Source of the DNA: Bacteroidota bacterium
GTDB lineage: Bacteria > Bacteroidota > Bacteroidia > Palsa-965
Length of the DNA: 64,000 nt
Assembly: GCA_016194975.1 (NCBI GenBank)
Contig: JACQAM010000008.1
Coordinates: 248,001-312,000, forward strand
Reading direction: 5' to 3'
Part shown: positions 1 through 64,000 of the stretch, one piece after another
How the letters are laid out: each line of letters starts with the position of its first letter
Position numbering within the stretch: position 1 is the stretch's first letter
Notes under the pieces: generated by a model
What the model was told of the DNA's origin: nothing
The model's input: only the letters and a program-made list of their open reading frames with translations
Database searches by the model: none
Translations under genes and position numbers: made by a program

Positions 1-119
1 TGCCGGTGTAAGAAAAAAAGGAATTTTGTAAGGAGAAAAACGGATTATAGCCACTTTATTTTTCCAGAATTCCTATTAATGCTGCTTTGTAAAGAGTTGG
101 TTGGATTTCTCCGAATAAA

Positions 120-517
120 TCAAATTGTCGCAAACCATAGATCCTTAATAGATATCCCTTCACTGGGTATTGAAGAATGCCACTTCAATATGGAATCAGA
201 AACAGAAGTATTCAAGGAATAGATTCTTGCATCAAAATCTTGGACTTCTACAATAATTACTCTTCTTTCATCAATCATTTGTTTCATCTCCGAAATATAG
301 TTAGTGGAAACAAAAATCAGGGGAAGCTTTGCGCTGAAATAAAGTACCAGTTCATTCTTGTTAATCAGCATACCCCATTCCTCACCACATTCTTGATCCC
401 AGTTAATTCTAAAGCCATTCTTTTTTGAGTAGCGATCGATCAATTGCAGGAAATTATCCTGAACAATTTCGTTTTTTTTACAAAAGCTTTTGTAAAATAT
501 TCGGCAAGTTCAATCAT
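120..517 (-). CDS. Hypothetical protein, one apparent frameshift
   Basis: No family recognised. The uninterrupted frame runs from a TTG at 443 to the stop at 120 (107 aa). An ATG at 517 opens a second frame (starts MIELAEYFTKAFVKK) that joins it if one base is added in the run of eight A (minus strand, plus positions 472-479). The joined protein would be about 132 aa and reads continuously as KKNEIVQDNFLQLIDRY. The product is soluble, without signal peptide or membrane segment, and Asp/Glu/Ile-rich. It lies 13 bp after the stop of the secreted gene upstream on the same strand, so the two are probably co-transcribed. The indel could be a sequencing error, true decay, or slippage at the homopolymer. 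Confidence 0.5.
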
Positions 518-530
518 TGTGATAATTTCA

Positions 531-1024
531 TTATTTAACTGGGGGATTTCCAGGTGTTCCGTGAACCATTGGAAGTTCTGTTCCCGCATCTGTTCTGTAA
601 ATATTCATCCATTGTGTCGGTTGACCATTCGAATATCCGATAATTCCGTCTTTAATGAAAACTTTAGCACTATTTTGCGCATCCCAAAGATTGTATTTAT
701 CGGCATAAGCAGTTCCATCCAATACGAATACAAAGTCGTATCCCAATTCCAAATCTGTTCATAGCTCAGAAAAAATCTTCCGCAATAAACCTGGAGAGCG
801 CAAGTATTTTCAGAATTGAATCCACTCAGATCATTCTCCAAATCAGTTTTAATTGATGCTTCGGAAAAGAAAGTGGCTCCACCGTTTTCATACGCTTCGT
901 CGAGATAAGAATTTCCACCGGTATCGTAGGCGCAATTTTCTTCGGTGATATATGGCGAATCTTTATCCCGCGAATACGCCAACGTCGCACATAGGGAAAG
1001 GAGGAAGAAAAATATTTTTCTCAT
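531..1024 (-). CDS. Small secreted protein, one apparent frameshift
   Basis: Unknown function. It starts with a clear signal peptide (MRKIFFFLLSLCATLAYS) at the ATG at 1024. The opening frame stays open to 605, but its sequence loses character after LSYEQIW. A second frame (ELGYDFVFVLDGTAYADKYN onward to the stop at 531) gives a more protein-like continuation, so a one-base indel near 748-758 probably splits a protein of about 164 aa. There is no lipobox. The next small gene downstream also seems frameshifted, so a local sequence-quality problem or a decaying pair are both possible. Confidence 0.5.
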
Positions 1025-1166
1025 TTTTTGTTCAGGAATTTAATAGTTGTAGCTTTTACAAAAAGATCAAGTTGATCATGAGCAAAGGAGATCAATTGAG
1101 ATTGAGAATTTCCCTGCAGTATTTTTTGATTTAATTTCTCATTCAGCGAATTGGATTCGACAGGGA

Positions 1167-3215
1167 TCAATAATCCACCTCCACCCTCACCATCTTCGTC
1201 TCTGCGCCGCTTTTCATAATTGCTTTTATGGCATACACATATTCATTGCCTGGATAAAGTTCGTTGTCGTTCATTGATGTAATATTTCCATTCACGGTTT
1301 TCCATGTACGAAGCTGTTCTCCTTTTTTTGCTTTGTAAATAATGTAGCGGTCGGTATTCTGCTCACTGTTCCAGGATAAAGAGATCTTCCTTTTTTCACG
1401 ATCAGGTACTGCAGAAAACATTTTCATGGCGGGAATAATTCGCGGCTGAAAAATAATGGAAGGAAAATCAGTTACACTTTTATTTCCACTGCTGTCGGTG
1501 ACGGTCATACGGTAGGAATATTCTTCGTCGTTCACAACGGAAGTGTCTTCAAAAAATGCGAGTGAGTCGTTTCCGTTTTTACGAAAAATAATTTTCACTT
1601 CATTATTTTCTTCTCTTCTCGTCAGTACGTAATCGCTTACATCATCGCTCGTGCTGTTTATCCAGCCAACATTTACAGAAGTATCAGTATGAAAAATATA
1701 ATTCACAAGCACCGGCACGGGTGGAATTTTATCGGGGCGCTTTAATTGCAATGGCGTAGAATTATTTGAGTTGTTCCATCGCATGTCCACGCTGCGCACG
1801 CAATAGTACACGTTGTGCGTGAGTGTGTGCAGGGAAATTGTATCAGTAAAAAAATTACTCCGGATGATAGAGTCATTCACTTCCACGAATTCTTCCTGGA
1901 GCGCATTACAGCGAAACACACGGTATCCTTTAAGATCCGGCGCTTCCGAAATTTTCCAGGATAGATGCACCACGCCATTTGAATCAATTTTTCCATTCAG
2001 CATTTCAGGAACGGGGGGCGGAGTGCTGTCAATGAGTTGCAATAAATACGGAAATGAAAAGGAGGTGTCGTTGTTTTTGCTGAGTGCGGCGATCTCGTAA
2101 TAATTTGTTCCCGAGGGAGCGGCATCCGTGAATTCAAATGAAGAAGCAGGAAGCGTTTCCATTTTTCTGAAACCGGAATTCGCAGAAGCGGAATGATAAA
2201 TTTCAAATGAAAGAATAGTTGACGGATCCACATTGCCCGATAAACTCCATTTCATTTTTACAATTTTATTATCGGGAGAATAAATGGTGTCGATGAGCGG
2301 AAAACAATTCCAGTCGTCGCGCCCTTTTCCGTGGACAGTGGCAGAAGGCGGCCCTGTTATTCCGAAGTAAGAATAACTGCAGACCCGGTACCAGTACATT
2401 TTATTGTTCGATGGAAATGAATCACGGTAATTTGCAACGGTTTTATTCTGTTCGAAAGATGAATGTGCAAAAATGAAAAGTGTTTTATTCACGCGTAAAA
2501 AATGAATGCTATCGTCAGAACGTTCTATAATGTACCCGGCACATTCTTCCCGCGTGGAAGAAACATCGAATGACAAAACTGCTTTTCTATTCCTGAATTC
2601 TGCTTTTATATTTTCCGGTGCATGAAGCAGAGTTATTTCTGCTGCTGATGCAATGCCGGGAGTGTGTTTCAAATTTGCAGGAGCAGAAGCAAGCCGTACC
2701 CGGTAAATATATTTTTCTCCGGGTGAAATAGTTTTGTCAGTGAAAAAAAGTCCGGCGGCTTTTGCAGTGCCAATAGAAAGATCGCACGCTTTGAGTGTAA
2801 GGCCGTAATTCAACTGTTCTTCCGTTTTAATTTTTGCCGGATCTTTTTCTTTCATGGAATTTTCCGGGTAAATATTTTCATAAACAAATTCATTCATCTC
2901 ATCAACGACAAATAATTTTTTCCAGGCGGAATCTTCTTTTGGCAATGGCATTACCGGGGAAGCAGTGATGAGCGTTCCTTTACCGGTAGGATCTTCATTG
3001 GCAAGATCGAGATACTGATCCATTGTATATCGCTCAATGAGATAACCACTCTTCATTCCAAGTTTCCAGATTGCGGGAGTAGAAGGAACCCACCGGAGCA
3101 TAATACTATCTGTCATAACGAAAGTGCGGATGAAAATATCGGAGTGCTGTGCATGAATGCCAGGGGATACGAACAGAAAAAAAATCAGCACATAGAAACA
3201 AAAGTGTTTTTTCAT
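1167..3215 (-). CDS. Secreted protein with fibronectin type III modules
   Basis: 682 aa with an N-terminal signal peptide (MKKHFCFYVLIFFLFVSPGIHA). The mature part is a series of FN3-like beta-sandwich modules of about 95 residues, roughly 195-295, 300-395, 400-495, 500-590 and 595-682. They are recognisable by recurring patterns such as LSWKISEAPDLKGYRVFR, VGWINSTSDDVSDYVLTR and LSWNSEQNTDRYIIYKA, followed by YYY/YxYRV strands. There is no type IX sorting domain and no lipobox, so the export destination is unclear (periplasm or surface). FN3 arrays usually mediate binding; no enzyme domain is visible. A CACAGAG-type repeat lies just upstream of the start. Confidence 0.8.
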   Translation of the reverse strand: MKKHFCFYVLIFFLFVSPGIHAQHSDIFIRTFVMTDSIMLRWVPSTPAIWKLGMKSGYLIERYTMDQYLDLANEDPTGKGTLITASPVMPLPKEDSAWKKLFVVDEMNEFVYENIYPENSMKEKDPAKIKTEEQLNYGLTLKACDLSIGTAKAAGLFFTDKTISPGEKYIYRVRLASAPANLKHTPGIASAAEITLLHAPENIKAEFRNRKAVLSFDVSSTREECAGYIIERSDDSIHFLRVNKTLFIFAHSSFEQNKTVANYRDSFPSNNKMYWYRVCSYSYFGITGPPSATVHGKGRDDWNCFPLIDTIYSPDNKIVKMKWSLSGNVDPSTILSFEIYHSASANSGFRKMETLPASSFEFTDAAPSGTNYYEIAALSKNNDTSFSFPYLLQLIDSTPPPVPEMLNGKIDSNGVVHLSWKISEAPDLKGYRVFRCNALQEEFVEVNDSIIRSNFFTDTISLHTLTHNVYYCVRSVDMRWNNSNNSTPLQLKRPDKIPPVPVLVNYIFHTDTSVNVGWINSTSDDVSDYVLTRREENNEVKIIFRKNGNDSLAFFEDTSVVNDEEYSYRMTVTDSSGNKSVTDFPSIIFQPRIIPAMKMFSAVPDREKRKISLSWNSEQNTDRYIIYKAKKGEQLRTWKTVNGNITSMNDNELYPGNEYVYAIKAIMKSGAETKMVRVEVDY

Positions 3216-3230
3216 CAGACAATTTTTTTG

Positions 3231-3270
3231 TCAAAGAGTTACACGGAGAAGGTCACAGAGATTCACAGGG
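3231..3270. repeat. CACAGAG/TTACACGG short repeat, right flank of GxxExxY fragment
   Basis: Plus-strand words GAGTTACACGGAGAAGG and TCACAGAGATTCACAGGG. The same words occur in opposite orientation at 3406-3450, on the other side of the GxxExxY fragment, so the fragment sits between inverted, imperfect copies. Confidence 0.6.
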
Positions 3271-3481
3271 AATAATTATTATCTGATGAGCCTTTTAATT
3301 CCGTGAACAAGCATTCCTGATAAGCAGATTCCAATAAACCCAGGCCGAGTGCAGAATGAACTTTAATTGCAAAGCCAATAATTTTTCCAGAGAGTTCGTT
3401 ATCCACCCCTGTGTAACTCTGTGACAGGCCTCTGTTTTTCCCCGTGGTTTCCGAATTGTTTTTTTTACCTGAATTTTCCAT
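3263..3481 (-). pseudogene. GxxExxY family protein, C-terminally truncated
   Basis: The segment LSGKIIGFAIKVHSALG followed by GLLESAYQECLFTEL is the diagnostic N-terminal half of the GxxExxY family (G-L-L-E-S-A-Y matches the name motif). Family members are usually about 120-130 aa and their function is unproven. Here only about 72 aa remain from the ATG at 3481; after CLFTEL the frame runs into KGSSDNNYSL and stops, so the C-terminal half is missing. The preceding residues (TTGKNRGLSQSYTG) are translated from a CACAGAG-type repeat. An earlier in-frame start at 3538 would overlap the end of the upstream gene and is less likely. Confidence 0.75.
3406..3450. repeat. CACAGAG/TTACACAGG short repeat, left flank of GxxExxY fragment
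   Basis: On the minus strand this reads CACGGGGAAAAACAGAGG then CTGTCACAGAGTTACACAGG. It shares CACAGAG and GAGTTACAC with the copy at 3231-3270 but points the other way. It is translated in frame as part of the N-terminus of the GxxExxY fragment. Confidence 0.6.
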
Positions 3482-3492
3482 GTTAACTTTTT

Positions 3493-6441
3493 TTAATTCT
3501 GAACAATATTGCATTGACTTCCCGATTCGAAATAACAATCGGCGTGTCCCGACACTGCCCCACCGAGTACATCGTAATCACATCCAACAGCACCTCCCAC
3601 CCATGATGGATCAGGAACCCGCGCCTGCAAAATTGCCGCAGCAGAAAGAGAAATTATCGTGATGTCGAAATCATGCACCACGTGCCCGCGCACACCTATG
3701 TCGCCCTGCAGGTATGCATACGCTTGCCCCTGCGCATACCAGCCATCGAGCCCGACCGTGTTCGTTGTGTTTGCGCAATGGGCGTGCGCACCATAATCGC
3801 GCACCATGATATCGAACCCGGCGCCGGCAGAAAAATTATAATACACATTCCAATGCTCGCTACCGATAATTCCATGGAATCCATCAGCGAAGCTTGCACC
3901 GAAAACAAATCCGCTTGCATTGGATATTGCATTCTCATCACGCTGATCATTCAACCCGTTCGTATTTACAACAGCGGAAACATTTGCAGGCGGAGGAGGC
4001 ATTGGATCTACAACCGATCCTGTTTCGAAGTAAGCTGAAAAATTTGCGATGCCCGCAACATTCACCATCATGCGCTGCTGTGGACGGCCGATGTACACGT
4101 ACCACGTTTGCGGATCGAAATGCATAATGGAAGTTCCGTTGCCTGAAATTCCCGGAAGATGGATCTGCGAGGCCATCACCGCGTGCAACGCGTTATTCTG
4201 AAAATCATATCGCATGACCAGCGATGCAGTGGCAGGAAGTTGCTGCGGAGATTTATTCAACCGGTCAGTAATTCCGGTCATAAAAAAAACAGTGCCGTTC
4301 AGTTGTAAATAATTTATTCCTCCGTTGGAATTGAAATTCATTTCGAAAGCTATATCGCCATTGCACGGCTTGGGAGAACCACTTGTTCCCAATGTGACAC
4401 CGGCTTTCACACCCACAGAAATATTTTCATCAGGAACATAAGCCAGCGCATTTCCGAAAGAAGAAGTGTACAATTGATTTTCGAGCGCAGTCGCATCCTG
4501 GCGATGCATGTGATAATAAACGCCGCCCATGAAGCGGTAAATAGATGCGCCGCCTCCAATAGGAACAGTGAATGGAACAGCCGCATCAACATAGAAGTAA
4601 CGATAATTATTTACTGTGCCGAACCAAACACTGGAAATTGCAGGAGAGGAAAGCCCCGGCGTGATCATCAGTGAAATATTTCCGCCGAAACCTTTTCCAT
4701 AAACGGGATCATTGTTTTTAAAAATAATAGTGCCATGAAGCTGAACCGGGCTGCAATTGTAATCGACAGAAATATTATTTACCGCGAGACGATCGAATTC
4801 CAGTTTTTGTTTTGTGGCATTTCCACCTTCACTGGCATTCGCAACTGTTGACGATCTTGTAATAATATCGAATCCTCCATTCACACTTATGCTGAATCCG
4901 CCGGAAGAATTATCAGTGAAATTCACACCCACGTCAAAAGCGATCGCTGCCTGCTGATTAAGTAAACCGATCTGAATTTGTGAAATGCTGAAACCGAATC
5001 CGCCGAGTTTTTTATTATCTGCCGTGAAGCCGAATGTTCCGCCAACGAGTACAGGAGCTTCAGAAACCAAAGTGAGTTGTTGAAAGGGAATATTTTTTGC
5101 TTCTGCATCGCTGTGCGAAAAAGAAATCATTCCATTGAGCACGGCTCGTGGTTTTAATTTTCCATTCACTTTACTGATCGTGAGCGCCGATGAATTATAG
5201 AGTGTAAGTTTTGCGGAAAGAACATTTGCATTTACATCACTTGCCGGTGAGATTGTGAATGAATAATCAGTTTCATGCGACTGGAGATTTTCAAAAATCG
5301 CAGCCGCGTAATGCAGCGAATCATTTTCACTCACCGGAAGTTTTACATAACCGGCCATGCTTCCGCCGTTGATATGATTGGAAACAAGATTCACGCCAAT
5401 GGAATTCACAGAAAATCCCCAGCCGCTCATACTTCCCTGCGAGCAGTTGAATAAATTATTCCCGAGAAAATATCCTGAAACGCCGGAATTATCAATGACA
5501 AGATTAGTTGCAATAATTTCCGGCCGCGTTCCATTCTTAGAAAGTTCTTTAGGAAGTTTAACGCGGAACTGCCGGATGTAAAAACCAGTCCACATCAATG
5601 GATCGTTATTGCAATTCGAAAGATCATAGCCATTCGGGAAGATCATTCCCTGCGCGTTATTGAGTTCACTGAAATCGGCAGTGGCATCAAGAACGGAAAA
5701 TGAAACATCCTTCAACCCGTGAATACAGAATGGCGCAAGGGAAGTCTGCACCACAAAATTGTGAAGATCGGTGCAATGCACCTGGAACGAAGCGCGTACT
5801 ACCGAATCGGGAGAGGAAGATGGATCGGGATAGATCATTCCCGGATCGAATTCAAAATATCCTTTGAGATTCACCGATTGAAATCCATTGCAATCCCATT
5901 CCACATAATTGTAACCATCCGGTTTTAAAACGAGCGTCACTTTCGGCCCGATAGAAATTCTGTGTTCGCTCACGAGAACAAGTTTTGTATTCGGGCCCGG
6001 CATCACACCTTTCGGATTGAAATTTATATTCTGTGCAGAGAAACAGAGTTTTTGAGTTGCGCCCGGAAATTCGAGTGCCATGAATGCAGAAAAAGTAGCA
6101 TTGTTCGTTTTGAATTTTGCACTGTCGATGGCAATGACATAACGTGTGCTGCCGATCTCTTTCACAATTCCGAATGGAAGTGAAGCGGCCGAATCAGGAT
6201 TCATATTTCCGGCCAGGCGATTTTCGCTTTCTACTTTATTGCAAATGGAAAGCACATAACTCTGCAAAGGATCGATCGTGCTGTCGGACTGGGCGGGTAA
6301 ATTAATTGAAAACAGAATTAATATTAGTGACGCCGAAGCGCGTCGTGTAAATTTTACCACTAAGGCACGAGGGCACAAAGAATGATTCTTAAAAAAATCA
6401 GTTCGTGGAAGAGACATTGTGCCTTTGTGGCTTTGTGACAT
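3493..6441 (-). CDS. Large secreted beta-rich protein of unknown function
   Basis: 982 aa and not assignable to a family I know. The hydrophobic stretch ASASLILILFSINLPAQS at about residues 36-53 looks like the h-region and cleavage site of a signal peptide, but the n-region before it is long. Two starts are possible, ATG at 6441 or ATG at 6417; the first eight codons after 6441 are made of a TTTGTGGC-type repeat, so 6417 is the better guess. Residues just before the hydrophobic core (CPRALVVKFTRRASA) are encoded by a 51 bp direct repeat. The body is Gly/Asn/Ser-rich and alternates as expected for long beta structure. There is no type IX sorting domain. Confidence 0.7.
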   Translation of the reverse strand: MSQSHKGTMSLPRTDFFKNHSLCPRALVVKFTRRASASLILILFSINLPAQSDSTIDPLQSYVLSICNKVESENRLAGNMNPDSAASLPFGIVKEIGSTRYVIAIDSAKFKTNNATFSAFMALEFPGATQKLCFSAQNINFNPKGVMPGPNTKLVLVSEHRISIGPKVTLVLKPDGYNYVEWDCNGFQSVNLKGYFEFDPGMIYPDPSSSPDSVVRASFQVHCTDLHNFVVQTSLAPFCIHGLKDVSFSVLDATADFSELNNAQGMIFPNGYDLSNCNNDPLMWTGFYIRQFRVKLPKELSKNGTRPEIIATNLVIDNSGVSGYFLGNNLFNCSQGSMSGWGFSVNSIGVNLVSNHINGGSMAGYVKLPVSENDSLHYAAAIFENLQSHETDYSFTISPASDVNANVLSAKLTLYNSSALTISKVNGKLKPRAVLNGMISFSHSDAEAKNIPFQQLTLVSEAPVLVGGTFGFTADNKKLGGFGFSISQIQIGLLNQQAAIAFDVGVNFTDNSSGGFSISVNGGFDIITRSSTVANASEGGNATKQKLEFDRLAVNNISVDYNCSPVQLHGTIIFKNNDPVYGKGFGGNISLMITPGLSSPAISSVWFGTVNNYRYFYVDAAVPFTVPIGGGASIYRFMGGVYYHMHRQDATALENQLYTSSFGNALAYVPDENISVGVKAGVTLGTSGSPKPCNGDIAFEMNFNSNGGINYLQLNGTVFFMTGITDRLNKSPQQLPATASLVMRYDFQNNALHAVMASQIHLPGISGNGTSIMHFDPQTWYVYIGRPQQRMMVNVAGIANFSAYFETGSVVDPMPPPPANVSAVVNTNGLNDQRDENAISNASGFVFGASFADGFHGIIGSEHWNVYYNFSAGAGFDIMVRDYGAHAHCANTTNTVGLDGWYAQGQAYAYLQGDIGVRGHVVHDFDITIISLSAAAILQARVPDPSWVGGAVGCDYDVLGGAVSGHADCYFESGSQCNIVQN
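6329..6379. repeat. 51 bp direct repeat, copy 1 (inside a signal-peptide region)
   Basis: Begins GACGCCGAAGCGCGTC (self-complementary GACGC...GCGTC) and continues through CCACTAAGGCACGAGGGCAC. One base differs from copy 2 at 6461-6511. Copy 1 is translated on the minus strand as part of the N-terminal leader of the 982-aa secreted protein. Confidence 0.85.
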
Positions 6442-6460
6442 TTTTTATTTCAGGATTAAA

Positions 6461-6511
6461 GACGCCGAAGCGCGTCGTGTAAATTTTGCCACTAAGGCAC
6501 GAGGGCACAAA
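6461..6511. repeat. 51 bp direct repeat, copy 2
   Basis: Same 51 bases as copy 1 apart from one A/G change, 132 bp away in the same orientation. It lies in the spacer between two divergent secreted-protein genes. Between the copies lies a further word repeat (GTGCCTTTGTGGCTTTGTG, 6418-6436). Confidence 0.85.
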
Positions 6512-6655
6512 AGAAAACATTTCGCGTGAGAATAGGCGTTTACAACCAATTAAGTTCGGATAGATTGGATAAAAAAAATTTCCAATTACAAATGGTTAGA
6601 ACCGAATCAATTATTCTTCTTGAATTATTTTCGCGCCCGCATATAATTCATTCGC

Positions 6656-9600
6656 TTGAAGAAAATAATTTTTATACTACCTCTTTTATTTTTTCATGTT
6701 GCTGGTGCGCAAACCATCAGCGGCGTTTCTTATCCTGTTGCAAATTGCGTGGGCGGTTCCTGCCCGGCACAAATAACGTTGCCTTCTTACATCACCGCTT
6801 CTTATTTTGATTCTGTAAATGAAGTAATTTATCTCGGCGGACGATTCGATAATTTTTCCGGCAATACACGCAATGGCCTTGCAGCCATAGATGCCATCAC
6901 AGGAAATCTTCTTCCGTGGAATCCTGCGGTGAATAATGGAACAGTTACAGCGATCACCAAGAGCGGAGATTCAATTTTTGTGGGTGGAACTTTTACGCAG
7001 ATCAATGGCATCACAAGGAATCGCATTGCGGCAATCAGTAAAACTACTTCCCTTCTTTTTCCTGATTTTTCCAATGGAACCACACTCGCAACTGATTCTG
7101 TTTTGTCTTTGCTTGTTCTCGGAAATAATCTGTATGTCGGCGGAAGATTTTCCAGTATTGCTTCCACAACAAGAAATTTTCTTGCGCGATTTTCAGTTTC
7201 AACGGGAATCATAGATGCAGTATGGAATCCGGTTGTTCCGGGAACAGTGAGAAAAAATTCTTTCATCGGCGGAAATATTGCCACGTTGTTCGATGTTCCT
7301 TCCGGCCCTTCATCTGAGATCGCGACCATTCCGGTTTCTGCGAACACCGTTACTTCCCGCGCAATTTCAGATCCGAACCAGAATATTCTGGATTTTGCAT
7401 TGCGTGGTAACGTAGCATTTCTTGTCGGAAATTTTTTCGCGATCAATTCTATTGCAAGAACAACATCGGCTGCAGTTGATCTCACGAACGGAACGCTCTC
7501 AGCCTGGAATCCCGTTCCATCATTTTCAGGATTCGATACAAGAAATAAATTGTGGATCGCTTATTACCGCGACAGTCTTTTCATTGGCACAATGGATATT
7601 TTCAGTCAGAATCCTCCTTATCACCGCATCTATGTGAGTCATTATGTGAATGGAGGATTGCGAATTCTCAAGCAATACAATTCTTCTGCCTCCGGATCGT
7701 TCGGATATTTCTGCGATGGATTTCTCATTGGTAATGCGCGCATGTTCGAGATTGAACGATACGCACAGCACGGCGCTTTTCCTTATGGAACAGTGGACGA
7801 TCATTTTTCAAGTTATTGCATGAAGCCACCCGCGTTCCCGGGCGTGTACACGATTGCCCCGACGCAGGCGTGCCCTGGCGACACCAATATTCTTTACAGC
7901 ATTCAGCCACTCGCTTATTTTTATTCCTACACCTGGTCGCCTACGAATCCGGGGATCGTTCCTTCGGGAAATTCCTATTCTACGCTGGTTGATTTTCTCA
8001 GTACGTATTCCGTTACCGCTTCCCTGCGCGTTTATGGAGTTACGTCCTGCGGCATTTCATCCACCGGGTTCCGTTCCATCGCTATTGCTCCGAAATCGCT
8101 GCCGAATGTGACCGCGGGGCCTGATGATACGTTGAGTTGTATTACAACACAACTTGAACTGTACGGCGCTTCATCAACCGCAGGTGCAATATTTTCATGG
8201 AACAGCCCGTCCGGAACAGGGAATGCAGATTCCATACTTGCAACTTTACCGGGAAATTATTTTCTCACTGTTCACGGGGGAAATGGTTGCTGGAAAACAG
8301 ATACTGCCGTTGTTGTCATAGATACACTACGTCCTTCTATCATTCCTTTCTCCTCCGTTCCAACAATTACCTGTCGCGATACAATTGCTATGCTTAATGC
8401 GAACGCATTGTATCCTTCCGATTCGTTGTACTGGAACGGCCCCGGGCTTTTAAACCACGACGATCCGGCGAATGCCATGCAATCAGCAAATTACCTGCTT
8501 ACTGTAATGAACAGGAATAATGGTTGCACGAATGGAGACACGGTTTTTGTCCCGCAGAATATTAATCCCCCGAATGCAAATGTTGTTGCTCCCGATACGG
8601 TTCTCACTTGTAATATTACTTCGGTAATCCTTGATGCGAATTCAAATTCAAATTCAAATGTAATTTTCCAATGGCGCGATACCAGCGGAATTTATTTTTC
8701 AGATCCGGATACAGTGAGCGCTGCAGAAGTTTACCAGTTGTATGCGACAGATACTTCGAACGGCTGTGTGAACAATTCCAATTTTGTTTTTATTTCTTCC
8801 TGGACAACAGCGCCGGGAATTGTTCCTATGAATGATTCTGCTTTTCTCAATTGCTCTTATTCATCGATTACGCTCAATGCAACTTCATTGACGAATGGAG
8901 CAACTTTACAGTGGAGCGGTCCTTCAAATTATTCTTCTTCCAACCCTGCGACCGCCAATCAAACCGGAAATTATTTTGTCACTGCAACGCATCCGCAAAC
9001 AGGATGTACTTCTTTCGATTCTGTTTTTGTAGATTTTCAAATGACGCTCGATGTGCGTGCAGGAAATGATACCACCATCTGTCCTGGTAGCGGCGCATCA
9101 CTTGGTGTAACTGTTGTTGGCGGAACCCCTGCATTCAATTTCAGCTGGAACAATAGCGCAGGAAATTCTCAGAATGAAATTGTATTTCCTGCTGATACGC
9201 TTGTTTATGTTGTGAATGTGAATGATGCTGCCGGTTGTACCGGAACAGATTCTGTGATCGTGAATGTTCCCGGCGTGATCACGGATTCCGTTCACGCATT
9301 TCAACCCTGCGATCCGAATCAGCCCACCGGGCAACTCCAGGTTTTTGCCAATGGAGGAGTGCCTCCTTTTTCTTTTTCGATCGATAATGGGACAACATGG
9401 AATAACTCCGGAATATTTTCCAATCTCAATTATGGAAATTATTTCGTTCTCATCCGGGACGCATTAGGATGTTCGGAAAATATTTCTGCAGGCATTGATA
9501 CAAATTCTTTAGCGCCGCGTGCCGATTTTCTGGTGAGCACTTCTCCGCAGCAGGGTGATACGATCGTAGTCGTTGACATCAGCGATCCGCGTCCCGATAG

Positions 9601-10048
9601 TGTTCATTGGGAATTTCCGGTGAATGCAGAAATAACAGACAGCTCCATGTTTTCACCATCATTCGTGAACGCAGATACGGGCGCGTGCGTGATTGTTATG
9701 CATGCATACTTTGGCGCATGCGAGGTCGTGTATGCGCGCACGATTAGCATTCATCCGTTCGATTCTTCTTATGCAACACTATGGAACAACAACGGGATCG
9801 ACACCATTATTCTTTATCCGAACCCGAACAACGGAATTTTTAATCTCGATGTGCGGCTTTATTCGAAACAGGATTTTGTTATTCTCGTGAATGATGCGAA
9901 TGGAAATGAACAGGAACGAATTCCGGTACATGATGCAGGGGAGTGGAATGGAACTGTAAATCTTTTAAATCCTGCTCCGGGAAATTATATTCTTCGAGTG
10001 ATTGCGGAATTCGACTCAGCAGAAAAAATATTTGTGATCGCACAATAA
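6656..10048 (+). CDS. T9SS cargo: propeller plus SprB/PKD-like repeats and type-A sorting domain
   Basis: 1130 aa. Signal peptide MKKIIFILPLLFFHVAGA. Residues about 40-370 hold repeats of the form YLGGRFDNFSGNTRNGLAAI, IFVGGTFTQINGITRNRIAAI and LYVGGRFSSIASTTRNFLARF, the pattern of delta-60-type beta-propeller blades. The middle is a string of Cys-containing PKD/Ig-like modules (TCxxTxxxLxAxS, then W.GP...), ending in a SprB-like repeat (VFANGGVPPFSFSIDNG, near 890-945). The last ~80 residues (IILYPNPNNGIFNLDV ... GNYILRV) are a type-A C-terminal domain that directs export by the type IX system and anchoring at the surface. An outer-membrane-barrel-like gene follows 25 bp downstream and is probably co-transcribed. 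Confidence 0.88.
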   Translation: MKKIIFILPLLFFHVAGAQTISGVSYPVANCVGGSCPAQITLPSYITASYFDSVNEVIYLGGRFDNFSGNTRNGLAAIDAITGNLLPWNPAVNNGTVTAITKSGDSIFVGGTFTQINGITRNRIAAISKTTSLLFPDFSNGTTLATDSVLSLLVLGNNLYVGGRFSSIASTTRNFLARFSVSTGIIDAVWNPVVPGTVRKNSFIGGNIATLFDVPSGPSSEIATIPVSANTVTSRAISDPNQNILDFALRGNVAFLVGNFFAINSIARTTSAAVDLTNGTLSAWNPVPSFSGFDTRNKLWIAYYRDSLFIGTMDIFSQNPPYHRIYVSHYVNGGLRILKQYNSSASGSFGYFCDGFLIGNARMFEIERYAQHGAFPYGTVDDHFSSYCMKPPAFPGVYTIAPTQACPGDTNILYSIQPLAYFYSYTWSPTNPGIVPSGNSYSTLVDFLSTYSVTASLRVYGVTSCGISSTGFRSIAIAPKSLPNVTAGPDDTLSCITTQLELYGASSTAGAIFSWNSPSGTGNADSILATLPGNYFLTVHGGNGCWKTDTAVVVIDTLRPSIIPFSSVPTITCRDTIAMLNANALYPSDSLYWNGPGLLNHDDPANAMQSANYLLTVMNRNNGCTNGDTVFVPQNINPPNANVVAPDTVLTCNITSVILDANSNSNSNVIFQWRDTSGIYFSDPDTVSAAEVYQLYATDTSNGCVNNSNFVFISSWTTAPGIVPMNDSAFLNCSYSSITLNATSLTNGATLQWSGPSNYSSSNPATANQTGNYFVTATHPQTGCTSFDSVFVDFQMTLDVRAGNDTTICPGSGASLGVTVVGGTPAFNFSWNNSAGNSQNEIVFPADTLVYVVNVNDAAGCTGTDSVIVNVPGVITDSVHAFQPCDPNQPTGQLQVFANGGVPPFSFSIDNGTTWNNSGIFSNLNYGNYFVLIRDALGCSENISAGIDTNSLAPRADFLVSTSPQQGDTIVVVDISDPRPDSVHWEFPVNAEITDSSMFSPSFVNADTGACVIVMHAYFGACEVVYARTISIHPFDSSYATLWNNNGIDTIILYPNPNNGIFNLDVRLYSKQDFVILVNDANGNEQERIPVHDAGEWNGTVNLLNPAPGNYILRVIAEFDSAEKIFVIAQ

Positions 10049-10073
10049 TTTATTTTCGTTACGTATCTTCTCA

Positions 10074-11825
10074 ATGTTCCACACTTCGTTAATCAGGCGC
10101 ACGTTTTCCACCAGAGCAAAATTCTTTGCGCCTTTGCGCCTTAGCGGTTTAATTATTGTATTCTTTCATGGCGATCTTTTCTCCCAAAATCTCGAAAAGA
10201 TCGGTAAGAAAAATATGGTGACGGTAAGTGGCGGAATGAATTACAATGAAATATTTTACAATGCATACGGAATGAATCCGCGCCGTGATCCGTATACCTG
10301 GTATTTCAATGGAAATCTGAATGTGAATATTCTTGACGTGAGTTTGCCATTTACTTATTCTTACACCAATAACCGGGGAACATACACGCAGCCATTCAAT
10401 ATGCAGAGTTGTTCGCCGAAATACAAATGGGCGCAGGCGCACGTGGGAACAACAGCAATGAATTTTTCAAACTATACTTTGTCGGGACATATTTTCACCG
10501 GTGCCGGAATAGAATTGACGCCGAACGGATTTTACATTGGGGCAATGTATGGAAGATTGAACAAGGCCATTGCCTATGATGCGGTGAATAATTCGGCAGA
10601 AGGAATGAGTTATAAAAGAAATGGAGCAGCGTTTAAAGTCGGTTATGACAATAACGGGCATTCCATTGGCCTCACGTATTTCACTGCAAAAGATGATTTG
10701 AATTCGCTGAATTTTATTCCTGCTGATGCAAACCTTTTTGCACAGCAGAACGCGGCGGTAAGTGTGAATGGGAAAACAAAATTATTTTCAAAACTTTCTC
10801 TTGAAGGGGAATATGCATTATCCGGCATCACCGCGAATATTAAAAGTAATAATGAAACCGTGGATTTCTCCGGCTGGGAAAAATGGATGATGCCCACAAA
10901 AACAACAACAAAGTTTTTCAAGGCCTATCGCGCTTCTCTTACCTGGACCGAAAAAATATTTTCTCTTTCGATAAAGCACGAACACGTGGATCCAGATTAT
11001 CGCACGTTTGGATCCTATTATTTCATCAATGATCTCGACAATTGGTCGCTGGCTCCTTCGTTGCGTTTGTTCAACGGGAAAATAAATCTGAATATCAATT
11101 CCGGTTTGCAGCGGAATAATCTCGATGGCTCAAAAATAAATACCATGTACCGCTGGGTGGCTTCCGCCAATTTAAATGTTGTACTAATGAAATCACTCGT
11201 TGCAAATGCATCGTATTCCAATTTCACGAGCTACACCACCAAACGGCCGGTGACCGATCCGTTCTGGACGCCATCGCCGGCAGACACATTGAATTTTTAC
11301 CAGGTGAATGAACAATGGAATTCCTGTTTGTCCTATTCTTTCGGGAAGGAAAAATTCAAAAACAGCGTTTCGCTCATGGGCGCATACGTGCTCACGCAGC
11401 AGAAACAACTCATCCCGGAAACTCCGGCAACAGGAGTGCTCAACGTGAACACATCTTATTCCCTGCAATTTGTTCCCGCAAAATTTTCTGTAAGCATTTC
11501 CGGCAATTACAATCAATCGAAGACCGATACCATCCTCACGGAATATCTTGGCCCCGGCATCCAGCTCATACAGAATTTTCTTCAGGGGAAAATGCACTTT
11601 TCGGCAGGAACGGTTTTCAACGAAGCGAAAACAAATGCTGTGCTCACTTCAGAAATTCTTTCTCATCGCGCGCAATTTTCTTTTTCTCCGAAGATGAAAG
11701 AAAAAAAATATGGCCAACCCACAATTTCTGTCAACGCAATTTTTCTGCAGAAGTTCCCCGTTAATACTTCTCAGCATTCAACAGGGGAACTTACACTGAC
11801 AGCGAATTTGGGATACACATTTTAG
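10074..11825 (+). CDS. Putative outer membrane beta-barrel protein
   Basis: 583 aa. After a leader ending FHGDLFSQ the protein alternates polar and aromatic residues in amphipathic strands (NGNLNVNILDVSLPFTYSY, GFYIGAMYGRLNKAIAYDA and similar) and ends in the aromatic LGYTF, as outer-membrane barrels do. No plug or TonB box is evident. The N-terminal 35 residues are odd: AKFFAPLRLSG is encoded by a TTTGCGCCTTTGCGCCTTAG dispersed repeat and forms part of the predicted signal peptide, so the true start could lie elsewhere. It lies 25 bp behind the T9SS cargo gene, suggesting a surface pair; the link is inferred from position only. Confidence 0.7.
   Translation: MFHTSLIRRTFSTRAKFFAPLRLSGLIIVFFHGDLFSQNLEKIGKKNMVTVSGGMNYNEIFYNAYGMNPRRDPYTWYFNGNLNVNILDVSLPFTYSYTNNRGTYTQPFNMQSCSPKYKWAQAHVGTTAMNFSNYTLSGHIFTGAGIELTPNGFYIGAMYGRLNKAIAYDAVNNSAEGMSYKRNGAAFKVGYDNNGHSIGLTYFTAKDDLNSLNFIPADANLFAQQNAAVSVNGKTKLFSKLSLEGEYALSGITANIKSNNETVDFSGWEKWMMPTKTTTKFFKAYRASLTWTEKIFSLSIKHEHVDPDYRTFGSYYFINDLDNWSLAPSLRLFNGKINLNINSGLQRNNLDGSKINTMYRWVASANLNVVLMKSLVANASYSNFTSYTTKRPVTDPFWTPSPADTLNFYQVNEQWNSCLSYSFGKEKFKNSVSLMGAYVLTQQKQLIPETPATGVLNVNTSYSLQFVPAKFSVSISGNYNQSKTDTILTEYLGPGIQLIQNFLQGKMHFSAGTVFNEAKTNAVLTSEILSHRAQFSFSPKMKEKKYGQPTISVNAIFLQKFPVNTSQHSTGELTLTANLGYTF
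10122..10152. repeat. TTTGCGCC-type dispersed repeat within a leader sequence
   Basis: Contains CTTTGCGCCTTTGCGCCTTA, a short-period word repeat of a type that is normally intergenic in Bacteroidota. Here it is translated within the leader of the outer-membrane-barrel-like protein. Confidence 0.6.
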
Positions 11826-12000
11826 ATTTCACAACCTCCCGCCAAAAACATTCTCATCTTTCCACAAAAATAGTTTCAGTTTTGCGCCGGAAATAAAAAT
11901 ATTTTCCCCCGGTGAGGGCGATTGTTTTATCTCCGCATACGCACGTTCATGCGCACGAATGATTTTTCTTTACATTACTGATCCGGAAATTTCAAAAATT

Positions 12001-13341
12001 TTATTTTTCCCCATCCGACCGTTTCGCCTGGGCGGGGTTCAGTTTTTTTGAAATATATTTTTCAGCCGGTAAAAGAGATTGCTGTATCCTCTTCGCATAA
12101 TTAATACTGTCAATGATCTCTTTCTGTTTCATCTCAATGAGTTCATTCTTTATCGTGAGTTGTTCGTTCGCTTTTTGTTTGATCTTGTAACGATTGAACA
12201 GAATGACAATAAAAAGCACGGCCACTATTCCGGAAGCGATAAGTACATTGCGGAGAATTTTCTTCTGCGCATTGGTCTGCTCATTCTCTAATTTCGAAAT
12301 GTGTAATTGCTGCTGATCCAGTTTCAATTCATTTTCTTTTTGCTCACGATCGAAACCCGATTTAAGATCAGCAATTCCTCTTTTTGCTGATGCAGTGGAA
12401 ATGGAATCATTCAAAGAATCGGCGCTCACTTTACAGCGAAATGCATTTTTATAATCGCCCGTCTTCGAATAAATGAGTGCGAGGCCGCTGAGCGCATCCG
12501 ACCACAGATCGAATATTCCGGCTTCCTGCGCATTCTTTAATCCTTCGAGATAATATTTTTTCGCGTTGTCATATTGCTGCTGTCGTGAAAAAAGATCACC
12601 AAGATTATTATTCACAAGTGCCATTGACTCTTTGTCTTCATCATCAATCGCATACTGTAAACTCTGACGAAGGTATTTTTCTGAAAGATAATATTTCCCC
12701 GAATCCATGTAGAACAGTGCCAGGTTGTTCAATGAATTTCCTACTCCGCTGTAATCGCCCAGCCGGATGAAAAGACTGTCGGCGATATTCATAAAGTAAA
12801 GTGAACTGTCCACCATGTGCAGGTTGAGGTACATGTCGCTGAGATTGGAAAGTACATTAGCCCTGTAATGATCATAATGGTAGTTCACGCAAATCGGAAG
12901 CGCCTCTGAAAATAATTGCATCGCTTCCCTCACATCACCATCTGCCGAATAAATATTCCCGAGATTATTAAGAAGTGCAGCTTCGTTGAAGTGATCGTTA
13001 TTACTCTTCGCGATCTTCAAACCTTCTCTCGAATATTTCAGTGCATTGGCTTCATCAGGAATAGATGTGTAAATATTGCCGAGTGTTTTCCTGGAGAATG
13101 CACGCAGATAATCATTCCCTATACTATCGGCAATTTCCATTCCGCGGAAAGCATAATCAAGCGCTTTCGATTGATCGACGCCGTCATAATCATCGCCAAT
13201 GGAAACAAGAAGATACGATCGCAAAGAATCATTGTGCGCAGAAGACAGAATTTTAAGCAGCGAATCGATGTCTTCCTGTTGTGCAGCAACAGAAGTGAAA
13301 ATGACAAGTGCTGAAAAAGAAAACAATTTCCGGAAATTCAT
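12001..13341 (-). CDS. TPR sensor protein, C-terminal phosphatase domain missing
   Basis: 446 aa. Signal peptide (MNFRKLFSFSALVIFTSVAA), about seven TPR units (residues 30-330, e.g. ALKYSREGLKIAKSNNDHFN), a coiled stretch, one membrane helix (NVLIASGIVAVLFIVILF, near 367-385) and then the linker MKQKEIIDSINYAKRIQQSL. In Bacteroidota this linker normally leads into a SpoIIE/PP2C phosphatase domain. Here the reading frame ends about 25 residues later in NPAQAKRSDGEK, which is encoded by a GC-rich mini-palindrome (12009-12037), and no phosphatase sequence follows. The gene may be a decayed or repurposed sensor half. Confidence 0.85.
   Translation of the reverse strand: MNFRKLFSFSALVIFTSVAAQQEDIDSLLKILSSAHNDSLRSYLLVSIGDDYDGVDQSKALDYAFRGMEIADSIGNDYLRAFSRKTLGNIYTSIPDEANALKYSREGLKIAKSNNDHFNEAALLNNLGNIYSADGDVREAMQLFSEALPICVNYHYDHYRANVLSNLSDMYLNLHMVDSSLYFMNIADSLFIRLGDYSGVGNSLNNLALFYMDSGKYYLSEKYLRQSLQYAIDDEDKESMALVNNNLGDLFSRQQQYDNAKKYYLEGLKNAQEAGIFDLWSDALSGLALIYSKTGDYKNAFRCKVSADSLNDSISTASAKRGIADLKSGFDREQKENELKLDQQQLHISKLENEQTNAQKKILRNVLIASGIVAVLFIVILFNRYKIKQKANEQLTIKNELIEMKQKEIIDSINYAKRIQQSLLPAEKYISKKLNPAQAKRSDGEK
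12009..12037. repeat. GC-rich mini-palindrome forming the TPR protein's C-terminus
   Basis: Outer arms CCCC/GGGG with near-matching inner bases (6 of 8). It encodes most of the terminal residues NPAQAKRSDGE of the truncated TPR protein. It resembles the CCCGCC-type elements at 15116-15138, 33259-33297 and 62719-62745. Confidence 0.45.
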
Positions 13342-13395
13342 TCACGATGAAGATAAATAAATCTGGATTAATTTCTTCCAAAAAAATTTCTCAGG

Positions 13396-13908
13396 TCAAA
13401 TGAATTCTTCCCGCAGTAACGCATAAATGCACGAATCAATTACCACTCCATGTTTGACCGCGTTATTCCGCAAAACAGCTTCGAGTTGGTAACCTGCTTT
13501 TTCAAGCGCGCGGCGCGAAGCAGTATTATGGGAGAATGGTTCAGCATAAATTCTTACGATTTCCGTTTTCGCAAACATTTTTTCCGTCACCAATTTTATT
13601 GCCTGCGTGGCAAAACCTTTTCCCCAGTATTCTTCACCGATCCAGTAACCGATCTCTGCTGTTTTGCTATAGATGTCATTTTTCACGGAGCCGCCGCAAC
13701 TTCCGATAAGTTCATCATCGAGTGTAATGGCGAAAAAATAATTTCGCTCTCCATACGTTGCGAGATGAATGAATGCTTCTGCATCTTTTTCTGAATAAGG
13801 CGAAGGAAAACGATCGCGAAGATTCATCGCAATGTTTTTATTGTTGGCGAGTTGCGCTAATCTTTCCTTATCGGAAATTTTCCAGGGGCGGATCGAAATA
13901 TTTTTCAC
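13396..13908 (-). CDS. GNAT N-acetyltransferase, RimJ/RimL type
   Basis: 170 aa, full length for the family. It carries the acetyl-CoA binding core (YWIGEEYWGKGFATQAIKLV, residues about 90-110) with the Y/W-GxGxA-type loop, preceded by the beta strand IGSCGGSVK. The N-terminal IRPWKISDKERLAQLANN is typical of RimJ-like acetyltransferases. They transfer acetyl groups to N-terminal amines of ribosomal proteins or to small amines; the substrate cannot be told here. It stands alone, on the minus strand between unrelated genes. Confidence 0.9.
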   Translation of the reverse strand: MKNISIRPWKISDKERLAQLANNKNIAMNLRDRFPSPYSEKDAEAFIHLATYGERNYFFAITLDDELIGSCGGSVKNDIYSKTAEIGYWIGEEYWGKGFATQAIKLVTEKMFAKTEIVRIYAEPFSHNTASRRALEKAGYQLEAVLRNNAVKHGVVIDSCIYALLREEFI

Positions 13909-13935
13909 AGGGGGAATTCGGATAAAAAACTTTTC

Positions 13936-13964
13936 AAAAAAAATGGCCGTTCTTGCGAACGGCC
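13936..13964 (-). terminator. Rho-independent terminator
   Basis: On the minus strand a perfect 8-bp stem (GGCCGTTC, loop, GAACGGCC) is followed by ATTTTTTTT. It lies just after the stop of the small secreted gene at 13987. Confidence 0.85.
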
Positions 13965-13986
13965 TATGGAGATTATTTGCCTGGGG

Positions 13987-14580
13987 TCATTTCACAAGAA
14001 TCTGCTTGCTGTAAAATTCCTGGTCACTGCAACCGATGATGGTGTAAGTGCCGCTCGCAAGCAGCGGATCAGGATCGATGCATTCTACCGGATTTCCATT
14101 CGCAGTCACTTCTACTTTGGAATAATATTGTTCGCCCGCCGGATTCATCACAACAACTAACATGGAATTATCGGAGGAAGAATGATTGTAAGAAGTTCCT
14201 TCCACGGGAGAAACCGGTTCGCCGTTCTCATTGTATTTTACAGGAACTGCATTGGAATAAGAAACAGAACCATCGGCGCCAACAAGTTTCAGGCGATAAT
14301 AAGAAAGTCCGTCGAAGGGCTGAAAATCGGTTTCTATATAATCAGTATTAATATCGGCCGCCTGTACGTTTCCGAAATCAACGAAATCAGAACCGTTCCT
14401 CGATTTCTCAAGCGAATAATTTTTCACGCCCTGCACATCGGTATTCCAGGAAAGTAAAACCTGTTTTCCGCGCGCAATGGCGTTGAAAGATTTCAAGGAA
14501 ACATCGGAAGAGGTGAGATCTTGTGCGGGGGCAGAGCAAAAGAACAATCCGGAAAAAGCGAGTGTAATCAGTAAACGCAT
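13987..14580 (-). CDS. Small secreted protein with FN3-like module
   Basis: 197 aa. Signal peptide MRLLITLAFSGLFFCSAPA. Residues about 28-115 follow the Bacteroidota FN3-like pattern (VLLSWNTDVQGVKNYSLEKS, then LSYYRLKLVGADGSVSYSN). The rest (about 135-197) resembles a small C-terminal beta domain ending SGTYTIIG...YSKQILVK, which recalls but does not clearly match a T9SS sorting domain. The gene is monocistronic: a consensus Bacteroidota promoter lies upstream (14603-14633) and a strong terminator downstream. Confidence 0.8.
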   Translation of the reverse strand: MRLLITLAFSGLFFCSAPAQDLTSSDVSLKSFNAIARGKQVLLSWNTDVQGVKNYSLEKSRNGSDFVDFGNVQAADINTDYIETDFQPFDGLSYYRLKLVGADGSVSYSNAVPVKYNENGEPVSPVEGTSYNHSSSDNSMLVVVMNPAGEQYYSKVEVTANGNPVECIDPDPLLASGTYTIIGCSDQEFYSKQILVK

Positions 14581-14602
14581 GACGGTGTTTTTTTGTGATT
14601 AT

Positions 14603-14633
14603 CAAATTTAGTGATTGCCCGTTCCTGTGCAAA
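14603..14633 (-). promoter_or_regulatory. Consensus Bacteroidota promoter
   Basis: On the minus strand TTTG (14633-14630), 19 bp, then TAAATTTG (14610-14603), a full match to the TTTG / TAnnTTTG consensus. It would start transcription about 15 bases before the ATG at 14580. Confidence 0.75.
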
Positions 14634-14818
14634 TAATGGCCATCCTATTTTTGAACACTTTTTGTTAGCCACGAAATAAATGTGTATTGGCCAATGTTTC
14701 TTTCGACTAAAGCCGTTTATTTGCAGACGAAAATGAGAAACGCCAATGAATTACCTGTATTTACAAGTGCATTCTCAATGAAAAATCGATTATTCATCCC
14801 CGTCTTCTTTCTGCATAT

Positions 14819-16813
14819 TTGTCGGCTTTGAGCTCTTATTCTACCAACGAACTGAAAAAATTAGTTGATCTTCTTTCCATTGAGAAGGAAGAAGATCATC
14901 AGCAATACCTCGCGCAATTCGAACTTAGCAGCATTCCCGAAAGAAGAAAAAATGGTGTGACATGGTATCCCGTAAAAATAAATTCAGAAGAAATTGCTCC
15001 CGGCGATACGATTATTGTTGAACTTGAACGCACGCAGGGACTCGATGAGTTGCACCAGTTCGGCGGAGGAAAAGTGATCGAAGTTTTTTCGAATAATGGT
15101 GATTCCGGAAGTGAAGCGGGCCTGCCCGCCGGGGCGGGGAAATTACCAGGCACTATAAAAAATGTGTGGGGCAATCGTATGCGTGTTGCTTTTAATACTG
15201 ATGAATTGCCGGGATGGACAGAGCGCGGGAAACTCGGAATAAATCTTTTGTTCGATGAGAACAGTTATCGTGAAATGCTCATTGCACTTCAGAAAGTAAT
15301 GGATGCAGAAAAAGGAAATTTATTGCGACTGCGTGAAGTGATATACGGAGAACGTGAAGCAAAATTCGAAAGGATAGATGAAAAAATTTCGTTTGATGTG
15401 CTGAATCATTCGCAGAATGATGCCGTGCGGAAAATTATCTCAGCAGAAGATGTGGCGCTCGTGCACGGTCCGCCAGGAACAGGAAAGACCACAACGTTCA
15501 TCCAGGCCATTCTTCACACACTCCTGCACGAGAAACAGGTGCTCGTGTGTAGTCCGAGTAACGTGGCAGTGGATCTGCTCACAGAAAAATTAGTACAACA
15601 AGGTGTGAATGTTTTGCGGCTGGGAAATCCTGCGCGTGTTTCGGAAGAAGTGCTGAACAATACGCTCGATATGCGGATCGCGAATCACACTTCTTACAAT
15701 GAACTGAAAGCGTATCGCAAACGTGCGGAAGAATATTTTGCGATGGCAAAAAAATACAAACGCAATTTCGGAGCAAGTGAACGTGAACAACGGAATCTTC
15801 TTTTCAATGAAGCGCGTGCATTGCTGAAAGATGCTGCAACACTCGAAGATTATATTCTCTGGGAACAGTTCGATAATGCGCAGGTGATCGCCTGCACGCC
15901 GGTTGTATCGGCGGGAAGAATGATGCGCGACCGGAAATTCCGTTCCGTTTTCATTGACGAAGCGGGACAAGCGCTCGAGCCCATGTGCTGGATCCCGATC
16001 ACGCGCGCGCAACGGGTGATCTTCGCCGGCGATCATCTGCAATTGCCGCCGACAGTTCGTTCGCGAAAAGCAGAAGAAGGCGGATTGAAATACACGTTGT
16101 TTGAACGCGCCATAAAACATCAGCCCGATGCTGCAGTAATGTTGCGCACTCAATACCGCATGAATGAAAAGATCATGCAGTTCTCCAATAAAATGTTTTA
16201 CGGAAAAAAATTAGAGTCGGATGAAAGTGTGAAAGAGAACCTGCTCAGTTTCGATGTGAATGATGATCTGCTGCATAAGCCGGTCGATTTCATTGACACC
16301 GCCGGTTGCGGATTCACCGAAGAACAGAATTCCGAAACGCTGAGTATTTCCAACAGGGAAGAAGCGGAATTGCTATTGAAATACCTGGGTTGTGTTTTAG
16401 CACAATATGCCGCTGTCACGGTGAGTGCCAGTCGAAAGCGGACTGTAGCGGAAAAATTAACCATCGGCATCATCGCGCCTTACAAAGCGCAGACGGAATT
16501 ACTCACGCAATTGCTTGGAGAAAAAGATTTTTTCAAAAATTCTCCGCATCGTTTTTCAGTGCGCACGGTCGATGGATTCCAGGGGCAGGAGCGCGACATC
16601 ATCTGCATCAGTCTCACGCGCAGCAATGACAATGGCGAGATCGGTTTTCTTTCCGACACGCGGCGCATGAACGTAGCGCTCACGCGTGCGAAGAAAAAAT
16701 TAATTCTCTTCGGCGATTCGGCAACACTTGCCAATCATTCTTTCTACAAAGCTTTCCTGGAATACGTGGAGGAAATAGGAGCTTATCGGAGTGCGTGGGA
16801 GTTGAGGGAATGA
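14819..16813 (+). CDS. SF1 DNA/RNA helicase, IGHMBP2/UPF1-like
   Basis: 664 aa. An N-terminal beta-barrel domain (about 40-140) precedes Walker A GPPGTGKTT (217-225), Walker B VFIDEAGQALEP, motif III GDHLQLPPT, a QYRMN motif, the QGQERD motif and VALTRAKKKL at the C-terminus. This is the full motif set of the UPF1/SMUBP-2 branch of superfamily 1B, which unwinds nucleic acid 5'-3' using ATP. The start is a TTG; no in-frame ATG is near. Residues 99-108 (EAGLPAGAGK) are encoded by a GC-rich double palindrome and look like an in-frame insertion in a surface loop of the barrel. Nothing in the neighbours indicates its substrate. Confidence 0.9.
   Translation: MSALSSYSTNELKKLVDLLSIEKEEDHQQYLAQFELSSIPERRKNGVTWYPVKINSEEIAPGDTIIVELERTQGLDELHQFGGGKVIEVFSNNGDSGSEAGLPAGAGKLPGTIKNVWGNRMRVAFNTDELPGWTERGKLGINLLFDENSYREMLIALQKVMDAEKGNLLRLREVIYGEREAKFERIDEKISFDVLNHSQNDAVRKIISAEDVALVHGPPGTGKTTTFIQAILHTLLHEKQVLVCSPSNVAVDLLTEKLVQQGVNVLRLGNPARVSEEVLNNTLDMRIANHTSYNELKAYRKRAEEYFAMAKKYKRNFGASEREQRNLLFNEARALLKDAATLEDYILWEQFDNAQVIACTPVVSAGRMMRDRKFRSVFIDEAGQALEPMCWIPITRAQRVIFAGDHLQLPPTVRSRKAEEGGLKYTLFERAIKHQPDAAVMLRTQYRMNEKIMQFSNKMFYGKKLESDESVKENLLSFDVNDDLLHKPVDFIDTAGCGFTEEQNSETLSISNREEAELLLKYLGCVLAQYAAVTVSASRKRTVAEKLTIGIIAPYKAQTELLTQLLGEKDFFKNSPHRFSVRTVDGFQGQERDIICISLTRSNDNGEIGFLSDTRRMNVALTRAKKKLILFGDSATLANHSFYKAFLEYVEEIGAYRSAWELRE
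15116..15138. repeat. GC-rich mini-palindrome in frame inside helicase gene
   Basis: Two overlapping perfect 6-bp-arm palindromes: GCGGGC-CT-GCCCGC (15116-15129) and CCCGCC-GG-GGCGGG (15125-15138). They interrupt the helicase N-terminal domain without breaking the frame and differ sharply in base composition from the flanking codons. Confidence 0.7.
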
Positions 16814-16826
16814 CCTGGATAAAAAA

Positions 16827-17654
16827 TCAGTTATCCGGTTTCCGGGCAACGATCATTACATAAATTACTTTTCCCTGCTGAAGTTTTTTATAAGAATCCG
16901 AATCGGGAGTAACGAAAAAAATATTCCGAAGCACCCGGGTTAAGAACCACCGATCGTTTTTTTTCCTGCTCACATCTTTCCTTGTCTTTAATTTATCGAT
17001 CGCCAGGACCACGTTCCGACTGATATTTCTTTTTACCATGACCCCGAAATTTTCTTTTGTGTATTCTTCCATTTGTATCATGTCTTTCTGATCCATGAGA
17101 TCGGCGTAGCAGAAAAATCCTCCGGGGCGGAGCACTCGCTTTGTTTCCCTCACAAAACTTTGCCGCGATGGATAGCAGTGTGAGGATTCGACGTTGATCA
17201 CAATATCCATGCTGTTATCTGCATAAGGTAATTGCTCCGCATTTCCCTGGCTGAAAATTATTTTTTGATTTTTGTATTTCTTTTTGTTCTCATTGATAAG
17301 TCCATCCGACAGATCGATACCGGCAATACTTTTAGGAAGGAAATGTTCCGCGATCAATTCACATCCTCCACCAGCACCGCATCCTATTTCCAATACATCT
17401 TTATTGCGCAGGTCTATTTCCTTCAGCAACTGAAAATACAATTGGGCATTATCGTATTCGCGATCGTTGAAATCATTTCCTTTTATTCTGTCACCCGGGT
17501 ACCCGGGGCTATCGGCATAACCAAGATTGATGAATCGGATCTTCACACCTCTCTCCTGTGCACGCTCCTGGTAGTTGTTGTAAATTTTTTTATGGATCTT
17601 TCTTTTTAGGTTTCCGGGAAGAAATTTCCGAAAGAACATGATCAATTTATACAT
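16827..17654 (-). CDS. Class I SAM-dependent methyltransferase
   Basis: 275 aa. Motif I is VLEIGCGAGGG (near residue 87), the acidic loop is AGIDLSDGLI, then the GNAEQLPYADNSMDIVINVE segment and the post-motif RETKRVLRPGGFFCYADL. This is the Methyltransf_11 arrangement used on small molecules and lipids. The basic N-terminus (MFFRKFLPGNLKRKIHKKIY) could bind membrane or nucleic acid. The acceptor is unknown. It converges on the helicase gene with 13 bp between stops. Confidence 0.88.
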   Translation of the reverse strand: MYKLIMFFRKFLPGNLKRKIHKKIYNNYQERAQERGVKIRFINLGYADSPGYPGDRIKGNDFNDREYDNAQLYFQLLKEIDLRNKDVLEIGCGAGGGCELIAEHFLPKSIAGIDLSDGLINENKKKYKNQKIIFSQGNAEQLPYADNSMDIVINVESSHCYPSRQSFVRETKRVLRPGGFFCYADLMDQKDMIQMEEYTKENFGVMVKRNISRNVVLAIDKLKTRKDVSRKKNDRWFLTRVLRNIFFVTPDSDSYKKLQQGKVIYVMIVARKPDN

Positions 17655-17779
17655 GGAATGTTTTTTTATTAAAAGACCTCAAAAAGTTTGTCAATCTGTT
17701 TTATGCTGAAGCAATATACTTTTGCAAACAAGAGTTCATGAATTACGGCGTAAAATGTATAATAAGGGTATTGGTTATT

Positions 17780-19273
17780 TCAATCGTAGTCGCCAGTCAG
17801 CATGTCAAATAAAAATTCGGCTATCGTTCCCCATTCTTCAATAGGCTGACATTCTTCGTGACTAATTCTTAAAACTTTAGAATCAATTTGTGAATCTGTA
17901 TTTAATGTCAAAGAATACCAGTCTCCATTAATGCTGTAAGCAACGTGAATCAAATTCCGCGGATAATTTTCGGGATAATCTTCCCAAACGTTATCGGAAT
18001 CTGTTTTTTTCTCTTCGCTGAATTTATTGATCTCACTGTAGGGTACCAGCGTACATTCCGCGTTAAGACAAACTCCATTCGTTTTTTTCAGGATTTCGAT
18101 CCAGCCTCCAGGGAGTTCTGCTTTAGAAGCCATCAGTTCTTTTTCAGAAAGCCGTTTGTGAAAATCTTCCGGCCTGTTTTTTTTATCTTTCACGAGCAGT
18201 TTCAGCACATCCTTCAGTTTCAGAATTTTTTCAGGGCGGACCTTCCGTGTATATTTTTCCCATTCCACATCCAGCTTCTTTTTCAGGCCTTCTAAAGTAA
18301 TATTCGAATAAGTGAAAAAAGGTGTTGGCAAATCTCCTTTCCCGTCCAGTATTTCTGCGTCTCCGGCATCTTCAATTATTCTGATCGGGTACAATTCACT
18401 TTCGCTGATCAATTTTGTTTTAAGTAATATGTCCTTTGCTTTCTTATTGACACATAAACTTCTCTGTTTATGAATGAATCCGTCAGATTTTCTTTTCTCA
18501 TCTTCCTGGTGCCAAATAAAAGCAAAATCGCAAGAAGGAAGAAATTTTTTCAGGTAAGTTTTATATGACACGATAAAAAAATGCTCCTTATCAAAGAGGT
18601 CAATTATTTCACGGCGTTTATCATCCAGAACAATATTTGTTTTGATCTGCCCGGATGAAAAATGATTAACGCCACATCTGAATTGAGAATTCAGTGGCTG
18701 ATTTGAACCGGAACCCTTTAAAGTTTTTCTGTCAAACCATGGATGATCTATTCCACGTCCCAGCGGATTCAGAATAACAGGCAGAAACCATTGAAGAGAT
18801 TTAAATCGCCCGGTATCTTTCAGCCAGATGAAATCAAGCCCGGTAAGTTGATTAGCTTGTACAGCGTCTTTAAATTTTTCTGAAACATAAACATTGTAAG
18901 ACCAACCAGAGGCAATATGAATTCCTGGAGGCATTCTATCCGCTTTACAGGTAATGATCTCTCCGTACTCAGCGATGGACATACTCTTGCCCGGGCTCAA
19001 TTCATACCATTCTGAATTGGTTTGCTCATCCTCGATTATATATTGTGCAAGGCCACAAAATCCATTGAACCGGGCATAATTATTTTTAATCAAATTTTTT
19101 GATTCGGAAATGAAATCATCTATTCTCGGTGAATCCAACTCAATGTTGCTCCAGGTTCCGCTGTGTGTTTTTAATCCCAGCGAATGCACAAAGTCGCGGG
19201 CAAACTTATCGCTCTCGGGACTACGCGGATTATTGACGAGCTCAATTCTGAATTGTAAATTTTCTTTTATCAT
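17780..19273 (-). CDS. SMI1/KNR4-like C-terminal domain protein, possibly immunity-related
   Basis: 497 aa, soluble. The last ~110 residues (GGWIEILKKTNGVCLNAECT ... LIHVAYSINGDWYSLTLN ... EEWGTIAEFLFDML) follow the SMI1/KNR4 superfamily layout, which is common in immunity proteins of polymorphic toxin systems. The first ~230 residues include FNGFCGLAQYIIEDEQTNSE and YVSEKFKDAVQANQLTGLDF, reminiscent of other immunity families (Imm11/SitI6-like), but I cannot assign them firmly. No toxin gene lies beside it. AT content looks higher than in its neighbours. The domain call is moderate; the immunity role is an inference. Confidence 0.6.
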   Translation of the reverse strand: MIKENLQFRIELVNNPRSPESDKFARDFVHSLGLKTHSGTWSNIELDSPRIDDFISESKNLIKNNYARFNGFCGLAQYIIEDEQTNSEWYELSPGKSMSIAEYGEIITCKADRMPPGIHIASGWSYNVYVSEKFKDAVQANQLTGLDFIWLKDTGRFKSLQWFLPVILNPLGRGIDHPWFDRKTLKGSGSNQPLNSQFRCGVNHFSSGQIKTNIVLDDKRREIIDLFDKEHFFIVSYKTYLKKFLPSCDFAFIWHQEDEKRKSDGFIHKQRSLCVNKKAKDILLKTKLISESELYPIRIIEDAGDAEILDGKGDLPTPFFTYSNITLEGLKKKLDVEWEKYTRKVRPEKILKLKDVLKLLVKDKKNRPEDFHKRLSEKELMASKAELPGGWIEILKKTNGVCLNAECTLVPYSEINKFSEEKKTDSDNVWEDYPENYPRNLIHVAYSINGDWYSLTLNTDSQIDSKVLRISHEECQPIEEWGTIAEFLFDMLTGDYD

Positions 19274-19352
19274 GCAGCCTCTTCGATTTCGTGATAATTA
19301 CAATTTATTTCTACCTGAAAAGTAATTCATTTTTCATAAAGTGCATTCTCAT

Positions 19353-19383
19353 TTTGATTTGATAACTTAATGGCATAACTTTA
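19353..19383 (+). promoter_or_regulatory. Candidate Bacteroidota promoter
   Basis: TTTG (19353-19356), 19 bp, TAACTTTA (19376-19383), 7 of 8 matches to TAnnTTTG. It would give a leader of about 15 bases before the ATG of the OmpA-domain gene. Confidence 0.55.
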
Positions 19384-19404
19384 TTGAATCCCAAACTCCC
19401 TTGC

Positions 19405-21792
19405 ATGAAAACTATTTTTCGCGGAAAGAAAATATTCCGTTTTATTTTTACCAACTTGTTTTTTATTTTTTTGCTTTCGTTCGCGTTCGCGCAGACCAAA
19501 ACAAAACTCACCATTCACTTCGAGTCGGATTCCTACACGCTCACCGGCCAGGCGCAGAAAAGTATTGATTCGGTTCTCCGCGTGCGATCGTTCGCGGGTG
19601 CGAATTGCAGAATTTCCATTGTGGGATTTACCGACAGTACCGGCGATCTCGAACACAACAAACAACTTTCCAATCAGCGTTCACTAACTACTGCTGATTA
19701 TTTTAAATCGAAAGGATTTTCGCGGACAGAATATTCCGGCAAAGCTTCCTACAACGCCGTTGGGAATAATTCTACCGAAAAGGGAAAATATCTGAATCGC
19801 CGGGTAGAAATTACTTTCACACAAACGTCTGTAGAATTGAATAAGATCGGGAATGTGGAACCGGAAGATGAAAAATATAAAATTGATGCAACGCAGGATC
19901 GTGTGATCGTGGAAAAGTCGGGAACGCAACTGATCATTCCGGCGAATGCATTCGTTGACCAAAACGGAAATCCTGTAACCGGCGAAATTGAAATTTCTTA
20001 TCGCGAGTATCGTGACGCTGCTGATTTTATTCTTGCGGATATGCCCATGAATATTCCTGAACACGGAACACAACAACCGTTCAACTCGGCAGGAATGTTC
20101 CGCATAGAAGCAACGCAGAACGGGCAACCGCTGGAACTTGCCGCAGGAAAAAATATCGATCTCAATTATGCGATGGAGCAGGATCTTCCGGACATGAATC
20201 TTTACAAATTCGACACGATCGCAAATCAATGGAAACCGATGGAGCAGATCACCGATCAGAATGGAAATAATGTGGGCGCGCACAATGATGCACATGGCAT
20301 GCGCGTATGCGGGTGGATGGGTGATCAGAAAACCTGCCTGATGGGCGATGACCAGGGAATAATTTACATTGCCGATGCAGGAATTCGTTATGCGGATAGC
20401 CCGGAAATAATTTCGGCTGAAATGAAAACGTATGATTCTTTGACAACGAAAAAGAGCGAATGTTATGCTGCGCTCGGTTATAATAAAAGCCAGATACTGT
20501 TTGATAATATTCATCTCGATACATTGCGCCAGCACAAAGACCGGATCACGCATCATTACAAAATAAAAAAAGTGAGTACGGGCAAAGGCAAAACTGTTTT
20601 TGAAATAAAATGTTTTGCAGATAAGAACAATGAGTTCACACCGGTCAAAAAAATCTCCTGGGAATATCCTTCGGAAGACATGACTTCGTTGAATGATTCT
20701 ATTTTCAAAAAGAAATGGGATGAGTGCATGATCATGTTCAACGAGTCGAATAATGATTATGAAATTTACATGAAGGATAATATTACCGGTGCTGCAACAG
20801 AGATCAAGGACGTGAATATGGTTTTCCCTGATAAAGTGAAGAAGAAAAAATTCCAGCAGAAAGAAATGGAAACATTCAGTGTTTATGATTCTGCATACAC
20901 GGTTTATGCAAATGAACTTGCGGTGATACAGTTCAAACACGATTCGCTGATCAGGAACGACATGGCGCTGCAGCGCAAGATCGATTCGCTCGACAAAATA
21001 CTTTCCATGATCCCTGAAGTGAAATTTCCCGGCAACGATTCGCTTTTCTGTTTCTGGTCGCTGAGCCGCGAGTACATGAGCCCGGAAGAAACAAAAATGA
21101 CTTTCAGCAAGTGGTTTGAATATTTCGATGCAAATAAACCGATGATGGCCAAACGATATGCTGCATTGAAGAAATCAAAAAAATATGCCGAAGCTTTACA
21201 ATTGTTGAAGGAGAGAAAAGATGCGGAAGTGCAATTTGAAAAAGCCAGGAAACTGGCGGAACAAAAATTGGAGAAAACAAAAGCAGAGCAGGAAAAAAAC
21301 AATGACACCGATCAAACCAAAAAAAGTGAACTGAATAATTTTATGGTCATTGGCGGATCGGAATCGAATATGAAAAAAGGAGAAGACCTGAATAATGAGA
21401 AAACAATTTTCCGTTCGCTTTCCATTTCGAGTATGGGCGTTTACAATTACGACCAGATTTCCCGCTTCAGATCGCCCATCGTAACCGTGGATGCGGCGTA
21501 CCAGGATGAAAATAAAAAACCGCTGAATATTATTTTGATGTACATCGCCGATTCCTCTTTCAATGGCATCATGCGTTATGATGGACTGGAAGGCATGACT
21601 CCGCAGGTATTCAATTACAGCGCATCGTCAAGAACAACGATGATCGCCTTCGATGAAAATTTTACGGCATACACTTTTACATCGGAACAATTCGCGAAAA
21701 TAAATCCCGGGAATGGAACGATCTCCTATACTTTCACGCTGAAGAAAATGAAGAATGTGAATTCGCATGCAGAACTGGAGCAGGCGTTGTAG
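19405..21792 (+). CDS. Secreted protein with N-terminal OmpA-family domain
   Basis: 795 aa from the ATG at 19405; an upstream TTG adds seven residues but would sit at the promoter. A basic n-region and long hydrophobic core (NLFFIFLLSFAFAQ) form the signal peptide. Residues about 30-140 are an OmpA_C-like peptidoglycan-binding fold (IHFESDSYTL, VGFTDSTGDLEHNKQLSNQR, YLNRRVEITF). OmpA domains are normally C-terminal, so this order is unusual. The middle is beta-rich (IPANAFVDQNGNPVTGEIEI resembles a carboxypeptidase-regulatory-like fold). Residues about 595-635 are a charged coiled coil. Probably a periplasmic or outer-membrane-linked structural protein. Confidence 0.75.
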   Translation: MKTIFRGKKIFRFIFTNLFFIFLLSFAFAQTKTKLTIHFESDSYTLTGQAQKSIDSVLRVRSFAGANCRISIVGFTDSTGDLEHNKQLSNQRSLTTADYFKSKGFSRTEYSGKASYNAVGNNSTEKGKYLNRRVEITFTQTSVELNKIGNVEPEDEKYKIDATQDRVIVEKSGTQLIIPANAFVDQNGNPVTGEIEISYREYRDAADFILADMPMNIPEHGTQQPFNSAGMFRIEATQNGQPLELAAGKNIDLNYAMEQDLPDMNLYKFDTIANQWKPMEQITDQNGNNVGAHNDAHGMRVCGWMGDQKTCLMGDDQGIIYIADAGIRYADSPEIISAEMKTYDSLTTKKSECYAALGYNKSQILFDNIHLDTLRQHKDRITHHYKIKKVSTGKGKTVFEIKCFADKNNEFTPVKKISWEYPSEDMTSLNDSIFKKKWDECMIMFNESNNDYEIYMKDNITGAATEIKDVNMVFPDKVKKKKFQQKEMETFSVYDSAYTVYANELAVIQFKHDSLIRNDMALQRKIDSLDKILSMIPEVKFPGNDSLFCFWSLSREYMSPEETKMTFSKWFEYFDANKPMMAKRYAALKKSKKYAEALQLLKERKDAEVQFEKARKLAEQKLEKTKAEQEKNNDTDQTKKSELNNFMVIGGSESNMKKGEDLNNEKTIFRSLSISSMGVYNYDQISRFRSPIVTVDAAYQDENKKPLNIILMYIADSSFNGIMRYDGLEGMTPQVFNYSASSRTTMIAFDENFTAYTFTSEQFAKINPGNGTISYTFTLKKMKNVNSHAELEQAL

Positions 21793-21899
21793 GAGAATGG
21801 AAGAATGGGGGTGGAGTTATCAGGTACTGCCGGAAATTCAGAATTATTTATTGGATTCGATCTTTTACTTCAATTCACTGAATTTTTATTTACTTTTTT

Positions 21900-21964
21900 C
21901 CTAATACCCTAATACCCTAATACCCTAATACCCTAATACCCCAATACCCCAATACTCTAATACT
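21900..21964. repeat. Tandem decamer repeat (CTAATACCCT)
   Basis: About six units of CTAATACCCT, drifting to CCAATACCCC and CTAATACTCC at the right end. It fills the spacer between convergent genes and runs into the stop codon of the polyprenyl synthase gene (CTA at 21957-21959 is its TAG). Confidence 0.95.
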
Positions 21965-22934
21965 CCCTATTCATCAGATCATCTGCAAATTTCCGGAGTG
22001 CTGTAATTTTTTCTTTATCCGCTTTTACACTTTCCAGCGTTACAATTCCTTTTTCATAATGCGCGCGCATTTCTTTTTCGGCATGGCGGCGTACTTCCAG
22101 CGAATCAAAAATATTTTTTATGGCTATTACTTTTTCTTCCGCATGTTTCGCGCCGGCTTGTGTCCAGTTCTGCAGTTCTTCTTTCTGGTACCGGTTGGCG
22201 AGTTCGTATGCTTTGAGCAATAAAAAAGTTTTTTTGTTCGAAACGATATCGCCGCCGGGTTGTTTCCCGAATTTTTCGGAATGGCCGTACACATCGAGAA
22301 TGTCATCTTTCAGCTGGAAAGCTATTCCCATGTGTTTGCCGAACCCGGATAATTTTTCTGCTTCTTTTTTTTCTGCGCCAACTGCAACGGCGCCCATTTC
22401 CAGGCAAGCAGCAAGCAGCACAGCGGTTTTCAGTTCTATCATGCGGAGATATTCCGCAATGGAAATATTATTTTTCTTTTCGAAATCCATATCCATCTGT
22501 TGCCCTTCGCAGACGTGCAATGAAGTAGCAGAAAAAATTTCCGTGAGTTCTTTCAGTACATTTTCCGGTGAGCGGCCGAGCTGGCGGAACGCTTCGGTGT
22601 ACAAAGCATCACCACTTAGTATGGCAATGTTCGTGTTCCATTTCACATGCACGCTCGGATTTCCCCTGCGCAGGGAAGCGTTGTCCATGATATCATCGTG
22701 CAGCAAAGTGAAATTGTGAAACAATTCAACAGCGATGGCCGAAGGAACGGCCGGGGAGATATTTTCCGAAAAAAGTCCGGCGCTGCTCATCACAAGAAAT
22801 GGACGCAGGCGTTTTCCTCCTGAAGAAAGAGCGTAACGAAGCGGATCGTAAAGATTCGATGGAGCAGCAGGAAAACTGGCGATGATCTCCGCGAATGTTT
22901 TATCCAGAAGCCGGTGAATTTCTTTTGCGTTCAA
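21957..22934 (-). CDS. Trans-polyprenyl diphosphate synthase (FPP/GGPP type)
   Basis: 325 aa. It condenses isopentenyl diphosphate with allylic diphosphates. The first Asp-rich motif is LLHDDIMDNASLRRG (DDxxD) and the second is QLKDDILDVYG; GGKRLRP near the N-terminus binds diphosphate. The residues before the first motif (AVELFHNFTLLHDD) suggest a short-to-medium chain product such as farnesyl or geranylgeranyl diphosphate. It is the last gene of an operon with the epimerase (4-bp overlap), RfbA and an RND permease. A separate longer-chain-type synthase lies at 38327. Its stop codon lies inside a decamer repeat. Confidence 0.92.
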   Translation of the reverse strand: MNAKEIHRLLDKTFAEIIASFPAAPSNLYDPLRYALSSGGKRLRPFLVMSSAGLFSENISPAVPSAIAVELFHNFTLLHDDIMDNASLRRGNPSVHVKWNTNIAILSGDALYTEAFRQLGRSPENVLKELTEIFSATSLHVCEGQQMDMDFEKKNNISIAEYLRMIELKTAVLLAACLEMGAVAVGAEKKEAEKLSGFGKHMGIAFQLKDDILDVYGHSEKFGKQPGGDIVSNKKTFLLLKAYELANRYQKEELQNWTQAGAKHAEEKVIAIKNIFDSLEVRRHAEKEMRAHYEKGIVTLESVKADKEKITALRKFADDLMNREY

Positions 22935-23890
22935 GGAACAGAAATAAAAGAGGTGTCGGCGATCACTTTTCTGATTCCTTCTTCGAGTGGAAGAAGTTTA
23001 TGGTGGAGCACCTGCATCATTTTAGAATTATCAGGTTTGCGCCGCGTCATGTCGCCTTCTTTCAGCGCGGGAAGAAATTTTATTTTCGAACGGGAAGCGG
23101 TGATGCGGATGATCATTTTTGCAAGTTCAAGAATAGTGATCTCTTCGTCGCTGCCGATATTGATCACATCATTCATAAATTTTTCTTCTTCAAAACATTT
23201 TACACAGGCCTCCACATTATCATCCACGAAACAAAAAGTCCTGGTTTGCGATCCGTCGCCATTGATGCACAACGGTTCATTTTTCAGCGCCGCCATAATG
23301 AAACGCGACATCACAAAATCGGAAGACTGCTTCGGCCCGTAGGTATTGAAAAAACGGAAGATGCCGTAATTCAAACCGTATTCTTTGTGATAAGCTTTGA
23401 GATAAGCTTCGCCGGCATTTTTCACGATCGCGTATGGCAATCTCGAATTGAGCGGCGTGGTTTCTTCATTCTGCGGAAATTCAACCGGCTCACCGTAAAC
23501 TTCCGATGAGGAAGAATAAAAAACGCGTTTCACTTTTGCCGTTGCACAAAGATTCAACAGCATCCGCATCCCGATGAGATCATTCAGTACAAGAAGCGGA
23601 TGATCGAGCGTACGTTTCACGCCAACAACAGCAGCAAAATGAAAAACATAATCGAAGGGGTGTGAAAGAAAAACATCCGTGATGTGATTGCTGTTATTGA
23701 TGTTGCATTTTATGAATTCAATATTCTTGTGAGGAGAAACGGGAATTTTCTTTTCACTCCCGGTCAGAAGATTATCAACGATCACAATTTTGTTCTCCGC
23801 ATTCTGCGACAATCTTTCTGCGAGGCCGCTGCCAATGAATCCTGCGCCACCGGTGATCAGTATTTTATTTTTTACTGTATTGCTCTTCAT
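22931..23890 (-). CDS. NAD-dependent sugar-nucleotide epimerase/dehydratase
   Basis: 319 aa, extended short-chain dehydrogenase. It shows the Rossmann motif TGGAGFIGSGLAERL, the catalytic SSSEVYGE region, YAIVK (YxxxK) and the C-terminal GDGSQTRTFCFVDDNVEA typical of the UDP-glucuronate decarboxylase / GDP-mannose-dehydratase-like branch. The exact substrate is uncertain. It sits 2 bp after rfbA and overlaps the prenyl synthase start by 4 bp, so the three are translationally coupled. The context points to a nucleotide-activated sugar for surface glycan. Confidence 0.9.
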   Translation of the reverse strand: MKSNTVKNKILITGGAGFIGSGLAERLSQNAENKIVIVDNLLTGSEKKIPVSPHKNIEFIKCNINNSNHITDVFLSHPFDYVFHFAAVVGVKRTLDHPLLVLNDLIGMRMLLNLCATAKVKRVFYSSSSEVYGEPVEFPQNEETTPLNSRLPYAIVKNAGEAYLKAYHKEYGLNYGIFRFFNTYGPKQSSDFVMSRFIMAALKNEPLCINGDGSQTRTFCFVDDNVEACVKCFEEEKFMNDVINIGSDEEITILELAKMIIRITASRSKIKFLPALKEGDMTRRKPDNSKMMQVLHHKLLPLEEGIRKVIADTSFISVP

Positions 23891-23892
23891 TT

Positions 23893-24759
23893 TTATTTTC
23901 TGTTCACCAGTGTGAGCAGGTATTTTCCGTAACCACTTTTCATCAGCGGCTCAGCAAGTTTTTTCAGTTGCTCTTTGTCAATGAATCCCTGGCGAAAAGC
24001 AACTTCTTCAATGCAACCCACTTTCAATCCCTGCCGCTCTTCGATCACCTGCACGAATTGTCCCGCCTGCGTAAGCGATGCGAATGTACCCGTGTCCAGC
24101 CACGCGGTTCCGCGCGCGAGAATTCCCACTTTCAGTTTTCCCATTGAGAGATAATGTTTGTTCACATCAGTGATCTCGTATTCACCGCGCGCACCGGGTT
24201 TGAGCTCCTTCGCAATTTTCACTACGCTGTTGTCATAAAAATATAATCCCGGCACAGCGTAGTTCGATTTCGGATGTTGCGGCTTCTCTTCGATAGAAAG
24301 CACTTTTCCTTTCGAATCGAATTCCACCACGCCATAACGTTCAGGATCGGAAACGTGGTAAGCAAAAACAACTCCGCCATCGGGATCAATATTCACCTGC
24401 ATTAATCCGCCAAGTCCGGCGCCATAAAAAATATTATCGCCGAGAATGAGCGCCACTTTTTCTTTGCCGATGAATTTTTCTCCGATCACGAATGCCTGCG
24501 CAAGCCCGTTCGGAATTTTTTGTTCTTCATAGAAGAATTTGCAGCCGAGTTGTGTTCCGTCGCCGAGCAATCGTTTGAATCCCGGGAGATCTATTGGTGT
24601 TGAAATAATTAATATTTCGCGGATGCCGGCCATCATCAGAACAGAGAGCGGGTAATAGATCATCGGTTTGTCGTAAACCGGCATGAGTTGCTTGCTCACT
24701 GCGAGTGTGAGCGGGTGCAATCGTGTGCCGGATCCGCCGGCGAGAATTATTCCTTTCAT
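23893..24759 (-). CDS. rfbA: Glucose-1-phosphate thymidylyltransferase
   Basis: 288 aa, standard RfbA/RmlA length. The signature [20 protein letters not shown] with [12 protein letters not shown] is complete, as is the GDNIFYG loop and the C-terminal region ([16 protein letters not shown]). The enzyme makes dTDP-glucose from dTTP and glucose-1-phosphate, the entry to dTDP-rhamnose and other dTDP-deoxysugars. No rfbB, C or D genes follow; the neighbour is a different epimerase. It begins 13 bp after the RND permease stop on the same strand. Confidence 0.95.
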
Positions 24760-24772
24760 CTTCAGAAAAATT

Positions 24773-27310
24773 TCAATGGTGATGATGACCGTGGTGGATC
24801 TTCAGTTTGTCGGCGTCAATGTCTTCTTCTTCATCATAAATTTCAATGAGCGGTTCTTTCATCAGTGCTTTTGTGGAAGCGCGTTTCTCGAGTGAAAGAA
24901 GCAGGCAGGGAAGAAGAACAAGATTCGTTGCTAATGAAACAATGAGTGTGATCGACAATAAAATTCCGAGCGCAACGGTTCCGCCGAAACTGGAAACAAG
25001 AAAAATGGCGAAACCAAAAAAGAGAATGATGTTCGTATAGATCATGCTCAGCCCGGTTTCTTTTATGGCGAGCGAAACTGCTTTCGATGCATTGGCGGCA
25101 GAAAGTTTCCGGAGTTGGTGGCGATACGCAGTAAGAATGTAAATGGTTCCATCGGATGCAATACCGAATGCGATCGAGAAAATAAGAATGGTTGACGACT
25201 TGAAAGGAATTCCGAGATAGCCCATGATGCCGGCAGTCATTACCAATGGAATTAAACAGGGAAGTTTGGAGAGCACGATGATCCATACCGATCGGAAGAG
25301 CGCCATGCCGAGAAGAAGAATGAGTCCGATTGCGATGAGCAAACTCACGAAGAGATGATGCAGCATGTAATCGAAACTGCGAAGGAACATCCGCGAATTG
25401 CCGGTGAGATCAACTTTGAAATATTTTCTCGGGAAAAGTGAATCCACTACCGGCTGAATTTTCGCCATGATCCGTTTCGAACTGTCGGAACCTACATCCG
25501 CCATCTGGAAACTGAGCCTTGTAGAGCGATATGTGCTGTCGAGAAAAGTATTCAGTTTCTGTTTGTTCGATTCATTCAGTTTTTTTCCTTCCTTGTTCGG
25601 GTTGCTGTAATTCGCAATGCGCTGCAAGCTGATCATGTCATGCGGAACGCGGTACGCTTTTACTTTTCCGTTGTTCAGCGCCTGGTTAGTGAATTTCACC
25701 GCTTCTACAACGGAAACAGGTTTGGAAAATTCAGGCCGCGAATCGACGAAACGTTGAAGCGAATCGATATTGAAAAGCACTTCTCCATTCGGAAGAAAAA
25801 TATTTTTCGGGCCGAGTGTATCGGGCGCATAATCATCCGGATTTGGTTTGATCCCTTTCTTCGCGAGATCGCGCTTCATGCTGTCGGTGAGAAATGGTTT
25901 CACTTCAAGCGCCACTTCGAACGGAAGAACGCCTTTGAAATTTTTCTCGAAGAATTTCAGATCAAGATAAAGCGGATCGTTTTTCGGAAGATCGTCCACC
26001 ACGTATCCATTGATCTTCACTTTGAAAAATCCGAGCGTGGCGATGATCGTAGCGAGTGCAATGCCAAGATAGATTGCTTTACGGTGATGATGAACGAGTT
26101 TGTCGACGAGTGCGAGAATTTTATTGATGCGTTTTCCACTCAGGTGTTTCATCTGCTTCGGTTTCGGTTCGGGCAGGTAACTGAACGTAATAGGCGTGAG
26201 CACAAGTGCAATGAAATAAGTGGTCATTACATTGATCGCTGCCACCACGCCGAATTCAACAAGCATAGAACTATTCGTGAAATAAAATACACCGAAGCCG
26301 ATGGAGGTAGTGAGGTTGGCAAGAAAATTCGAGAGTCCCACTTTCTGCACCATCCGGGAAAGCGCTTTTGTTTTATTTCCATGCGCAACTAATTCTTCCT
26401 GGTATTTATTGATGAGAAAAATACAATTCGGAATTCCGATGATGACAATGAGTGAAGGAATGAGTCCTGAAAGGATCGTGATCTTGTAATCGAAAAGTGC
26501 AATAGTGCCCACCGACCAGATCAATCCGACAATGACAATGATGAGCGAAAAGAAGACTGCATTGAAATAACGGAAGAAAATAAAAAGAATAAGCGCCGTA
26601 ACAAGAATAGAAAGGACAAGCAGCAATGTAGATTCGCCGGAGATCTTGCGCATATATTCCGATCGTATCCACGGCATGCCCGAGAGATGCATCTCTTCGT
26701 GATTTTTTATTCCGAAATGATTCACATAATCGCGGATCTTTCCCACGATCGCCAAACGGTTTTTTGAATTCAGATCTTTTTGTGTGAACGTGATCGCGAG
26801 CACTGTCACCTGCGGAACGTCCACGCCGGCAGTTTTCTTTTTCGTAATAATGAGTCCCTCGTAAAATGGCAGCCGTAAAATTATTTTTTTGATACTGTCA
26901 CATTCTTCCTGCGATTGGGGTCGTCGGTTCACAACGGGAAGTACATCGAGTTTTTCAATGCTGTCATTCGGTTGCAGGTTGTACAAGCGGGCAGTGGACA
27001 TTACATTCTCAACGCCATTTATTTTTCCGATGGAATCTGTGAGATCATACCAGTCGCGGAATTTATTGAACTGGAACATACCGGTGTCTTTGAAACCGAT
27101 CACCATTACATTTCCATCTTCGCCGTATTTCGCTTTGAATTTTTCATAAGCGATATACATGGAATCGTCAACCGGCAGCACGCGCGCATACTTGTAGGAA
27201 AGTTCAAGGTTCGTTTTCGCCTTCCATCCCATGAAGCCCGTGACCAGGAGCATAAGAACCAGGATCACGACGCGATTACGGAGAATGAAATGAGAAATTT
27301 TTTCCCACAT
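24773..27310 (-). CDS. RND/MMPL-family permease (HAE3-like)
   Basis: 845 aa with about 12 membrane helices in the two-halves RND layout: one N-terminal helix, a large periplasmic loop (about 35-215), a five-helix bundle, then a second helix (near 405), loop and bundle. The short loops and family look ([35 protein letters not shown]) fit the HAE3/MMPL group, whose members move lipids, hopanoids or other hydrophobic molecules. The C-terminus is unusual: [11 protein letters not shown]. As first gene of an operon with RfbA, an epimerase and a prenyl synthase, it may export a glycan- or isoprenoid-linked lipid (inference). Confidence 0.9.
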
Positions 27311-27470
27311 ACAGGCAGAGGCCGATCTTCCGGAAAAGCTTTCAGGGCGCGGGAAGATCGGGAGTTAAAAATAAGAATTTTAGAGGCATGGAAAAGATTT
27401 TATCGGCACAATGATTGTTTGTAAAAAGCGTTAATGTTTCTGACTAAATTGTTAACCAAAATTTCCCGCC

Positions 27471-28187
27471 ATGAAAAAAATACTTCTTCTCTCCACGGTT
27501 GCTTTTTGTTTTTTTTCTGCAAATGCCCAGGACACCACGCGCTATCTTTTTCATAACCTCAATTATTCCTATATGCAATACACGTTCGGTTATGAAAGCG
27601 TCGCATTCAACCGGGGCGATCAGCTCAATGCGTTTTATGCTTCCATCATTGGCGCTGCCTTCGGAAATAAACTGGCAATAGGACTGGATCTGGATGCCGC
27701 GATGAAAGACATAAAAAATTTCACCAATAATTCCACTTACCCGCAAACATCATCTTTCCTGGGAATGTATCTCAACATGGAACCACTCATCAGGCCCAAA
27801 GGGCTTGTGAATTTTTCGGTGCCCGTCAAATTCGGTTTTGCCAATGCGTCACGATGGGATACCACGTTCGATTCCAATGCGAATTTCATTGCCGGTTATT
27901 CTTCCACCAATCTTAATCACCAGGTGAATGAGTATTCCGATAATTTTCTTGTGGGATCAGTCGGCGTAAATTGTTTTATCAATCTCTGGAAATCGGTGAG
28001 CGCAGGCGGTGGAGCATCTTATCGTTATTCCATGAACACCGCTCATTACAATCATGCTGCTGATTATTCCGGATTTTCCGTTTTTGCACTCGTGCGTTTC
28101 CGCTGGGACACACGCGCGTATTATGCGAAGATGCTGCAGCGGCAGAAAGAGTATTACCAGCAAATGGGAAATCCTGCGTCGCATTGA
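27471..28187 (+). CDS. Secreted protein, possible outer-membrane barrel
   Basis: 238 aa. Signal peptide MKKILLLSTVAFCFFSANA. The mature part has alternating strands rich in Tyr, Phe, Asn and Gly (YMQYTFGYESVAFNRGDQLN, VSAGGGASYRYSMNT), as in small outer-membrane barrels of Bacteroidota. No family is recognised. The last residues (MLQRQKEYYQQMGNPASH) are polar. The stop TGA at 28185-28187 directly abuts the remnant of a toxin gene, so the 3' end may have been redrawn by a deletion. Confidence 0.7.
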   Translation: MKKILLLSTVAFCFFSANAQDTTRYLFHNLNYSYMQYTFGYESVAFNRGDQLNAFYASIIGAAFGNKLAIGLDLDAAMKDIKNFTNNSTYPQTSSFLGMYLNMEPLIRPKGLVNFSVPVKFGFANASRWDTTFDSNANFIAGYSSTNLNHQVNEYSDNFLVGSVGVNCFINLWKSVSAGGGASYRYSMNTAHYNHAADYSGFSVFALVRFRWDTRAYYAKMLQRQKEYYQQMGNPASH

Positions 28188-28344
28188 AAAATTTCCGGCT
28201 TTTGCTTTTTGGGATAATACAAACAATCAGCAGACCTTGGTTATTTCAACGCATGGAATAATTAAAAAGACCAACAAAACTCCTGACAAAGAATTAAGCA
28301 AAGCAGAACTATTACGACTAAAATATTTTAAACTTAAAAAGTAA
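28186..28344 (+). pseudogene. RelE/HigB-type toxin, N-terminal half deleted
   Basis: In frame from 28186 the sequence reads EKFPAFAFWDNTNNQQTLV then ISTHGIIKKTNKTPDKEL, the C-terminal core of the RelE/ParE (phage-derived Gp49-like, HigB) toxin family (FAFWD, THGxxKKTxKTP). Family members are about 100-115 aa; only about 52 remain and there is no start codon of its own. The antitoxin gene follows 5 bp later, the normal toxin-antitoxin order. The left end coincides with the stop of the upstream gene, marking a probable deletion junction. Confidence 0.8.
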
Positions 28345-28349
28345 ATATT

Positions 28350-28679
28350 ATGAAGATCAATAATAAAATGCGACTTTTCAGTTTAGATGAAATCAAAGAT
28401 GAGTTCATCGGTAAACGGGGCACCGCCAAACGCGACCTTTATGAACAAGAACTTCAATTAGAAGTTTTGGGTGATATGATAAAAAAAGTCAGAATTGAAC
28501 GTAATCTGACTCAGGAGCAACTTGGCAAATTAGTAGGTGTTCAAAAAGCTCAAATCTCCAAACTTGAAAACAATGCCACAAACGTTACAATGGAAACAAT
28601 TTTGAGAGTATTTAATGCTTTAAAAGCAAAACTTAGTTTTAAAGTTGTATTGCACAATAACAAGACAAGGATTGCCTGA
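28350..28679 (+). CDS. HigA-like antitoxin, XRE-family HTH
   Basis: 109 aa. Residues about 45-100 are a helix-turn-helix of the Xre/Cro type (IERNLTQEQLGKLVGVQKAQ then ISKLENNATNVTMETILRVF). The N-terminal region (FIGKRGTAKRDLYEQELQLE) is the usual toxin-binding arm of HigA/RelB-type antitoxins whose toxin gene comes first. It is intact although its toxin is truncated, so it is now an orphan. It may still repress its own region or neutralise a related toxin elsewhere. Base composition is more AT-rich than its neighbours. Confidence 0.88.
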   Translation: MKINNKMRLFSLDEIKDEFIGKRGTAKRDLYEQELQLEVLGDMIKKVRIERNLTQEQLGKLVGVQKAQISKLENNATNVTMETILRVFNALKAKLSFKVVLHNNKTRIA

Positions 28680-28802
28680 AAAATATTAAATAGTTTCTTC
28701 AAACAATACGGTTGTACTGTAACACCACCCACGGTTTTTAAATGACTTGCTGTTGAAGTTGCGGTGCTGCATTGGAGCATTATTCCCATCTTTATACCCC
28801 GC

Positions 28803-29984
28803 ATGCAGAAGATCTCATTCCCGAAACTATTTCTCATTTTTCTTAAAACAGGAACCATCGCGTTCGGGGGGAATGTGGCGCTCGTTGCTTATGTGCGGAA
28901 AGAATTCTGCGAAAGAAAAAAAATAATCAGCGATGAAGAATTGCTCGATCTCACAACAGTGGGAAGCCTTCTTCCCGGGCCGCTTGCCACGAATGTGATC
29001 GCAGGCGTTGGTTACTCGCTTTATGGAATGGCCGGAGCAGCCGCTGCGCTCACAGGAATTCTCCTGCCCGCATTCATTCTTATCTGCATCCTCTCTCATT
29101 TTTATTTTCAGTATGGAACATCTTCAGTGGTTACCGGAATTTTTGACGGACTTCTTCCGGGTGTCGCTGCGGTGATCGCCGCTACTGCGTGGTCAATGAT
29201 CAGGAAAAACATCACGAATATTTTCCAGGTCATCATTCTCCTCGGAGCGGGAGCTGTTATTTTTTTTCTCAAGGGATTTTTTGTAACGATGTCCATTGTC
29301 GCCGTATCAGGTTTGGCCGGGTATTTTATTTTTCCCGGTGTTAAGAATAATATTTCTGTTGCTGCAAAGCGGAAAAATTCTTTCTTGCCTGCCTCGGCTG
29401 TGGCGCTGATGTTCCTCGTCGGCGGAATAATATTTTTTCTTCATCCTGTTTCATTATTGCTGCAGGAGTTGCGCATGCTCGGACTCACCTTCGCCAGCCA
29501 GAGCATTACTCTTTTCGGAGGAGGATATGTTTTTGTTCCTGCATTGGAAAAAATTGTTGTCGGTATGCATCGCTGGCTTACCTCGAAAGAATTTGCAGAT
29601 GGAATTGCTCTCGGGCAAGTAACGCCGGGACCTATTGCGATCACAGCAACTTTCATTGGCTATAAAGTGGCCGGAATAAGAGGAGCATTGGTTTCAACGA
29701 TCGCAGTTTTCATTCCTCCTTCACTGATCATGATCGTTGCTCAGCAATTCATTGATCGCATTAAAACGAAACCGAAAGTGGAATCAGTGTTCAGGGGAAT
29801 TCGTCCGGCTGTAATCGGAATGATCATTACCTCGGTATGGGTCATTGGCAGCAGCGCGCCCATGGACTGGAGATCATTGGTGATATTTATTTCCATGTTC
29901 ATTTTTCTCCTCTGGAAAAATCCCGATTCGGCGCTGGTTGTGATACTTTCCGGTTTGTTCGGTTTCCTGCTTCACCTGTTCTGA
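28803..29984 (+). CDS. chrA: Chromate/anion transporter, ChrA family
   Basis: 393 aa from the ATG at 28803; a TTG 39 bases upstream would add an implausible tail. It is the long, two-domain form. Both halves carry the family hallmark: FLKTGTIAFGGNVALVAYV with GSLLPGPLATN in the first half, and ITLFGGGYVFVPALE with LGQVTPGPIAITATFIGY in the second. About ten membrane helices. ChrA proteins export chromate using the proton gradient, but members without linked resistance genes may move other anions. There is no chrB or other metal gene nearby. Confidence 0.9.
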   Translation: MQKISFPKLFLIFLKTGTIAFGGNVALVAYVRKEFCERKKIISDEELLDLTTVGSLLPGPLATNVIAGVGYSLYGMAGAAAALTGILLPAFILICILSHFYFQYGTSSVVTGIFDGLLPGVAAVIAATAWSMIRKNITNIFQVIILLGAGAVIFFLKGFFVTMSIVAVSGLAGYFIFPGVKNNISVAAKRKNSFLPASAVALMFLVGGIIFFLHPVSLLLQELRMLGLTFASQSITLFGGGYVFVPALEKIVVGMHRWLTSKEFADGIALGQVTPGPIAITATFIGYKVAGIRGALVSTIAVFIPPSLIMIVAQQFIDRIKTKPKVESVFRGIRPAVIGMIITSVWVIGSSAPMDWRSLVIFISMFIFLLWKNPDSALVVILSGLFGFLLHLF

Positions 29985-30019
29985 TTTATTTGGGTTAACT
30001 TTAAGGTGAAACATTCCTG

Positions 30020-31033
30020 ATGAGAAATTCATTTCGTTTATTGAAAAAACTTACACCTGCACGTGCGTGGAATGCGTGGCGCGTGTACGGAAGTTATCAT
30101 TGGTCGAAATGGACGCGCAGGCCGGAAATAAAAGGAATGCCAGTGAGCATTTCTTTCGAGCCCACCACTTCGTGCAATCTCCAATGCCCGGAATGTCCGA
30201 GCGGGTTGAGAAAATTTTCCCGGCCAACGGGAATGCTCGAGGAAAATTTTTTCCGCAGAACTATTGATCAAATGAGTTCTCATTTATTGTACCTGAATTT
30301 TTATTTCCAGGGCGAACCATTTCTGAATCCTGCGTTCACGGAAATGGTGAAGTATGCATCTTCAAAAAAAATATTTACTTCCACTTCCACTAATGCACAT
30401 TTTCTCGACGAGGAAACCGCAAAAAGAACAGTGGAGTCGGGACTCGACCGGCTTATTATTTCCATTGACGGAACCACGCAGGAAACATACTCTGCTTATC
30501 GGATCGGTGGAAAATTGAGCAAAGTAATTGAAGGAACAAAAAATATTCTGCGCTGGAAAAAAGAACTGCATTCGAAAACGCCGCATGTGGTTTTCCAGTT
30601 CCTCGTGGTAAAACCGAACGAACACCAGGTGGAAGAAGTAAAAAAACTTGCGGTGAAACTCGGTGTGGATGATGTACTATTGAAAACGGCACAGGTTTAT
30701 GAATTTGAAAACGGCAATGAACTCATTCCCGATGAAAAAAAATATTCACGTTACCGCAGGCGCGCCGACGGAAAATGGGAAATAAAAAATAAACTCGAAG
30801 ATCATTGTTGGCGCATGTGGCACTCGTGCGTGATCACGTGGGACGGCGGCGTAGTGCCCTGCTGTTTCGACAAAGACGGAAGTCACCGCCTGGGAACACT
30901 GAAGAATTTTTCCCTGAAAGAGATCTGGCACAGCGAACCGTACAATAAATTCCGCGCTTCAGTGCTGAAAGGAAGAAAAGAGATCGACATCTGCAGGAAT
31001 TGTTCGGAAGGAACAAAAGTGTGGGCGGAATAA
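30020..31033 (+). CDS. Radical SAM protein with SPASM domain
   Basis: 337 aa. The 4Fe-4S/SAM motif is CNLQCPEC (CxxxCxxC, near residue 53). A C-terminal SPASM region has cysteines in HSCVITWDGGVVPCCFDKDG and ICRNCSEG that would bind an auxiliary cluster. The spacing fits the MoaA/PqqE/anSME-like group, which modifies peptides or proteins. No precursor peptide or cognate maturase partner gene is visible beside it, so the substrate is open. It converges on dnaG with a 28-bp spacer made of GAAAATC repeats. Confidence 0.9.
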   Translation: MRNSFRLLKKLTPARAWNAWRVYGSYHWSKWTRRPEIKGMPVSISFEPTTSCNLQCPECPSGLRKFSRPTGMLEENFFRRTIDQMSSHLLYLNFYFQGEPFLNPAFTEMVKYASSKKIFTSTSTNAHFLDEETAKRTVESGLDRLIISIDGTTQETYSAYRIGGKLSKVIEGTKNILRWKKELHSKTPHVVFQFLVVKPNEHQVEEVKKLAVKLGVDDVLLKTAQVYEFENGNELIPDEKKYSRYRRRADGKWEIKNKLEDHCWRMWHSCVITWDGGVVPCCFDKDGSHRLGTLKNFSLKEIWHSEPYNKFRASVLKGRKEIDICRNCSEGTKVWAE

Positions 31034-31036
31034 TTG

Positions 31037-31062
31037 CCGATTGAAAATCGAAAATCGAAAAT
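31037..31062. repeat. GAAAATC short tandem repeat at dnaG stop
   Basis: Three 7-bp units (GAAAATC, GAAAATC, GAAAATT) fill the spacer between convergent genes and run into the dnaG stop codon (TTA at 31062-31064). Confidence 0.7.
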
Positions 31063-33038
31063 TACCGGATCACCACTCTTCCCAGCATGGACGAAAAATG
31101 TTTCTTCACTTCTTCGAGCGATTTCAATTCACCGAGCACTGCCATCATTTTTTCGAAATCCTGTTTTTCTTCTTCCTCGCGAACTAATTTTCTTTTTTCA
31201 TGGATCATCATTTCCACATTACGGAGCTTAAGCGAAAAAACGCCATGCATCGCGGCTTTCTTAAGCGCCATACTTTCCGTCTGCACATAGATCGCGTGAT
31301 CGTCCCAGCGCGAAAGCTGGTAAGGCATTGTTACAAGATCGATGGCAAGTGCATTCACTTCACGATTGTTGTGTGTAATGAAATAATTCAGATCGGGCAC
31401 AGCTCCTTTTGAAATATGGGAACGGTATTCGTCAAGAATAGATTCATACATGCTGTTGCCAAGTTTTATCTCATCATGATCGAGCTCGTGAATGAGAAAT
31501 TCTGCAAGCGAAACGGAGACCTCTTCCGCAATGCCGCTTTCATTCATCGAATCGGCCATGATCATCTCCGAACCGTAATTCAGCAGCAAACGGATAATTT
31601 CTCTTTCCTGGTAAAGCGTGCCGGTTCGTTCTCCAGTTATTTTTTCATCGGCTTTCGCTGCCTGGTCCGGGACAAAATTTTCCGGCGTGTAAACAACCTG
31701 TGAAGAGTCCTGTCTTTTCTTCTCGAAATTTTTCTTCCGCTGCTTATTGAGTTCATTGAGCAAAGTCACTTCTTCAATATCAAGAATGCGGCTGCAATCT
31801 TTTACAAAAACACTTCGCGTTATCGCATCAGGAATGAGTGCTATGCTTTCTACAATATCGCGGATAAGCCCGGCTTTTTTTATCGGGTCGCCTTCCGTTT
31901 CTGCAGAGAGTAATTCCGTTTTGAAACGAATAAAATCTCTCGTATTCTTCGAAATGAATTCTTTCAGTTCTTCACTGGAAACTTTTTTCGAATAGGAATC
32001 CGGATCGTCATTATCGGGAAATAAAAGCACACGCACATTCATTCCTTCTTCGAGAATGAGATCGATGCCGCGGAAACTTGCTTTTATTCCTGCAGGATCT
32101 CCGTCGTAAAGAATGGTGACGTTGTTCGTGTAACGGCGAATGAGGCGTATCTGCTCTACGGTGAGTGAAGTGCCCGATGAGGCCACTACATTTTCAATTC
32201 CCGCCTGGTGCATAGAAGTGACATCGGTATATCCTTCCACGAGAAAACAAACATCTTCTTCAATAATTTTTTTCTTCGCGAAATATAATCCGTAGAGTAC
32301 ATTGCTCTTGTGATAAATTTCTGTTTCCGGAGAATTGATGTACTTCGCAATGTTTTTATCTGTCTTCAGCGTTCTTCCGCCGAAAGCGATCACGCGCCCG
32401 CTCGCGTTGTGCACGGGAAAAATAACACGGCCTTTGAAACGATCGAAATATTTCTCCTGGTCTTCTTCTTTCTGAATGGTAAGTCCTGCTTTAACAAGAT
32501 ACTCCAACCTGTATCCCGCAGCGATCGCCGTATCCGTAAGATCTCTCCACGTGTCGGGCGAATAACCGAGCTGGAATTTTTCGATAATGTCATTGCGGAA
32601 TCCGCGCTCTTTGAAATAAGAAAGGCCGATCGCTTTTCCTTCTTCCGTTTCATGAAGATTTTTCGAATAATGTTTTTGTGCGAAGGAAGAAACAAGAAAT
32701 AAACTTTCCCGTTCATTATCGCGCATCTGCTGCTCGGGCGAAGTTTCCTCTTCCTCAATTTCAATATTGTATTTCTTCGCAATCCATCGCAGCGCTTCGG
32801 GATAAGAAAGATGTTCATGCTCCATGATGAAGTTCACGGAATTCCCGCCTTTGCCGCAACCGAAACATTTGTAAATGCCGCGCGAAGGAGAAACGTTGAA
32901 CGAAGGCGTTTTCTCATTATGAAAAGGACAAAGCCCGATCATATTCGCGCCGCGCTTTTTCAGCGACACAAATTCTCCCACCACCTCGTCAATGCGTGCA
33001 GTGTCGAATATTCGGTCAACAGTTTCTTTCGGGATCAT
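31062..33038 (-). CDS. dnaG: DNA primase
   Basis: 658 aa. The zinc-binding CHC2 domain has C37, H40, C58 and C61 (LCPFHNEKTPSF, YKCFGCGKGG). It is followed by the catalytic core and the Toprim fold with its acidic residues (LVEGYTDVTSMHQ; YDGDPAGIKAS). The C-terminal ~200 residues, which contact DnaB helicase in other bacteria, are less conserved but present. It synthesises RNA primers at replication forks. Length and layout are normal for Bacteroidota. It stands alone here, not in an rpsU-dnaG-rpoD operon. Confidence 0.97.
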   Translation of the reverse strand: MIPKETVDRIFDTARIDEVVGEFVSLKKRGANMIGLCPFHNEKTPSFNVSPSRGIYKCFGCGKGGNSVNFIMEHEHLSYPEALRWIAKKYNIEIEEEETSPEQQMRDNERESLFLVSSFAQKHYSKNLHETEEGKAIGLSYFKERGFRNDIIEKFQLGYSPDTWRDLTDTAIAAGYRLEYLVKAGLTIQKEEDQEKYFDRFKGRVIFPVHNASGRVIAFGGRTLKTDKNIAKYINSPETEIYHKSNVLYGLYFAKKKIIEEDVCFLVEGYTDVTSMHQAGIENVVASSGTSLTVEQIRLIRRYTNNVTILYDGDPAGIKASFRGIDLILEEGMNVRVLLFPDNDDPDSYSKKVSSEELKEFISKNTRDFIRFKTELLSAETEGDPIKKAGLIRDIVESIALIPDAITRSVFVKDCSRILDIEEVTLLNELNKQRKKNFEKKRQDSSQVVYTPENFVPDQAAKADEKITGERTGTLYQEREIIRLLLNYGSEMIMADSMNESGIAEEVSVSLAEFLIHELDHDEIKLGNSMYESILDEYRSHISKGAVPDLNYFITHNNREVNALAIDLVTMPYQLSRWDDHAIYVQTESMALKKAAMHGVFSLKLRNVEMMIHEKRKLVREEEEKQDFEKMMAVLGELKSLEEVKKHFSSMLGRVVIR

Positions 33039-33152
33039 TGTGAAAAGGGAAGTGAAAGTACGAAGAGAATGGAGAATGAAGGGCGGAGAAGGGAGAGAAG
33101 TTTTGCGCGAATAGTAACACGATTTTCACAATGGGAATTCTTCAAATCGGTT

Positions 33153-33359
33153 AGAGGCTGTTTAAAATTCATTTTTTGGAATTGTTATGATGCCATTTTT
33201 GTTCAGCCGAGGCGCATTTTGCAGGCCATAGTGGAGCGACTACAGCCAAGAAATGCAACCCCGCCTGCTAAAGGAAAATGGGTCGTGCGTGGGCGGGCAG
33301 GGAAGGATGGACAAAAATGGCGCATAACAAAACAGAAGGATGAAATTTAAACAGCCTCT
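33153..33359. mobile_element. Fold-back (MITE-like) element, copy 1, with nested insertion
   Basis: Ends AGAGGCTGTTTAAA ... TTTAAACAGCCTCT are perfect inverted repeats. The interior matches the reverse complement of the copy at 58798-58964 almost base for base, except for a 40-odd-base CCCGCC-type palindrome inserted at about 33259 and a decayed right arm (lost TTCCAAAAAATG). It has no coding capacity. It lies in the spacer between divergent dnaG and a T9SS gene. Confidence 0.85.
33259..33297. repeat. CCCGCC-type palindrome nested in fold-back element
   Basis: Arms CCCCGCC and GGGCGGG enclose 25 bases. It is absent from the second copy of the fold-back element, where AAATGCAAC joins GAAGGATG directly, so this is an insertion after the element itself. 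Confidence 0.7.
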
Positions 33360-33537
33360 TAGCCCGGGAAAATCTGTGCCAATATTTCCGCCTTCCTCAT
33401 CCACATCAAGATTAAAAAACTACACTGGACCTGTTTAATCATTAATAAATCTGTTTCATTTTTCCCATGCCACGCGTCTCCCATCCCGCGTCTATTTCAT
33501 TATATTTGAATTCATCCCCGCTTGTAATCCCATTGAC

Positions 33538-36500
33538 ATGAAACGAAAAGTTTCGCTTTTGATCGCGGGAATTATTTTTTCTCCATTCATTTTTGCGCAA
33601 TCGCTGCAGGATGTTTTTTATCAAACCTGTCGCCCTGCTGTTTCACACGTTGATCTCGACATTAATAATGTGCGTGCTACGCTGCTCAATGAAGGCGATC
33701 TATGGTGGGGTCTTTCTTCTGCCGGATATGAAATTCCGAAAGGCAGCAATAAGTACAGCATGTTTGCCGGCGCATTATGGTTCGGCGCACTCGATGGTGG
33801 CGGATCGCTCATGACCGCTGCAATGACGTATCGCCAGACGGGAGATGATTTCTGGCCCGGCCCGCTCGATACAAATTCTGTTTCTACCACCGATAGTATT
33901 TGTCATCGCTACGATCGTTTCTGGAAATTGAATCGCAGTGATGTGGAATCTTTTCTCGCGCATCGCACCGATCCGAATTACACAATTCCTGAAGCAATTT
34001 TATCGTGGCCGGGAAATGGAAATGCAGCAGAAGGACAAGCGCATTATCTCGCACCGTTCTTCGATGCCGATGGCGATGGAATTTACAATCCGCATAACGG
34101 AGATTATCCGCGGTTTGCTTTGAATGGAAATCCCGATTGCAATACTGATCTTCTTGGCGACCAGGCAGTGTGGTGGATCTTCAACGACAAAGGAAATACA
34201 CATTCGGAAACAGGAGGAAATCCATTCGGAATGGAAGTGCAGGCCATGGCATTTTCTTTTCGTTCGAACGATGCGCTGAATGATGCCACTTTTTATCGTT
34301 ATAAAATTATCAATCGCTCGTCCACTTCCTGGAATCAAATGTGGATGGGACAATTTGCAGACGCCGAGGTTGGTGGGTATGACGATGATTATGTAGGATG
34401 CGATGTTGGAAGAGGAATGGGTTATGGTTATAACGGAGATGCGTTTGACCAGATCTACGGTTGGCATCCTCCGGCAATAGGAATTGATTTTGTTCAGGGG
34501 CCATTGGCAGATGCGAATGATCATATTGATAATGATCGTGATAGTTTGGTGGATGAGCCGGGCGAAAGAATTGAAATGTCGATGTTCAAATATTACGACA
34601 ATGATTTTTCAATTGTTGGAAATCCGGAAACAGGTTTGCAGTATTATTATTTCATGCAGGGATTATGGAAAGATGGTTCGCCGCAAACGTACGGCGGCAA
34701 TGGAGCAGGAGGAACTACACCGTGCTCATTCATGTTTCCCGACAATACTGATCCTTACGGTTGGGGAACAAATGGAATTCCTGAACCGGCGTGGTCGGAA
34801 GTTACCGTTGGAAATACACCGTTTGATCGTCGTTTTCTCGAGAGCGCCGGGCCTTTTTCCATGCAGCCCGGGCAAGTGCAAACTGTAACGATAGCCGTTC
34901 CGTGGGCGCGCGACACGGCGGGAAATAATATTGATGCGATCACAAAATTGCAGCAGGCCGATGATCGCGTTCAGCAATTATTCGATAATTGTTTTTCAAA
35001 TATTTCCTGTTCTGAAAATGCTGCGCCGGAATTTTCATACACTGTCAATGGAGGAAATGTTTATTTCACTTCGGAATCCGCAACCGGAATTTACCAATGG
35101 AATTTCGGCGACGACGGTTTTGCATCGCAACAGTTTCCTGCGCACACTTACACGAGCGCGGGAACTTATCACGTTTGTTTTACGGTTATCACTTCCTGCG
35201 CAACACAAACTGTTTGTAATGATGTGGTGATCTCATTGCCACAAAACGAATGCGGGCCGCAAATTCAGCGCATAGAAGGACAAGGATCGGGAACACAAGT
35301 ACTCGATCTTACGGATGAAACTGTAAATGAAATCCTGGATTCATCTTCTCATCGCTCTTTATTTCCCAAATACAAAGAACTGCACGGCCCGGTAAAAATC
35401 ACTTATGAAGATTACGATCATCTCACCGATGGTGATTACAGAATTGCATTCGACACGACGGACATGAATGCGCACTGGAAATTGTGGAAGGCCGGCGGAA
35501 CAGACACCGTTTATTCCGACAGCACAATTGGCAGCGGCAACAAACAGATTATTTCCCAATGGGGAATTGGTGTGCAAACACAACAAGTGAATTTGCCCGG
35601 ACTATCGCGCAATCCCGATCACAATGGTTATCTCGAAGCGACACTGAAATTCGCCGATGAAAATAAAAACTGGCTGAGTGGAATTTCTGACAATGATGAT
35701 TACACTTCTTTCAACTGGATCCGCAGCGGAGATTTCAGGAATACAAATCCGGGTTCCGGGGCATGTGCTTCTGCTTTTGATGATCGTTTTATTGGAAGTT
35801 CTCCCATTGATCCGAACGAAGATTATGAATCAAGTATAAATGGAACGTGGGCTCCTTATCGTTTATGCGCCGATGGAGTTCGTACGAATGCAAATACAAT
35901 TTGCTATTCCACCGGCGTTGTTTATCCTGATGTTCCAACGACAGTCAACAACAAATTTGACAATATTCCGAATGTGAATATTGTTTTCACTGCCGATCAA
36001 ACAAAATGGTCACGATGCATTGTTTTTGAAAGCGGAACAAACCCTTCTACAAACGAGGGAGGCACAGAAGGATTTTTCATGCGCGCACATGCGAGCGTGG
36101 ACAAGAGCGGGCGCACGGTTGCACAGGGAGGAATTTCAGATGTGAATGATCCCGAAGCAGCCGATTACATTGGCGCAAACGGAATGGGATGGTTTCCGGG
36201 TTACGCGATCAATGTAGAAACGGGAGAGCGATTGAATATTGCGTTCGCAGAAAATTCTTCTCTTGGTTTGGATAATGGCGCCGATATGCTTTTCGATCCC
36301 GATGAAAAAATAAAAACAAATCTCGGTGAACCTCTTTTCGGCGGAATGCATTACGTGTATGTTTTTAATCACAATGGAAATGCAGTTTATACTTCCGGAG
36401 TGCTCACCGGGGAACTGAAAGATGTTCCGTTGTATGACGCAGGAAAAATGATGTACACGATTCTTTCATCTTCCGTTGCTTCAACAGAGCGAACAGAAAT

Positions 36501-36939
36501 TTTCCGCGATGCGGCGTGGGCAGGAATTCCATTGCTGAATGCCGGGCACCAGTTACTCGAGTGCGATGCGACTGTGCGCCTGCGCGTGGAAAAACCCTAT
36601 TCGAAATACCAGACCGATTCCATTCCGCAGAATAACAACGAACCGCTTTACGGATTTTCCATTGACAAAATGCATTTGTCCTGCAACATGTATGACGGCA
36701 ACGTAATTGCATTTCCGAATCCATTCTGGGAAAACTGCACGATACTTTTTGATAATACGGAGAATGAAAGCAGCGAACTCGATCTCTATGACATGCGCGG
36801 AAGGATCGTGAAAAAATATTCCGGCATCACCACCGACCGCATCGACGTTACGAGCGATGGCCTCGAGCAGGGAGTGTACATGTACACATTATCGGTGGGA
36901 GGAAGAAAACCGCAGGTGGGAAAGATCATTCTGAAATAA
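33538..36939 (+). CDS. T9SS cargo protein with PKD domain and type-A sorting domain
   Basis: 1133 aa. Signal peptide MKRKVSLLIAGIIFSPFIFA. Residues about 25-490 form a conserved-looking block (LWWGLSSAGYEIPKGSNKY, GALWFGALDGGGSL) with Ca-binding-like acidic loops (DADGDGIYNPHNGDYP near 176; DHIDNDRDSLVDEPGE near 326). Residues about 494-565 are a PKD module (YQWNFGDDGFASQQFPAHTY). The last ~78 residues (IAFPNPFWENCTILF ... LEQGVYMYTLSVGG) are a type-A sorting domain, so it is exported by the type IX system and displayed or released. No catalytic motif is evident. A TATATTTG box lies at 33501-33508, without a clear TTTG partner. Confidence 0.88.
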   Translation: MKRKVSLLIAGIIFSPFIFAQSLQDVFYQTCRPAVSHVDLDINNVRATLLNEGDLWWGLSSAGYEIPKGSNKYSMFAGALWFGALDGGGSLMTAAMTYRQTGDDFWPGPLDTNSVSTTDSICHRYDRFWKLNRSDVESFLAHRTDPNYTIPEAILSWPGNGNAAEGQAHYLAPFFDADGDGIYNPHNGDYPRFALNGNPDCNTDLLGDQAVWWIFNDKGNTHSETGGNPFGMEVQAMAFSFRSNDALNDATFYRYKIINRSSTSWNQMWMGQFADAEVGGYDDDYVGCDVGRGMGYGYNGDAFDQIYGWHPPAIGIDFVQGPLADANDHIDNDRDSLVDEPGERIEMSMFKYYDNDFSIVGNPETGLQYYYFMQGLWKDGSPQTYGGNGAGGTTPCSFMFPDNTDPYGWGTNGIPEPAWSEVTVGNTPFDRRFLESAGPFSMQPGQVQTVTIAVPWARDTAGNNIDAITKLQQADDRVQQLFDNCFSNISCSENAAPEFSYTVNGGNVYFTSESATGIYQWNFGDDGFASQQFPAHTYTSAGTYHVCFTVITSCATQTVCNDVVISLPQNECGPQIQRIEGQGSGTQVLDLTDETVNEILDSSSHRSLFPKYKELHGPVKITYEDYDHLTDGDYRIAFDTTDMNAHWKLWKAGGTDTVYSDSTIGSGNKQIISQWGIGVQTQQVNLPGLSRNPDHNGYLEATLKFADENKNWLSGISDNDDYTSFNWIRSGDFRNTNPGSGACASAFDDRFIGSSPIDPNEDYESSINGTWAPYRLCADGVRTNANTICYSTGVVYPDVPTTVNNKFDNIPNVNIVFTADQTKWSRCIVFESGTNPSTNEGGTEGFFMRAHASVDKSGRTVAQGGISDVNDPEAADYIGANGMGWFPGYAINVETGERLNIAFAENSSLGLDNGADMLFDPDEKIKTNLGEPLFGGMHYVYVFNHNGNAVYTSGVLTGELKDVPLYDAGKMMYTILSSSVASTERTEIFRDAAWAGIPLLNAGHQLLECDATVRLRVEKPYSKYQTDSIPQNNNEPLYGFSIDKMHLSCNMYDGNVIAFPNPFWENCTILFDNTENESSELDLYDMRGRIVKKYSGITTDRIDVTSDGLEQGVYMYTLSVGGRKPQVGKIILK

Positions 36940-37075
36940 AAAACCGGGAGGATTACGGATTGAACGGATGTACTGATTCCGGTGGGAGAAAAAAATTATT
37001 CTGAGATAGGGGAGAGAGTTGTGTTGGAAGACAACCTGCCACCGACAACTGAAAACTGCCAACCGAAAATCGCGT

Positions 37076-37525
37076 TCACTTCTCCGGAAAATTCACCACC
37101 TTATTCTGTCCGTACTCGTCCCAGAATTTCCATTTGCCCACTTGTTTGTCTTTTTTATAATAACCTACAGAGCTCGTGTCGCCATTCGCGTAGAATGAAA
37201 CGCCGAAACCTTCGCGCAGTCCGTCTTTGTACGTTCCCTGGCTATAAATTTTTCCATCGCGGAAAAAGCTCATCCACGTTCCTTCGCGCAATCCGTTCTT
37301 CACTTCACCTTTCATGTAAATGACACCATTGTCATAACGCTCTTCGTAATCCCCGTCTTTCACATCGCCTTTCACTTTGTGCGGAGCGTGGCCGGTGTCC
37401 ACAGAGACTGTCAATCCATGCGCGGAATCCTGAGAGGTGGAATCGCTTTTTGTTTTGGATTGATCGTCGCTGCAACTGAAAATAAAAAATGTGACAACCG
37501 AAAGAGAAATTATTTTAAGTTCCAT
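37076..37525 (-). CDS. Lipoprotein with MORN-variant (YwqK-like) repeats
   Basis: 149 aa from the ATG at 37525; longer in-frame starts would overlap the upstream gene heavily. The leader MELKIISLSVVTFFIFSC ends in a lipobox with Cys18. Repeats of the form GDYEERYDNGVIYMKGEVKN and GLREGTWMSFFRDGKIYSQG belong to the MORN-variant family annotated as YwqK-like. They form beta-hairpin ribbons and are common as outer-membrane-linked proteins in Bacteroidota. It overlaps the preceding repeat gene by 11 bp; the two look like duplicates. Confidence 0.85.
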   Translation of the reverse strand: MELKIISLSVVTFFIFSCSDDQSKTKSDSTSQDSAHGLTVSVDTGHAPHKVKGDVKDGDYEERYDNGVIYMKGEVKNGLREGTWMSFFRDGKIYSQGTYKDGLREGFGVSFYANGDTSSVGYYKKDKQVGKWKFWDEYGQNKVVNFPEK

Positions 37526-38330
37526 ATATTTTTTCCTTGTATAATTTTCCGTTACGGTAAATTTCTTTGCGATCCATTTTTCCGTCATCACCAAAGTACA
37601 TCCATTTCCCGGTTTTTTTTCCGTCTTCATAACATCCGGTCGAATTTATTTTACCACTGGTTTTATAGTCGGTCCACTTGCCATCCCATTCGCCGTTCTC
37701 ATAACTTCCTTCGGATTGAATTCTTCCCGAAGCGTCGTAGAATTTCCATGCGCCTTCCGCTTTACCTTTCACAATATTTCCTTCGCTCTGCAGCGTGCCG
37801 TTGTCATAATATCTTTTGTAAGGGCCATTCGGTTCGCCGTGCAAATAATTATTTTCTTCCATGATCTTCGTATTGCTGTACCACGATATCCATTTTCCTT
37901 CTTTCAGCCCATTGGCATAAAGCCCGCATTCTTTTTTGATCGTGTCGCCCCAGAATTCTATCCATGCGCCATTGAGCGTGTCATTTTTATAATGCGCTAC
38001 ATGCTGAATTCCTCCATTGGGGAAAAAGAAATACCACACACTATCTAAACGGTCGTTTTTATAAAATCCATAGCTGTTGAGTTTTCCGTCGGTCGAATAA
38101 AAGAACCAGCAACCCTGTGCGAGGCCTGCAGCATATTTTCCCGCCGATTTTTTCATTCCATCTTCATTGAAAAATATCCAGTCACCATCCAGCTTATTGT
38201 TACCATCCATCATACCCTCTCCTTTTTCCTTTCCGCTTTCGTAATAGAGTTTCTGGAAATGCGGTTGCGAAAAAAGTGCAGTGGCGCCAATGAAACAAAG
38301 GGCCGTAAGTAAAAATTTCAGTTTTTTCAT
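37515..38330 (-). CDS. Secreted protein with MORN-variant (YwqK-like) repeats
   Basis: 271 aa. Signal peptide MKKLKFLLTALCFIGATALFS. It has about ten tandem ~23-residue repeats (LDGDWIFFNEDGMKKSAGKY, GAWKFYDASGRIQSEGSY, GKWTDYKTSGKINSTGCYED). Its start overlaps the prenyl synthase stop by 4 bp, so translation is coupled. The repeats are structural; no enzyme or ligand site is visible. The coupling to isoprenoid synthesis is unexplained. Confidence 0.85.
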   Translation of the reverse strand: MKKLKFLLTALCFIGATALFSQPHFQKLYYESGKEKGEGMMDGNNKLDGDWIFFNEDGMKKSAGKYAAGLAQGCWFFYSTDGKLNSYGFYKNDRLDSVWYFFFPNGGIQHVAHYKNDTLNGAWIEFWGDTIKKECGLYANGLKEGKWISWYSNTKIMEENNYLHGEPNGPYKRYYDNGTLQSEGNIVKGKAEGAWKFYDASGRIQSEGSYENGEWDGKWTDYKTSGKINSTGCYEDGKKTGKWMYFGDDGKMDRKEIYRNGKLYKEKIYGT

Positions 38331-39301
38331 TTTTCTCTTTCTGTAGTGAAAATTAATAAATCATTCAGTGATTGTTTTGCTTCGTTGCCGGGAAATTCAT
38401 TCAACACGCGCAACGCTTTTTCGCGGTACTCATACATTTTTTCGCGTGCATACTGTATGCCCCCGCTCTGGTGCACGTACGCGATCACTTCGGCAACGCG
38501 CGCGGGTTCTTCGTTGTGATGTTTGAGAATATTGATGATGCGGCGCTTGTCGGTTTTAGTTGCATTGCCCAGAGCACGAATGAGCGGCAATGTCATTTTT
38601 TTTTCTTTGATGTCGATGCCGGTTGGTTTTCCGATGTTGTTTGCCGTTCCATAATCGAAGAGATCGTCTTTGATCTGGAATGCGATGCCGCAAAGTTCGC
38701 CGAACTCTTTCATTTTAATTCTCAGCTTTTCATCTGTGCTCACGCTTGCGGCACCCGCGCAGCAGCAGGAAGCAATGAGTGAAGCGGTTTTCTGGCGGAT
38801 GATCTCGAAGTAAACCGGTTCGGCAATATCGAGCCGGCGCGCTTTTTCTATCTGCAATAATTCTCCTTCGCTCATCTGTCGCACGGCTTCCGAAACAATT
38901 TTAAGCAAATGAAAATCATCGTTGTTGATGCTGAGCAGTAATCCGCTCGAGAGCAAATAATCGCCAACGAGTACCGCAATTTTATTTTTCCATAATGCAT
39001 TCACCGAAAAAAATCCGCGGCGCATATTGGAATCGTCCACCACATCATCGTGCACGAGCGTGGCTGTATGCAGCAATTCAATGAGCGCTGCAGCGCGATA
39101 CGTGGAATCATTTACCGTTCCGCAGAGTTTCGCGGAAAGAAAAACGAATAGCGGGCGCATCTGTTTTCCTTTTCTCTTTACAATGTAATTCGTGATCTTA
39201 TCGAGGAGCGGAACAGAACTTTTCATCGACTCGCGGAATTTTTTCTCGAAGAGAAGCATTTCGTTTGCTACAGGAGCTTTGATGGAATCGATGGAGGGCA
39301 T
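38327..39301 (-). CDS. Trans-polyprenyl (octaprenyl-type) diphosphate synthase
   Basis: 324 aa. Motifs: GKQMRPLFVFL, first Asp-rich motif LVHDDVVDDSNMRRG, second FQIKDDLFDYG with KPTGIDIKEKKMTLPLI after it. The residues before the first motif (AALIELLHTATLVHDD) are those of long-chain synthases (IspB group) that make the menaquinone side chain. It is distinct from the shorter-chain-like synthase at 21957. It is the first gene of a minus-strand operon with two MORN-repeat genes. Confidence 0.92.
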   Translation of the reverse strand: MPSIDSIKAPVANEMLLFEKKFRESMKSSVPLLDKITNYIVKRKGKQMRPLFVFLSAKLCGTVNDSTYRAAALIELLHTATLVHDDVVDDSNMRRGFFSVNALWKNKIAVLVGDYLLSSGLLLSINNDDFHLLKIVSEAVRQMSEGELLQIEKARRLDIAEPVYFEIIRQKTASLIASCCCAGAASVSTDEKLRIKMKEFGELCGIAFQIKDDLFDYGTANNIGKPTGIDIKEKKMTLPLIRALGNATKTDKRRIINILKHHNEEPARVAEVIAYVHQSGGIQYAREKMYEYREKALRVLNEFPGNEAKQSLNDLLIFTTEREK

Positions 39302-39332
39302 TCTGTTTTGGTAATGAGTTTTAAAGTTTCGA

Positions 39333-39422
39333 GTTATGGGTTTTGAGTTAGGAGTTATCAGTAACTGACCAGAATCTGAGTTTTGTTTTTCTTATTAATT
39401 CTCATTACTCATTACCCATAAC
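39333..39422. repeat. Inverted GTTATGGGT/TGAGT word repeats
   Basis: Left arm GTTATGGGTTTTGAGTTAGG and, about 50 bases on, the near-complement CTCATTACTCATTACCCATA. They could form a ~22 bp imperfect hairpin between two minus-strand genes. Confidence 0.6.
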
Positions 39423-39430
39423 CCCAAATT

Positions 39431-40978
39431 CTATTCTATTTTCACATTGGCCAGTTTGAATGTACTTCCTTTCTCCCCGTAAAGAATAAGTTCATGTTCA
39501 TTGCACTGCAAAAATAATTTCGGACGCAGAATAATTTTCAGATCATTATTGTTGAACATGGCCTGCCGGTCCTGGTTGCCACGCGAATCCATGGTGACGA
39601 GGGTCGCTACAGATCTTTTCGGATTGCTCAGATATTTGTAACGACCCTTGTCTTTCAATTTCAGATTTTTCGGATTATCGTTGAACATGAAATACATTTT
39701 GTCGCCGCTGACTGCAAATGCGAAGGAAGAATAATAACCGACATCGTTACGGCTCACCTGGTACTTAGGGATTTTTTTCGCCCACGAAATTCCTCCGTCA
39801 GGATCAATGCTCACCACGATGATCTCATTGTAATAATAATAATAAGTGTACGTGTACATTTTCGCTGTAGGGTCATAACTCTGCACGAGCACTTCATAAT
39901 ATTGTTCCGCAACAAGAATCGCTCCGCCATCATCACGCTGCACCAGATAACGCAGGTCGTAATCGGGAAGTTCTTTTCCGTGCGCCGCTTTCTGCGGGCT
40001 CATGAACTGCTCAAGGAAATCTTTTGAAAAATCCATGGTGCCCTGTGTGACCACTGCTTTTGTTTTGCGGTCGATTTTCAGGTAAAAAGTGCCGGTGGCT
40101 TCGAACGAACTTTTATTGGAATAAAATCCTGCGCATATAATATCGCCCGAATCATTCACCGCGATCTTCACATCACTGATGAATTTCGGATCAAGATTCA
40201 CTTTGAATTCCTGGAGTGCGTCGGCAGCACGGTCATAAAGCAGGACAGAATTATAATACGTTGGGAGCGTTCTCCGCTCATGCGGACTCATCACGGATTT
40301 ATCTTTTGAAATAGTGGCGAGCATGTACACGTCGCCTTTTTTAGAAACGATGAAATTATCGAGCGCAAAATACTGGTCGAGGTAAGGCGGGGCAATTTCT
40401 TTTTTCCATTCTGTTTTCAGATCGCTGTCGAGGAGCTGAAGCGTATAATTTTCATTGGCGGCTTTGTCATACGGTGGATTGATCACAATAAGAATGTGAA
40501 GTGAATCATCCGACATGGCGGCGAAAAAACTCCCGGAATTATTTTTTTTATCTGCATTTACCGAGGCGATCTGCATCCACGCTTTTTCCACCGTGCAGGT
40601 ATTATCGAGTACTTCTGCATAAAGTACATTCACATTTTTTTCTTTGTCGTACAAACTTCCGAAAGCAAGAATTTTTTTATTGATAAGAAAAAGCGATTCC
40701 ACATCCATCGTTCGCCCCTGCATGGAGAACTGAATGGTTTTGGAATAATCGAGTCCCATGTCGGTGAGTTTGTAACGCTCAACGATGGGCTCGTGCGTTG
40801 CGAAGAGGGAAAGATCGGCGCGCACGGCGTACACGTACGCATCATCATGGCCGAGCAGGTTGTTCAGTCGCGTTTTGCGCAATTGCTTCTGGGGAATTCC
40901 CCATGTAACATCTACCTGAGCGCTTACAGAAACTATTGAAAAAAGAAAAAGGAGGAATAAAGTGGAAACTCGTTTCAT
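39431..40978 (-). CDS. Secreted protein of unknown function
   Basis: 515 aa from the ATG at 40978 (signal peptide MKRVSTLFLLFLFSIVSVSA); an upstream ATG would add seven residues. The body reads as repeated beta blades (KGDVYMLATISKDKSVMS, GDIICAGFYSNKSSFEATG, GDKMYFMFNDNPKNLKLKD), suggesting a beta-propeller. No catalytic motif, lipobox or sorting domain. A TAACTTTG box at 40997-41004 (minus strand) could be its -7 element. No relatives recognised; likely periplasmic. Confidence 0.7.
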   Translation of the reverse strand: MKRVSTLFLLFLFSIVSVSAQVDVTWGIPQKQLRKTRLNNLLGHDDAYVYAVRADLSLFATHEPIVERYKLTDMGLDYSKTIQFSMQGRTMDVESLFLINKKILAFGSLYDKEKNVNVLYAEVLDNTCTVEKAWMQIASVNADKKNNSGSFFAAMSDDSLHILIVINPPYDKAANENYTLQLLDSDLKTEWKKEIAPPYLDQYFALDNFIVSKKGDVYMLATISKDKSVMSPHERRTLPTYYNSVLLYDRAADALQEFKVNLDPKFISDVKIAVNDSGDIICAGFYSNKSSFEATGTFYLKIDRKTKAVVTQGTMDFSKDFLEQFMSPQKAAHGKELPDYDLRYLVQRDDGGAILVAEQYYEVLVQSYDPTAKMYTYTYYYYYNEIIVVSIDPDGGISWAKKIPKYQVSRNDVGYYSSFAFAVSGDKMYFMFNDNPKNLKLKDKGRYKYLSNPKRSVATLVTMDSRGNQDRQAMFNNNDLKIILRPKLFLQCNEHELILYGEKGSTFKLANVKIE

Positions 40979-41098
40979 AATGAATGATTCGCTAATCAAA
41001 GTTACTCAATTCGCTCAGCAATAAGAGGAGAAATAATTCGTTAACAAGATCACGAGCTTCTGATTCCCGTTTGAATTTGTCGTAAATTTATAGTAGCC

Positions 41099-41848
41099 AT
41101 GAGATTCGCTGTTGTCCATATTTTTTCTGTTCTCCTGATCGCGGGAAATATTTCCGCGCAAACTGTTATTAAAACGAATGCAGATACGACTCAACCTGTG
41201 AAGAAGGAGATTCATGTGAACGTGATGAATCCGAATGGAAAACAGACGGTGGAATACAAAGGAAAGGTGATGCACACTGACAGCGTTGCGAATGCGATGA
41301 AAATAAACCTGTTCAATCTTTCGCGCGGCGATTATGAAATTTATTGCGAGCATCGTTTCTCCGATGCTTTCAGTGCAGAAGCGGGAATAGGAGCTACTTA
41401 TATCGATTACATTTATGAACTTTCGAGCAACGGTGGAAAATATATCAGTGTGATCAACGGCAACCTGCACAATGCAAAATTCTATTCTGGTTTTGCGGGC
41501 GGACTTCAATTGCGTTATTATCCTTCGAGATATGAAACGGCGATCACCGGTTATTATCTGGCGGCCGGCGTTACGCAGCGTAATTACAAAATGGATTATT
41601 ACGTTTTCACCGGATTGATCTCAGAACCGCATCGCGTAGAAAGAAACTGGACGGATTTCAAAATTCAATTCGGCTACCAGGATGCTGATCCTTACGAACG
41701 TTTTTTCTGGGAATGGTATGTTTCTGCCGGAGTGCGCCACGCGGTGGAAGATAAAATAGAAGGAGACGGACTTGACGCAATCTATGATCACTATGATACG
41801 ATGAAGCTGGTGATCGGCGGAGGAGTGAAGATCGGTTTCAACCTGTAG
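41099..41848 (+). CDS. Secreted barrel-like protein
   Basis: 249 aa. Signal peptide MRFAVVHIFSVLLIAGNISA. A linker of about 45 residues (TTQPVKKEIHVNVMNPNGKQ) is followed by a compact domain with alternating strands (MKINLFNLSRGDYEIYCEHR, AEAGIGATYIDYIYEL, GYYLAAGVTQRNYKMDYYVF) ending VIGGGVKIGFNL. This resembles the small outer-membrane barrels (DUF3575-like) of Bacteroidota. Its stop is immediately followed by the TACGAAATAC repeat region. Confidence 0.68.
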   Translation: MRFAVVHIFSVLLIAGNISAQTVIKTNADTTQPVKKEIHVNVMNPNGKQTVEYKGKVMHTDSVANAMKINLFNLSRGDYEIYCEHRFSDAFSAEAGIGATYIDYIYELSSNGGKYISVINGNLHNAKFYSGFAGGLQLRYYPSRYETAITGYYLAAGVTQRNYKMDYYVFTGLISEPHRVERNWTDFKIQFGYQDADPYERFFWEWYVSAGVRHAVEDKIEGDGLDAIYDHYDTMKLVIGGGVKIGFNL

Positions 41849-42004
41849 TAAGAAATACGAAAATTCTACTAAAAGTTACGTAATACAGATGAATACGAAA
41901 TCTGTGTTCCCCAATAGACTTTTTCCCAAACGTGTTCGGGATTTCGTATTTCGTACTACCGCCGCATTACGTAACTTTTAGTTGTGTTTGGTATTTCGTA
42001 CTAC
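41845..42004. repeat. Long imperfect hairpin of TACGAAATAC/CTAAAAGTTACG words
   Basis: CTAAAAGTTACGTAAT (41869-41884) is perfectly complementary to ATTACGTAACTTTTAG (41967-41982), and the outer GTAGTAAGAAATAC pairs with GGTATTTCGTACTAC near 41990. The right arm lies within the 3' end of rlmN and encodes its last residues. The left arm recurs at 45619-45672. Confidence 0.8.
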
Positions 42005-43045
42005 TGCGGTATTTTTATTCGCCAGTTGTCCGCAGGCTGCATCAATGTCTTTTCCTCTTGAGCGGCGCACATTCACGATCACATTTTTTTCCTCGAGAAT
42101 ATTTTTGAAAATGGCCAATCGTTCCGGAAGTGTTTGCCGGAATTCTCCGTCGTCGATCGGGTTGTATTCGATGATGTTCACTTTAGCCGGAACTTTTTTA
42201 CAAAAGGCAGCGAGCTCTCTTGCATCTTCAGGAGAATCATTGAAGTCTTTGAACACAATGAATTCAAAAGTGACGCGCGTTCCTGTTTTGTCGTAAAAAT
42301 AATTCAGTGATTCACCCAGCGCCTCAAGTGAATTCTGTTCGTTGATGGGCATGATGTAATTTCTCTTCAGATCATTTGCCGCGTGAAGAGAAAGTGCAAG
42401 ATTGAATTTCACTTCATCATCGCCGAGTTTCTTTATCATCTTCGCAATTCCCGCTGTGGAAACCGTAATGCGCTGCGGCGACATTCCCAATCCTTCCGGC
42501 GAACAGATCTTCTCCACCGATTCAAGCACGGGAGAATAATTGAGTAATGGTTCTCCCATTCCCATGTAAACAATATTCGTCAGCGGCTGATCATATTTCT
42601 CCAGCGACTGGTTGCGTATCAGCACAACCTGGTCAACCATTTCTTCGGCATCAAGATTGCGCACGCGCGTGAGGCGTCCGGTTGCACAGAACCTGCATGT
42701 GAGCGAGCATCCCACCTGCGAGGAGATGCACGCGGTCATGCGCGAACTGGTGGGAATCAAAACGCCTTCCACAATATTCCCATCGTGCAAACGGAATGCA
42801 TTTTTGATCGTGCGGTCTTTGCTCACCTGGAAATTATCGATCTGCACAATGGGGAAAGAAAAATTTTCTGCGAGCATCAATCGCGTTTCCTTCGGGAGAT
42901 TTGTCATCTCATCAAAATTTCTCGCCGATCGTTGCCACAGCCATTCCCAAACCTGTTTCGCACGAAAAGATTTTTCTCCTTTTTCAGCAAAAAAAGTTCT
43001 CAGTTCTTCCAGGGGAAGTTGCCTTATATTTTTCTGAGCCGACAT
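41978..43045 (-). CDS. rlmN: 23S rRNA A2503 / tRNA A37 C2-methyltransferase
   Basis: 355 aa. Radical SAM motif CSLTCRFCATG, the MGMGEPLLNY motif, the SLHAANDLKRN segment, and the C-terminal catalytic cysteine in RRSRGKDIDAACGQL. The enzyme methylates A2503 of 23S rRNA and A37 of some tRNAs, using two SAM molecules. The N-terminal accessory domain (LRTFFAEKGEKSFRAKQVWEWLW) is intact. The final residues (AVVRNTKHN) come from an intergenic-type repeat that runs over the end of the gene. Confidence 0.96.
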   Translation of the reverse strand: MSAQKNIRQLPLEELRTFFAEKGEKSFRAKQVWEWLWQRSARNFDEMTNLPKETRLMLAENFSFPIVQIDNFQVSKDRTIKNAFRLHDGNIVEGVLIPTSSRMTACISSQVGCSLTCRFCATGRLTRVRNLDAEEMVDQVVLIRNQSLEKYDQPLTNIVYMGMGEPLLNYSPVLESVEKICSPEGLGMSPQRITVSTAGIAKMIKKLGDDEVKFNLALSLHAANDLKRNYIMPINEQNSLEALGESLNYFYDKTGTRVTFEFIVFKDFNDSPEDARELAAFCKKVPAKVNIIEYNPIDDGEFRQTLPERLAIFKNILEEKNVIVNVRRSRGKDIDAACGQLANKNTAVVRNTKHN

Positions 43046-43106
43046 GCTACAAAGGTACGGTGGAACAACTGGAAGCCGGTGCAGGAAGATTTGTTATTTT
43101 AGAGCA

Positions 43107-43565
43107 GTGCGTTCCATCAGGATCTATACGAACAAAGCAAAATTGACCATTGCATTATTCTGCGGAGTGATCCTTCTTTTCGCTTCCGGATTTCTCCTGT
43201 TGTTTTCCCCGAACCCGGCAGAACCCATTGGTGGAATTGTGATAGCAGTGATCGTCATTCTTTTCGCGGTGTACAAGATCAATGACCGAAGAGCCGAAGT
43301 GGAACTGACCGACATTGGAATTAAAGCGAAATATTTCCGCGGGAAAATTCTTTTCTGGGATACGATCGAGAGCGTGGAAGTAAAACGTGTGGGAAGAAAA
43401 ATGTGGGCGGTTTACGTAGAGACTACGCAGAAAACATTTTCCATACAAACGGATTATCTCAACATCGATAAATATAAATTAGCAGAACTGATCCATACGC
43501 TTGCATCGATGCCGGCTGAGGAGCGTGTGGATTTTATTATGCATGTGAATGGAGTTCGCCCTTAG
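43107..43565 (+). CDS. Small membrane protein with PH-like domain
   Basis: About 152 aa, starting at a GTG (VRSIRIYTNKAK). An ATG at 43044 would add 21 poor residues and overlap the divergent rlmN start. Two membrane helices (TIALFCGVILLFASGFLLLF and GGIVIAVIVILFAVYKI, residues about 13-60) are followed by a soluble beta-rich domain (VELTDIGIKAKYFRGKILFW, then YVETTQKTFSIQTDYLNIDK). This is the layout of bacterial PH-like (YdbS/DUF-type) membrane proteins. Function unknown. Confidence 0.65.
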   Translation: MRSIRIYTNKAKLTIALFCGVILLFASGFLLLFSPNPAEPIGGIVIAVIVILFAVYKINDRRAEVELTDIGIKAKYFRGKILFWDTIESVEVKRVGRKMWAVYVETTQKTFSIQTDYLNIDKYKLAELIHTLASMPAEERVDFIMHVNGVRP

Positions 43566-43603
43566 CACGTAAAAGAAAATGGCGACATTTGTCGCACCCC
43601 CAT

Positions 43604-44770
43604 ATGCGTTTTATTTCAGCCGATCATATTTTTTCCGCACACACCGGTTTTATTTCCAATGGAATTCTTGCCATAGAAGAAGACGGAACAATTTCCGATC
43701 TCATTGATCCCACAAAAAATAATTCTTTTCCTGATCCGGAAAAATCCGAAGGCATCATTTGCCCGGGATTCATCAATGCACATTGTCATCTCGAACTTTC
43801 TCATTTGCGCGGAAAGATAGAGAAGCACACAGGTTTCGCAGGATTTGCAAAACAAGTGATGCCTATGCGCGGCGAATTTTCTCACGAAGAGATCATTGCA
43901 GCTTCGGAGAAAGCGGAAAAGGAAATGATCGCGAATGGAATTGTAGGAGTGGGTGATATCGTGAACAGTGTAGACACTTTCGAACTCAAGGAAAAAAATA
44001 ATTTGCGCTATCACACATTCATCGAACTGATCTCGCTCAATCCCAAGATGGCGGAGAAAGCAGCGGAAGTGGGAATGTTTCTCAAGGATCATTGTCCGCA
44101 GACTTCTTCTATTTCGCCGCACGCTCCTTATTCTGTGTCGAATGAATTACTCGAGATCATCGGGAATCTTTCGCGTGGGGAGGAAATGCCGATCACCATG
44201 CACAACCAGGAAAGTGAAGCGGAGAGTGAATTTTTCCGTCGCGGCACAGGACCCGTGCGTGAACTTTATGATTTTCTCGGCATCGATATTTCGTGGTTCA
44301 AACCTTCCGGGGTGAATTCACTTCGCTCGAAACTGAAATATCTTCCGGTGAACCGGAATCTTATTCTTGTGCATAATACATTCACTTCCCCTGACGATAT
44401 TACCTGGGCCGAATATTACAGCAAGAGTATTTACTGGTGTTTTTGCCCGGGCGCCAACCTGTACATTGAAAATAAATTGCCGGCATTTAAAAATTTCATG
44501 GATGCAAAAGTGAAGATGATCGTGGGAACAGATTCACTTGCTTCGAATGAAAAACTTTCTGTTTTCGGGGAATTGAAGATCATTGCACAACACGAAGAAA
44601 ATATTTCTTCTGCGGAATTACTCACCTGGGCTACGAAGAACGGGGCAGAAGCTTTGAAGATGAATGATCTTGGTACGTTTGAGAAAGGGAAAAAACCGGG
44701 AGTGAATCTTTTAAGTGGAGTAACTCCGGAAAAAATTTCGCCGGAAGCGAAAGTGAAAAAACTGATCTGA
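43604..44770 (+). CDS. Amidohydrolase (deaminase-like)
   Basis: 388 aa from the ATG at 43604. Metal ligands: HCHLE in GFINAHCHLELSHLRGK, then PHAPYS, HNQESEAESEFF (Glu), LVHNTF and the catalytic Asp in GTDSLASNEKLS. This is the cytosine/adenosine deaminase-like branch of the metallo-dependent hydrolases. Proteins with this motif pattern in Bacteroidota are sometimes annotated as aminofutalosine deaminase, which would fit menaquinone synthesis, but no other mqn gene is here, so only the family is certain. Confidence 0.85.
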   Translation: MRFISADHIFSAHTGFISNGILAIEEDGTISDLIDPTKNNSFPDPEKSEGIICPGFINAHCHLELSHLRGKIEKHTGFAGFAKQVMPMRGEFSHEEIIAASEKAEKEMIANGIVGVGDIVNSVDTFELKEKNNLRYHTFIELISLNPKMAEKAAEVGMFLKDHCPQTSSISPHAPYSVSNELLEIIGNLSRGEEMPITMHNQESEAESEFFRRGTGPVRELYDFLGIDISWFKPSGVNSLRSKLKYLPVNRNLILVHNTFTSPDDITWAEYYSKSIYWCFCPGANLYIENKLPAFKNFMDAKVKMIVGTDSLASNEKLSVFGELKIIAQHEENISSAELLTWATKNGAEALKMNDLGTFEKGKKPGVNLLSGVTPEKISPEAKVKKLI

Positions 44771-44815
44771 AATAAATTTTCTTTTCCCTGGCTCTTCCCT
44801 CCGAACTCCATTCTC

Positions 44816-45526
44816 TTAAGGATGCGTTCCCCCGCTGAGATCTTTCGCGAGCTGCGATTTATTTTTCAGGATCGCCTCTGCAAGAACAAGATCGACCGGC
44901 GTAGTAAGTTTGAAATTATCGGCGTTGCCATCTACAAGATGAATTTGTTCCCCCAATGATTCCAGTACAGAAGCATCATCAGTAAAAGTGTATTTGTATT
45001 CCTGCGCGTAAGCTTTTTTCAGCAGCGGAACAGAAAAAGTCTGTGGAGTTTGTGTAAGACAATATTTCGAGCGATCGAGTGCGACAGTTTTCGTGGATTC
45101 GATCTGCCGGATAGAATCGCTGATCGGTATTGCCGGAATTCCATTGCCATATCGTCCTGCTGAATTGAATGCAGCGCTTATTGTTTTCAATCCCACCAGC
45201 GGGCGCACGGCATCATGCACGGCCACGAAAGCATCTTCCTCCGGAATAAGTGCGAGCCCGTTCTTCACCGATTCAAATCTTGTTTCTCCACCGGCAGTGA
45301 TCTGTACGGAACCGGGAACATGATATTCCGATGCGATCTTTTCCCACATCGAAAGCTGGTCGGCAGGAAGAACAAGAATGATCGTGATGTTCGCATCGAA
45401 TTCCACGAAAGCAGAAATGCTGTGGAGCACAACAGGTTTTCCATACAGCCGAATGAACTGTTTCGGTGTGGGAGACTGCATTCGCGCCCCGCGGCCTGCT
45501 GCAACAATGATGACGTAACGTTTCAA
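44816..45526 (-). CDS. ispD: 2-C-methyl-D-erythritol 4-phosphate cytidylyltransferase
   Basis: 236 aa, typical length. The nucleotide-binding signature is AAGRGARMQSPTPKQF, followed by HDAVRPLV and the SIRQIESTKTVALDRS, TQTPQTF and TDDASVLE motifs. It activates MEP with CTP in the non-mevalonate isoprenoid pathway. That matches the two polyprenyl synthases in this window, which need its product. It converges on the amidohydrolase gene. Confidence 0.95.
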   Translation of the reverse strand: MKRYVIIVAAGRGARMQSPTPKQFIRLYGKPVVLHSISAFVEFDANITIILVLPADQLSMWEKIASEYHVPGSVQITAGGETRFESVKNGLALIPEEDAFVAVHDAVRPLVGLKTISAAFNSAGRYGNGIPAIPISDSIRQIESTKTVALDRSKYCLTQTPQTFSVPLLKKAYAQEYKYTFTDDASVLESLGEQIHLVDGNADNFKLTTPVDLVLAEAILKNKSQLAKDLSGGTHP

Positions 45527-45618
45527 ATTTGCCCGGTAAAAAGTGCGCGCAAGTTAAAATTACTCATTGGAATAAATGATGATTTAAACGCGAAATTTTT
45601 CAGCACCTGTTCATAAGG

Positions 45619-45714
45619 GTAGGAAATACGAAGATTCTACTAAAAGTTACGAAATACTAAAGAGTACGAAATCGGTCAGCGTAATACTTTTGTAAATATT
45701 CGTATTTCGTACTC
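45619..45714. repeat. Second copy of the TACGAAATAC/CTAAAAGTTACG repeat
   Basis: The left ~55 bases match 41847-41901 (GAAATACGAAGATTCTACTA, then AAAGTTACG) with a few changes. The right end (CGTATTTCGTACTC) touches the queA stop codon. Confidence 0.8.
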
Positions 45715-46762
45715 ACAGAATGAGCATGCAATCGCCGTAACTGAGGAAGCGATATTTTTCACGCACAGCTTCACGATAGGCTTTCATGATCAGATCGTAG
45801 CCACCGAAAGCGGAGACCATCATCAGCAGTGTCGATTCTGGTGCATGAAGATTGGTGACCATCGAATCGACGATCGAAAAATCATAAGGAGGAAAAACAA
45901 ATTTATTGGTCCAGCCATTGAAAGGTTTCAGAAAGCGATCGGTAGAAACAGACGTTTCGGAAGCACGCATCACCGTAGTGCCCACAGCGCAAATACGTTT
46001 TTTATTCCGTTTCGCATTGTTCACGATATCCACGGCAGACTGCGGGATCTCGAGTTGTTCCGATTCCATTTTATGTTTGGTGAGATCTTCTACTTCCACC
46101 GGGCGGAAACTTCCGAGTCCTACATGAAGCGTGATCGTTGGAAAATTAATTCCTTTCAGCTCGAGGCGTTTCATCAGTTCGCGGCTGAAGTGTAATCCTG
46201 CTGTAGGAGCCGCAACAGCTCCTTCCACGCGTGCGTAAACGGTTTGGTAACGCTCCGTGTCTTCCGGTTGCAATGGTCGGCGGATGTATTTCGGAATAGG
46301 ACAATTTCCGAGCGACTCGATTGTCTTTTTGAATTCTTCGAAAGGCCCGTCGAAAAGAAAACGCAGCGTTCTTCCGCGTGAGGTAGTGTTGTCGATCACT
46401 TCTGCAACGAGCGAATCATTTTCACCGAAATAAAGTTTATTACCAATGCGGATCTTTCTTGCAGGATCCACAAGAACATCCCACAGGCGGCTTTCCCGGT
46501 TGAGTTCACGCAGCAGGAACACTTCTATTTTAGCCCCAGTTTTTTCTTTATTTCCATACAAACGTGCGGGAAAAACTTTGGTATCGTTCAGCATCATGAC
46601 ATCGCCATCGTTGAAATAATTGATGATATCGCGGAAATGTTTGTGCTCAATCTTTCCGGTTTTGCGGTGAATGACCATCATACGCGAACCATCGCGTTGT
46701 TTAGCGGGATAATCAGCCACGAGATCGCGGGGAAGATTGAATTTGAACTGGGATAATTTCAT
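45713..46762 (-). CDS. queA: tRNA preQ1(34) S-adenosylmethionine ribosyltransferase-isomerase
   Basis: 349 aa, full length. Hallmarks: [66 protein letters not shown] and the C-terminal [16 protein letters not shown] with DYGDCM-like SYGDCMLIL. The enzyme adds the cyclopentenediol moiety during queuosine synthesis at tRNA position 34. No other que gene is in the window. Its stop codon adjoins a dispersed repeat. 275 bp upstream hold no gene. Confidence 0.96.
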
Positions 46763-47037
46763 AGTGGAAATTTAGTTTTAGAATTCTTCGGAAGCTGCAA
46801 TAAAGAATGTTCTCTTTACCGGCTAAGCGGCGGCAAATATATCCTTATGAATACCCCAATGTCAAGTGCTTTCGTGTAATTCTCCGATTATTCCTGAAAT
46901 AAATTCCATTCTGGGGTTCAATAAAAACCATTGGCAAAAAAAATCGCTCAAAATGAGGGGATTAACAGTATCCAGACAAAGAAGCAGAACTTTCATTGGG
47001 CATTTTCGTAAATTGAAATAATCAAAAACAGGTAACC

Positions 47038-47130
47038 ATGAAGAGAGCCATTACAATGGTCTTGATTGGGACCTTGGTGTTGCTGGCAATCAGTGTAACA
47101 TATGCTTTCACGGTGTACTATCACAAGTGA
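47038..47130 (+). CDS. 30-residue hydrophobic peptide
   Basis: An uninterrupted small frame, ATG at 47038 and TGA at 47128. It encodes a basic start (MKR), one membrane-spanning stretch (TMVLIGTLVLLAISVTYAF) and a polar tail (TVYYHK). It is followed 57 bases later by a rho-independent terminator, so it could be its own short transcript. Size and layout recall small membrane peptides or type I toxins, but nothing proves expression. A hairpin (CGCTTT...AAAGCG) lies between gene and terminator. Confidence 0.5.
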   Translation: MKRAITMVLIGTLVLLAISVTYAFTVYYHK

Positions 47131-47187
47131 AAGCGGCAGGACCCGATCAGTATCGCTTTCGGGAGAAAAGCGAGGCTTAGAGGAAGA

Positions 47188-47213
47188 ACGGTCACCCAAA
47201 GTGGCCGTTTTTT
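47188..47213 (+). terminator. Rho-independent terminator
   Basis: Stem ACGGTCAC / GTGGCCGT (one G-U pair), loop CCAAA, then TTTTTT. It ends the short transcript carrying the 30-residue peptide and lies about 115 bp before the next gene. Confidence 0.8.
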
Positions 47214-47327
47214 ATTCCATCAATCAGTCGAAACAGAAATCCCAGCATTTGCCTCAATTGCTGGATGAAGTCCTACGCTGACAAATATTGAGAGGAAAGC
47301 CTTAGAAAAGGAACGTTACTTGGCATT

Positions 47328-48020
47328 ATGGATCAAATGCAACAAGTGAACCGCAGAATGCTTTCGGCCCGGAATGCAATGAATGCCGGCGTGTTTGTTT
47401 TTTTCTGGTTGCCCGTCATTTTACTTTCGTTGCTGCTGGTGGTGAATACCATTCCGTATTTCACTTTCAAAACCGATTTTTCTTTTCTCCGCGACAGAAC
47501 GGTGTTGTACAATAAATGGGTGTGGCGCTGGAGTTTTTACATTCACATTGCTGCCGGAGCTTTCTGCATTCTCACCGCGCTGCTGCAATTCTCTTCCTGG
47601 ATTCTGCACAAGCGAAAAAAAATTCATACGGTGGCGGGAAAAATTTATGTGTTCGTCGTCTTGTTGCTCGGCGCGCCCAGCGGATTCTACATGACTTTTT
47701 TTGCAGAAGGCGGTCCTGCAGAAAGAATTTGCTTCATGTGCATGGCGGTGTTCTGGTTTTTTACAACGTACAAAGGATTCGTGACGGCCGCTTACCAGAA
47801 AAATTATCTCGCGCATAAATTCTGGATGATGCGCTCGTACGCGATGGTGCTTACCGCAGTCACCTTCCGCGTTTACCATATCATTTTTCATCACGCAGGA
47901 ATGGAAGAGTTCACGAATTATTCCGTTTCACTCTGGATCAGCGTGATCGGAAATGCACTGGTGGCAGAAGCCATTATTTTTTTTCAGGCAAGAAATTATC
48001 TTAAAACCATCACCACATGA
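47328..48020 (+). CDS. DUF2306-family membrane protein
   Basis: 230 aa with about six membrane helices (VFVFFWLPVILLSLLLVVN, WRWSFYIHIAAGAFCILTAL, KIYVFVVLLLGAPSGFYMTF and three more). Conserved His residues in IHIAAG, HKRKKIHTVAGKIYV and AHKFWMMRSY fit the DUF2306 family, thought to be heme- or cytochrome-b-like membrane proteins. Physiological role unknown. It overlaps the next small gene by 4 bp, so the pair is co-translated. Confidence 0.85.
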   Translation: MDQMQQVNRRMLSARNAMNAGVFVFFWLPVILLSLLLVVNTIPYFTFKTDFSFLRDRTVLYNKWVWRWSFYIHIAAGAFCILTALLQFSSWILHKRKKIHTVAGKIYVFVVLLLGAPSGFYMTFFAEGGPAERICFMCMAVFWFFTTYKGFVTAAYQKNYLAHKFWMMRSYAMVLTAVTFRVYHIIFHHAGMEEFTNYSVSLWISVIGNALVAEAIIFFQARNYLKTITT

Positions 48021-48298
48021 AAACTTTCATCGGGATCACCGTCGCCGCATTTCTCTCTGCGGGAATTTATGGTTTCATCGACATGGCGCGCGATGTGAAT
48101 AAAGGAACGTATATCTCATATCCGAAAAACGATGAGCCGGAAAAAAATGTTATTGTTCCCATGAAGAAAACGATCGTGAATAAAGACGGGACAAAAAAAA
48201 CTGTCACCTATTACATGGTGAAACCACAGGTCGTGAAAAAGAAAAAGAAAAAAAAGAAAATCATAGACGCGGAAGAATATTCAAGGGGCAGTGCATGA
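48017..48298 (+). CDS. Small membrane protein with Lys-rich tail
   Basis: 93 aa. One N-terminal hydrophobic helix (MKTFIGITVAAFLSAGIYGF), then a very basic region ending in a run of eight Lys within KKKKKKKKIIDAEEY. The ATG overlaps the stop of the DUF2306 gene (ATGA). Such proteins may sit against acidic lipid or nucleic acid; no family known. A candidate structured RNA and terminator follow. Confidence 0.65.
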   Translation: MKTFIGITVAAFLSAGIYGFIDMARDVNKGTYISYPKNDEPEKNVIVPMKKTIVNKDGTKKTVTYYMVKPQVVKKKKKKKKIIDAEEYSRGSA

Positions 48299-48399
48299 GG
48301 GTCGCCGCAGTCAATTGTTTACCTTCAGCTGATTCGCTGAAATAATTTCATCTGTAATCCTGTAACTTTTTTCCATTTGCGCATTATACTATCGGTAAC

Positions 48400-48520
48400 C
48401 ACGGAAACTATTAATGGTGACCACCCGGCGTAATACCCGGTTTATGGAGTTGGCAGGGACCGCAGCCCGTGCTCCATACTTTACACCCGCATGACGTCCT
48501 CCGTTATGTGGGTTTTTTTT
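48400..48520 (+). ncRNA. Candidate structured RNA ending in a terminator
   Basis: Several pairings can be drawn: ATGGA...TCCAT around GC/GC and GGG/CCC (about 48456-48477) and CCGG...CCGG before it, leading into a terminator stem. No known family (SRP, 6S, tmRNA) fits. It could equally be the 3' untranslated region of the upstream gene. Confidence 0.25.
48486..48520 (+). terminator. Rho-independent terminator
   Basis: Stem CCCGCATGACG / CGTTATGTGGG pairs over 11 bp with two G-U pairs, loop TCCTC, followed by eight T. It ends the DUF2306/Lys-rich operon. Confidence 0.85.
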
Positions 48521-48615
48521 ACTGTACGAACTACGAAATGCACGAAGTACGAAGTGACGAATAGAAAAATTACTTTCGTATTTCGTACTTCGTGCATTTC
48601 GTAGTTCGTACAGTA
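48520..48615. repeat. 34-bp-arm palindrome between convergent genes
   Basis: The left arm starts TACTGTACGAACTACGAAAT and the right arm ends ATTTCGTAGTTCGTACAGTA. The outer 34 bp are perfectly complementary, with further partial pairing and a loop near 48560-48572. It lies between a terminator and the gpmI stop codon (48618). It is built from the same TACGAA word as the repeats at 41845 and 45619. Confidence 0.9.
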
Positions 48616-48617
48616 GT

Positions 48618-50141
48618 TCATCCAATCAGAACATTCCCATTCATCTCTTTCGGAATTGCAATTTCCATTAGGGTAAGCAGGGTAGGGGCGATGTCGGCGA
48701 GGCGGCCGTTCTGAATTTTTTTATTATGATCGTCAATGAGAATGCAGGGCACCGGGTTTTTAGTGTGTGCTGTATTCGGTGAGCCGTCTTCGTTGATCGC
48801 GTAATCGGCATTGCCATGATCAGCGATGATGATGAAGGAGTAATTTTTTTTCATTCCCATTTCCACCACGCGTTTCAAACAGGCATCGACAGTTTCCGCT
48901 GCTTTTACAATGGCAGAATAAACACCGGTGTGGCCCACCATATCGGCATTTGCAAAATTCAGGCAAATAAAATCTGCTGTTTCATTTTCCAGCTCGGTGA
49001 CAATGGCATCCGTCACTTCATTGGCGCTCATTTCAGGTTGCAGATCATACGTCGCCACTTTTGGTGAAGGGATCATGATGCGTTTTTCCCCATCGAATTC
49101 TTTTTCTCTTCCGCCTGAAAAGAAAAAAGTAACGTGAGGATATTTTTCTGTTTCAGCAATGCGGATCTGTTTTTTTCCGGCCTTCGAAATTATTTCACCG
49201 ATCGTATTCACCAGATCATTTTTTCCGTAAACAACTTTCACCTGCTGAAAAGTGTGATCGTAAATGGTCATCGTTACATAATAGAGCGGAATAGTTTTCA
49301 TGCCCTGCTCCGGCATATTTTTCTGCGTGAGTACTGTTGTAATTTCCCGGCAACGATCTGTTCTGAAATTAAAACAGAATACGGCATCACCTTCTTCAAT
49401 CTTTGCAACCGGAGAGCCGTCATCATTCGTCATGATGAGCGGTTTGATGAATTCATCGGTCACACCGTTTGCATACGATCTGCTTATTGCTTCAATCGCG
49501 TCAGAAGATTTTTCACCAATGCCATTTATCATTCCATCGTAGGCGATCTTCACACGTTCCCATCTTTTATCGCGGTCCATTGCATAATATCTTCCGGTTA
49601 TTGTTGCCAGTTTTCCCGTGGTGTGTTTCATGTGTGCGAGCAGGTGCGTGATGAAATTTTTTCCACTCTTCGGATCTGTGTCGCGCCCGTCTGTGAATGC
49701 GTGCACGAAAACATTTTTCAAATCGTAATTAGTTGCGCACTCAAGAAGATGATGAAGATGGAACTGGGAAGAATGAACGCCGCCATCGGAAACGAGTCCA
49801 ATGAAATGCAGCTTTTTCCCTGACGTTTTCACATGATCAAAAAGTTCAAGAATTGTTTTTTCACTGTCAATGGTTTTTTCGCGGCAGGCTTTGTTGATCA
49901 TTTCGAGATCCTGGTAAACAATTCTTCCTGCACCGATATTCAGGTGTCCCACTTCGGAATTTCCCATTTGCCCGTCGGGAAGTCCTACGTCGAGCCCGGA
50001 AGTCTGCAGCGTACTGTGCGGAAATTTTTTCATGAGTTCCCTGTAAAAAGGAACGTTGGAATGAGCGATCGCATCGGCTTTCGATCCGTCACCGATTCCC
50101 CAACCGTCGAGAATAATCAATACTGCTTTCCTGTTGTTCAT
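48618..50141 (-). CDS. gpmI: 2,3-bisphosphoglycerate-independent phosphoglycerate mutase
   Basis: 507 aa. Alkaline-phosphatase-superfamily fold: DGWGIG near the N-terminus, the phosphorylated serine in GQMGNSEVGHLNIGAGR, HAFTDGRDTDP, FNFRTDRCREI, and C-terminal metal ligands FANADMVGHTGV and IIADHGNADYAI. It interconverts 3- and 2-phosphoglycerate in glycolysis using Mn. Full length. Its start overlaps the stop of the upstream histidine kinase gene by 4 bp, an unusual coupling. Confidence 0.97.
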   Translation of the reverse strand: MNNRKAVLIILDGWGIGDGSKADAIAHSNVPFYRELMKKFPHSTLQTSGLDVGLPDGQMGNSEVGHLNIGAGRIVYQDLEMINKACREKTIDSEKTILELFDHVKTSGKKLHFIGLVSDGGVHSSQFHLHHLLECATNYDLKNVFVHAFTDGRDTDPKSGKNFITHLLAHMKHTTGKLATITGRYYAMDRDKRWERVKIAYDGMINGIGEKSSDAIEAISRSYANGVTDEFIKPLIMTNDDGSPVAKIEEGDAVFCFNFRTDRCREITTVLTQKNMPEQGMKTIPLYYVTMTIYDHTFQQVKVVYGKNDLVNTIGEIISKAGKKQIRIAETEKYPHVTFFFSGGREKEFDGEKRIMIPSPKVATYDLQPEMSANEVTDAIVTELENETADFICLNFANADMVGHTGVYSAIVKAAETVDACLKRVVEMGMKKNYSFIIIADHGNADYAINEDGSPNTAHTKNPVPCILIDDHNKKIQNGRLADIAPTLLTLMEIAIPKEMNGNVLIG

Positions 50142-51127
50142 GTCAATGGAATTCCGATTTCAAAAATAGTTCCTTTGCCCGTGTTATCGCGCACGCTGAT
50201 GTTCCATCCATGTGCGTGCACCAGGTTGCGCACAATATACAATCCGAGGCCGGTGCCTTTTGTTCTTCTTGTTTCCTCATTCCCGATACGGTAGAATCTC
50301 CCGAAAATATTTTCTTTTTCATTTTCCGGAATACCGGCGCCGCGGTCCGTGATCGTTATAGCAACGGCCTTGTTTTTTTTCTTCATTGAAACACTGATCA
50401 AAGAATCTGCCTGGGAATATTTTACTGCATTCTCCAGCAGGTTGATGATGATGGAATGGAAACTCATTTTATCTGTTGCGCAGATAATATTTTTTTCGAT
50501 GGAACATTCCAGCCGGTGTTCGCGTGCAAAATTGTTCTTCGATTTTGTGCAAAGGTCTTCCAGCAGATCAGAAATATTTTCCTGCTGCATGCGCAGCGAA
50601 TAGGTATGATCATCGATGCGGGCAGCAACAAGAATATTCTCAATGAGAACATTCAGCCGGTCGATGTCTTCGATCGCATTATCCTGCATCTCTGTTTGTT
50701 TTTCTTTCGGTAATTCGCGTTTGCGCAATGTTTCGAGCTGAAGGCGAATGGAAGCAAGTGGAGAACGAAGTTCGTGAGTTACGGATAGAATAAAATTTTT
50801 CTGGCGTTCGTTCAGCGCCACTTCTTTTCTGAAACTGTTCCGTGTCCGGTAAATTCCAAGAATGAGCAGGATGAGAAAGACCGAACCTTCGCCGAAGATC
50901 ATGATCCATTGCTTGTGAAGTTTGGAATTCAATTCATCGCCGGGAACGGTACTCACTTCTTCGTTCAAACCCCGCTGTACATTTTGCGAAAGAATTTTCT
51001 GTTCCAGCCGGTGAATTTCATTTTCCTGCTTCACGAGCAAAAAAGTCCACCAGCAGAATTGCAACATTACGTAAGCACAAAGAATGTAGAATAATAAAAG
51101 TGGCCGTGGGCGTTTCCCGCTTTTCAT
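50138..51127 (-). CDS. Sensor histidine kinase
   Basis: 329 aa. Two membrane helices (residues about 10-28 and 75-93) enclose a short ~45-residue periplasmic loop. The cytoplasmic part has the H box SVTHELRSPLASIRLQLE, N box NLLENAVKYS, G1 DRGAGIPENE, F box FGRFYR and G2 GTGLGLYIVRN. There is no HAMP or PAS domain, so the sensing part is small. No response-regulator gene is adjacent. It is co-translated with gpmI downstream (4-bp overlap). Confidence 0.93.
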   Translation of the reverse strand: MKSGKRPRPLLLFYILCAYVMLQFCWWTFLLVKQENEIHRLEQKILSQNVQRGLNEEVSTVPGDELNSKLHKQWIMIFGEGSVFLILLILGIYRTRNSFRKEVALNERQKNFILSVTHELRSPLASIRLQLETLRKRELPKEKQTEMQDNAIEDIDRLNVLIENILVAARIDDHTYSLRMQQENISDLLEDLCTKSKNNFAREHRLECSIEKNIICATDKMSFHSIIINLLENAVKYSQADSLISVSMKKKNKAVAITITDRGAGIPENEKENIFGRFYRIGNEETRRTKGTGLGLYIVRNLVHAHGWNISVRDNTGKGTIFEIGIPLT

Positions 51128-51151
51128 TCTTCAAAGATAGACAGGGGATGT

Positions 51152-51192
51152 GAGATTCAAGATTCAAGATTCAAAAATCAAGATTCAAAAAT
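51152..51192. repeat. AAGATTC short tandem repeat
   Basis: Units of AGATTCA (GAGATTCAAGATTCAAGATT, then spaced copies) in the spacer upstream of the histidine kinase gene. Confidence 0.65.
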
Positions 51193-51252
51193 TAATTCTC
51201 CGATGAACTATTCCTTCTTTTTGGAATTTGGGTTTTCTTTTTTGTGATTTTT

Positions 51253-51285
51253 AAAAAAAAGAAATCCCGCTTTTGGCGGGACTCT
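51253..51285 (-). terminator. Rho-independent terminator
   Basis: On the minus strand AGTCCCGC / GCGGGATT with loop CAAAA, followed by TCTTTTTTTT. It lies about 75 bp after the stop of the lipoprotein gene. Confidence 0.82.
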
Positions 51286-51360
51286 TTCGAGAAGAACTGC
51301 TAACAAACCCATGAAATTACACCTCTTCTCTGTCTGGTACCGGCTATGAAACCGGCAAGA

Positions 51361-51813
51361 TTACTTTGTAATGTGTTCGGGTGTAAAATCGACAAAGCCG
51401 TTTTTAATTTCCCGCGCATCATTTTCAAGTGATGCAATATTTTTCATCAGATCATCGAGCTGAGCTTTGTTACGCACAGAATTGGAGGTATCGGACTGGA
51501 TGAGCTGAAGTTTATTATAATCGAGTAACTGCTGGTAATGCGTAATTATATCATTGTGATGTTTGATAAGACCGAGCGCTTTACTGTCGCTGTTGCAACC
51601 CATCTCATTGCTGTATTGCTGCACATGTGACTGGTGAACTTTTTTCATTTCATTCAGCTTCATTTCAAACTGTACGATCTGTGCGCGTAGTTCGGCTGCA
51701 GGGCCAGCATTGTTCACTTCGGCTTTCGTATCACTGCATGCGGTGTAACTGATGCCGAGCATAGTGAGTGCGAGAGCAAGTGTGGGAAGAATAGCGTTTC
51801 TGATGACTTCCAT
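51361..51813 (-). CDS. Small lipoprotein, helical
   Basis: 150 aa from the ATG at 51813; a longer frame has no better start. The leader (MEVIRNAILPTLALALTMLG) runs to the lipobox YTAC, so the mature protein is lipid-anchored. The rest is predicted helical with heptad character (AAELRAQIVQFEMKLNEMKK, LIKHHNDIITHYQQLLDYNK, DDLMKNIASLENDAREIKNG). Role unknown. Monocistronic with a strong terminator. Confidence 0.78.
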   Translation of the reverse strand: MEVIRNAILPTLALALTMLGISYTACSDTKAEVNNAGPAAELRAQIVQFEMKLNEMKKVHQSHVQQYSNEMGCNSDSKALGLIKHHNDIITHYQQLLDYNKLQLIQSDTSNSVRNKAQLDDLMKNIASLENDAREIKNGFVDFTPEHITK

Positions 51814-51849
51814 TTTTTTATTGACGAGCAAAAATATAGTTCCTTGCAA

Positions 51850-52151
51850 ATGCGTGATAAGGAATTAGACCACAGGAAAATTGAGGGGGATGAAATGCGG
51901 AAAGAAGGCGATGAGTGAAATGGTCGGGAGTCGGGAATGGAGGAGGATTCAGAAGGCGGTAAGCAGTATGCAGTAGCGGCAGTTTAAAGCGGCAGCGGCA
52001 ATCCAAACAAATCTTTGAGAATCTGTGAAGCATCTGCGGTAATATTTAGGTGTCAGTTACCGATTCCCATTGGGGAAATGCGAAAATAATTTCTGAACGC
52101 CAGTGGATATCGCGTTTCCGTAATAGTTGAAATTCTTACCCATCAGAATCA
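51850..52151. other. Gene-free spacer with degenerate short repeats
   Basis: No supported gene. It contains short purine-rich and GCAGTA/GCGGCAG word repeats (AAGCAGTATGCAGTAGCGGC near 51960) and an AATCTGTGAAGCATCTGCGG word (52020-52039), all of the intergenic type seen elsewhere in the window. Confidence 0.5.
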
Positions 52152-52183
52152 TTTGGCTTATTATAGGGAAGAATATATATTTG
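52152..52183 (+). promoter_or_regulatory. Consensus Bacteroidota promoter for the tRNA pair
   Basis: TTTG (52152-52155), 20 bp, TATATTTG (52176-52183), a full match to TTTG / TAnnTTTG. It would start transcription near 52188, a few bases before the first tRNA. Confidence 0.8.
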
Positions 52184-52194
52184 CACCCCCAATC

Positions 52195-52269
52195 GGGAGC
52201 TTAGCTCAGCTGGTTCAGAGCATCTGCCTTACAAGCAGAGGGTCACAGGTTCGAACCCTGTAGCTCCCA
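52195..52269 (+). tRNA. tRNA-Val (anticodon TAC)
   Basis: 75 nt cloverleaf. Acceptor GGGAGCT / AGCTCCC, D arm GCTCAGCTGG..AGAGC, anticodon arm CTGCC-TTACAAG-CAG with TAC at 34-36, T arm ACAGG-TTCGAAC-CCTGT, discriminator A. CCA is not encoded. Confidence 0.95.
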
Positions 52270-52271
52270 CG

Positions 52272-52304
52272 AAAAAAGTCGCTTCATCAATAGCGACTTT
52301 TTCT
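52272..52304 (+). terminator. Hairpin between the tRNA genes
   Basis: AAAAAGTCGC / GCGACTTTTT with a 10-base loop, T-rich on both strands. It could terminate or serve as a processing signal between the tRNAs. Confidence 0.65.
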
Positions 52305-52315
52305 TTGAATTTTTT

Positions 52316-52390
52316 GGGATGTTAGCTCAGCTGGTTTAGAGCGCTACCTCGACAAGGTAGAGGTCACAGGTTCGAACCCCGTACGTCCCA
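52316..52390 (+). tRNA. tRNA-Val (anticodon GAC), C at position 33
   Basis: 75 nt. Acceptor GGGATGT / ACGTCCC, D arm like its neighbour, anticodon arm CTACC-TCGACAA-GGTAG, T arm ACAGG-TTCGAAC-CCCGT, discriminator A. Anticodon GAC reads GUC/GUU. The base before the anticodon is C instead of the nearly invariant U33. CCA is not encoded. Confidence 0.9.
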
Positions 52391-52405
52391 CTTAATCACA
52401 AAGAG

Positions 52406-52430
52406 AGCTGTTCCTTAGGAATGGCTTTTT
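52406..52430 (+). terminator. Rho-independent terminator after the tRNAs
   Basis: AGCTGTTCC / GGAATGGCT (two G-U pairs), loop TTA, then a T run. It sits between the tRNA pair and the convergent folC stop. Confidence 0.72.
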
Positions 52431-52434
52431 TATT

Positions 52435-53673
52435 TCACATCGCCTCCGCCACCACGAACGTGCTTCCTCCAACGAAAACGAGATCATTTTTCTGCGCATT
52501 TTTCTGCGCAGCTTTCAAAGCGGTTTTTACCGAAGAATATTTTTTTCCATGAAGTCCGTTTTTCCCTGCGAGAATTTTCAATTCTTCTGCATCCATCGCT
52601 CTTGGTAATTTTGCTTTGCAGAAATAGTATTCCGCATTCACAGGAAGAAGTTTCAGTACTCCAGACGGATCTTTATCGCTAACCGTTCCGAAAACGAAAT
52701 GAAGTTTCCGGAATTTCATTTTTTTCAATTGTGAAACCACTTCTTTTATTCCCGCTTCATTATGGCCGGTGTCGCAGATGGTCAATGGTTTTTTACGGAT
52801 AATGTCCCATCTTCCGCGGAGCCCGGTATTCTTCACCACATTTTTTATTCCATCGCGAATATTTTTTTCTGAAATGGAAAAATTATTTTTTCGGAGTAGA
52901 TCCACCGTTGCAAGAACAGTGCGGGTATTTTTTAATTGATAATTTCCTTGTAGCGGACAATTGAAGGCAAGAATTTTTTTGTCGGAAATATTTTTTTTAT
53001 TCCGGTCGGCAAAAATCAATGGTGCATTTTTTTTCTTCGCCTTGCGGATAAAAACAGTTTTCACTTCCTCCTGCGTTTCACCGATGACGATCGGAATATT
53101 TTTTTTGATGATACCTGCTTTTTCTTCTGCGATTTTTTTCAGCGTGTTGCCAAGAAGATTCGTATGATCGTAACTGATGTTGGTGATCGCCGAACAAACC
53201 GGTGTGATCACATTCGTAGAATCGAGCCGCCCGCCAAGACCGGTTTCGATGATTGCGATGTCCACTTTTTTTTCTGAGAAATATTCAAACGCAAGTGCCA
53301 CGGTCCATTCGAAAAAAGACGGTTCCGTTTTTTCAAATATATTTTTATTCTTTTCTACAAAATCGACAATGAAATTTTTACTGATCATTTTACCACTCAC
53401 ACGAACGCGCTCGCGGAAATCTTTCAGGTGAGGAGAAGTGTACAAACCGGTTTTGTATCCTGCTTCCTGCAGGATGGAAGCGAGAAGATGTGATACCGAT
53501 CCTTTCCCGTTTGTTCCTGCAATGTGAATGGAACGAAAATTATTTTCAGGATTTCCGAGTGTATTGCAAATGGAGATCGTATTCGAGAGATCGGCTTTGT
53601 ACGCAGCCGGACCGATGCGTTGAAACATCGGCAGGCGTGCATACAAATAATTCAATGTTTGGGAATAGTTCAC
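52435..53673 (-). CDS. folC: Folylpolyglutamate / dihydrofolate synthase
   Basis: 412 aa, Mur-ligase superfamily. P-loop GTNGKGSVSHLLASIL, TSPHLKDFRERVRV, ETGLGGRLDSTNV, NISYDHTNLLG (His) and C-terminal ICDTGHNEAGI match FolC. It adds glutamate to dihydropteroate and to folates. Full length. Its start overlaps the stop of the TonB-like gene by 4 bp, making it the last gene of the exbB-exbD operon, although its function is unrelated. Confidence 0.94.
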   Translation of the reverse strand: MNYSQTLNYLYARLPMFQRIGPAAYKADLSNTISICNTLGNPENNFRSIHIAGTNGKGSVSHLLASILQEAGYKTGLYTSPHLKDFRERVRVSGKMISKNFIVDFVEKNKNIFEKTEPSFFEWTVALAFEYFSEKKVDIAIIETGLGGRLDSTNVITPVCSAITNISYDHTNLLGNTLKKIAEEKAGIIKKNIPIVIGETQEEVKTVFIRKAKKKNAPLIFADRNKKNISDKKILAFNCPLQGNYQLKNTRTVLATVDLLRKNNFSISEKNIRDGIKNVVKNTGLRGRWDIIRKKPLTICDTGHNEAGIKEVVSQLKKMKFRKLHFVFGTVSDKDPSGVLKLLPVNAEYYFCKAKLPRAMDAEELKILAGKNGLHGKKYSSVKTALKAAQKNAQKNDLVFVGGSTFVVAEAM

Positions 53674-54476
53674 CGAAGGGTGAATTTAATATCGATCGAA
53701 AGTAATTCATCAACCGGTGCGCTGCTATCGGCATTGAAAACAATTTTGTAAGCCGACTGAGTTGCGGTTGCACGCAGCGTGTTGTTGCTTGTTGTTCCTC
53801 CATTGCCGATCTCCGCACGTGTAACTTTTCCATCGCGATCCACATGAACAAGTACCACAACAATTCCTTCTTCCTGCGTTGGATTTACAATTTCCGGTTT
53901 CGATTGGATGTGGCGATAACTTGTTCCATTGTTTCCGCCATTTCCTCCGTGACCAGGATCTCCGCCATTGTTTGGTCCCGGGCCATCACCACTTCCGTTT
54001 CCCATTCCTCCAGTGTAAGGATCACCATTTCCCTGTCCGCCGATGTTGATGGTGGCTTTGCCTTTGTTCTTGTTGAAATTTGCGAGCAGTTGATTGAGTT
54101 GTTGCTGCGTGAGCGAACTGTGCACATTCGGATTCGAAGAAATATTATTTGAATTCGGATCGGTTACACTTCCGCTGCTTATGGGATTTGTCGCCGTGCT
54201 TGCACTTCCTCCATCAGTAGTTCCTGCATGGCCCGTATTTCCCTGCGAACCTCCGCCCTGCACACTTGCAGTTCCACCGCTTCCGTCATCGAATCCAACT
54301 TCGACAGCGATCACTTCCGGATCGGGGGGAATTGCAGGAATTGGAGTGATGATCTTCAGAAAAATAAGAATGAGAAGAAGTGTGATGGCAAACGATGCAG
54401 AAATGATCCACGCGAAAATTTTCGCTTTCCGTTCGTTGCTTTCTTCTCCAATCGTGTAAGCGAGTGTCGTTGCCAT
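53670..54476 (-). CDS. TonB-like energy transducer protein
   Basis: 268 aa. One membrane helix (FAWIISASFAITLLLILIFL, residues about 21-42), a long Gly/Asn/Ser-rich linker (about 60-195: GGMGNGSGDGPGPNNGGDPG) and a small C-terminal domain (VVVLVHVDRDGKVTRAEIGN ... VDELLSIDIKFTLR) with a TonB-C-like beta/alpha pattern. The linker is Gly-rich rather than Pro-Lys-rich as in classic TonB, so it may serve a different outer-membrane partner. Encoded between exbD and folC. Confidence 0.8.
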   Translation of the reverse strand: MATTLAYTIGEESNERKAKIFAWIISASFAITLLLILIFLKIITPIPAIPPDPEVIAVEVGFDDGSGGTASVQGGGSQGNTGHAGTTDGGSASTATNPISSGSVTDPNSNNISSNPNVHSSLTQQQLNQLLANFNKNKGKATINIGGQGNGDPYTGGMGNGSGDGPGPNNGGDPGHGGNGGNNGTSYRHIQSKPEIVNPTQEEGIVVVLVHVDRDGKVTRAEIGNGGTTSNNTLRATATQSAYKIVFNADSSAPVDELLSIDIKFTLR

Positions 54477-54478
54477 GG

Positions 54479-54877
54479 CTATCTGGATGTTTTAGCTGAC
54501 AATACCATTTTCAATCCGAGCCGGCTTCCGATCTGCAGCACATCTGCAAGATCCTGTACAGTGAGTGTTTTGTCCAGGACGAGCATCACGCTTTTTGTAT
54601 CCTGTGCTGTTGTTTCGGCAAGTAACGCCGGTTCCATCTGGTCGATGGTAATTGGCAGGTTGTTTACGTAGTAGTTATGCTGTGCATCCACAGCGAGCAT
54701 CACGCTTTTATTATTCATCGGGCTCACGGTTTTCGAATTCGGAAGATCGAGCTTGATCACATTCCTGTTCGCGATCGTGGAGAGAATGATGAAGAACAAC
54801 AGCAGGAAGAACATGATGTCGTTGAGCGAATCGGTGAAGACCTCTGCGCCTTCCCTGTTTTTCCTTCTGAGATTCAT
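54479..54877 (-). CDS. exbD: Biopolymer transport protein ExbD/TolR
   Basis: 132 aa. A single N-terminal membrane helix carries the conserved proton-path Asp (DSLNDIMFFLLLFFIILSTI). The periplasmic domain (VMLAVDAQHNYYVNNLPITI, KSVMLVLDKTLTVQDLADVL) is that of ExbD/TolR. With ExbB it converts the proton gradient into force on TonB. The gene stops 2 bp before the TonB-like gene. Confidence 0.93.
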   Translation of the reverse strand: MNLRRKNREGAEVFTDSLNDIMFFLLLFFIILSTIANRNVIKLDLPNSKTVSPMNNKSVMLAVDAQHNYYVNNLPITIDQMEPALLAETTAQDTKSVMLVLDKTLTVQDLADVLQIGSRLGLKMVLSAKTSR

Positions 54878-54917
54878 GAGTCGTGTGTTAATAACAAACG
54901 TAAAACGGAAGCAATTA

Positions 54918-55655
54918 TTATTTGCCGGGTTCGTTGATCATGTCGAGAAATTCGAGTGTGGAGCGTTCAATTTTTTTGGAAACAGAATCAACGAGCGAAT
55001 TGACGAAGTGATAGAACACAAATGCGATCACACCCACGGTGAGCCCTGCTGCAGAGGAAAACATTTTCAAATACAACCCGTGGGACACCTGCTTGATGCT
55101 CACTTCCCCGCTTGATCCGGCTATGTCGTGGAAAATTACAATAACACCCATGATCGTTCCTATGAAACCGATCATTGGCGCCATGCGTGCAACAAGATTG
55201 ATGAAGTGAAGATTTTTTTCGGCGCGTGTTATTTCCACTCTTCCTGCAATTTCCATTGCTTCAGAAATTTCTTTCGTTGGTTTTCCCAATCGTGAAATTC
55301 CTTTTTCGATCACGCGCGGGATGGGGCCGCTTTGTGCGCGGCATAATTCTTTTGCTGAATCGATCTTCCCGTTCATCAGGTAATCGCGGATGTTGTTCAT
55401 GAAATTGCGATCGAGTTTTCCTGCTTTCGAAACAACGATGAGGCGTTCGATGGCAAAATAAATTGCGAGCAACAAAAGGATCAGCAGCAAGATCATGAGT
55501 GTGGTCATGAACGGGCCGCCGCCGGTGAGAATTCCCATTGGCGTATTGACATCCTGCGTGGGCCCCGATGCAGCGGGAGGAACTATTCCTGCATTCTGCA
55601 CAACTTTCGAAGTGTCATTCGCTGCATTCCCTGCCTGGAGAAGTAAATGGAACAT
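54918..55655 (-). CDS. exbB: MotA/TolQ/ExbB proton-channel protein
   Basis: 245 aa with three membrane helices (TLMILLLILLLLAIYFAIER, near 57-76; MAPMIGFIGTIMGVIVIFHD, near 160-180; AAGLTVGVIAFVFYHFVNSL, near 200-220). The cytoplasmic region between helices 1 and 2 (SISRLGKPTKEISEAMEIAG-like) is family-typical. It forms the pentameric channel around ExbD. It is separated from the upstream tonB gene by 234 bp holding a GC-rich hairpin. Confidence 0.93.
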   Translation of the reverse strand: MFHLLLQAGNAANDTSKVVQNAGIVPPAASGPTQDVNTPMGILTGGGPFMTTLMILLLILLLLAIYFAIERLIVVSKAGKLDRNFMNNIRDYLMNGKIDSAKELCRAQSGPIPRVIEKGISRLGKPTKEISEAMEIAGRVEITRAEKNLHFINLVARMAPMIGFIGTIMGVIVIFHDIAGSSGEVSIKQVSHGLYLKMFSSAAGLTVGVIAFVFYHFVNSLVDSVSKKIERSTLEFLDMINEPGK

Positions 55656-55710
55656 GGAGATCGTTTTATTATAGAACGTTTACAATCTCCCGAAATTATT
55701 CTGAAACGAA

Positions 55711-55730
55711 AGGCCTCCGGGAAGAGGCCT
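55711..55730 (-). other. GC-rich hairpin in tonB-exbB spacer
   Basis: Perfect 7-bp arms AGGCCTC / GAGGCCT around CGGGAA, followed on the minus strand by TTTCG. A third GAGGCCT lies at 55777-55783, so alternative pairing is possible. It may be a weak terminator of tonB or a leader of exbB. Confidence 0.5.
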
Positions 55731-55889
55731 GAGCCGATTTTCAACACCGGCGTGTTCATTCCCATGAGGCCTTCGCTGTCCTGTCGCTAGCAAACAGAAC
55801 CTGCAGTGAGAAATGTGCGGATGATGAGTGAAAAATTTCTGCAGAAAAAATATTTGCAAACTTTCACAATCATGCACAAACATTCACAT

Positions 55890-56678
55890 TCACTTCGACA
55901 AAATAAAATGGATGGGCTTGCGGTAAAGAAAATTCACCAGTCTTCCATTGTTTTTTCCGGGTATCCAGTCGGGCATTAGTTTCGCAACACGCAAAGCTTC
56001 GCGATCAAGCAACGGATGAACTCCTTTGATCACTTTTACATCCGTTACTTTTCCTTCGGTATTTACGATCCACGAAAGCCAGACTGTTCCTTCGATGTTC
56101 TGTTCTTTCGCAGGTTCGGGATAATGCGTGTTCTTCGGCCACCAGATATCGATATTCGGAAATTGCGGCGGATCACTTGCATAATCAATTGTGTCCGGTA
56201 CAGGAGGATCATGATGGCCGCAATCTTTACAGCCAACAGTTCCTGTATCGACGGGGTCAACTCCTGTTCCGCCTTTTTTTCCATTCGGATCTGCACCTGA
56301 TGAATCCACCAGTTTCGTGATCACATCTTTCAGTGTGATCTGCGGAGTGGTGAATGCTTTGGTTGCAGCTCCTTTCGGAGGTGGCTCAACGATCGGTTTT
56401 TCTTTTTTTACTTCATCTGTTTTCTTATCATCATGCGGAATGGTCATGGTGATGATCTTCACCGGCCCGTCATCTTTCGGACGGTCGGCAGCAACTGCAG
56501 AAGGAAGATGAATGAAATAAGATCCGATCGCTGATGCGAAAATTGCCGACGCAACGAACGCGGAGACCAGTACATTTTTGCTGTACCGTTTCCGGATCTG
56601 GAATGCGCCGTAGGCCTTGTGCCTTTTCTCAAAAACCAGTTCATTGAAACCGGCATTGAGGACGAATTTATTGTCCAT
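55890..56678 (-). CDS. tonB: TonB energy transducer
   Basis: 262 aa. It has the N-terminal motif common to Bacteroidota TonB proteins (FNELVFEKRHKAYGAFQIRK), a membrane helix (LVSAFVASAIFASAIGSYFI, near 33-53), a Lys/Pro-rich linker and a canonical TonB C-terminal domain (EGTVWLSWIVNTEGKVTDVK, VIKGVHPLLDREALRVAKLM, PDWIPGKNNGRLVNFLYRKP). It transmits proton-motive force to outer-membrane receptors and works with the ExbB/ExbD genes downstream. Confidence 0.93.
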   Translation of the reverse strand: MDNKFVLNAGFNELVFEKRHKAYGAFQIRKRYSKNVLVSAFVASAIFASAIGSYFIHLPSAVAADRPKDDGPVKIITMTIPHDDKKTDEVKKEKPIVEPPPKGAATKAFTTPQITLKDVITKLVDSSGADPNGKKGGTGVDPVDTGTVGCKDCGHHDPPVPDTIDYASDPPQFPNIDIWWPKNTHYPEPAKEQNIEGTVWLSWIVNTEGKVTDVKVIKGVHPLLDREALRVAKLMPDWIPGKNNGRLVNFLYRKPIHFILSK

Positions 56679-57121
56679 GCGATTTTTGTTTTTAGTGATG
56701 GGTTAAACAATTGATGTCTTTCACCTGCAATCGTAACGGTGATTCAGTTGATGCGGCGCGGGAGGATGTGGCATGTAGCGCGGGGATGAAATGCGCTGTG
56801 AGGATTTGCCTTCGCCGTATTCAGGTAATGCAGGAGTAGATTCAGTTCATTCGGAGTGATTGGGGTTCCGTATTGTTCTACGCAATGATAAATACAATGG
56901 ATCAGTTTCAAAATCTGTTTTTGATATGTGGCGCAGAGAGGTCAACCACTGGTAGGCCCGTGCATACCGGAGAAAAAATGATTTGGAAATTTATCCCTGC
57001 TTCTGTCCTTCATCATCCGGTTGCACAAAAAAATATTTCATTCCGCTTATGGAATTTACATTCCTGCAGAATCTGCAATATCTCCCTGAAAAATCGGGAA
57101 GAAAAAAAATGATGAGAAATT
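56679..57121. other. Gene-free spacer
   Basis: About 440 bp upstream of tonB. I see no supported gene, RNA or clear promoter; a short plus-strand open frame (56873-57112) has no protein-like features. Confidence 0.5.
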
Positions 57122-57379
57122 TTATTCCTGTTTAATGAAAGTTCCGTCGGGTTTGAATTCCGCTTCCATTCTTTTTCCGTCCACTTTGAATCCGGCTTCA
57201 TAGATCATGTGTCCGTCTTCGCTTTCTACTTCCCATTCTGTTCCCTGTGCGGAAGGATATTTCGTTTGGAAAGCAGAGGAAACAGCAGAAGGAACATCGT
57301 CATTTACGATCTCGAATTCAGAGCAGCATCCTGCGAAAAACGGGAGGATAGCTGCGGCAATAAAAATTTTCTTTTTCAT
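57122..57379 (-). CDS. PepSY-like lipoprotein
   Basis: 85 aa. The leader MKKKIFIAAAILPFFAGC ends in a lipobox (FAGC). The mature part (VPSAVSSAFQTKYPSAQGTE, WEVESEDGHMIYEAGFKVDG, AEFKPDGTFIKQE) is a single PepSY-like/BLIP-fold domain as in DUF2874 proteins, of unproven function in the Bacteroidota periplasm. A possible promoter (TTTG, 19 bp, TAAGTTAG) lies just upstream. Alone on its strand here. Confidence 0.8.
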   Translation of the reverse strand: MKKKIFIAAAILPFFAGCCSEFEIVNDDVPSAVSSAFQTKYPSAQGTEWEVESEDGHMIYEAGFKVDGKRMEAEFKPDGTFIKQE

Positions 57380-57509
57380 GGGTAATGGTTTGAAAAGTTG
57401 AATGCTAACTTAATGAGAATTCCTGCAACAGCAAAAAGACGCAGCAACAAGTGAATTGATAATTTTTCAAATCCGGAAATGGGATGGAGAAAAAAGGACG
57501 TGCTGTTTT

Positions 57510-58730
57510 TCAGATCAGTTCTTTCAGCGCGATCACAAAAGCCGTCTTCGCAATATTTTTCGAAGAGGAAGAATCGGCATGTACTTTTTTCAATGCAGTG
57601 TGAATGGTTTGGGAAACATCTCCGAAGATAGCCGCGTCATTCATTTCCACACGTTCGCCCATGAGGTACGCGAACACGCGCGCCATTCCGCAGTTGGAAA
57701 TAAAATCGGGGATCACGCTCACTTTCGAATCGGCATATTCTCCAACGGGCCCGAAAAATATTTCTTTATCGGCAAACGGAACATTCGCGCCGCACGCAAT
57801 CACTTCAAGTCCGTTCCCGCACAGCGCATCGATCTGTTCTTTCGTGATGAGACGGGAAGCTGCAGCAGGAATGAATATTTCCGCCCCGGCATTCCACGCT
57901 TTTTTCTGAAGCTCATCAGGAGAAAGCATATTTTCTGTTTGGAGCTTATTTCCCTGCTTGGTGAGAAATAATTTTTTTACGGCGTGAAGATCGAGTCCTT
58001 TTTCATTTACAATTCCGCCTTCACGATCAATGATAGCGGTGATCAATGCGCCATCCTGCGCGAGATAATATCCTGCAGCCGATGCCACATTTCCCCATCC
58101 CTGAATGATCACTCTTTTTCCTTTCACACTTCCGCCCCACACTTTGTAGTAATGACGAACCGATTCTGCAACACCGTAACCGGTGATCATGTCAGAGATC
58201 GTATTGCCCGGACCGGGAGTAAAATGTTCATCCAGAATTTTTTTTGTAACACCGTCCTGCAGATTTTTTATTCTTCGCACCGCACTTTCATCATCGGCGC
58301 CGAAATGTCCGCGCACAACACCTTGCTGCGGATGGCGCAATCCATAACGGCCGGTAATATCAATCACATCATGAATTTCATCTACGTTCAGATCTCCGCC
58401 CGTTCCATAATAATTTTTCAGCAGTGGCATTACGGCTTTGAACCAGCGCTCAAGTACACCGCGTTTTCTCGGATCATTCGGATCAAAATTTATTCCTGAT
58501 TTTGCTCCGCCGATAGCAGGGCCAGCCACAGTGAATTTCACTTCCATTGTTTTTGCAAGCGATTCCACTTCTCTCCGATCGAGGCCTTTTCTCATTCTTG
58601 TTCCACCACCTGCAGCTCCACCGCGCAACGAATTGATGACCACCCAGCCCTCTGCTTCCGTTTCAGAATCTTTCCATTCGTAAACGATCTCCGGCCTTTT
58701 ATTCTCATACTGCTCAAGAAGGTCTTTCAT
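57510..58730 (-). CDS. Glu/Leu/Phe/Val dehydrogenase
   Basis: 406 aa from the ATG at 58730; a TTG seven codons earlier is also open but overlaps a TATTTTTG promoter-like box. Hallmarks: GGAAGGGTRMRKGLD, the catalytic lysine region AGPAIGGAKSGINFDP, the NAD-binding segment VIIQGWGNVASAAGYYLAQD, and IPAAASRLIT. It deaminates an amino acid oxidatively using NAD(P). The wide family does not allow choosing glutamate over leucine/valine here. Monocistronic. Confidence 0.92.
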   Translation of the reverse strand: MKDLLEQYENKRPEIVYEWKDSETEAEGWVVINSLRGGAAGGGTRMRKGLDRREVESLAKTMEVKFTVAGPAIGGAKSGINFDPNDPRKRGVLERWFKAVMPLLKNYYGTGGDLNVDEIHDVIDITGRYGLRHPQQGVVRGHFGADDESAVRRIKNLQDGVTKKILDEHFTPGPGNTISDMITGYGVAESVRHYYKVWGGSVKGKRVIIQGWGNVASAAGYYLAQDGALITAIIDREGGIVNEKGLDLHAVKKLFLTKQGNKLQTENMLSPDELQKKAWNAGAEIFIPAAASRLITKEQIDALCGNGLEVIACGANVPFADKEIFFGPVGEYADSKVSVIPDFISNCGMARVFAYLMGERVEMNDAAIFGDVSQTIHTALKKVHADSSSSKNIAKTAFVIALKELI

Positions 58731-58797
58731 GGAAAATTTATTGAGGTGCAAAAATACAAAATGAGATCGAGGATTTCCATTTCATTTCGACAAGGAC

Positions 58798-58964
58798 TAG
58801 AGGCTGTCTAAAATTCATTTTTTGGAATTGTTATGCGCCATTTTTGTTCATCCTTCGTTGCATTTCTTGGCCGTAGTCGCTCCACTATGGCCTGCAAAAT
58901 GCGCCTCGGCTGAACAAAAATGGCATCATAACAATTCCAAAAAATGAATTTTAGACAGCCTCTA
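58798..58964. mobile_element. Fold-back (MITE-like) element, copy 2, intact
   Basis: The outer 38 bp (TAGAGGCTGTCTAAAATTCA and on) are exactly complementary at the two ends. Pairing continues through CCATTTTTGTTCA and GCATTT..GGCC, so the whole element folds on itself. It has no open frame. Its reverse complement matches the element at 33153-33359, which differs by a nested insertion and a damaged arm. Both lie in spacers. Confidence 0.9.
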
Positions 58965-59053
58965 AACTTCAGAAAAAAAACTTTTCAAAAAAATGAAGAA
59001 ATGTGTAAAACGAAAAAAATCCTTTTAACTTTAACCATCAAATCATCAAAGCG

Positions 59054-59308
59054 ATGAAGAAGCAATCAAAACCAACCCGGGCAGAAATTCTCAAGCAGGC
59101 GCAGCGTCCTGCAGCGAAAATTTCAAAAGCAAAACATGCTGCCGAGGAAGATGATGAAGAAGATCTTCCGGTTGATGAATATGAAAAGCCCGATGAGGAT
59201 GATGAAGCGTCCGATATTGATGATGATTCAAAAATGAAACTGGAAGATGTGAGTCTCGACGACCTTGATCTTGATGATGAAGAGGAATATTACCCCGAAG
59301 ATTTTTAA
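59054..59308 (+). CDS. Small highly acidic protein
   Basis: 84 aa. A basic first third (MKKQSKPTRAEILKQAQRPA) is followed by a long acidic region (AAEEDDEEDLPVDEYEKPDE, LDDLDLDDEEEYYPEDF). It is low complexity and probably disordered, without signal peptide. No family is recognised. It may bind basic proteins or RNA (inference from charge). The fold-back element ends about 90 bp upstream. Confidence 0.7.
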   Translation: MKKQSKPTRAEILKQAQRPAAKISKAKHAAEEDDEEDLPVDEYEKPDEDDEASDIDDDSKMKLEDVSLDDLDLDDEEEYYPEDF

Positions 59309-59440
59309 GGTCACGAATTACGAATATTTACTGCTATGCGGATCGCAGATCTGTTTTAATCAATAGATGTAGAATCGCTTTGTCTCACATCCTCGATCGG
59401 TATATCTGCATTTATCCCTCTATCTGGAATAATCAGTACC

Positions 59441-60490
59441 CTATGAAAAAAGTTCCCCGCCACAACTGTCTCTCTGCGCACCGGTAACACTTGAGAGAAT
59501 ATTTATTTCATTTTTCATTCTCAATAATCCAAGCAGGGCGAATATCAGCGCCTCTTTAAAATCGATTGTTAGCTGATCCGGAATGATGATTTCTGTTTTA
59601 CATTTTTCTTTTATTTGTTCAACCAGGAAATCATTGTGCGTGCCTCCGCCCGTAAGCAGTAATTTTCCCTTCCTGCAATGATAAGAAAGCTGTTGCGCAA
59701 TATGTTCAGTGAATGTGCAAAGAAGATCTTCCGTTTTATATTTCGTATCCAGCAAAGGAAAAATATTCTGTTCCACCCATTCTCTGCCCAATGATTTCGG
59801 CGGTGGCTGTTGGTAAAATGAAAGCGAATTCAATTTCTCAATTAATCCGGGAATGGCTTTTCCCGAAGAAGAAAGTTTTCCGTTCTCATCAAAATTCTTT
59901 CCGGTTCTTTTCGCAAGAAAATTCAAAACATAATTTACCGGGCAAATATCAAACGCAATTCGTTTATTATTTTTCTCAAATGAAATATTCGCAAAGCCGC
60001 CGAGATTCAGACAAAGATCGTATTCGCCGAAAAGTAATTTATCACCAATAGGAACGAGCGGCGCGCCTTGTCCGCCCAATGCAACATCGCCCGAACGGAA
60101 ATCGCTCACGACTGGAATTTTACAGAGCGCATGAATTTTTTTTCCATCACCAAGCTGGAAAGTGTAACCTGCATCCGGCCGGTGATAAATAGTGTGGCCG
60201 TGCGAAGAAATCAGAACCGGTTTTTTTATTTTATTTTTTTCCAAGAATGAATTTACCGTTTCTCCAATGAAAATTCCGTATTCTTCATGCAATTCCATCA
60301 GCGCAGCGCCACTCGACCGTTCAGCACGTTTTAAATTTTCAAGCCACTTTTCAGAATAAGAAATAGTTTCGGCAGCAAGGATTTTGTAATTCCATTTTCC
60401 GGCATTTTCAGAAAATTCAGTAAGGCAAATGTCCATTCCATCGAGCGAAGTGCCCGACATGATTCCGACGACAAAGGTTTTATTTTCCAA
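59441..60490 (-). CDS. anmK: Anhydro-N-acetylmuramic acid kinase
   Basis: 349 aa. ATP-binding start VVGIMSGTSLDGMDICLTEF, the SSHGHTIYHRPDAG motif with catalytic region DFRSGDVALGGQGAPLVPIG, NLGGFANISF, and LLTGGGTHNDFLVEQI near the end. The enzyme phosphorylates and opens 1,6-anhydroMurNAc recovered from peptidoglycan turnover. That suits MurF and GldJ nearby, though it is alone on its transcript. Full length. Confidence 0.95.
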   Translation of the reverse strand: MENKTFVVGIMSGTSLDGMDICLTEFSENAGKWNYKILAAETISYSEKWLENLKRAERSSGAALMELHEEYGIFIGETVNSFLEKNKIKKPVLISSHGHTIYHRPDAGYTFQLGDGKKIHALCKIPVVSDFRSGDVALGGQGAPLVPIGDKLLFGEYDLCLNLGGFANISFEKNNKRIAFDICPVNYVLNFLAKRTGKNFDENGKLSSSGKAIPGLIEKLNSLSFYQQPPPKSLGREWVEQNIFPLLDTKYKTEDLLCTFTEHIAQQLSYHCRKGKLLLTGGGTHNDFLVEQIKEKCKTEIIIPDQLTIDFKEALIFALLGLLRMKNEINILSSVTGAQRDSCGGELFS

Positions 60491-60652
60491 ATGGGAATGA
60501 ATGGTGAATTTTCACGAATATACGAATCGTATAGACCGGCGTTTCAACTGTCGCTTCGGGTAATCTGTGGCTTCATACTTCGCATATTCGGATAGATTCG
60601 CAATTCGTCCCTCCCCCAATGAAATTCACTCCCAAAATCTTATCTTTGTTTC

Positions 60653-61825
60653 ATGTCACACACTCTTACAGAAATAACCGCCGGATTGAATTTTGAACTT
60701 TCCGAAGAACATTTGATGATTCAAAAAGCGGCGCGCGATTTTGCACACAATGAATTGAAGAAAGGTGTCATCGAACGCGACGAACATCAGAAATTTCCAA
60801 AAGAACAGGTGAAGATGATGGGTGAACTCGGTTTTCTCGGAATGATGGTCGATCCGAAATATGGCGGTGGCGGAATGGATACAATCTCGTACGTGCTTGC
60901 CATGGAAGAAATTTCTAAAATAGATGCGTCCTGCTCCGTGATCATGTCGGTAAATAATTCACTCGTGTGCTGGGGAATCCAGGAATTCGGAACCGAAGAA
61001 CAGAAACAGAAATATTTAATTCCGCTTGCAAAAGGAGAAATCATCGGCGCATTCTGTTTGTCAGAACCGGAAGCAGGATCGGATGCAACTTCACAGAAAA
61101 CAACAGCGAAAGATTGCGGCGATTATTATTTGCTTAACGGAACAAAGAACTGGATCACCAATGGAGGAAGCGCTTCCGTTTATCTCGTGATCGCGCAAAC
61201 CGATATTGACAAAGGACACAAAGGCATCAACGCATTCATCGTGGAAAAAGGAATGCCGGGATTTGTTGTCGGCCCAAAAGAAAATAAAATGGGAATCCGG
61301 GCGAGCGACACGCATTCACTTATGTTCACCGATGTGAAAGTTCCGAAAGCAAATCGAATTGGCGAAGACGGATTCGGTTTCAAATTCGCAATGAAAACTT
61401 TGACTGGCGGAAGAATTGGTATCGCATCACAAGCGCTCGGTATCGCATCAGGCGCGTACGAACTCGCGCTCGCGTATTCGAAAGAAAGAAAAGCTTTTGG
61501 AAAAACTATCAATCAACACCAGGCCATCGCATTCAAACTCGCAGACATGGCTACTGAAATTGATGCAGCGCGATTGTTGTGTTTGAAAGCAGCTTGGCAT
61601 AAAGACATGCACATGGATTATACCATCTCATCTGCGATGGCGAAGTTGTATGCATCACGCGTTGCGATGTGGGTGACTACAGAAGCGGTGCAAGTGCATG
61701 GCGGATACGGTTACGTAAAAGAATATCACGTAGAGCGTTTGATGCGCGATGCAAAAATTACACAGATCTACGAAGGAACAACGGAGGTGCAGAAGATCGT
61801 TATCTCGAGAGGGATCCTGGGATAA
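60653..61825 (+). CDS. Acyl-CoA dehydrogenase
   Basis: 390 aa. FAD-binding and substrate segments: GAFCLSEPEAGSDATSQKTT, ITNGGSASVYLVIAQTDIDK, MGIRASDTHSLMFTDVKVP, SKERKAFGKTINQHQAIAFK, and the catalytic glutamate in QIYEGTTEVQKIVISR. Short/medium-chain type (butyryl-CoA dehydrogenase-like by look). It oxidises acyl-CoA to enoyl-CoA in fatty-acid or branched-chain amino-acid degradation. No electron-transfer-flavoprotein gene nearby. Confidence 0.95.
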   Translation: MSHTLTEITAGLNFELSEEHLMIQKAARDFAHNELKKGVIERDEHQKFPKEQVKMMGELGFLGMMVDPKYGGGGMDTISYVLAMEEISKIDASCSVIMSVNNSLVCWGIQEFGTEEQKQKYLIPLAKGEIIGAFCLSEPEAGSDATSQKTTAKDCGDYYLLNGTKNWITNGGSASVYLVIAQTDIDKGHKGINAFIVEKGMPGFVVGPKENKMGIRASDTHSLMFTDVKVPKANRIGEDGFGFKFAMKTLTGGRIGIASQALGIASGAYELALAYSKERKAFGKTINQHQAIAFKLADMATEIDAARLLCLKAAWHKDMHMDYTISSAMAKLYASRVAMWVTTEAVQVHGGYGYVKEYHVERLMRDAKITQIYEGTTEVQKIVISRGILG

Positions 61826-61826
61826 T

Positions 61827-62015
61827 TACAGAATTACAAATTACAGATGAAGGTTGACTCAGGTCAGCCTTTTTCTTTGCGCAAACTTTGTGTCTTCGCG
61901 TGAAATGATGTGGAGCAAGATCTCCGGTGCAGCAAAATACCACCTGTCCCGCTATCCGCTTTACTTCGTGCCGCTTCTATCGGGGCTGTGAAAGTTGGTT
62001 CGGTGCAGCAAAAAA
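61827..62015. repeat. Repeat-rich spacer between convergent genes
   Basis: Contains AATTACAAATTACAGATGA (61831-61849), a TTTGCGCAAACTTTGTGTCT word (61874-61893), and two copies of CGGTGCAGCAAAA (61927 and 62000). Confidence 0.55.
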
Positions 62016-63389
62016 TTAGCGTGAATCCGCGACAACTTCCATCTTCATTCCTCTCGAACCCTTGATCAGTATCAAACTATTCTGAGGATTCTCTTTCTTC
62101 AACCACTCGCCGGCGGCAACAGAATCATTCACACGTATTCCTCTGAAATCATCTTTCGTCGCCGCAAAGTGTTTTCCAACAAATACAACTTTTACGTCCT
62201 GAGCTTGTCGAAGGATCAACTTTTCTCCAATAAGATCCACTATGCGCTGATGTTCTTTCGCACTTTCTTCGCCGAGTTCAAACATATCTCCAAGCAACAG
62301 AATTTTATGCTCCGCTTTCATCTTTGCAAGATTAGTGATCGCCGCTTCCATGCTCGACGGATTCGCATTGTAATAATCAAGGATGAATGTATTCGTCCCC
62401 CGTTTTTCCATTTGCGATCGATTTATATCCGGAATATAATCCGCGATCGCATCATCAATTTCATTCGCAGGAATTCCAAAATAATTTCCCACAGCACAAG
62501 CCGCCAGCAAATTCGGAAGATTGTATTCGCCGGTGAGATGAGTGGCCACTTCGTGCGAAGAAATTTCTTTTGTCTTCCAAATGAATTTCACGAACGGATC
62601 GCTGCTAATAATTTTTCCATTTACTGAAGCATTTTCAGAAACTCCATACGTGACTACTTTCAATCCTTGCGCGCGTTTCACAATTTGTTCATCATCTGAA
62701 AAAACAAAAGCAACACCCTGCCCGACTTTGTCATTCAGGCGGGCATTTCTCTTTCTGAGATCATCAAACAATTCTGTTTTCCCTTTCAGTACGCCTTCCG
62801 CTCCGCCGAATCCTTCGAGATGGGCAAGCCCGATGTTGGTGATCAATCCGAAATCAGGTTCGGCGATCGAACTCAGTAACTCAATTTCTCCCAAATGATT
62901 CGCGCCCATTTCAATCACAGCAAACTGGTGTTCTTTTTTCAATTGCAATAAAGTGAGTGGAACTCCGATGTGATTATTCAGATTTCCATTGGTGAAGTGT
63001 GTGCGAAATTTTTTCGCGAGAACGCGCGCTATCAATTCTTTCGTGGTGGTCTTTCCATTGCTGCCGGTGAGTGCAAGTACTTTCAGCTTATTTTTTCCCA
63101 ACTCCCGGCGGTGATGATTCGCCAATTGCTGGAGCGAACGGAGAACATCATCAACCAGGATCGTCTTTTCATTTTTGAGAAAAGTTTTGTTATCGATCAC
63201 GGCGAACGCAGCACCTTTTTTCAGCGCATCATCTGCAAATTTATTTCCGTCAAAATTCCCACCCTTCAAAGCAAAGAAGATACAACCCGGAATAATACTC
63301 CTCGTGTCTGTCGAAACGAAAGGATGCTGAAGAAATATTCTATAAATATTTTCTGTTATCACAACGTCTTTAAAAGAAGAACGCTCCAA
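62016..63389 (-). CDS. murF: UDP-MurNAc-tripeptide D-alanyl-D-alanine ligase
   Basis: 457 aa, a little longer than usual for the phylum. Mur-ligase motifs: SRSIIPGCIFFALKG-like start, P-loop ALTGSNGKTTTKELIARV, EMGANHLGEIELLSSI, TNIGLAHLEGFGGAEGVLKG, and YNANPSSMEAAITNLAK. It adds D-Ala-D-Ala to the peptidoglycan precursor. Two segments look inserted in frame by small repeats: NARLNDKVGQG (near residues 214-225) and ILRQAQD (near 391-398). It follows gldJ by 39 bp in the same operon. Confidence 0.96.
   Translation of the reverse strand: MERSSFKDVVITENIYRIFLQHPFVSTDTRSIIPGCIFFALKGGNFDGNKFADDALKKGAAFAVIDNKTFLKNEKTILVDDVLRSLQQLANHHRRELGKNKLKVLALTGSNGKTTTKELIARVLAKKFRTHFTNGNLNNHIGVPLTLLQLKKEHQFAVIEMGANHLGEIELLSSIAEPDFGLITNIGLAHLEGFGGAEGVLKGKTELFDDLRKRNARLNDKVGQGVAFVFSDDEQIVKRAQGLKVVTYGVSENASVNGKIISSDPFVKFIWKTKEISSHEVATHLTGEYNLPNLLAACAVGNYFGIPANEIDDAIADYIPDINRSQMEKRGTNTFILDYYNANPSSMEAAITNLAKMKAEHKILLLGDMFELGEESAKEHQRIVDLIGEKLILRQAQDVKVVFVGKHFAATKDDFRGIRVNDSVAAGEWLKKENPQNSLILIKGSRGMKMEVVADSR
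62196..62215. repeat. CCTGAGCTTGTCGAAGG dispersed element inside murF
   Basis: The minus strand reads CCTTCGACAAGCTCAGGAC and encodes LRQAQD. From memory this short sequence recurs in the intergenic and coding DNA of many bacterial genomes. It lies at a junction where MurF homologues usually have no extra residues. Confidence 0.65.
62719..62745. repeat. GC-rich mini-palindrome in frame inside murF
   Basis: Arms TGCCCGACT and AGGCGGGCA (8 of 9 complementary) around nine bases. It encodes ARLNDKVG and keeps the frame. Same CCCGCC type as in the helicase gene. Confidence 0.7.
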
Positions 63390-63428
63390 GTTAAATACAA
63401 GGAGCGTTCTGAAATGAAAGCCGATAAT

Positions 63429-64000
63429 TTATTTTCCGCCTAATCCTACAGGAGAACCAACGCGGTCCATTGCACAGCGGAATCCGATCCACGCTGTTGC
63501 CTGGTTTTGGTCAAGGAATCTACGCGTTCCAGGAACCATCCAGTAAGCGCGATCATGCCACGATCCTCCTTTGTACACATGTGCTTTATCATTGACAAGC
63601 GAATAAACTCCGTACTCATACATGAGTTTGTTTGCGCTTACGCTGGAAGGATCTGTATAATAAACCGAAGAGTTTCCATCACCATCATTGAAGTTGATGT
63701 TATCAGCGTATTTATAATTACGGCGAGTTTCAAGTTTGTCTTCTTTGTATTTCAGATCCACGTTACGATAACGGATAGCGCCAGGGATGCTTACGATGTT
63801 GCTGTCTTTATCATAACGAACAGAATCTTCAACGATAACTGTTTTCGTTGCGAAAGTATTAATCGTATCCTGCAACTGGGTCTTGAAAACATTACCACGG
63901 AATGAGCGGAAATCATCAGCATCAGTTTGTGTAAGCGGACGATAAACATCCAGCACCCATTCTGAAACGTTACCTGCCATGTTATAAAGGCCATAATCAT
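63429..64000 (-). CDS. gldJ: Gliding motility lipoprotein GldJ, C-terminal part
   Basis: Partial: the frame is open to the window edge (the residues before the first in-window Met read DYGLYN), so the N-terminus with the lipobox is outside. The visible ~190 residues belong to the FGE-sulfatase (SUMF1-like) fold: MAGNVSEWVLDVYRPL, HVYKGGSWHDRAYWMVPGTR, WIGFRCAMDRVGSP. GldJ carries this fold without the enzyme activity and stabilises the gliding/type IX secretion motor in the outer membrane. murF follows directly. It fits with the two T9SS cargo genes in this window. Confidence 0.93.
   Translation of the reverse strand, partial: DYGLYNMAGNVSEWVLDVYRPLTQTDADDFRSFRGNVFKTQLQDTINTFATKTVIVEDSVRYDKDSNIVSIPGAIRYRNVDLKYKEDKLETRRNYKYADNINFNDGDGNSSVYYTDPSSVSANKLMYEYGVYSLVNDKAHVYKGGSWHDRAYWMVPGTRRFLDQNQATAWIGFRCAMDRVGSPVGLGGK

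Follow-up and report, generated by a model that had tools for sequence, protein, structure and literature searches.

A short GC-rich palindrome in a helicase gene is likely a shortened member of a dispersed palindromic family in a Flavobacteriales genome

Analysis of a 64-kb stretch of genomic DNA (64,000 nucleotides, hereafter the window) indicates that a palindromic insert in a helicase gene is likely a shortened copy in a family of very short GC-rich palindromic elements that has spread by insertion in this Flavobacteriales lineage. Copies of the element are dispersed in the genome, with exact empty sites, no target duplication and a fixed flank. Insertion is usually directly 5' of GAAA, which is 3' of TTTC on the other strand. 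The features found in the window are listed in Table 1.

Table 1. Positions of the host genes, the family elements and the target-side motif in the window.
Feature	Position	Strand	Remark
SF1 helicase, TIGR00376 / IGHMBP2 type, 664 aa	14819..16813	+	insert in N-terminal beta-barrel loop
18-nt palindromic insert CCTGCCCGCCGGGGCGGG	15121..15138	+	in frame, adds residues within EAGLPAGAGK
GAAA, target-side motif common to the family	15139..15142	+	directly 3' of the insert, coding strand
murF, Mur ligase family (UDP-MurNAc-pentapeptide synthesis), carries a 27-nt element	62019..63428	-	Mur_ligase_M, Mur_ligase_C, Mur_ligase
27-nt element CCCGCCTGAATGACAAAGTCGGGCAGG (coding strand), encodes ARLNDKVGQ	62717..62743	-	within MurF
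Putative degenerate member (differs from the 27-nt consensus at 8 positions), then GAAAA	12010..12036	-	C-terminal end of truncated 446-aa ORF

The GC-rich segment around the helicase insert spans 15116-15139 and is the most GC-rich 22-mer of the whole window (21/22 G/C; the runner-up has 19/22), which has an overall GC content of 43.5%. A sequence-only reading had described a GC-rich palindrome inserted in frame in the helicase, and this is present as described at 15116-15138. Its wording of "perfect" palindromes does not hold strictly: two overlapping inverted repeats with 6-bp arms are real, but they have 2-nt centres. The first stem is GCGGGC-CT-GCCCGC (15116-15129) and the second is CCCGCC-GG-GGCGGG (15125-15138). 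To be noted, CCTGCCCGCCGGGGCGGG could equally be placed up to 5 nt away, as both of its edges carry GCGGG. Shuffling of the 24 bases of the segment gives one such stem in 24% and two in 3% of cases, and the RNA fold z-score is -0.61. The palindromicity of the insert by itself is weak evidence, since base composition accounts for much of it; the excess over chance comes from the surrounding element family and not from the helicase palindrome alone.

The helicase has its best fold match in 4b3f (Ighmbp2), and its reading frame runs through the segment as EAGLPAGAGK. We aligned it with 29 homologues, 6 from the same genus (66-72% identical) and 23 more distant. The six extra residues have no counterpart in any of the 6 same-genus or the 23 distant homologues, and the net gain at the site is exactly 18 nt, or 6 aa. 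The same-genus proteins read ...SE-xWK... at this loop, and AGLPAG is found in 0 of the 29 aligned homologues. The length of the loop varies across the helicase family. In the AlphaFold2 model, residues 93-107 lie between the barrel strands 86-92 and 108-117, with pLDDT below 50 at residues 94-104; the insert is thus predicted to sit in a low-confidence loop of the barrel. The location in a barrel loop proposed by the sequence-only reading agrees with this model, and its expectation that homologues lack the residues is met by all 29. The same residues in homologues of distant species would have refuted it, and none of those examined carry them.

The element family was surveyed in about 1.26 Mb of the 4.1-Mb genome. 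No near copy of the helicase 23-mer (up to 3 mismatches) is found elsewhere in the genome; near-exact searching misses the family, which was exposed by half-element searches. The half-element GCGGGCCTGCCCG turns up both in a Fic-family gene and in tandem units CCTGCCCGACCCAAACCGGGGCGGG between genes. There are 35 occurrences of CCTGCCCGCCGAAGC in the whole genome versus 3 for its reversed control. Scanning of the 1.26 Mb reveals the family arms CCYGCCYG...CRGGCRGG, and a stricter arm pattern is met at 10 places versus 0 and 0 for two control patterns in 800 kb chosen regardless of hits. Elements are mostly 27 nt long, with a range of 18-78 nt. The 27-nt form has the consensus CCCGCCCGACCGAGTCATTCGGGCGGG and encodes ARPNDSxGRG; with up to 6 mismatches this consensus gives 15 strand-hits in the 1.26 Mb and shuffled consensuses give 0. 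The elements form hairpins, many copies are intergenic, and intergenic tandem arrays are present. The genome scan that the sequence-only reading had suggested is thereby passed, with a dispersed family that is in frame in at least 14 genes.

Several observations stand beside this census. The 25-nt unit CCTGCCCGACCCAAACCGGGGCGGG occurs in intergenic tandem arrays at several places between similar flanks (GTTGTG...CAACGG): L125 9111-10278, L140 17514-17611 and L141 10195-13897. At L055 ~1507 (G000 C23:136299) a repeat CGCTCTATCTTTTGTTTCACAAAAGGATGCCGCTTCTATCCC is bordered by family palindromes. The other exact 11-mer match (C16:39643) is ordinary coding sequence, and the 23-mer matches across the class are scattered look-alikes. 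No exact 22-mer of the helicase segment is found in viral contigs. An Rfam search of the whole window gives two tRNAs only, and no family matches the insert region.

Fifteen intragenic copies in 14 genes were curated. Hosts within the window are the helicase and MurF; those elsewhere include EtfB, IspE, CysS, PyrF, UvrA, a nitrilase, Fic, a histidine kinase, and PhoH-like and RsbU-like proteins, and two MORN-repeat proteins carry three copies together. The nitrilase, UvrA, PhoH-like and RsbU-like hosts are named from their sequence and not by Pfam. A typical copy encodes A-R-P-x-x-x-x-G-R-G-K. Beyond the helicase, nine proteins were compared with homologues from same-genus and more distant genomes, leaving out the MORN, PhoH-like and RsbU-like copies, and an empty site is found in 9/9. 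The insert absent from homologues has 9 residues each in MurF, EtfB, IspE, CysS and HisK, 13 in Fic, 26 in UvrA and the nitrilase, and about 19-21 in PyrF; for MurF, five homologues are short by exactly 9 residues at the element site. The Fic element (39 nt) and the PyrF element (36 nt) both depart from 27 nt. The uvrA and nitrilase genes carry nearly identical 78-nt composite inserts, which argues for copying between loci. As delimited, 14 of the 15 copies have a length that is a multiple of 3. The exception is the UvrA element, which matches a 26-aa (78-nt) gap in the homologues but whose end is ambiguous by one G.

Comparison of filled and empty sites at the codon level shows how the element enters. 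An empty AAY/GAY-GGA-AAA becomes AAT-G[element]GA-AAA, mostly AAT|GGA|AAA to AATG[27 nt]GAAAA, and no target duplication is observed. GAAA lies directly 3' of the element in 11/15 intragenic copies, the helicase copy included, where 1.6% is expected per site (binomial probability about 2e-17). Insertion frequently falls inside the Gly codon of an N/D-G-K turn, and selection for such turns could by itself enrich the GAAA flank. Separately, a 446-aa TPR protein (window 12001-13341, minus strand) apparently stops just past the degenerate palindrome of Table 1 (PAQAKRSDGEK), and no expected downstream domain is seen in any frame.

Membership of the helicase insert in this family is likely. The insert equals the intergenic 25-nt unit, CCTGCCCG(ACCCAAA)CCGGGGCGGG, with one 7-nt gap and 18/18 letters identical, and 0 of 5000 shuffles score as well in this alignment. 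The arm criterion (CCYGCCYG...CRGGCRGG or GGGGCGGG) is also met, as CCTGCCCG..GGGGCGGG. The insert has in common with the family its arms, the GAAA side, the orientation, a length that keeps the frame and its absence from relatives. The typical 27-nt length and the ARPNDSxGRG phase are not met, as the insert has 18 nt and reads AGLPAGAGK, a reading phase different from that of the 12 typical copies. We treat 27 nt with the ARPNDSxGRG phase as the common form and not as the whole family. Because length and phase are atypical, membership is inferred from the arms, the flank and the absence in relatives. The earlier reading is corrected on this point: the helicase copy is probably a shortened, atypical family member.

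How the elements move can only be inferred. A transposition-like process would act on the hairpin, plausibly single-stranded, to make new copies, and an enzyme provided in trans would move it and insert it 3' of TTTC on one strand, like single-strand Y1 systems. Genic copies would survive only with a length divisible by 3, a frame free of stops and a site in a surface loop that tolerates them. Such inserts would then be translated as neutral or near-neutral loop peptides; their tolerance in essential enzymes implies near neutrality. The helicase copy would have lost internal bases before or after its insertion. A bolder reading is that these minimal palindromes are a still mobile class in Bacteroidota, carried in single-stranded hairpin form to positions 3' of TTTC. 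Thanks to their 27-nt size and open frames, coding genes would be a safe habitat for them, and N/D-G-K turns of essential proteins would thereby receive a standard nonapeptide. We consider this reading less likely than not.

Three Y1 transposase/RAYT genes (PF01797) are found in the genome. None of the three has support as the cognate RAYT: they are flanked by other hairpins and not by the family element. No enzyme is assigned to the family because the borders of the Y1 genes carry these other hairpins. One Y1 transposase/RAYT-type gene (L228 1100-2300; G000 C16:187431) lies between arrays of GTCGGGTGATAAC/CCCGAC hairpins, with CCCGAC/GTCGGG repeats in its flanks, and two more (L227 and L226) are accompanied by other hairpins (GGGCTTTAGCCC, ACCACCTGCAAAGCAGGTGG).

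Other explanations were weighed against an inserted family. The helicase segment could have no relation to the family, its GC-rich repeats being the chance product of an ordinary indel or of a local duplication (by slippage or templated by a quasipalindrome) in a loop of variable length. The variable length of the helicase loop, the frequency of stems in DNA this GC-rich and the GCGGG direct repeat flanking the insert speak for it. However, a unit that recurs in this genome is matched exactly (18/18, one gap), the GAAA flank is shared with the family and 14 further intragenic copies are present elsewhere in the genome, which makes it unlikely. It could also be proposed that the elements are selected regulatory hairpins (terminators, mRNA stability, binding sites) whose presence in ORFs is incidental, as they form hairpins, many copies are intergenic and intergenic tandem arrays exist. 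We consider this very improbable, given that the intragenic copies lie mid-gene at loop positions in a near-uniform frame and that same-genus orthologues do not have the elements.

A further possibility is that the inserts behave like introns or bypass elements, being removed post-transcriptionally or skipped by translation, so that the protein sequence is unaffected. The hairpin form and the presence in the essential genes murF, cysS, ispE and pyrF would fit. Skipping would not, however, need inserts that are multiples of 3, free of stops and in one preferred frame, and these features all but rule it out.

The dispersed-family reading brings the elements close to known systems in behavior. 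RPEs are dispersed palindromic repeats of 105-146 bp in Rickettsiales (PMC2229807). They lie between genes and also in frame within unrelated proteins, often conserved ones, whose orthologues are without them (PMC2229807, citing Ogata et al.); they are reportedly found in Wolbachia too. The present elements are likewise in frame and absent from orthologues (the helicase and nine other proteins), and the same element occurs in several unrelated genes (15 copies, 14 genes). In contrast to RPEs they are 18-78 nt long, so that the RPE length criterion (about 100-150 bp) is not met, and they are GC-rich in a 43% GC genome, belong to Flavobacteriales and prefer a GAAA-side target. By analogy, and without sequence comparison with RPEs, the family may be said to work like RPEs in behavior only. 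To this extent the RPE-like interpretation of the sequence-only reading is supported, for elements of 18-78 nt that are GC-rich and found in Bacteroidota.

As a correction to the sequence-only reading, intragenic palindromes outside Rickettsia are already published (PMC3733652). REPs of the GTAG and CGTC superfamilies are 20-40 bp hairpins, and some lie inside ORFs, prominent among which are DNA repair genes, including uvrA and helicases (PMC3733652). The present family too occurs in uvrA and a helicase. It differs in that GTAG is at the element ends in 0/15 copies and that there is no terminal CGTC followed by an AT-starting stem; CGTC-like letters occur in 5/15, inside the arm. The single-strand mechanism of RAYT/IS200-IS605 (Y1 HUH) enzymes inserts without target duplication beside a short fixed motif. 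Insertion of the family likewise involves no duplication and a short fixed motif; the difference is that the three Y1 genes of this genome are bordered by hairpins other than the family element. We found no report of in-frame palindromes in Bacteroidota in the open-access literature searched.

In two same-genus genomes, 0 family members are found in 340 kb and 0 in 400 kb; the wave is therefore recent or lineage-specific. Some other genomes of the family and class also show an excess of the half-motif, and related elements may therefore exist there. A search that did not fit the 27-nt form, its spacer being in excess by one base (28 instead of 27), indicates only a trend, with 10 versus 0 in the own genome and 15 versus 0 in one same-family genome. 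Most protein-embedded palindromes known come from Rickettsia and some REP-rich bacteria. With its copies in murF, cysS, ispE, pyrF, etfB and uvrA, each having an exact empty site in same-genus orthologues, the present Flavobacteriales genome is a clean system for studying how selfish DNA gets into essential proteins, which target and frame rules govern it and what enzyme is responsible for its movement. The family also cautions that a foreign loop peptide in a metagenome-assembled genome of this kind can be genuine and need not be an annotation artefact.

Other repeats are also observed. CCTGCCCGCCCACGC...GCAGGCGGG at 33260-33301 (minus strand) of the window is part of a longer repeat with ~8 genome copies and identical flanks, seen also at L102, L106, L108, L113, L117, L118 and L120. 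MITE-looking repeats of up to roughly 200 bp, which end in the inverted repeats GGGCATCTCTAA and enclose a GCGGGCAAGCCCGA palindrome, lie near the middle of L065, L066, L070, L071 and L075. Finally, a 34-nt perfect inverted repeat with a 28-nt loop (TACTGTACGAACTACGAAATGCACGAAGTACGAA) is found at 48520-48615 of the window.

Follow-up and report, generated by a model that had tools for sequence, protein, structure and literature searches.

The fold-back element and its copies

The window analysed here is a stretch of 64,000 nucleotides, positions 248001–312000 of contig C8, in a Bacteroidota genome of 4.10 Mb and 28 contigs (termed the own genome). Positions 33153–33359 of the window are occupied by a 207-bp MITE-like fold-back (inverted repeat) with TTA flanks. 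The element itself, GAGGCTGTTT...AAACAGCCTC, is on the forward strand at 33154–33358, and extends over 33151–33361 together with its TTA direct repeats (33151–33153 and 33359–33361). Its terminal inverted repeats consist of a left arm at 33153–33189 and a right arm at 33323–33359, each of 37 nt, and these are 81% complementary. The element is non-coding, and open reading frames across it are incidental. A second copy is present on the reverse strand at 58799–58963 (locus L027), with 38-nt arms that are 100% complementary. The copy, at 58798–58964, is a symmetrised variant, its perfect 38-nt arms comparing with 81% in the copy at 33153.

The element is multicopy. A BLAST search of the own genome gave 87 matches, of which 40 distinct loci were read (L009–L047 and the window copy). 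Thirteen of these display both ends, four are cut by a contig end, and 23 are without one end inside the contig, the remainder of the sequence being nearly identical. Four loci (L023, L024, L025 and L030) end at one common base, CAAAACAG|, with unrelated flanks.

Complete copies typically start with GAG(G/C)CTGTTTAAA or with GAAGCTGTTTAAA. When 40 complete copies from the own genome and from relatives were compared, 33 showed equal 3-bp flanks (18 TTA, 13 TAA, one TGA and one GTA) and seven showed unequal flanks. As judged from its arms, its flanks and its 40 own-genome loci, the 207-bp unit is a predicted non-autonomous MITE-like transposon. It was probably mobilised in trans by an inferred DDE transposase that would make 3-bp duplications, mostly TTA or TAA. 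An anatomy with TNA duplications is IS1031-like, i.e. of the IS5/IS1031 type.

The nested 42-bp segment

The two window copies differ by exactly 42 bp, present at 33260–33301 (forward strand) and missing from the second copy, whose empty site lies between 58856 and 58857. The original prediction of an inserted palindrome of about 40 bp is thereby made precise, and the junction is exact: AAATGCAAC|GAAGGATG. The placement of the insert cannot slide, because it is preceded by C and followed by G, neither of which equals the base at the opposite end of the insert. The site in the MITE reads AAC|GA, and no target duplication accompanies the insert.

The segment begins with CCCGCCTG (33260–33267) and ends with CGGGCAGG (33294–33301); both are conserved ends of a dispersed family described below. 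The segment had been predicted to be a CCCGCC-type palindrome. This holds for its ends, which match those of the family, but the 42-mer makes a weak hairpin, and its folding as DNA does not surpass that of shuffled sequences (z = −0.43, with 61 of 200 shuffles equal or better). The term palindrome therefore applies here to short imperfect terminal inverted repeats with a largely unpaired middle. That middle is unlike the middles of other family members, the likeness being confined to the ends.

Presence and absence of the segment

The site can be assessed in 27 of the 40 own-genome loci; the other 13 do not contain it. Nine of the 27 carry the 42-bp segment and 18 do not. Eight carriers have the full 42 bp in identical form, and in the ninth the contig stops after 33 bases, all identical. 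From three related genomes (G005, G006 and G007) 40 copies were fetched, 38 of which span the site, two with a 1-nt alignment gap there, while two do not span it. None of the 38 has the segment. The original prediction had allowed that most copies might hold the segment, in which case its absence would be the derived state; a minority of own copies and no copy in the three relatives do so. The segment is therefore a derived insertion, and its absence is the ancestral state. Reading further copies, as had been proposed, yielded exact ends and no target duplication.

The alleles at columns 59 and 115 of the MITE are shared by copies with and without the insert, and non-carriers show them in all combinations. 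This mixing points to recombination or conversion among MITE copies. No MITE allele is diagnostic of carriers, so that a single insertion requires recombination among copies. The nine carriers are not nine transpositions of the palindrome, because all of them share an identical insert that travels with the MITE. They probably go back to a single insertion that spread with the MITE and was reshuffled as its copies recombined. The lack of any variation in the insert is compatible with a recent origin, yet the difference from the MITE body is not significant (p = 0.21).

A dispersed family with the same ends

The exact end pair CCCGCCTGC...CGGGCAGGG is found at 15 places in the own genome, eight in the MITE and seven elsewhere, and a reversed-pattern control at none. 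The same exact pair was found in none of 11 relatives searched. Among the own-genome loci read there are 12 distinct elements outside the MITE with the ends CCCGCCTG...CGGGCAGG, with lengths of 27 bp (n = 3), 40 bp (n = 2), 49 bp (n = 1), 51 bp (n = 4) and 78 bp (n = 2). It should be noted that these 12 elements and the 42-mer were gathered by their ends.

Frequencies were compared in 439 kb of the own genome, consisting of 21 stretches, some of them picked for holding carriers or members. Nine exact end pairs were present there and none for each of three control pairs. With up to two mismatches allowed, the family gave 25 pairs and the controls 28 (reversed), 2 and 12. The tolerant count is not above that of the reversed control, and thus only exact pairs are informative. 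One exact end pair, of 30 bp, was found in 400 kb of G007, which shows that the family ends are not unique to the own genome. Over-represented 9-mers in the 439 kb revealed no abundant REP family. The signal of the family came only from inverted 6-mer pairs, where CCCGCC..GGCGGG was seen seven times versus 0.58 expected, some of the stretches having been chosen for carriers.

By eye, the 27-bp form corresponds to the 51-bp form with 24 inner bp left out, and the 78-bp form carries an additional 27 bp in the middle of the 51-bp form; middles differ across the family. The right flank starts with GA in 9 of the 12 non-MITE elements and the left flank ends with ACG in 7. Nine of the 12 lengths, like that of the 42-mer, are multiples of three, and the three exceptions (40, 40 and 49 bp) are outside recognised genes. 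A literature search yielded no paper describing this family at the level of titles and opening abstracts, with partial coverage of subscription papers.

A related but separate end type was seen in the own genome at L074, L076, L079, L081, L082 and L086. These palindromes end in GGGCGGGCAGGCA, look intergenic, and several have a TGCC-rich left arm.

Family members inside genes

Four of the 12 non-MITE members are in open frames, i.e. those of hisD, nadB, murF and an M20-like peptidase gene. The murF gene is in the window (62016–63389, reverse strand; its product matches MurF structures) and carries a 27-bp member at 62717–62743 (reverse strand). This adds nine residues in frame, which are absent from MurF in 7 of 7 relatives. 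Compared with the seven relatives, this MurF has a second small insertion as well, of about five residues (LRQAQ).

HisD (L197) has 17 extra residues that are absent in all six genomes with a match; one of the seven genomes searched gave none. NadB (L198) has 17 residues that are missing from E. coli NadB (1chu). In the M20-like peptidase (L196) a 51-bp member is present in the open frame, and the PDB alignment ends at the edge of the insert. A related variant, CCCGCCCG...CGGGCGGG, is found in an SDR gene (L100), where nine residues are missing from 3sc4, and a related insert is in the open frame of a LytS-like gene (L099). A SMUBP-2-like helicase gene in the window also contains a palindrome, and the alignment gave no clear gap there. 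The in-gene insertions seen keep the frame, being 27 or 51 bp and adding 9 or 17 residues.

The original prediction held that the CCCGCC palindromes are or were mobile. The ends of the 42-mer match a dispersed family, and hisD, murF and nadB offer empty sites in orthologous genes; thus CCCGCC elements have moved, also outside MITEs. Insertions of 9–17 residues in proteins of this lineage can accordingly be selfish DNA and not adaptation.

Comparison with known repeats

Rickettsia palindromic elements (RPEs) and their Wolbachia counterparts are described as palindrome-ended sequences of 105–146 bp or about 150 bp that are found in frame in conserved genes as well as intergenically, are absent in orthologues, and move by a process left unexplained there (PMC2229807; PMC10969869). 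As compared with those descriptions only, the present family is similar in being in frame in conserved genes and absent in orthologues (hisD 6/6, murF 7/7, nadB versus 1chu). It differs in that its elements are 27–78 bp, the 42-mer has no long stem-loop (it folds like shuffles), the host is of a different phylum, and one of its members is carried inside a MITE.

CGTC-tagged REPs are described as small palindromic repeats, some intragenic, with Bacteroidetes among the phyla and without a dedicated transposase (PMC3733652). The present family is likewise intragenic in part, and none of the three Y1_Tnp loci of the own genome is flanked by the repeat. Unlike the REPs as described there, it does not have the unpaired CGTC (or TGTC/CCTC) end tag, its ends being CCCGCCTG/CGGGCAGG, nor is their regular 8–9 bp stem with a 4–5 nt loop present at its ends. 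CGTC or TGTC appears only inside the 27-, 51- and 78-bp forms. The ends of the 42-mer and of the in-frame members were set independently by empty sites.

GTAG REPs with their RAYT (Y1) genes are also short imperfect palindromes, and a RAYT-like gene is present in the own genome; the present family, however, has no GTAG tag, and the repeats next to the RAYT-like gene are of another kind. The MITE resembles bacterial TNA MITEs (IS5/IS1031-type) in its terminal inverted repeats, 3-bp TTA/TAA duplications, body of about 165 bp, multiple copies and lack of a gene. It is unlike them in that no autonomous parent was detected in the searches of two to four genomes described below and over half of the own-genome loci are without one end. 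Small dispersed repeats of cyanobacteria are reportedly very small, and their mobility is said to have been argued from insertions within other repeats. They differ from the present family in sequence and host.

The closest known kinds are thus RPEs and tagged REPs. The family is a variant of the palindromic-repeat kind and a member of neither.

Candidates for a mobilising enzyme

No mobilising enzyme could be linked to the MITE or to the small element among the candidates examined. A profile search with PF13586 in four genomes gave a single 43-aa fragment below threshold and yielded no IS5-type DDE_Tnp_1_2 parent for the MITE. A search for the terminal inverted repeats in two genomes showed no inward pair of IS size among the matches listed. 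RAYT/IS200 as direct mover was rejected, since the three Y1_Tnp loci of the own genome are without flanking CCCGCC repeats: a different repeat adjoins its one RAYT-like gene, and its two IS200-like genes are flanked by hairpins of their own. The RAYT-like locus L155 (own genome, G000:C16) has its own repeat, TGTCGGGTGTTATCACGCGTGA, upstream, and the RAYT-like locus L144 (G005:C77) has its own repeat, CCGCAGGATTTGCAATCCTGCGG, on both sides.

The claim that the empty site is evidence of mobility stands as to movement. It is refined in that nine carriers do not represent nine transpositions and that the search for an enzyme gave none.

Proposed history and alternatives

It is likely that a MITE received a 42-bp mobile palindrome-ended element, that the MITE then spread, that recombination moved the insert, and that small elements inserted elsewhere too. 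In the proposed process, one MITE copy would have been entered by another mobile sequence of far smaller size, the 42-bp CCCGCCTG...CGGGCAGG. The insertion would have been clean, directly 5′ of GA and without target duplication. The carrying MITE would have multiplied afterwards, and the insert may have passed between MITE haplotypes when copies recombined or underwent gene conversion. Small elements would also have inserted elsewhere in the genome, moved by a trans-acting activity that may recognise single strands or hairpins. The lack of a duplication, the strand-asymmetric imperfect ends and the preference for the GA side would be in keeping with a process based on hairpins or single strands.

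Different histories can be drawn from the same copies. If the 42-bp segment were ancestral to the MITE, shorter copies would have lost it by deletion, and repeated losses might leave carriers without a diagnostic MITE allele, as is seen. The same exact deletion would then be needed in 18 non-carriers without a flanking repeat as a guide, the ends of the segment are also those of a distinct dispersed family, and 38 spanning copies in three related genomes are all without the segment. This history is exceedingly improbable and is rejected on the outgroup copies. The multiple MITE haplotypes of the carriers could also reflect several independent insertions of the palindrome at one MITE site, a site-specific hotspot, and the family does have a site preference. 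The same 42-bp middle in all carriers, which is not found elsewhere beside a CCCGCCTGC end, makes this very unlikely, and because MITE alleles recombine among non-carriers too, recombination suffices.

A one-off local event, i.e. template switching or illegitimate repair, might have produced the 42 bp, the CCCGCC-like ends being a coincidence or a convergence on GC-rich hairpin ends. The weak hairpin and the middle unlike that of other members agree with this. In addition, 12 nt of the 42-mer are also present in a MITE subfamily of G006 just to the right of the homologous site; this match was reached by 2 of 1000 shuffles, and being post hoc it is a weak hint. The one-off event is nevertheless unlikely, given that both 8-bp ends match exactly and coincide with the borders of the insertion, just as they do in the in-frame members, and that controls gave no exact end pairs.

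The history of a mobile 42-bp element carried by a spreading MITE may be extended to a broader reading, which is possible although doubtful. The family would represent modular micro-elements of Bacteroidota, with fixed 8-bp ends (CCCGCCTG/CGGGCAGG), middles that are exchanged or nested (the 27-, 51- and 78-bp forms differing by 24 and then 27 bp), and duplication-free insertion 5′ of GA. They would enlarge conserved proteins in frame and be able to ride on an unrelated MITE. The imperfect end hairpin would be recognised by whatever drives them, either a trans-acting enzyme or a process at the replication fork.

Movement of very short palindromic repeats is hard to prove because a single genome usually offers no empty site. 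The MITE provides a large set of aligned sites, some empty and some filled, together with a polarity from outgroups and exact ends. With the same ends in frame in hisD, nadB and murF, the entry of tiny palindromes into genes, and the enzyme, can be tested in this lineage.

Other small palindromes

MITEs of the relatives contain further inserts that are absent from the other copies read. In G007, the MITE at L138 has a 34-bp CCTGCC...GGCAGG insert at CAGGCGA|GGCATG, and that at L137 has a 22-bp insert, TTCCGAAGG...CCTTCGGGA. Two MITEs of G005 (L105 and L113) have a TTCCGAGGCTTCGGAA hairpin. Several palindromes are thus nested in relatives' MITEs, and these MITEs therefore act as recording sites for small palindromes.

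AT-rich inverted repeats of the TACGAA..TTCGTA type are present in the window at 41845–42013, 45619–45712 and 48520–48615. In the 439 kb this pair was seen 19 times as against 2.6 expected.
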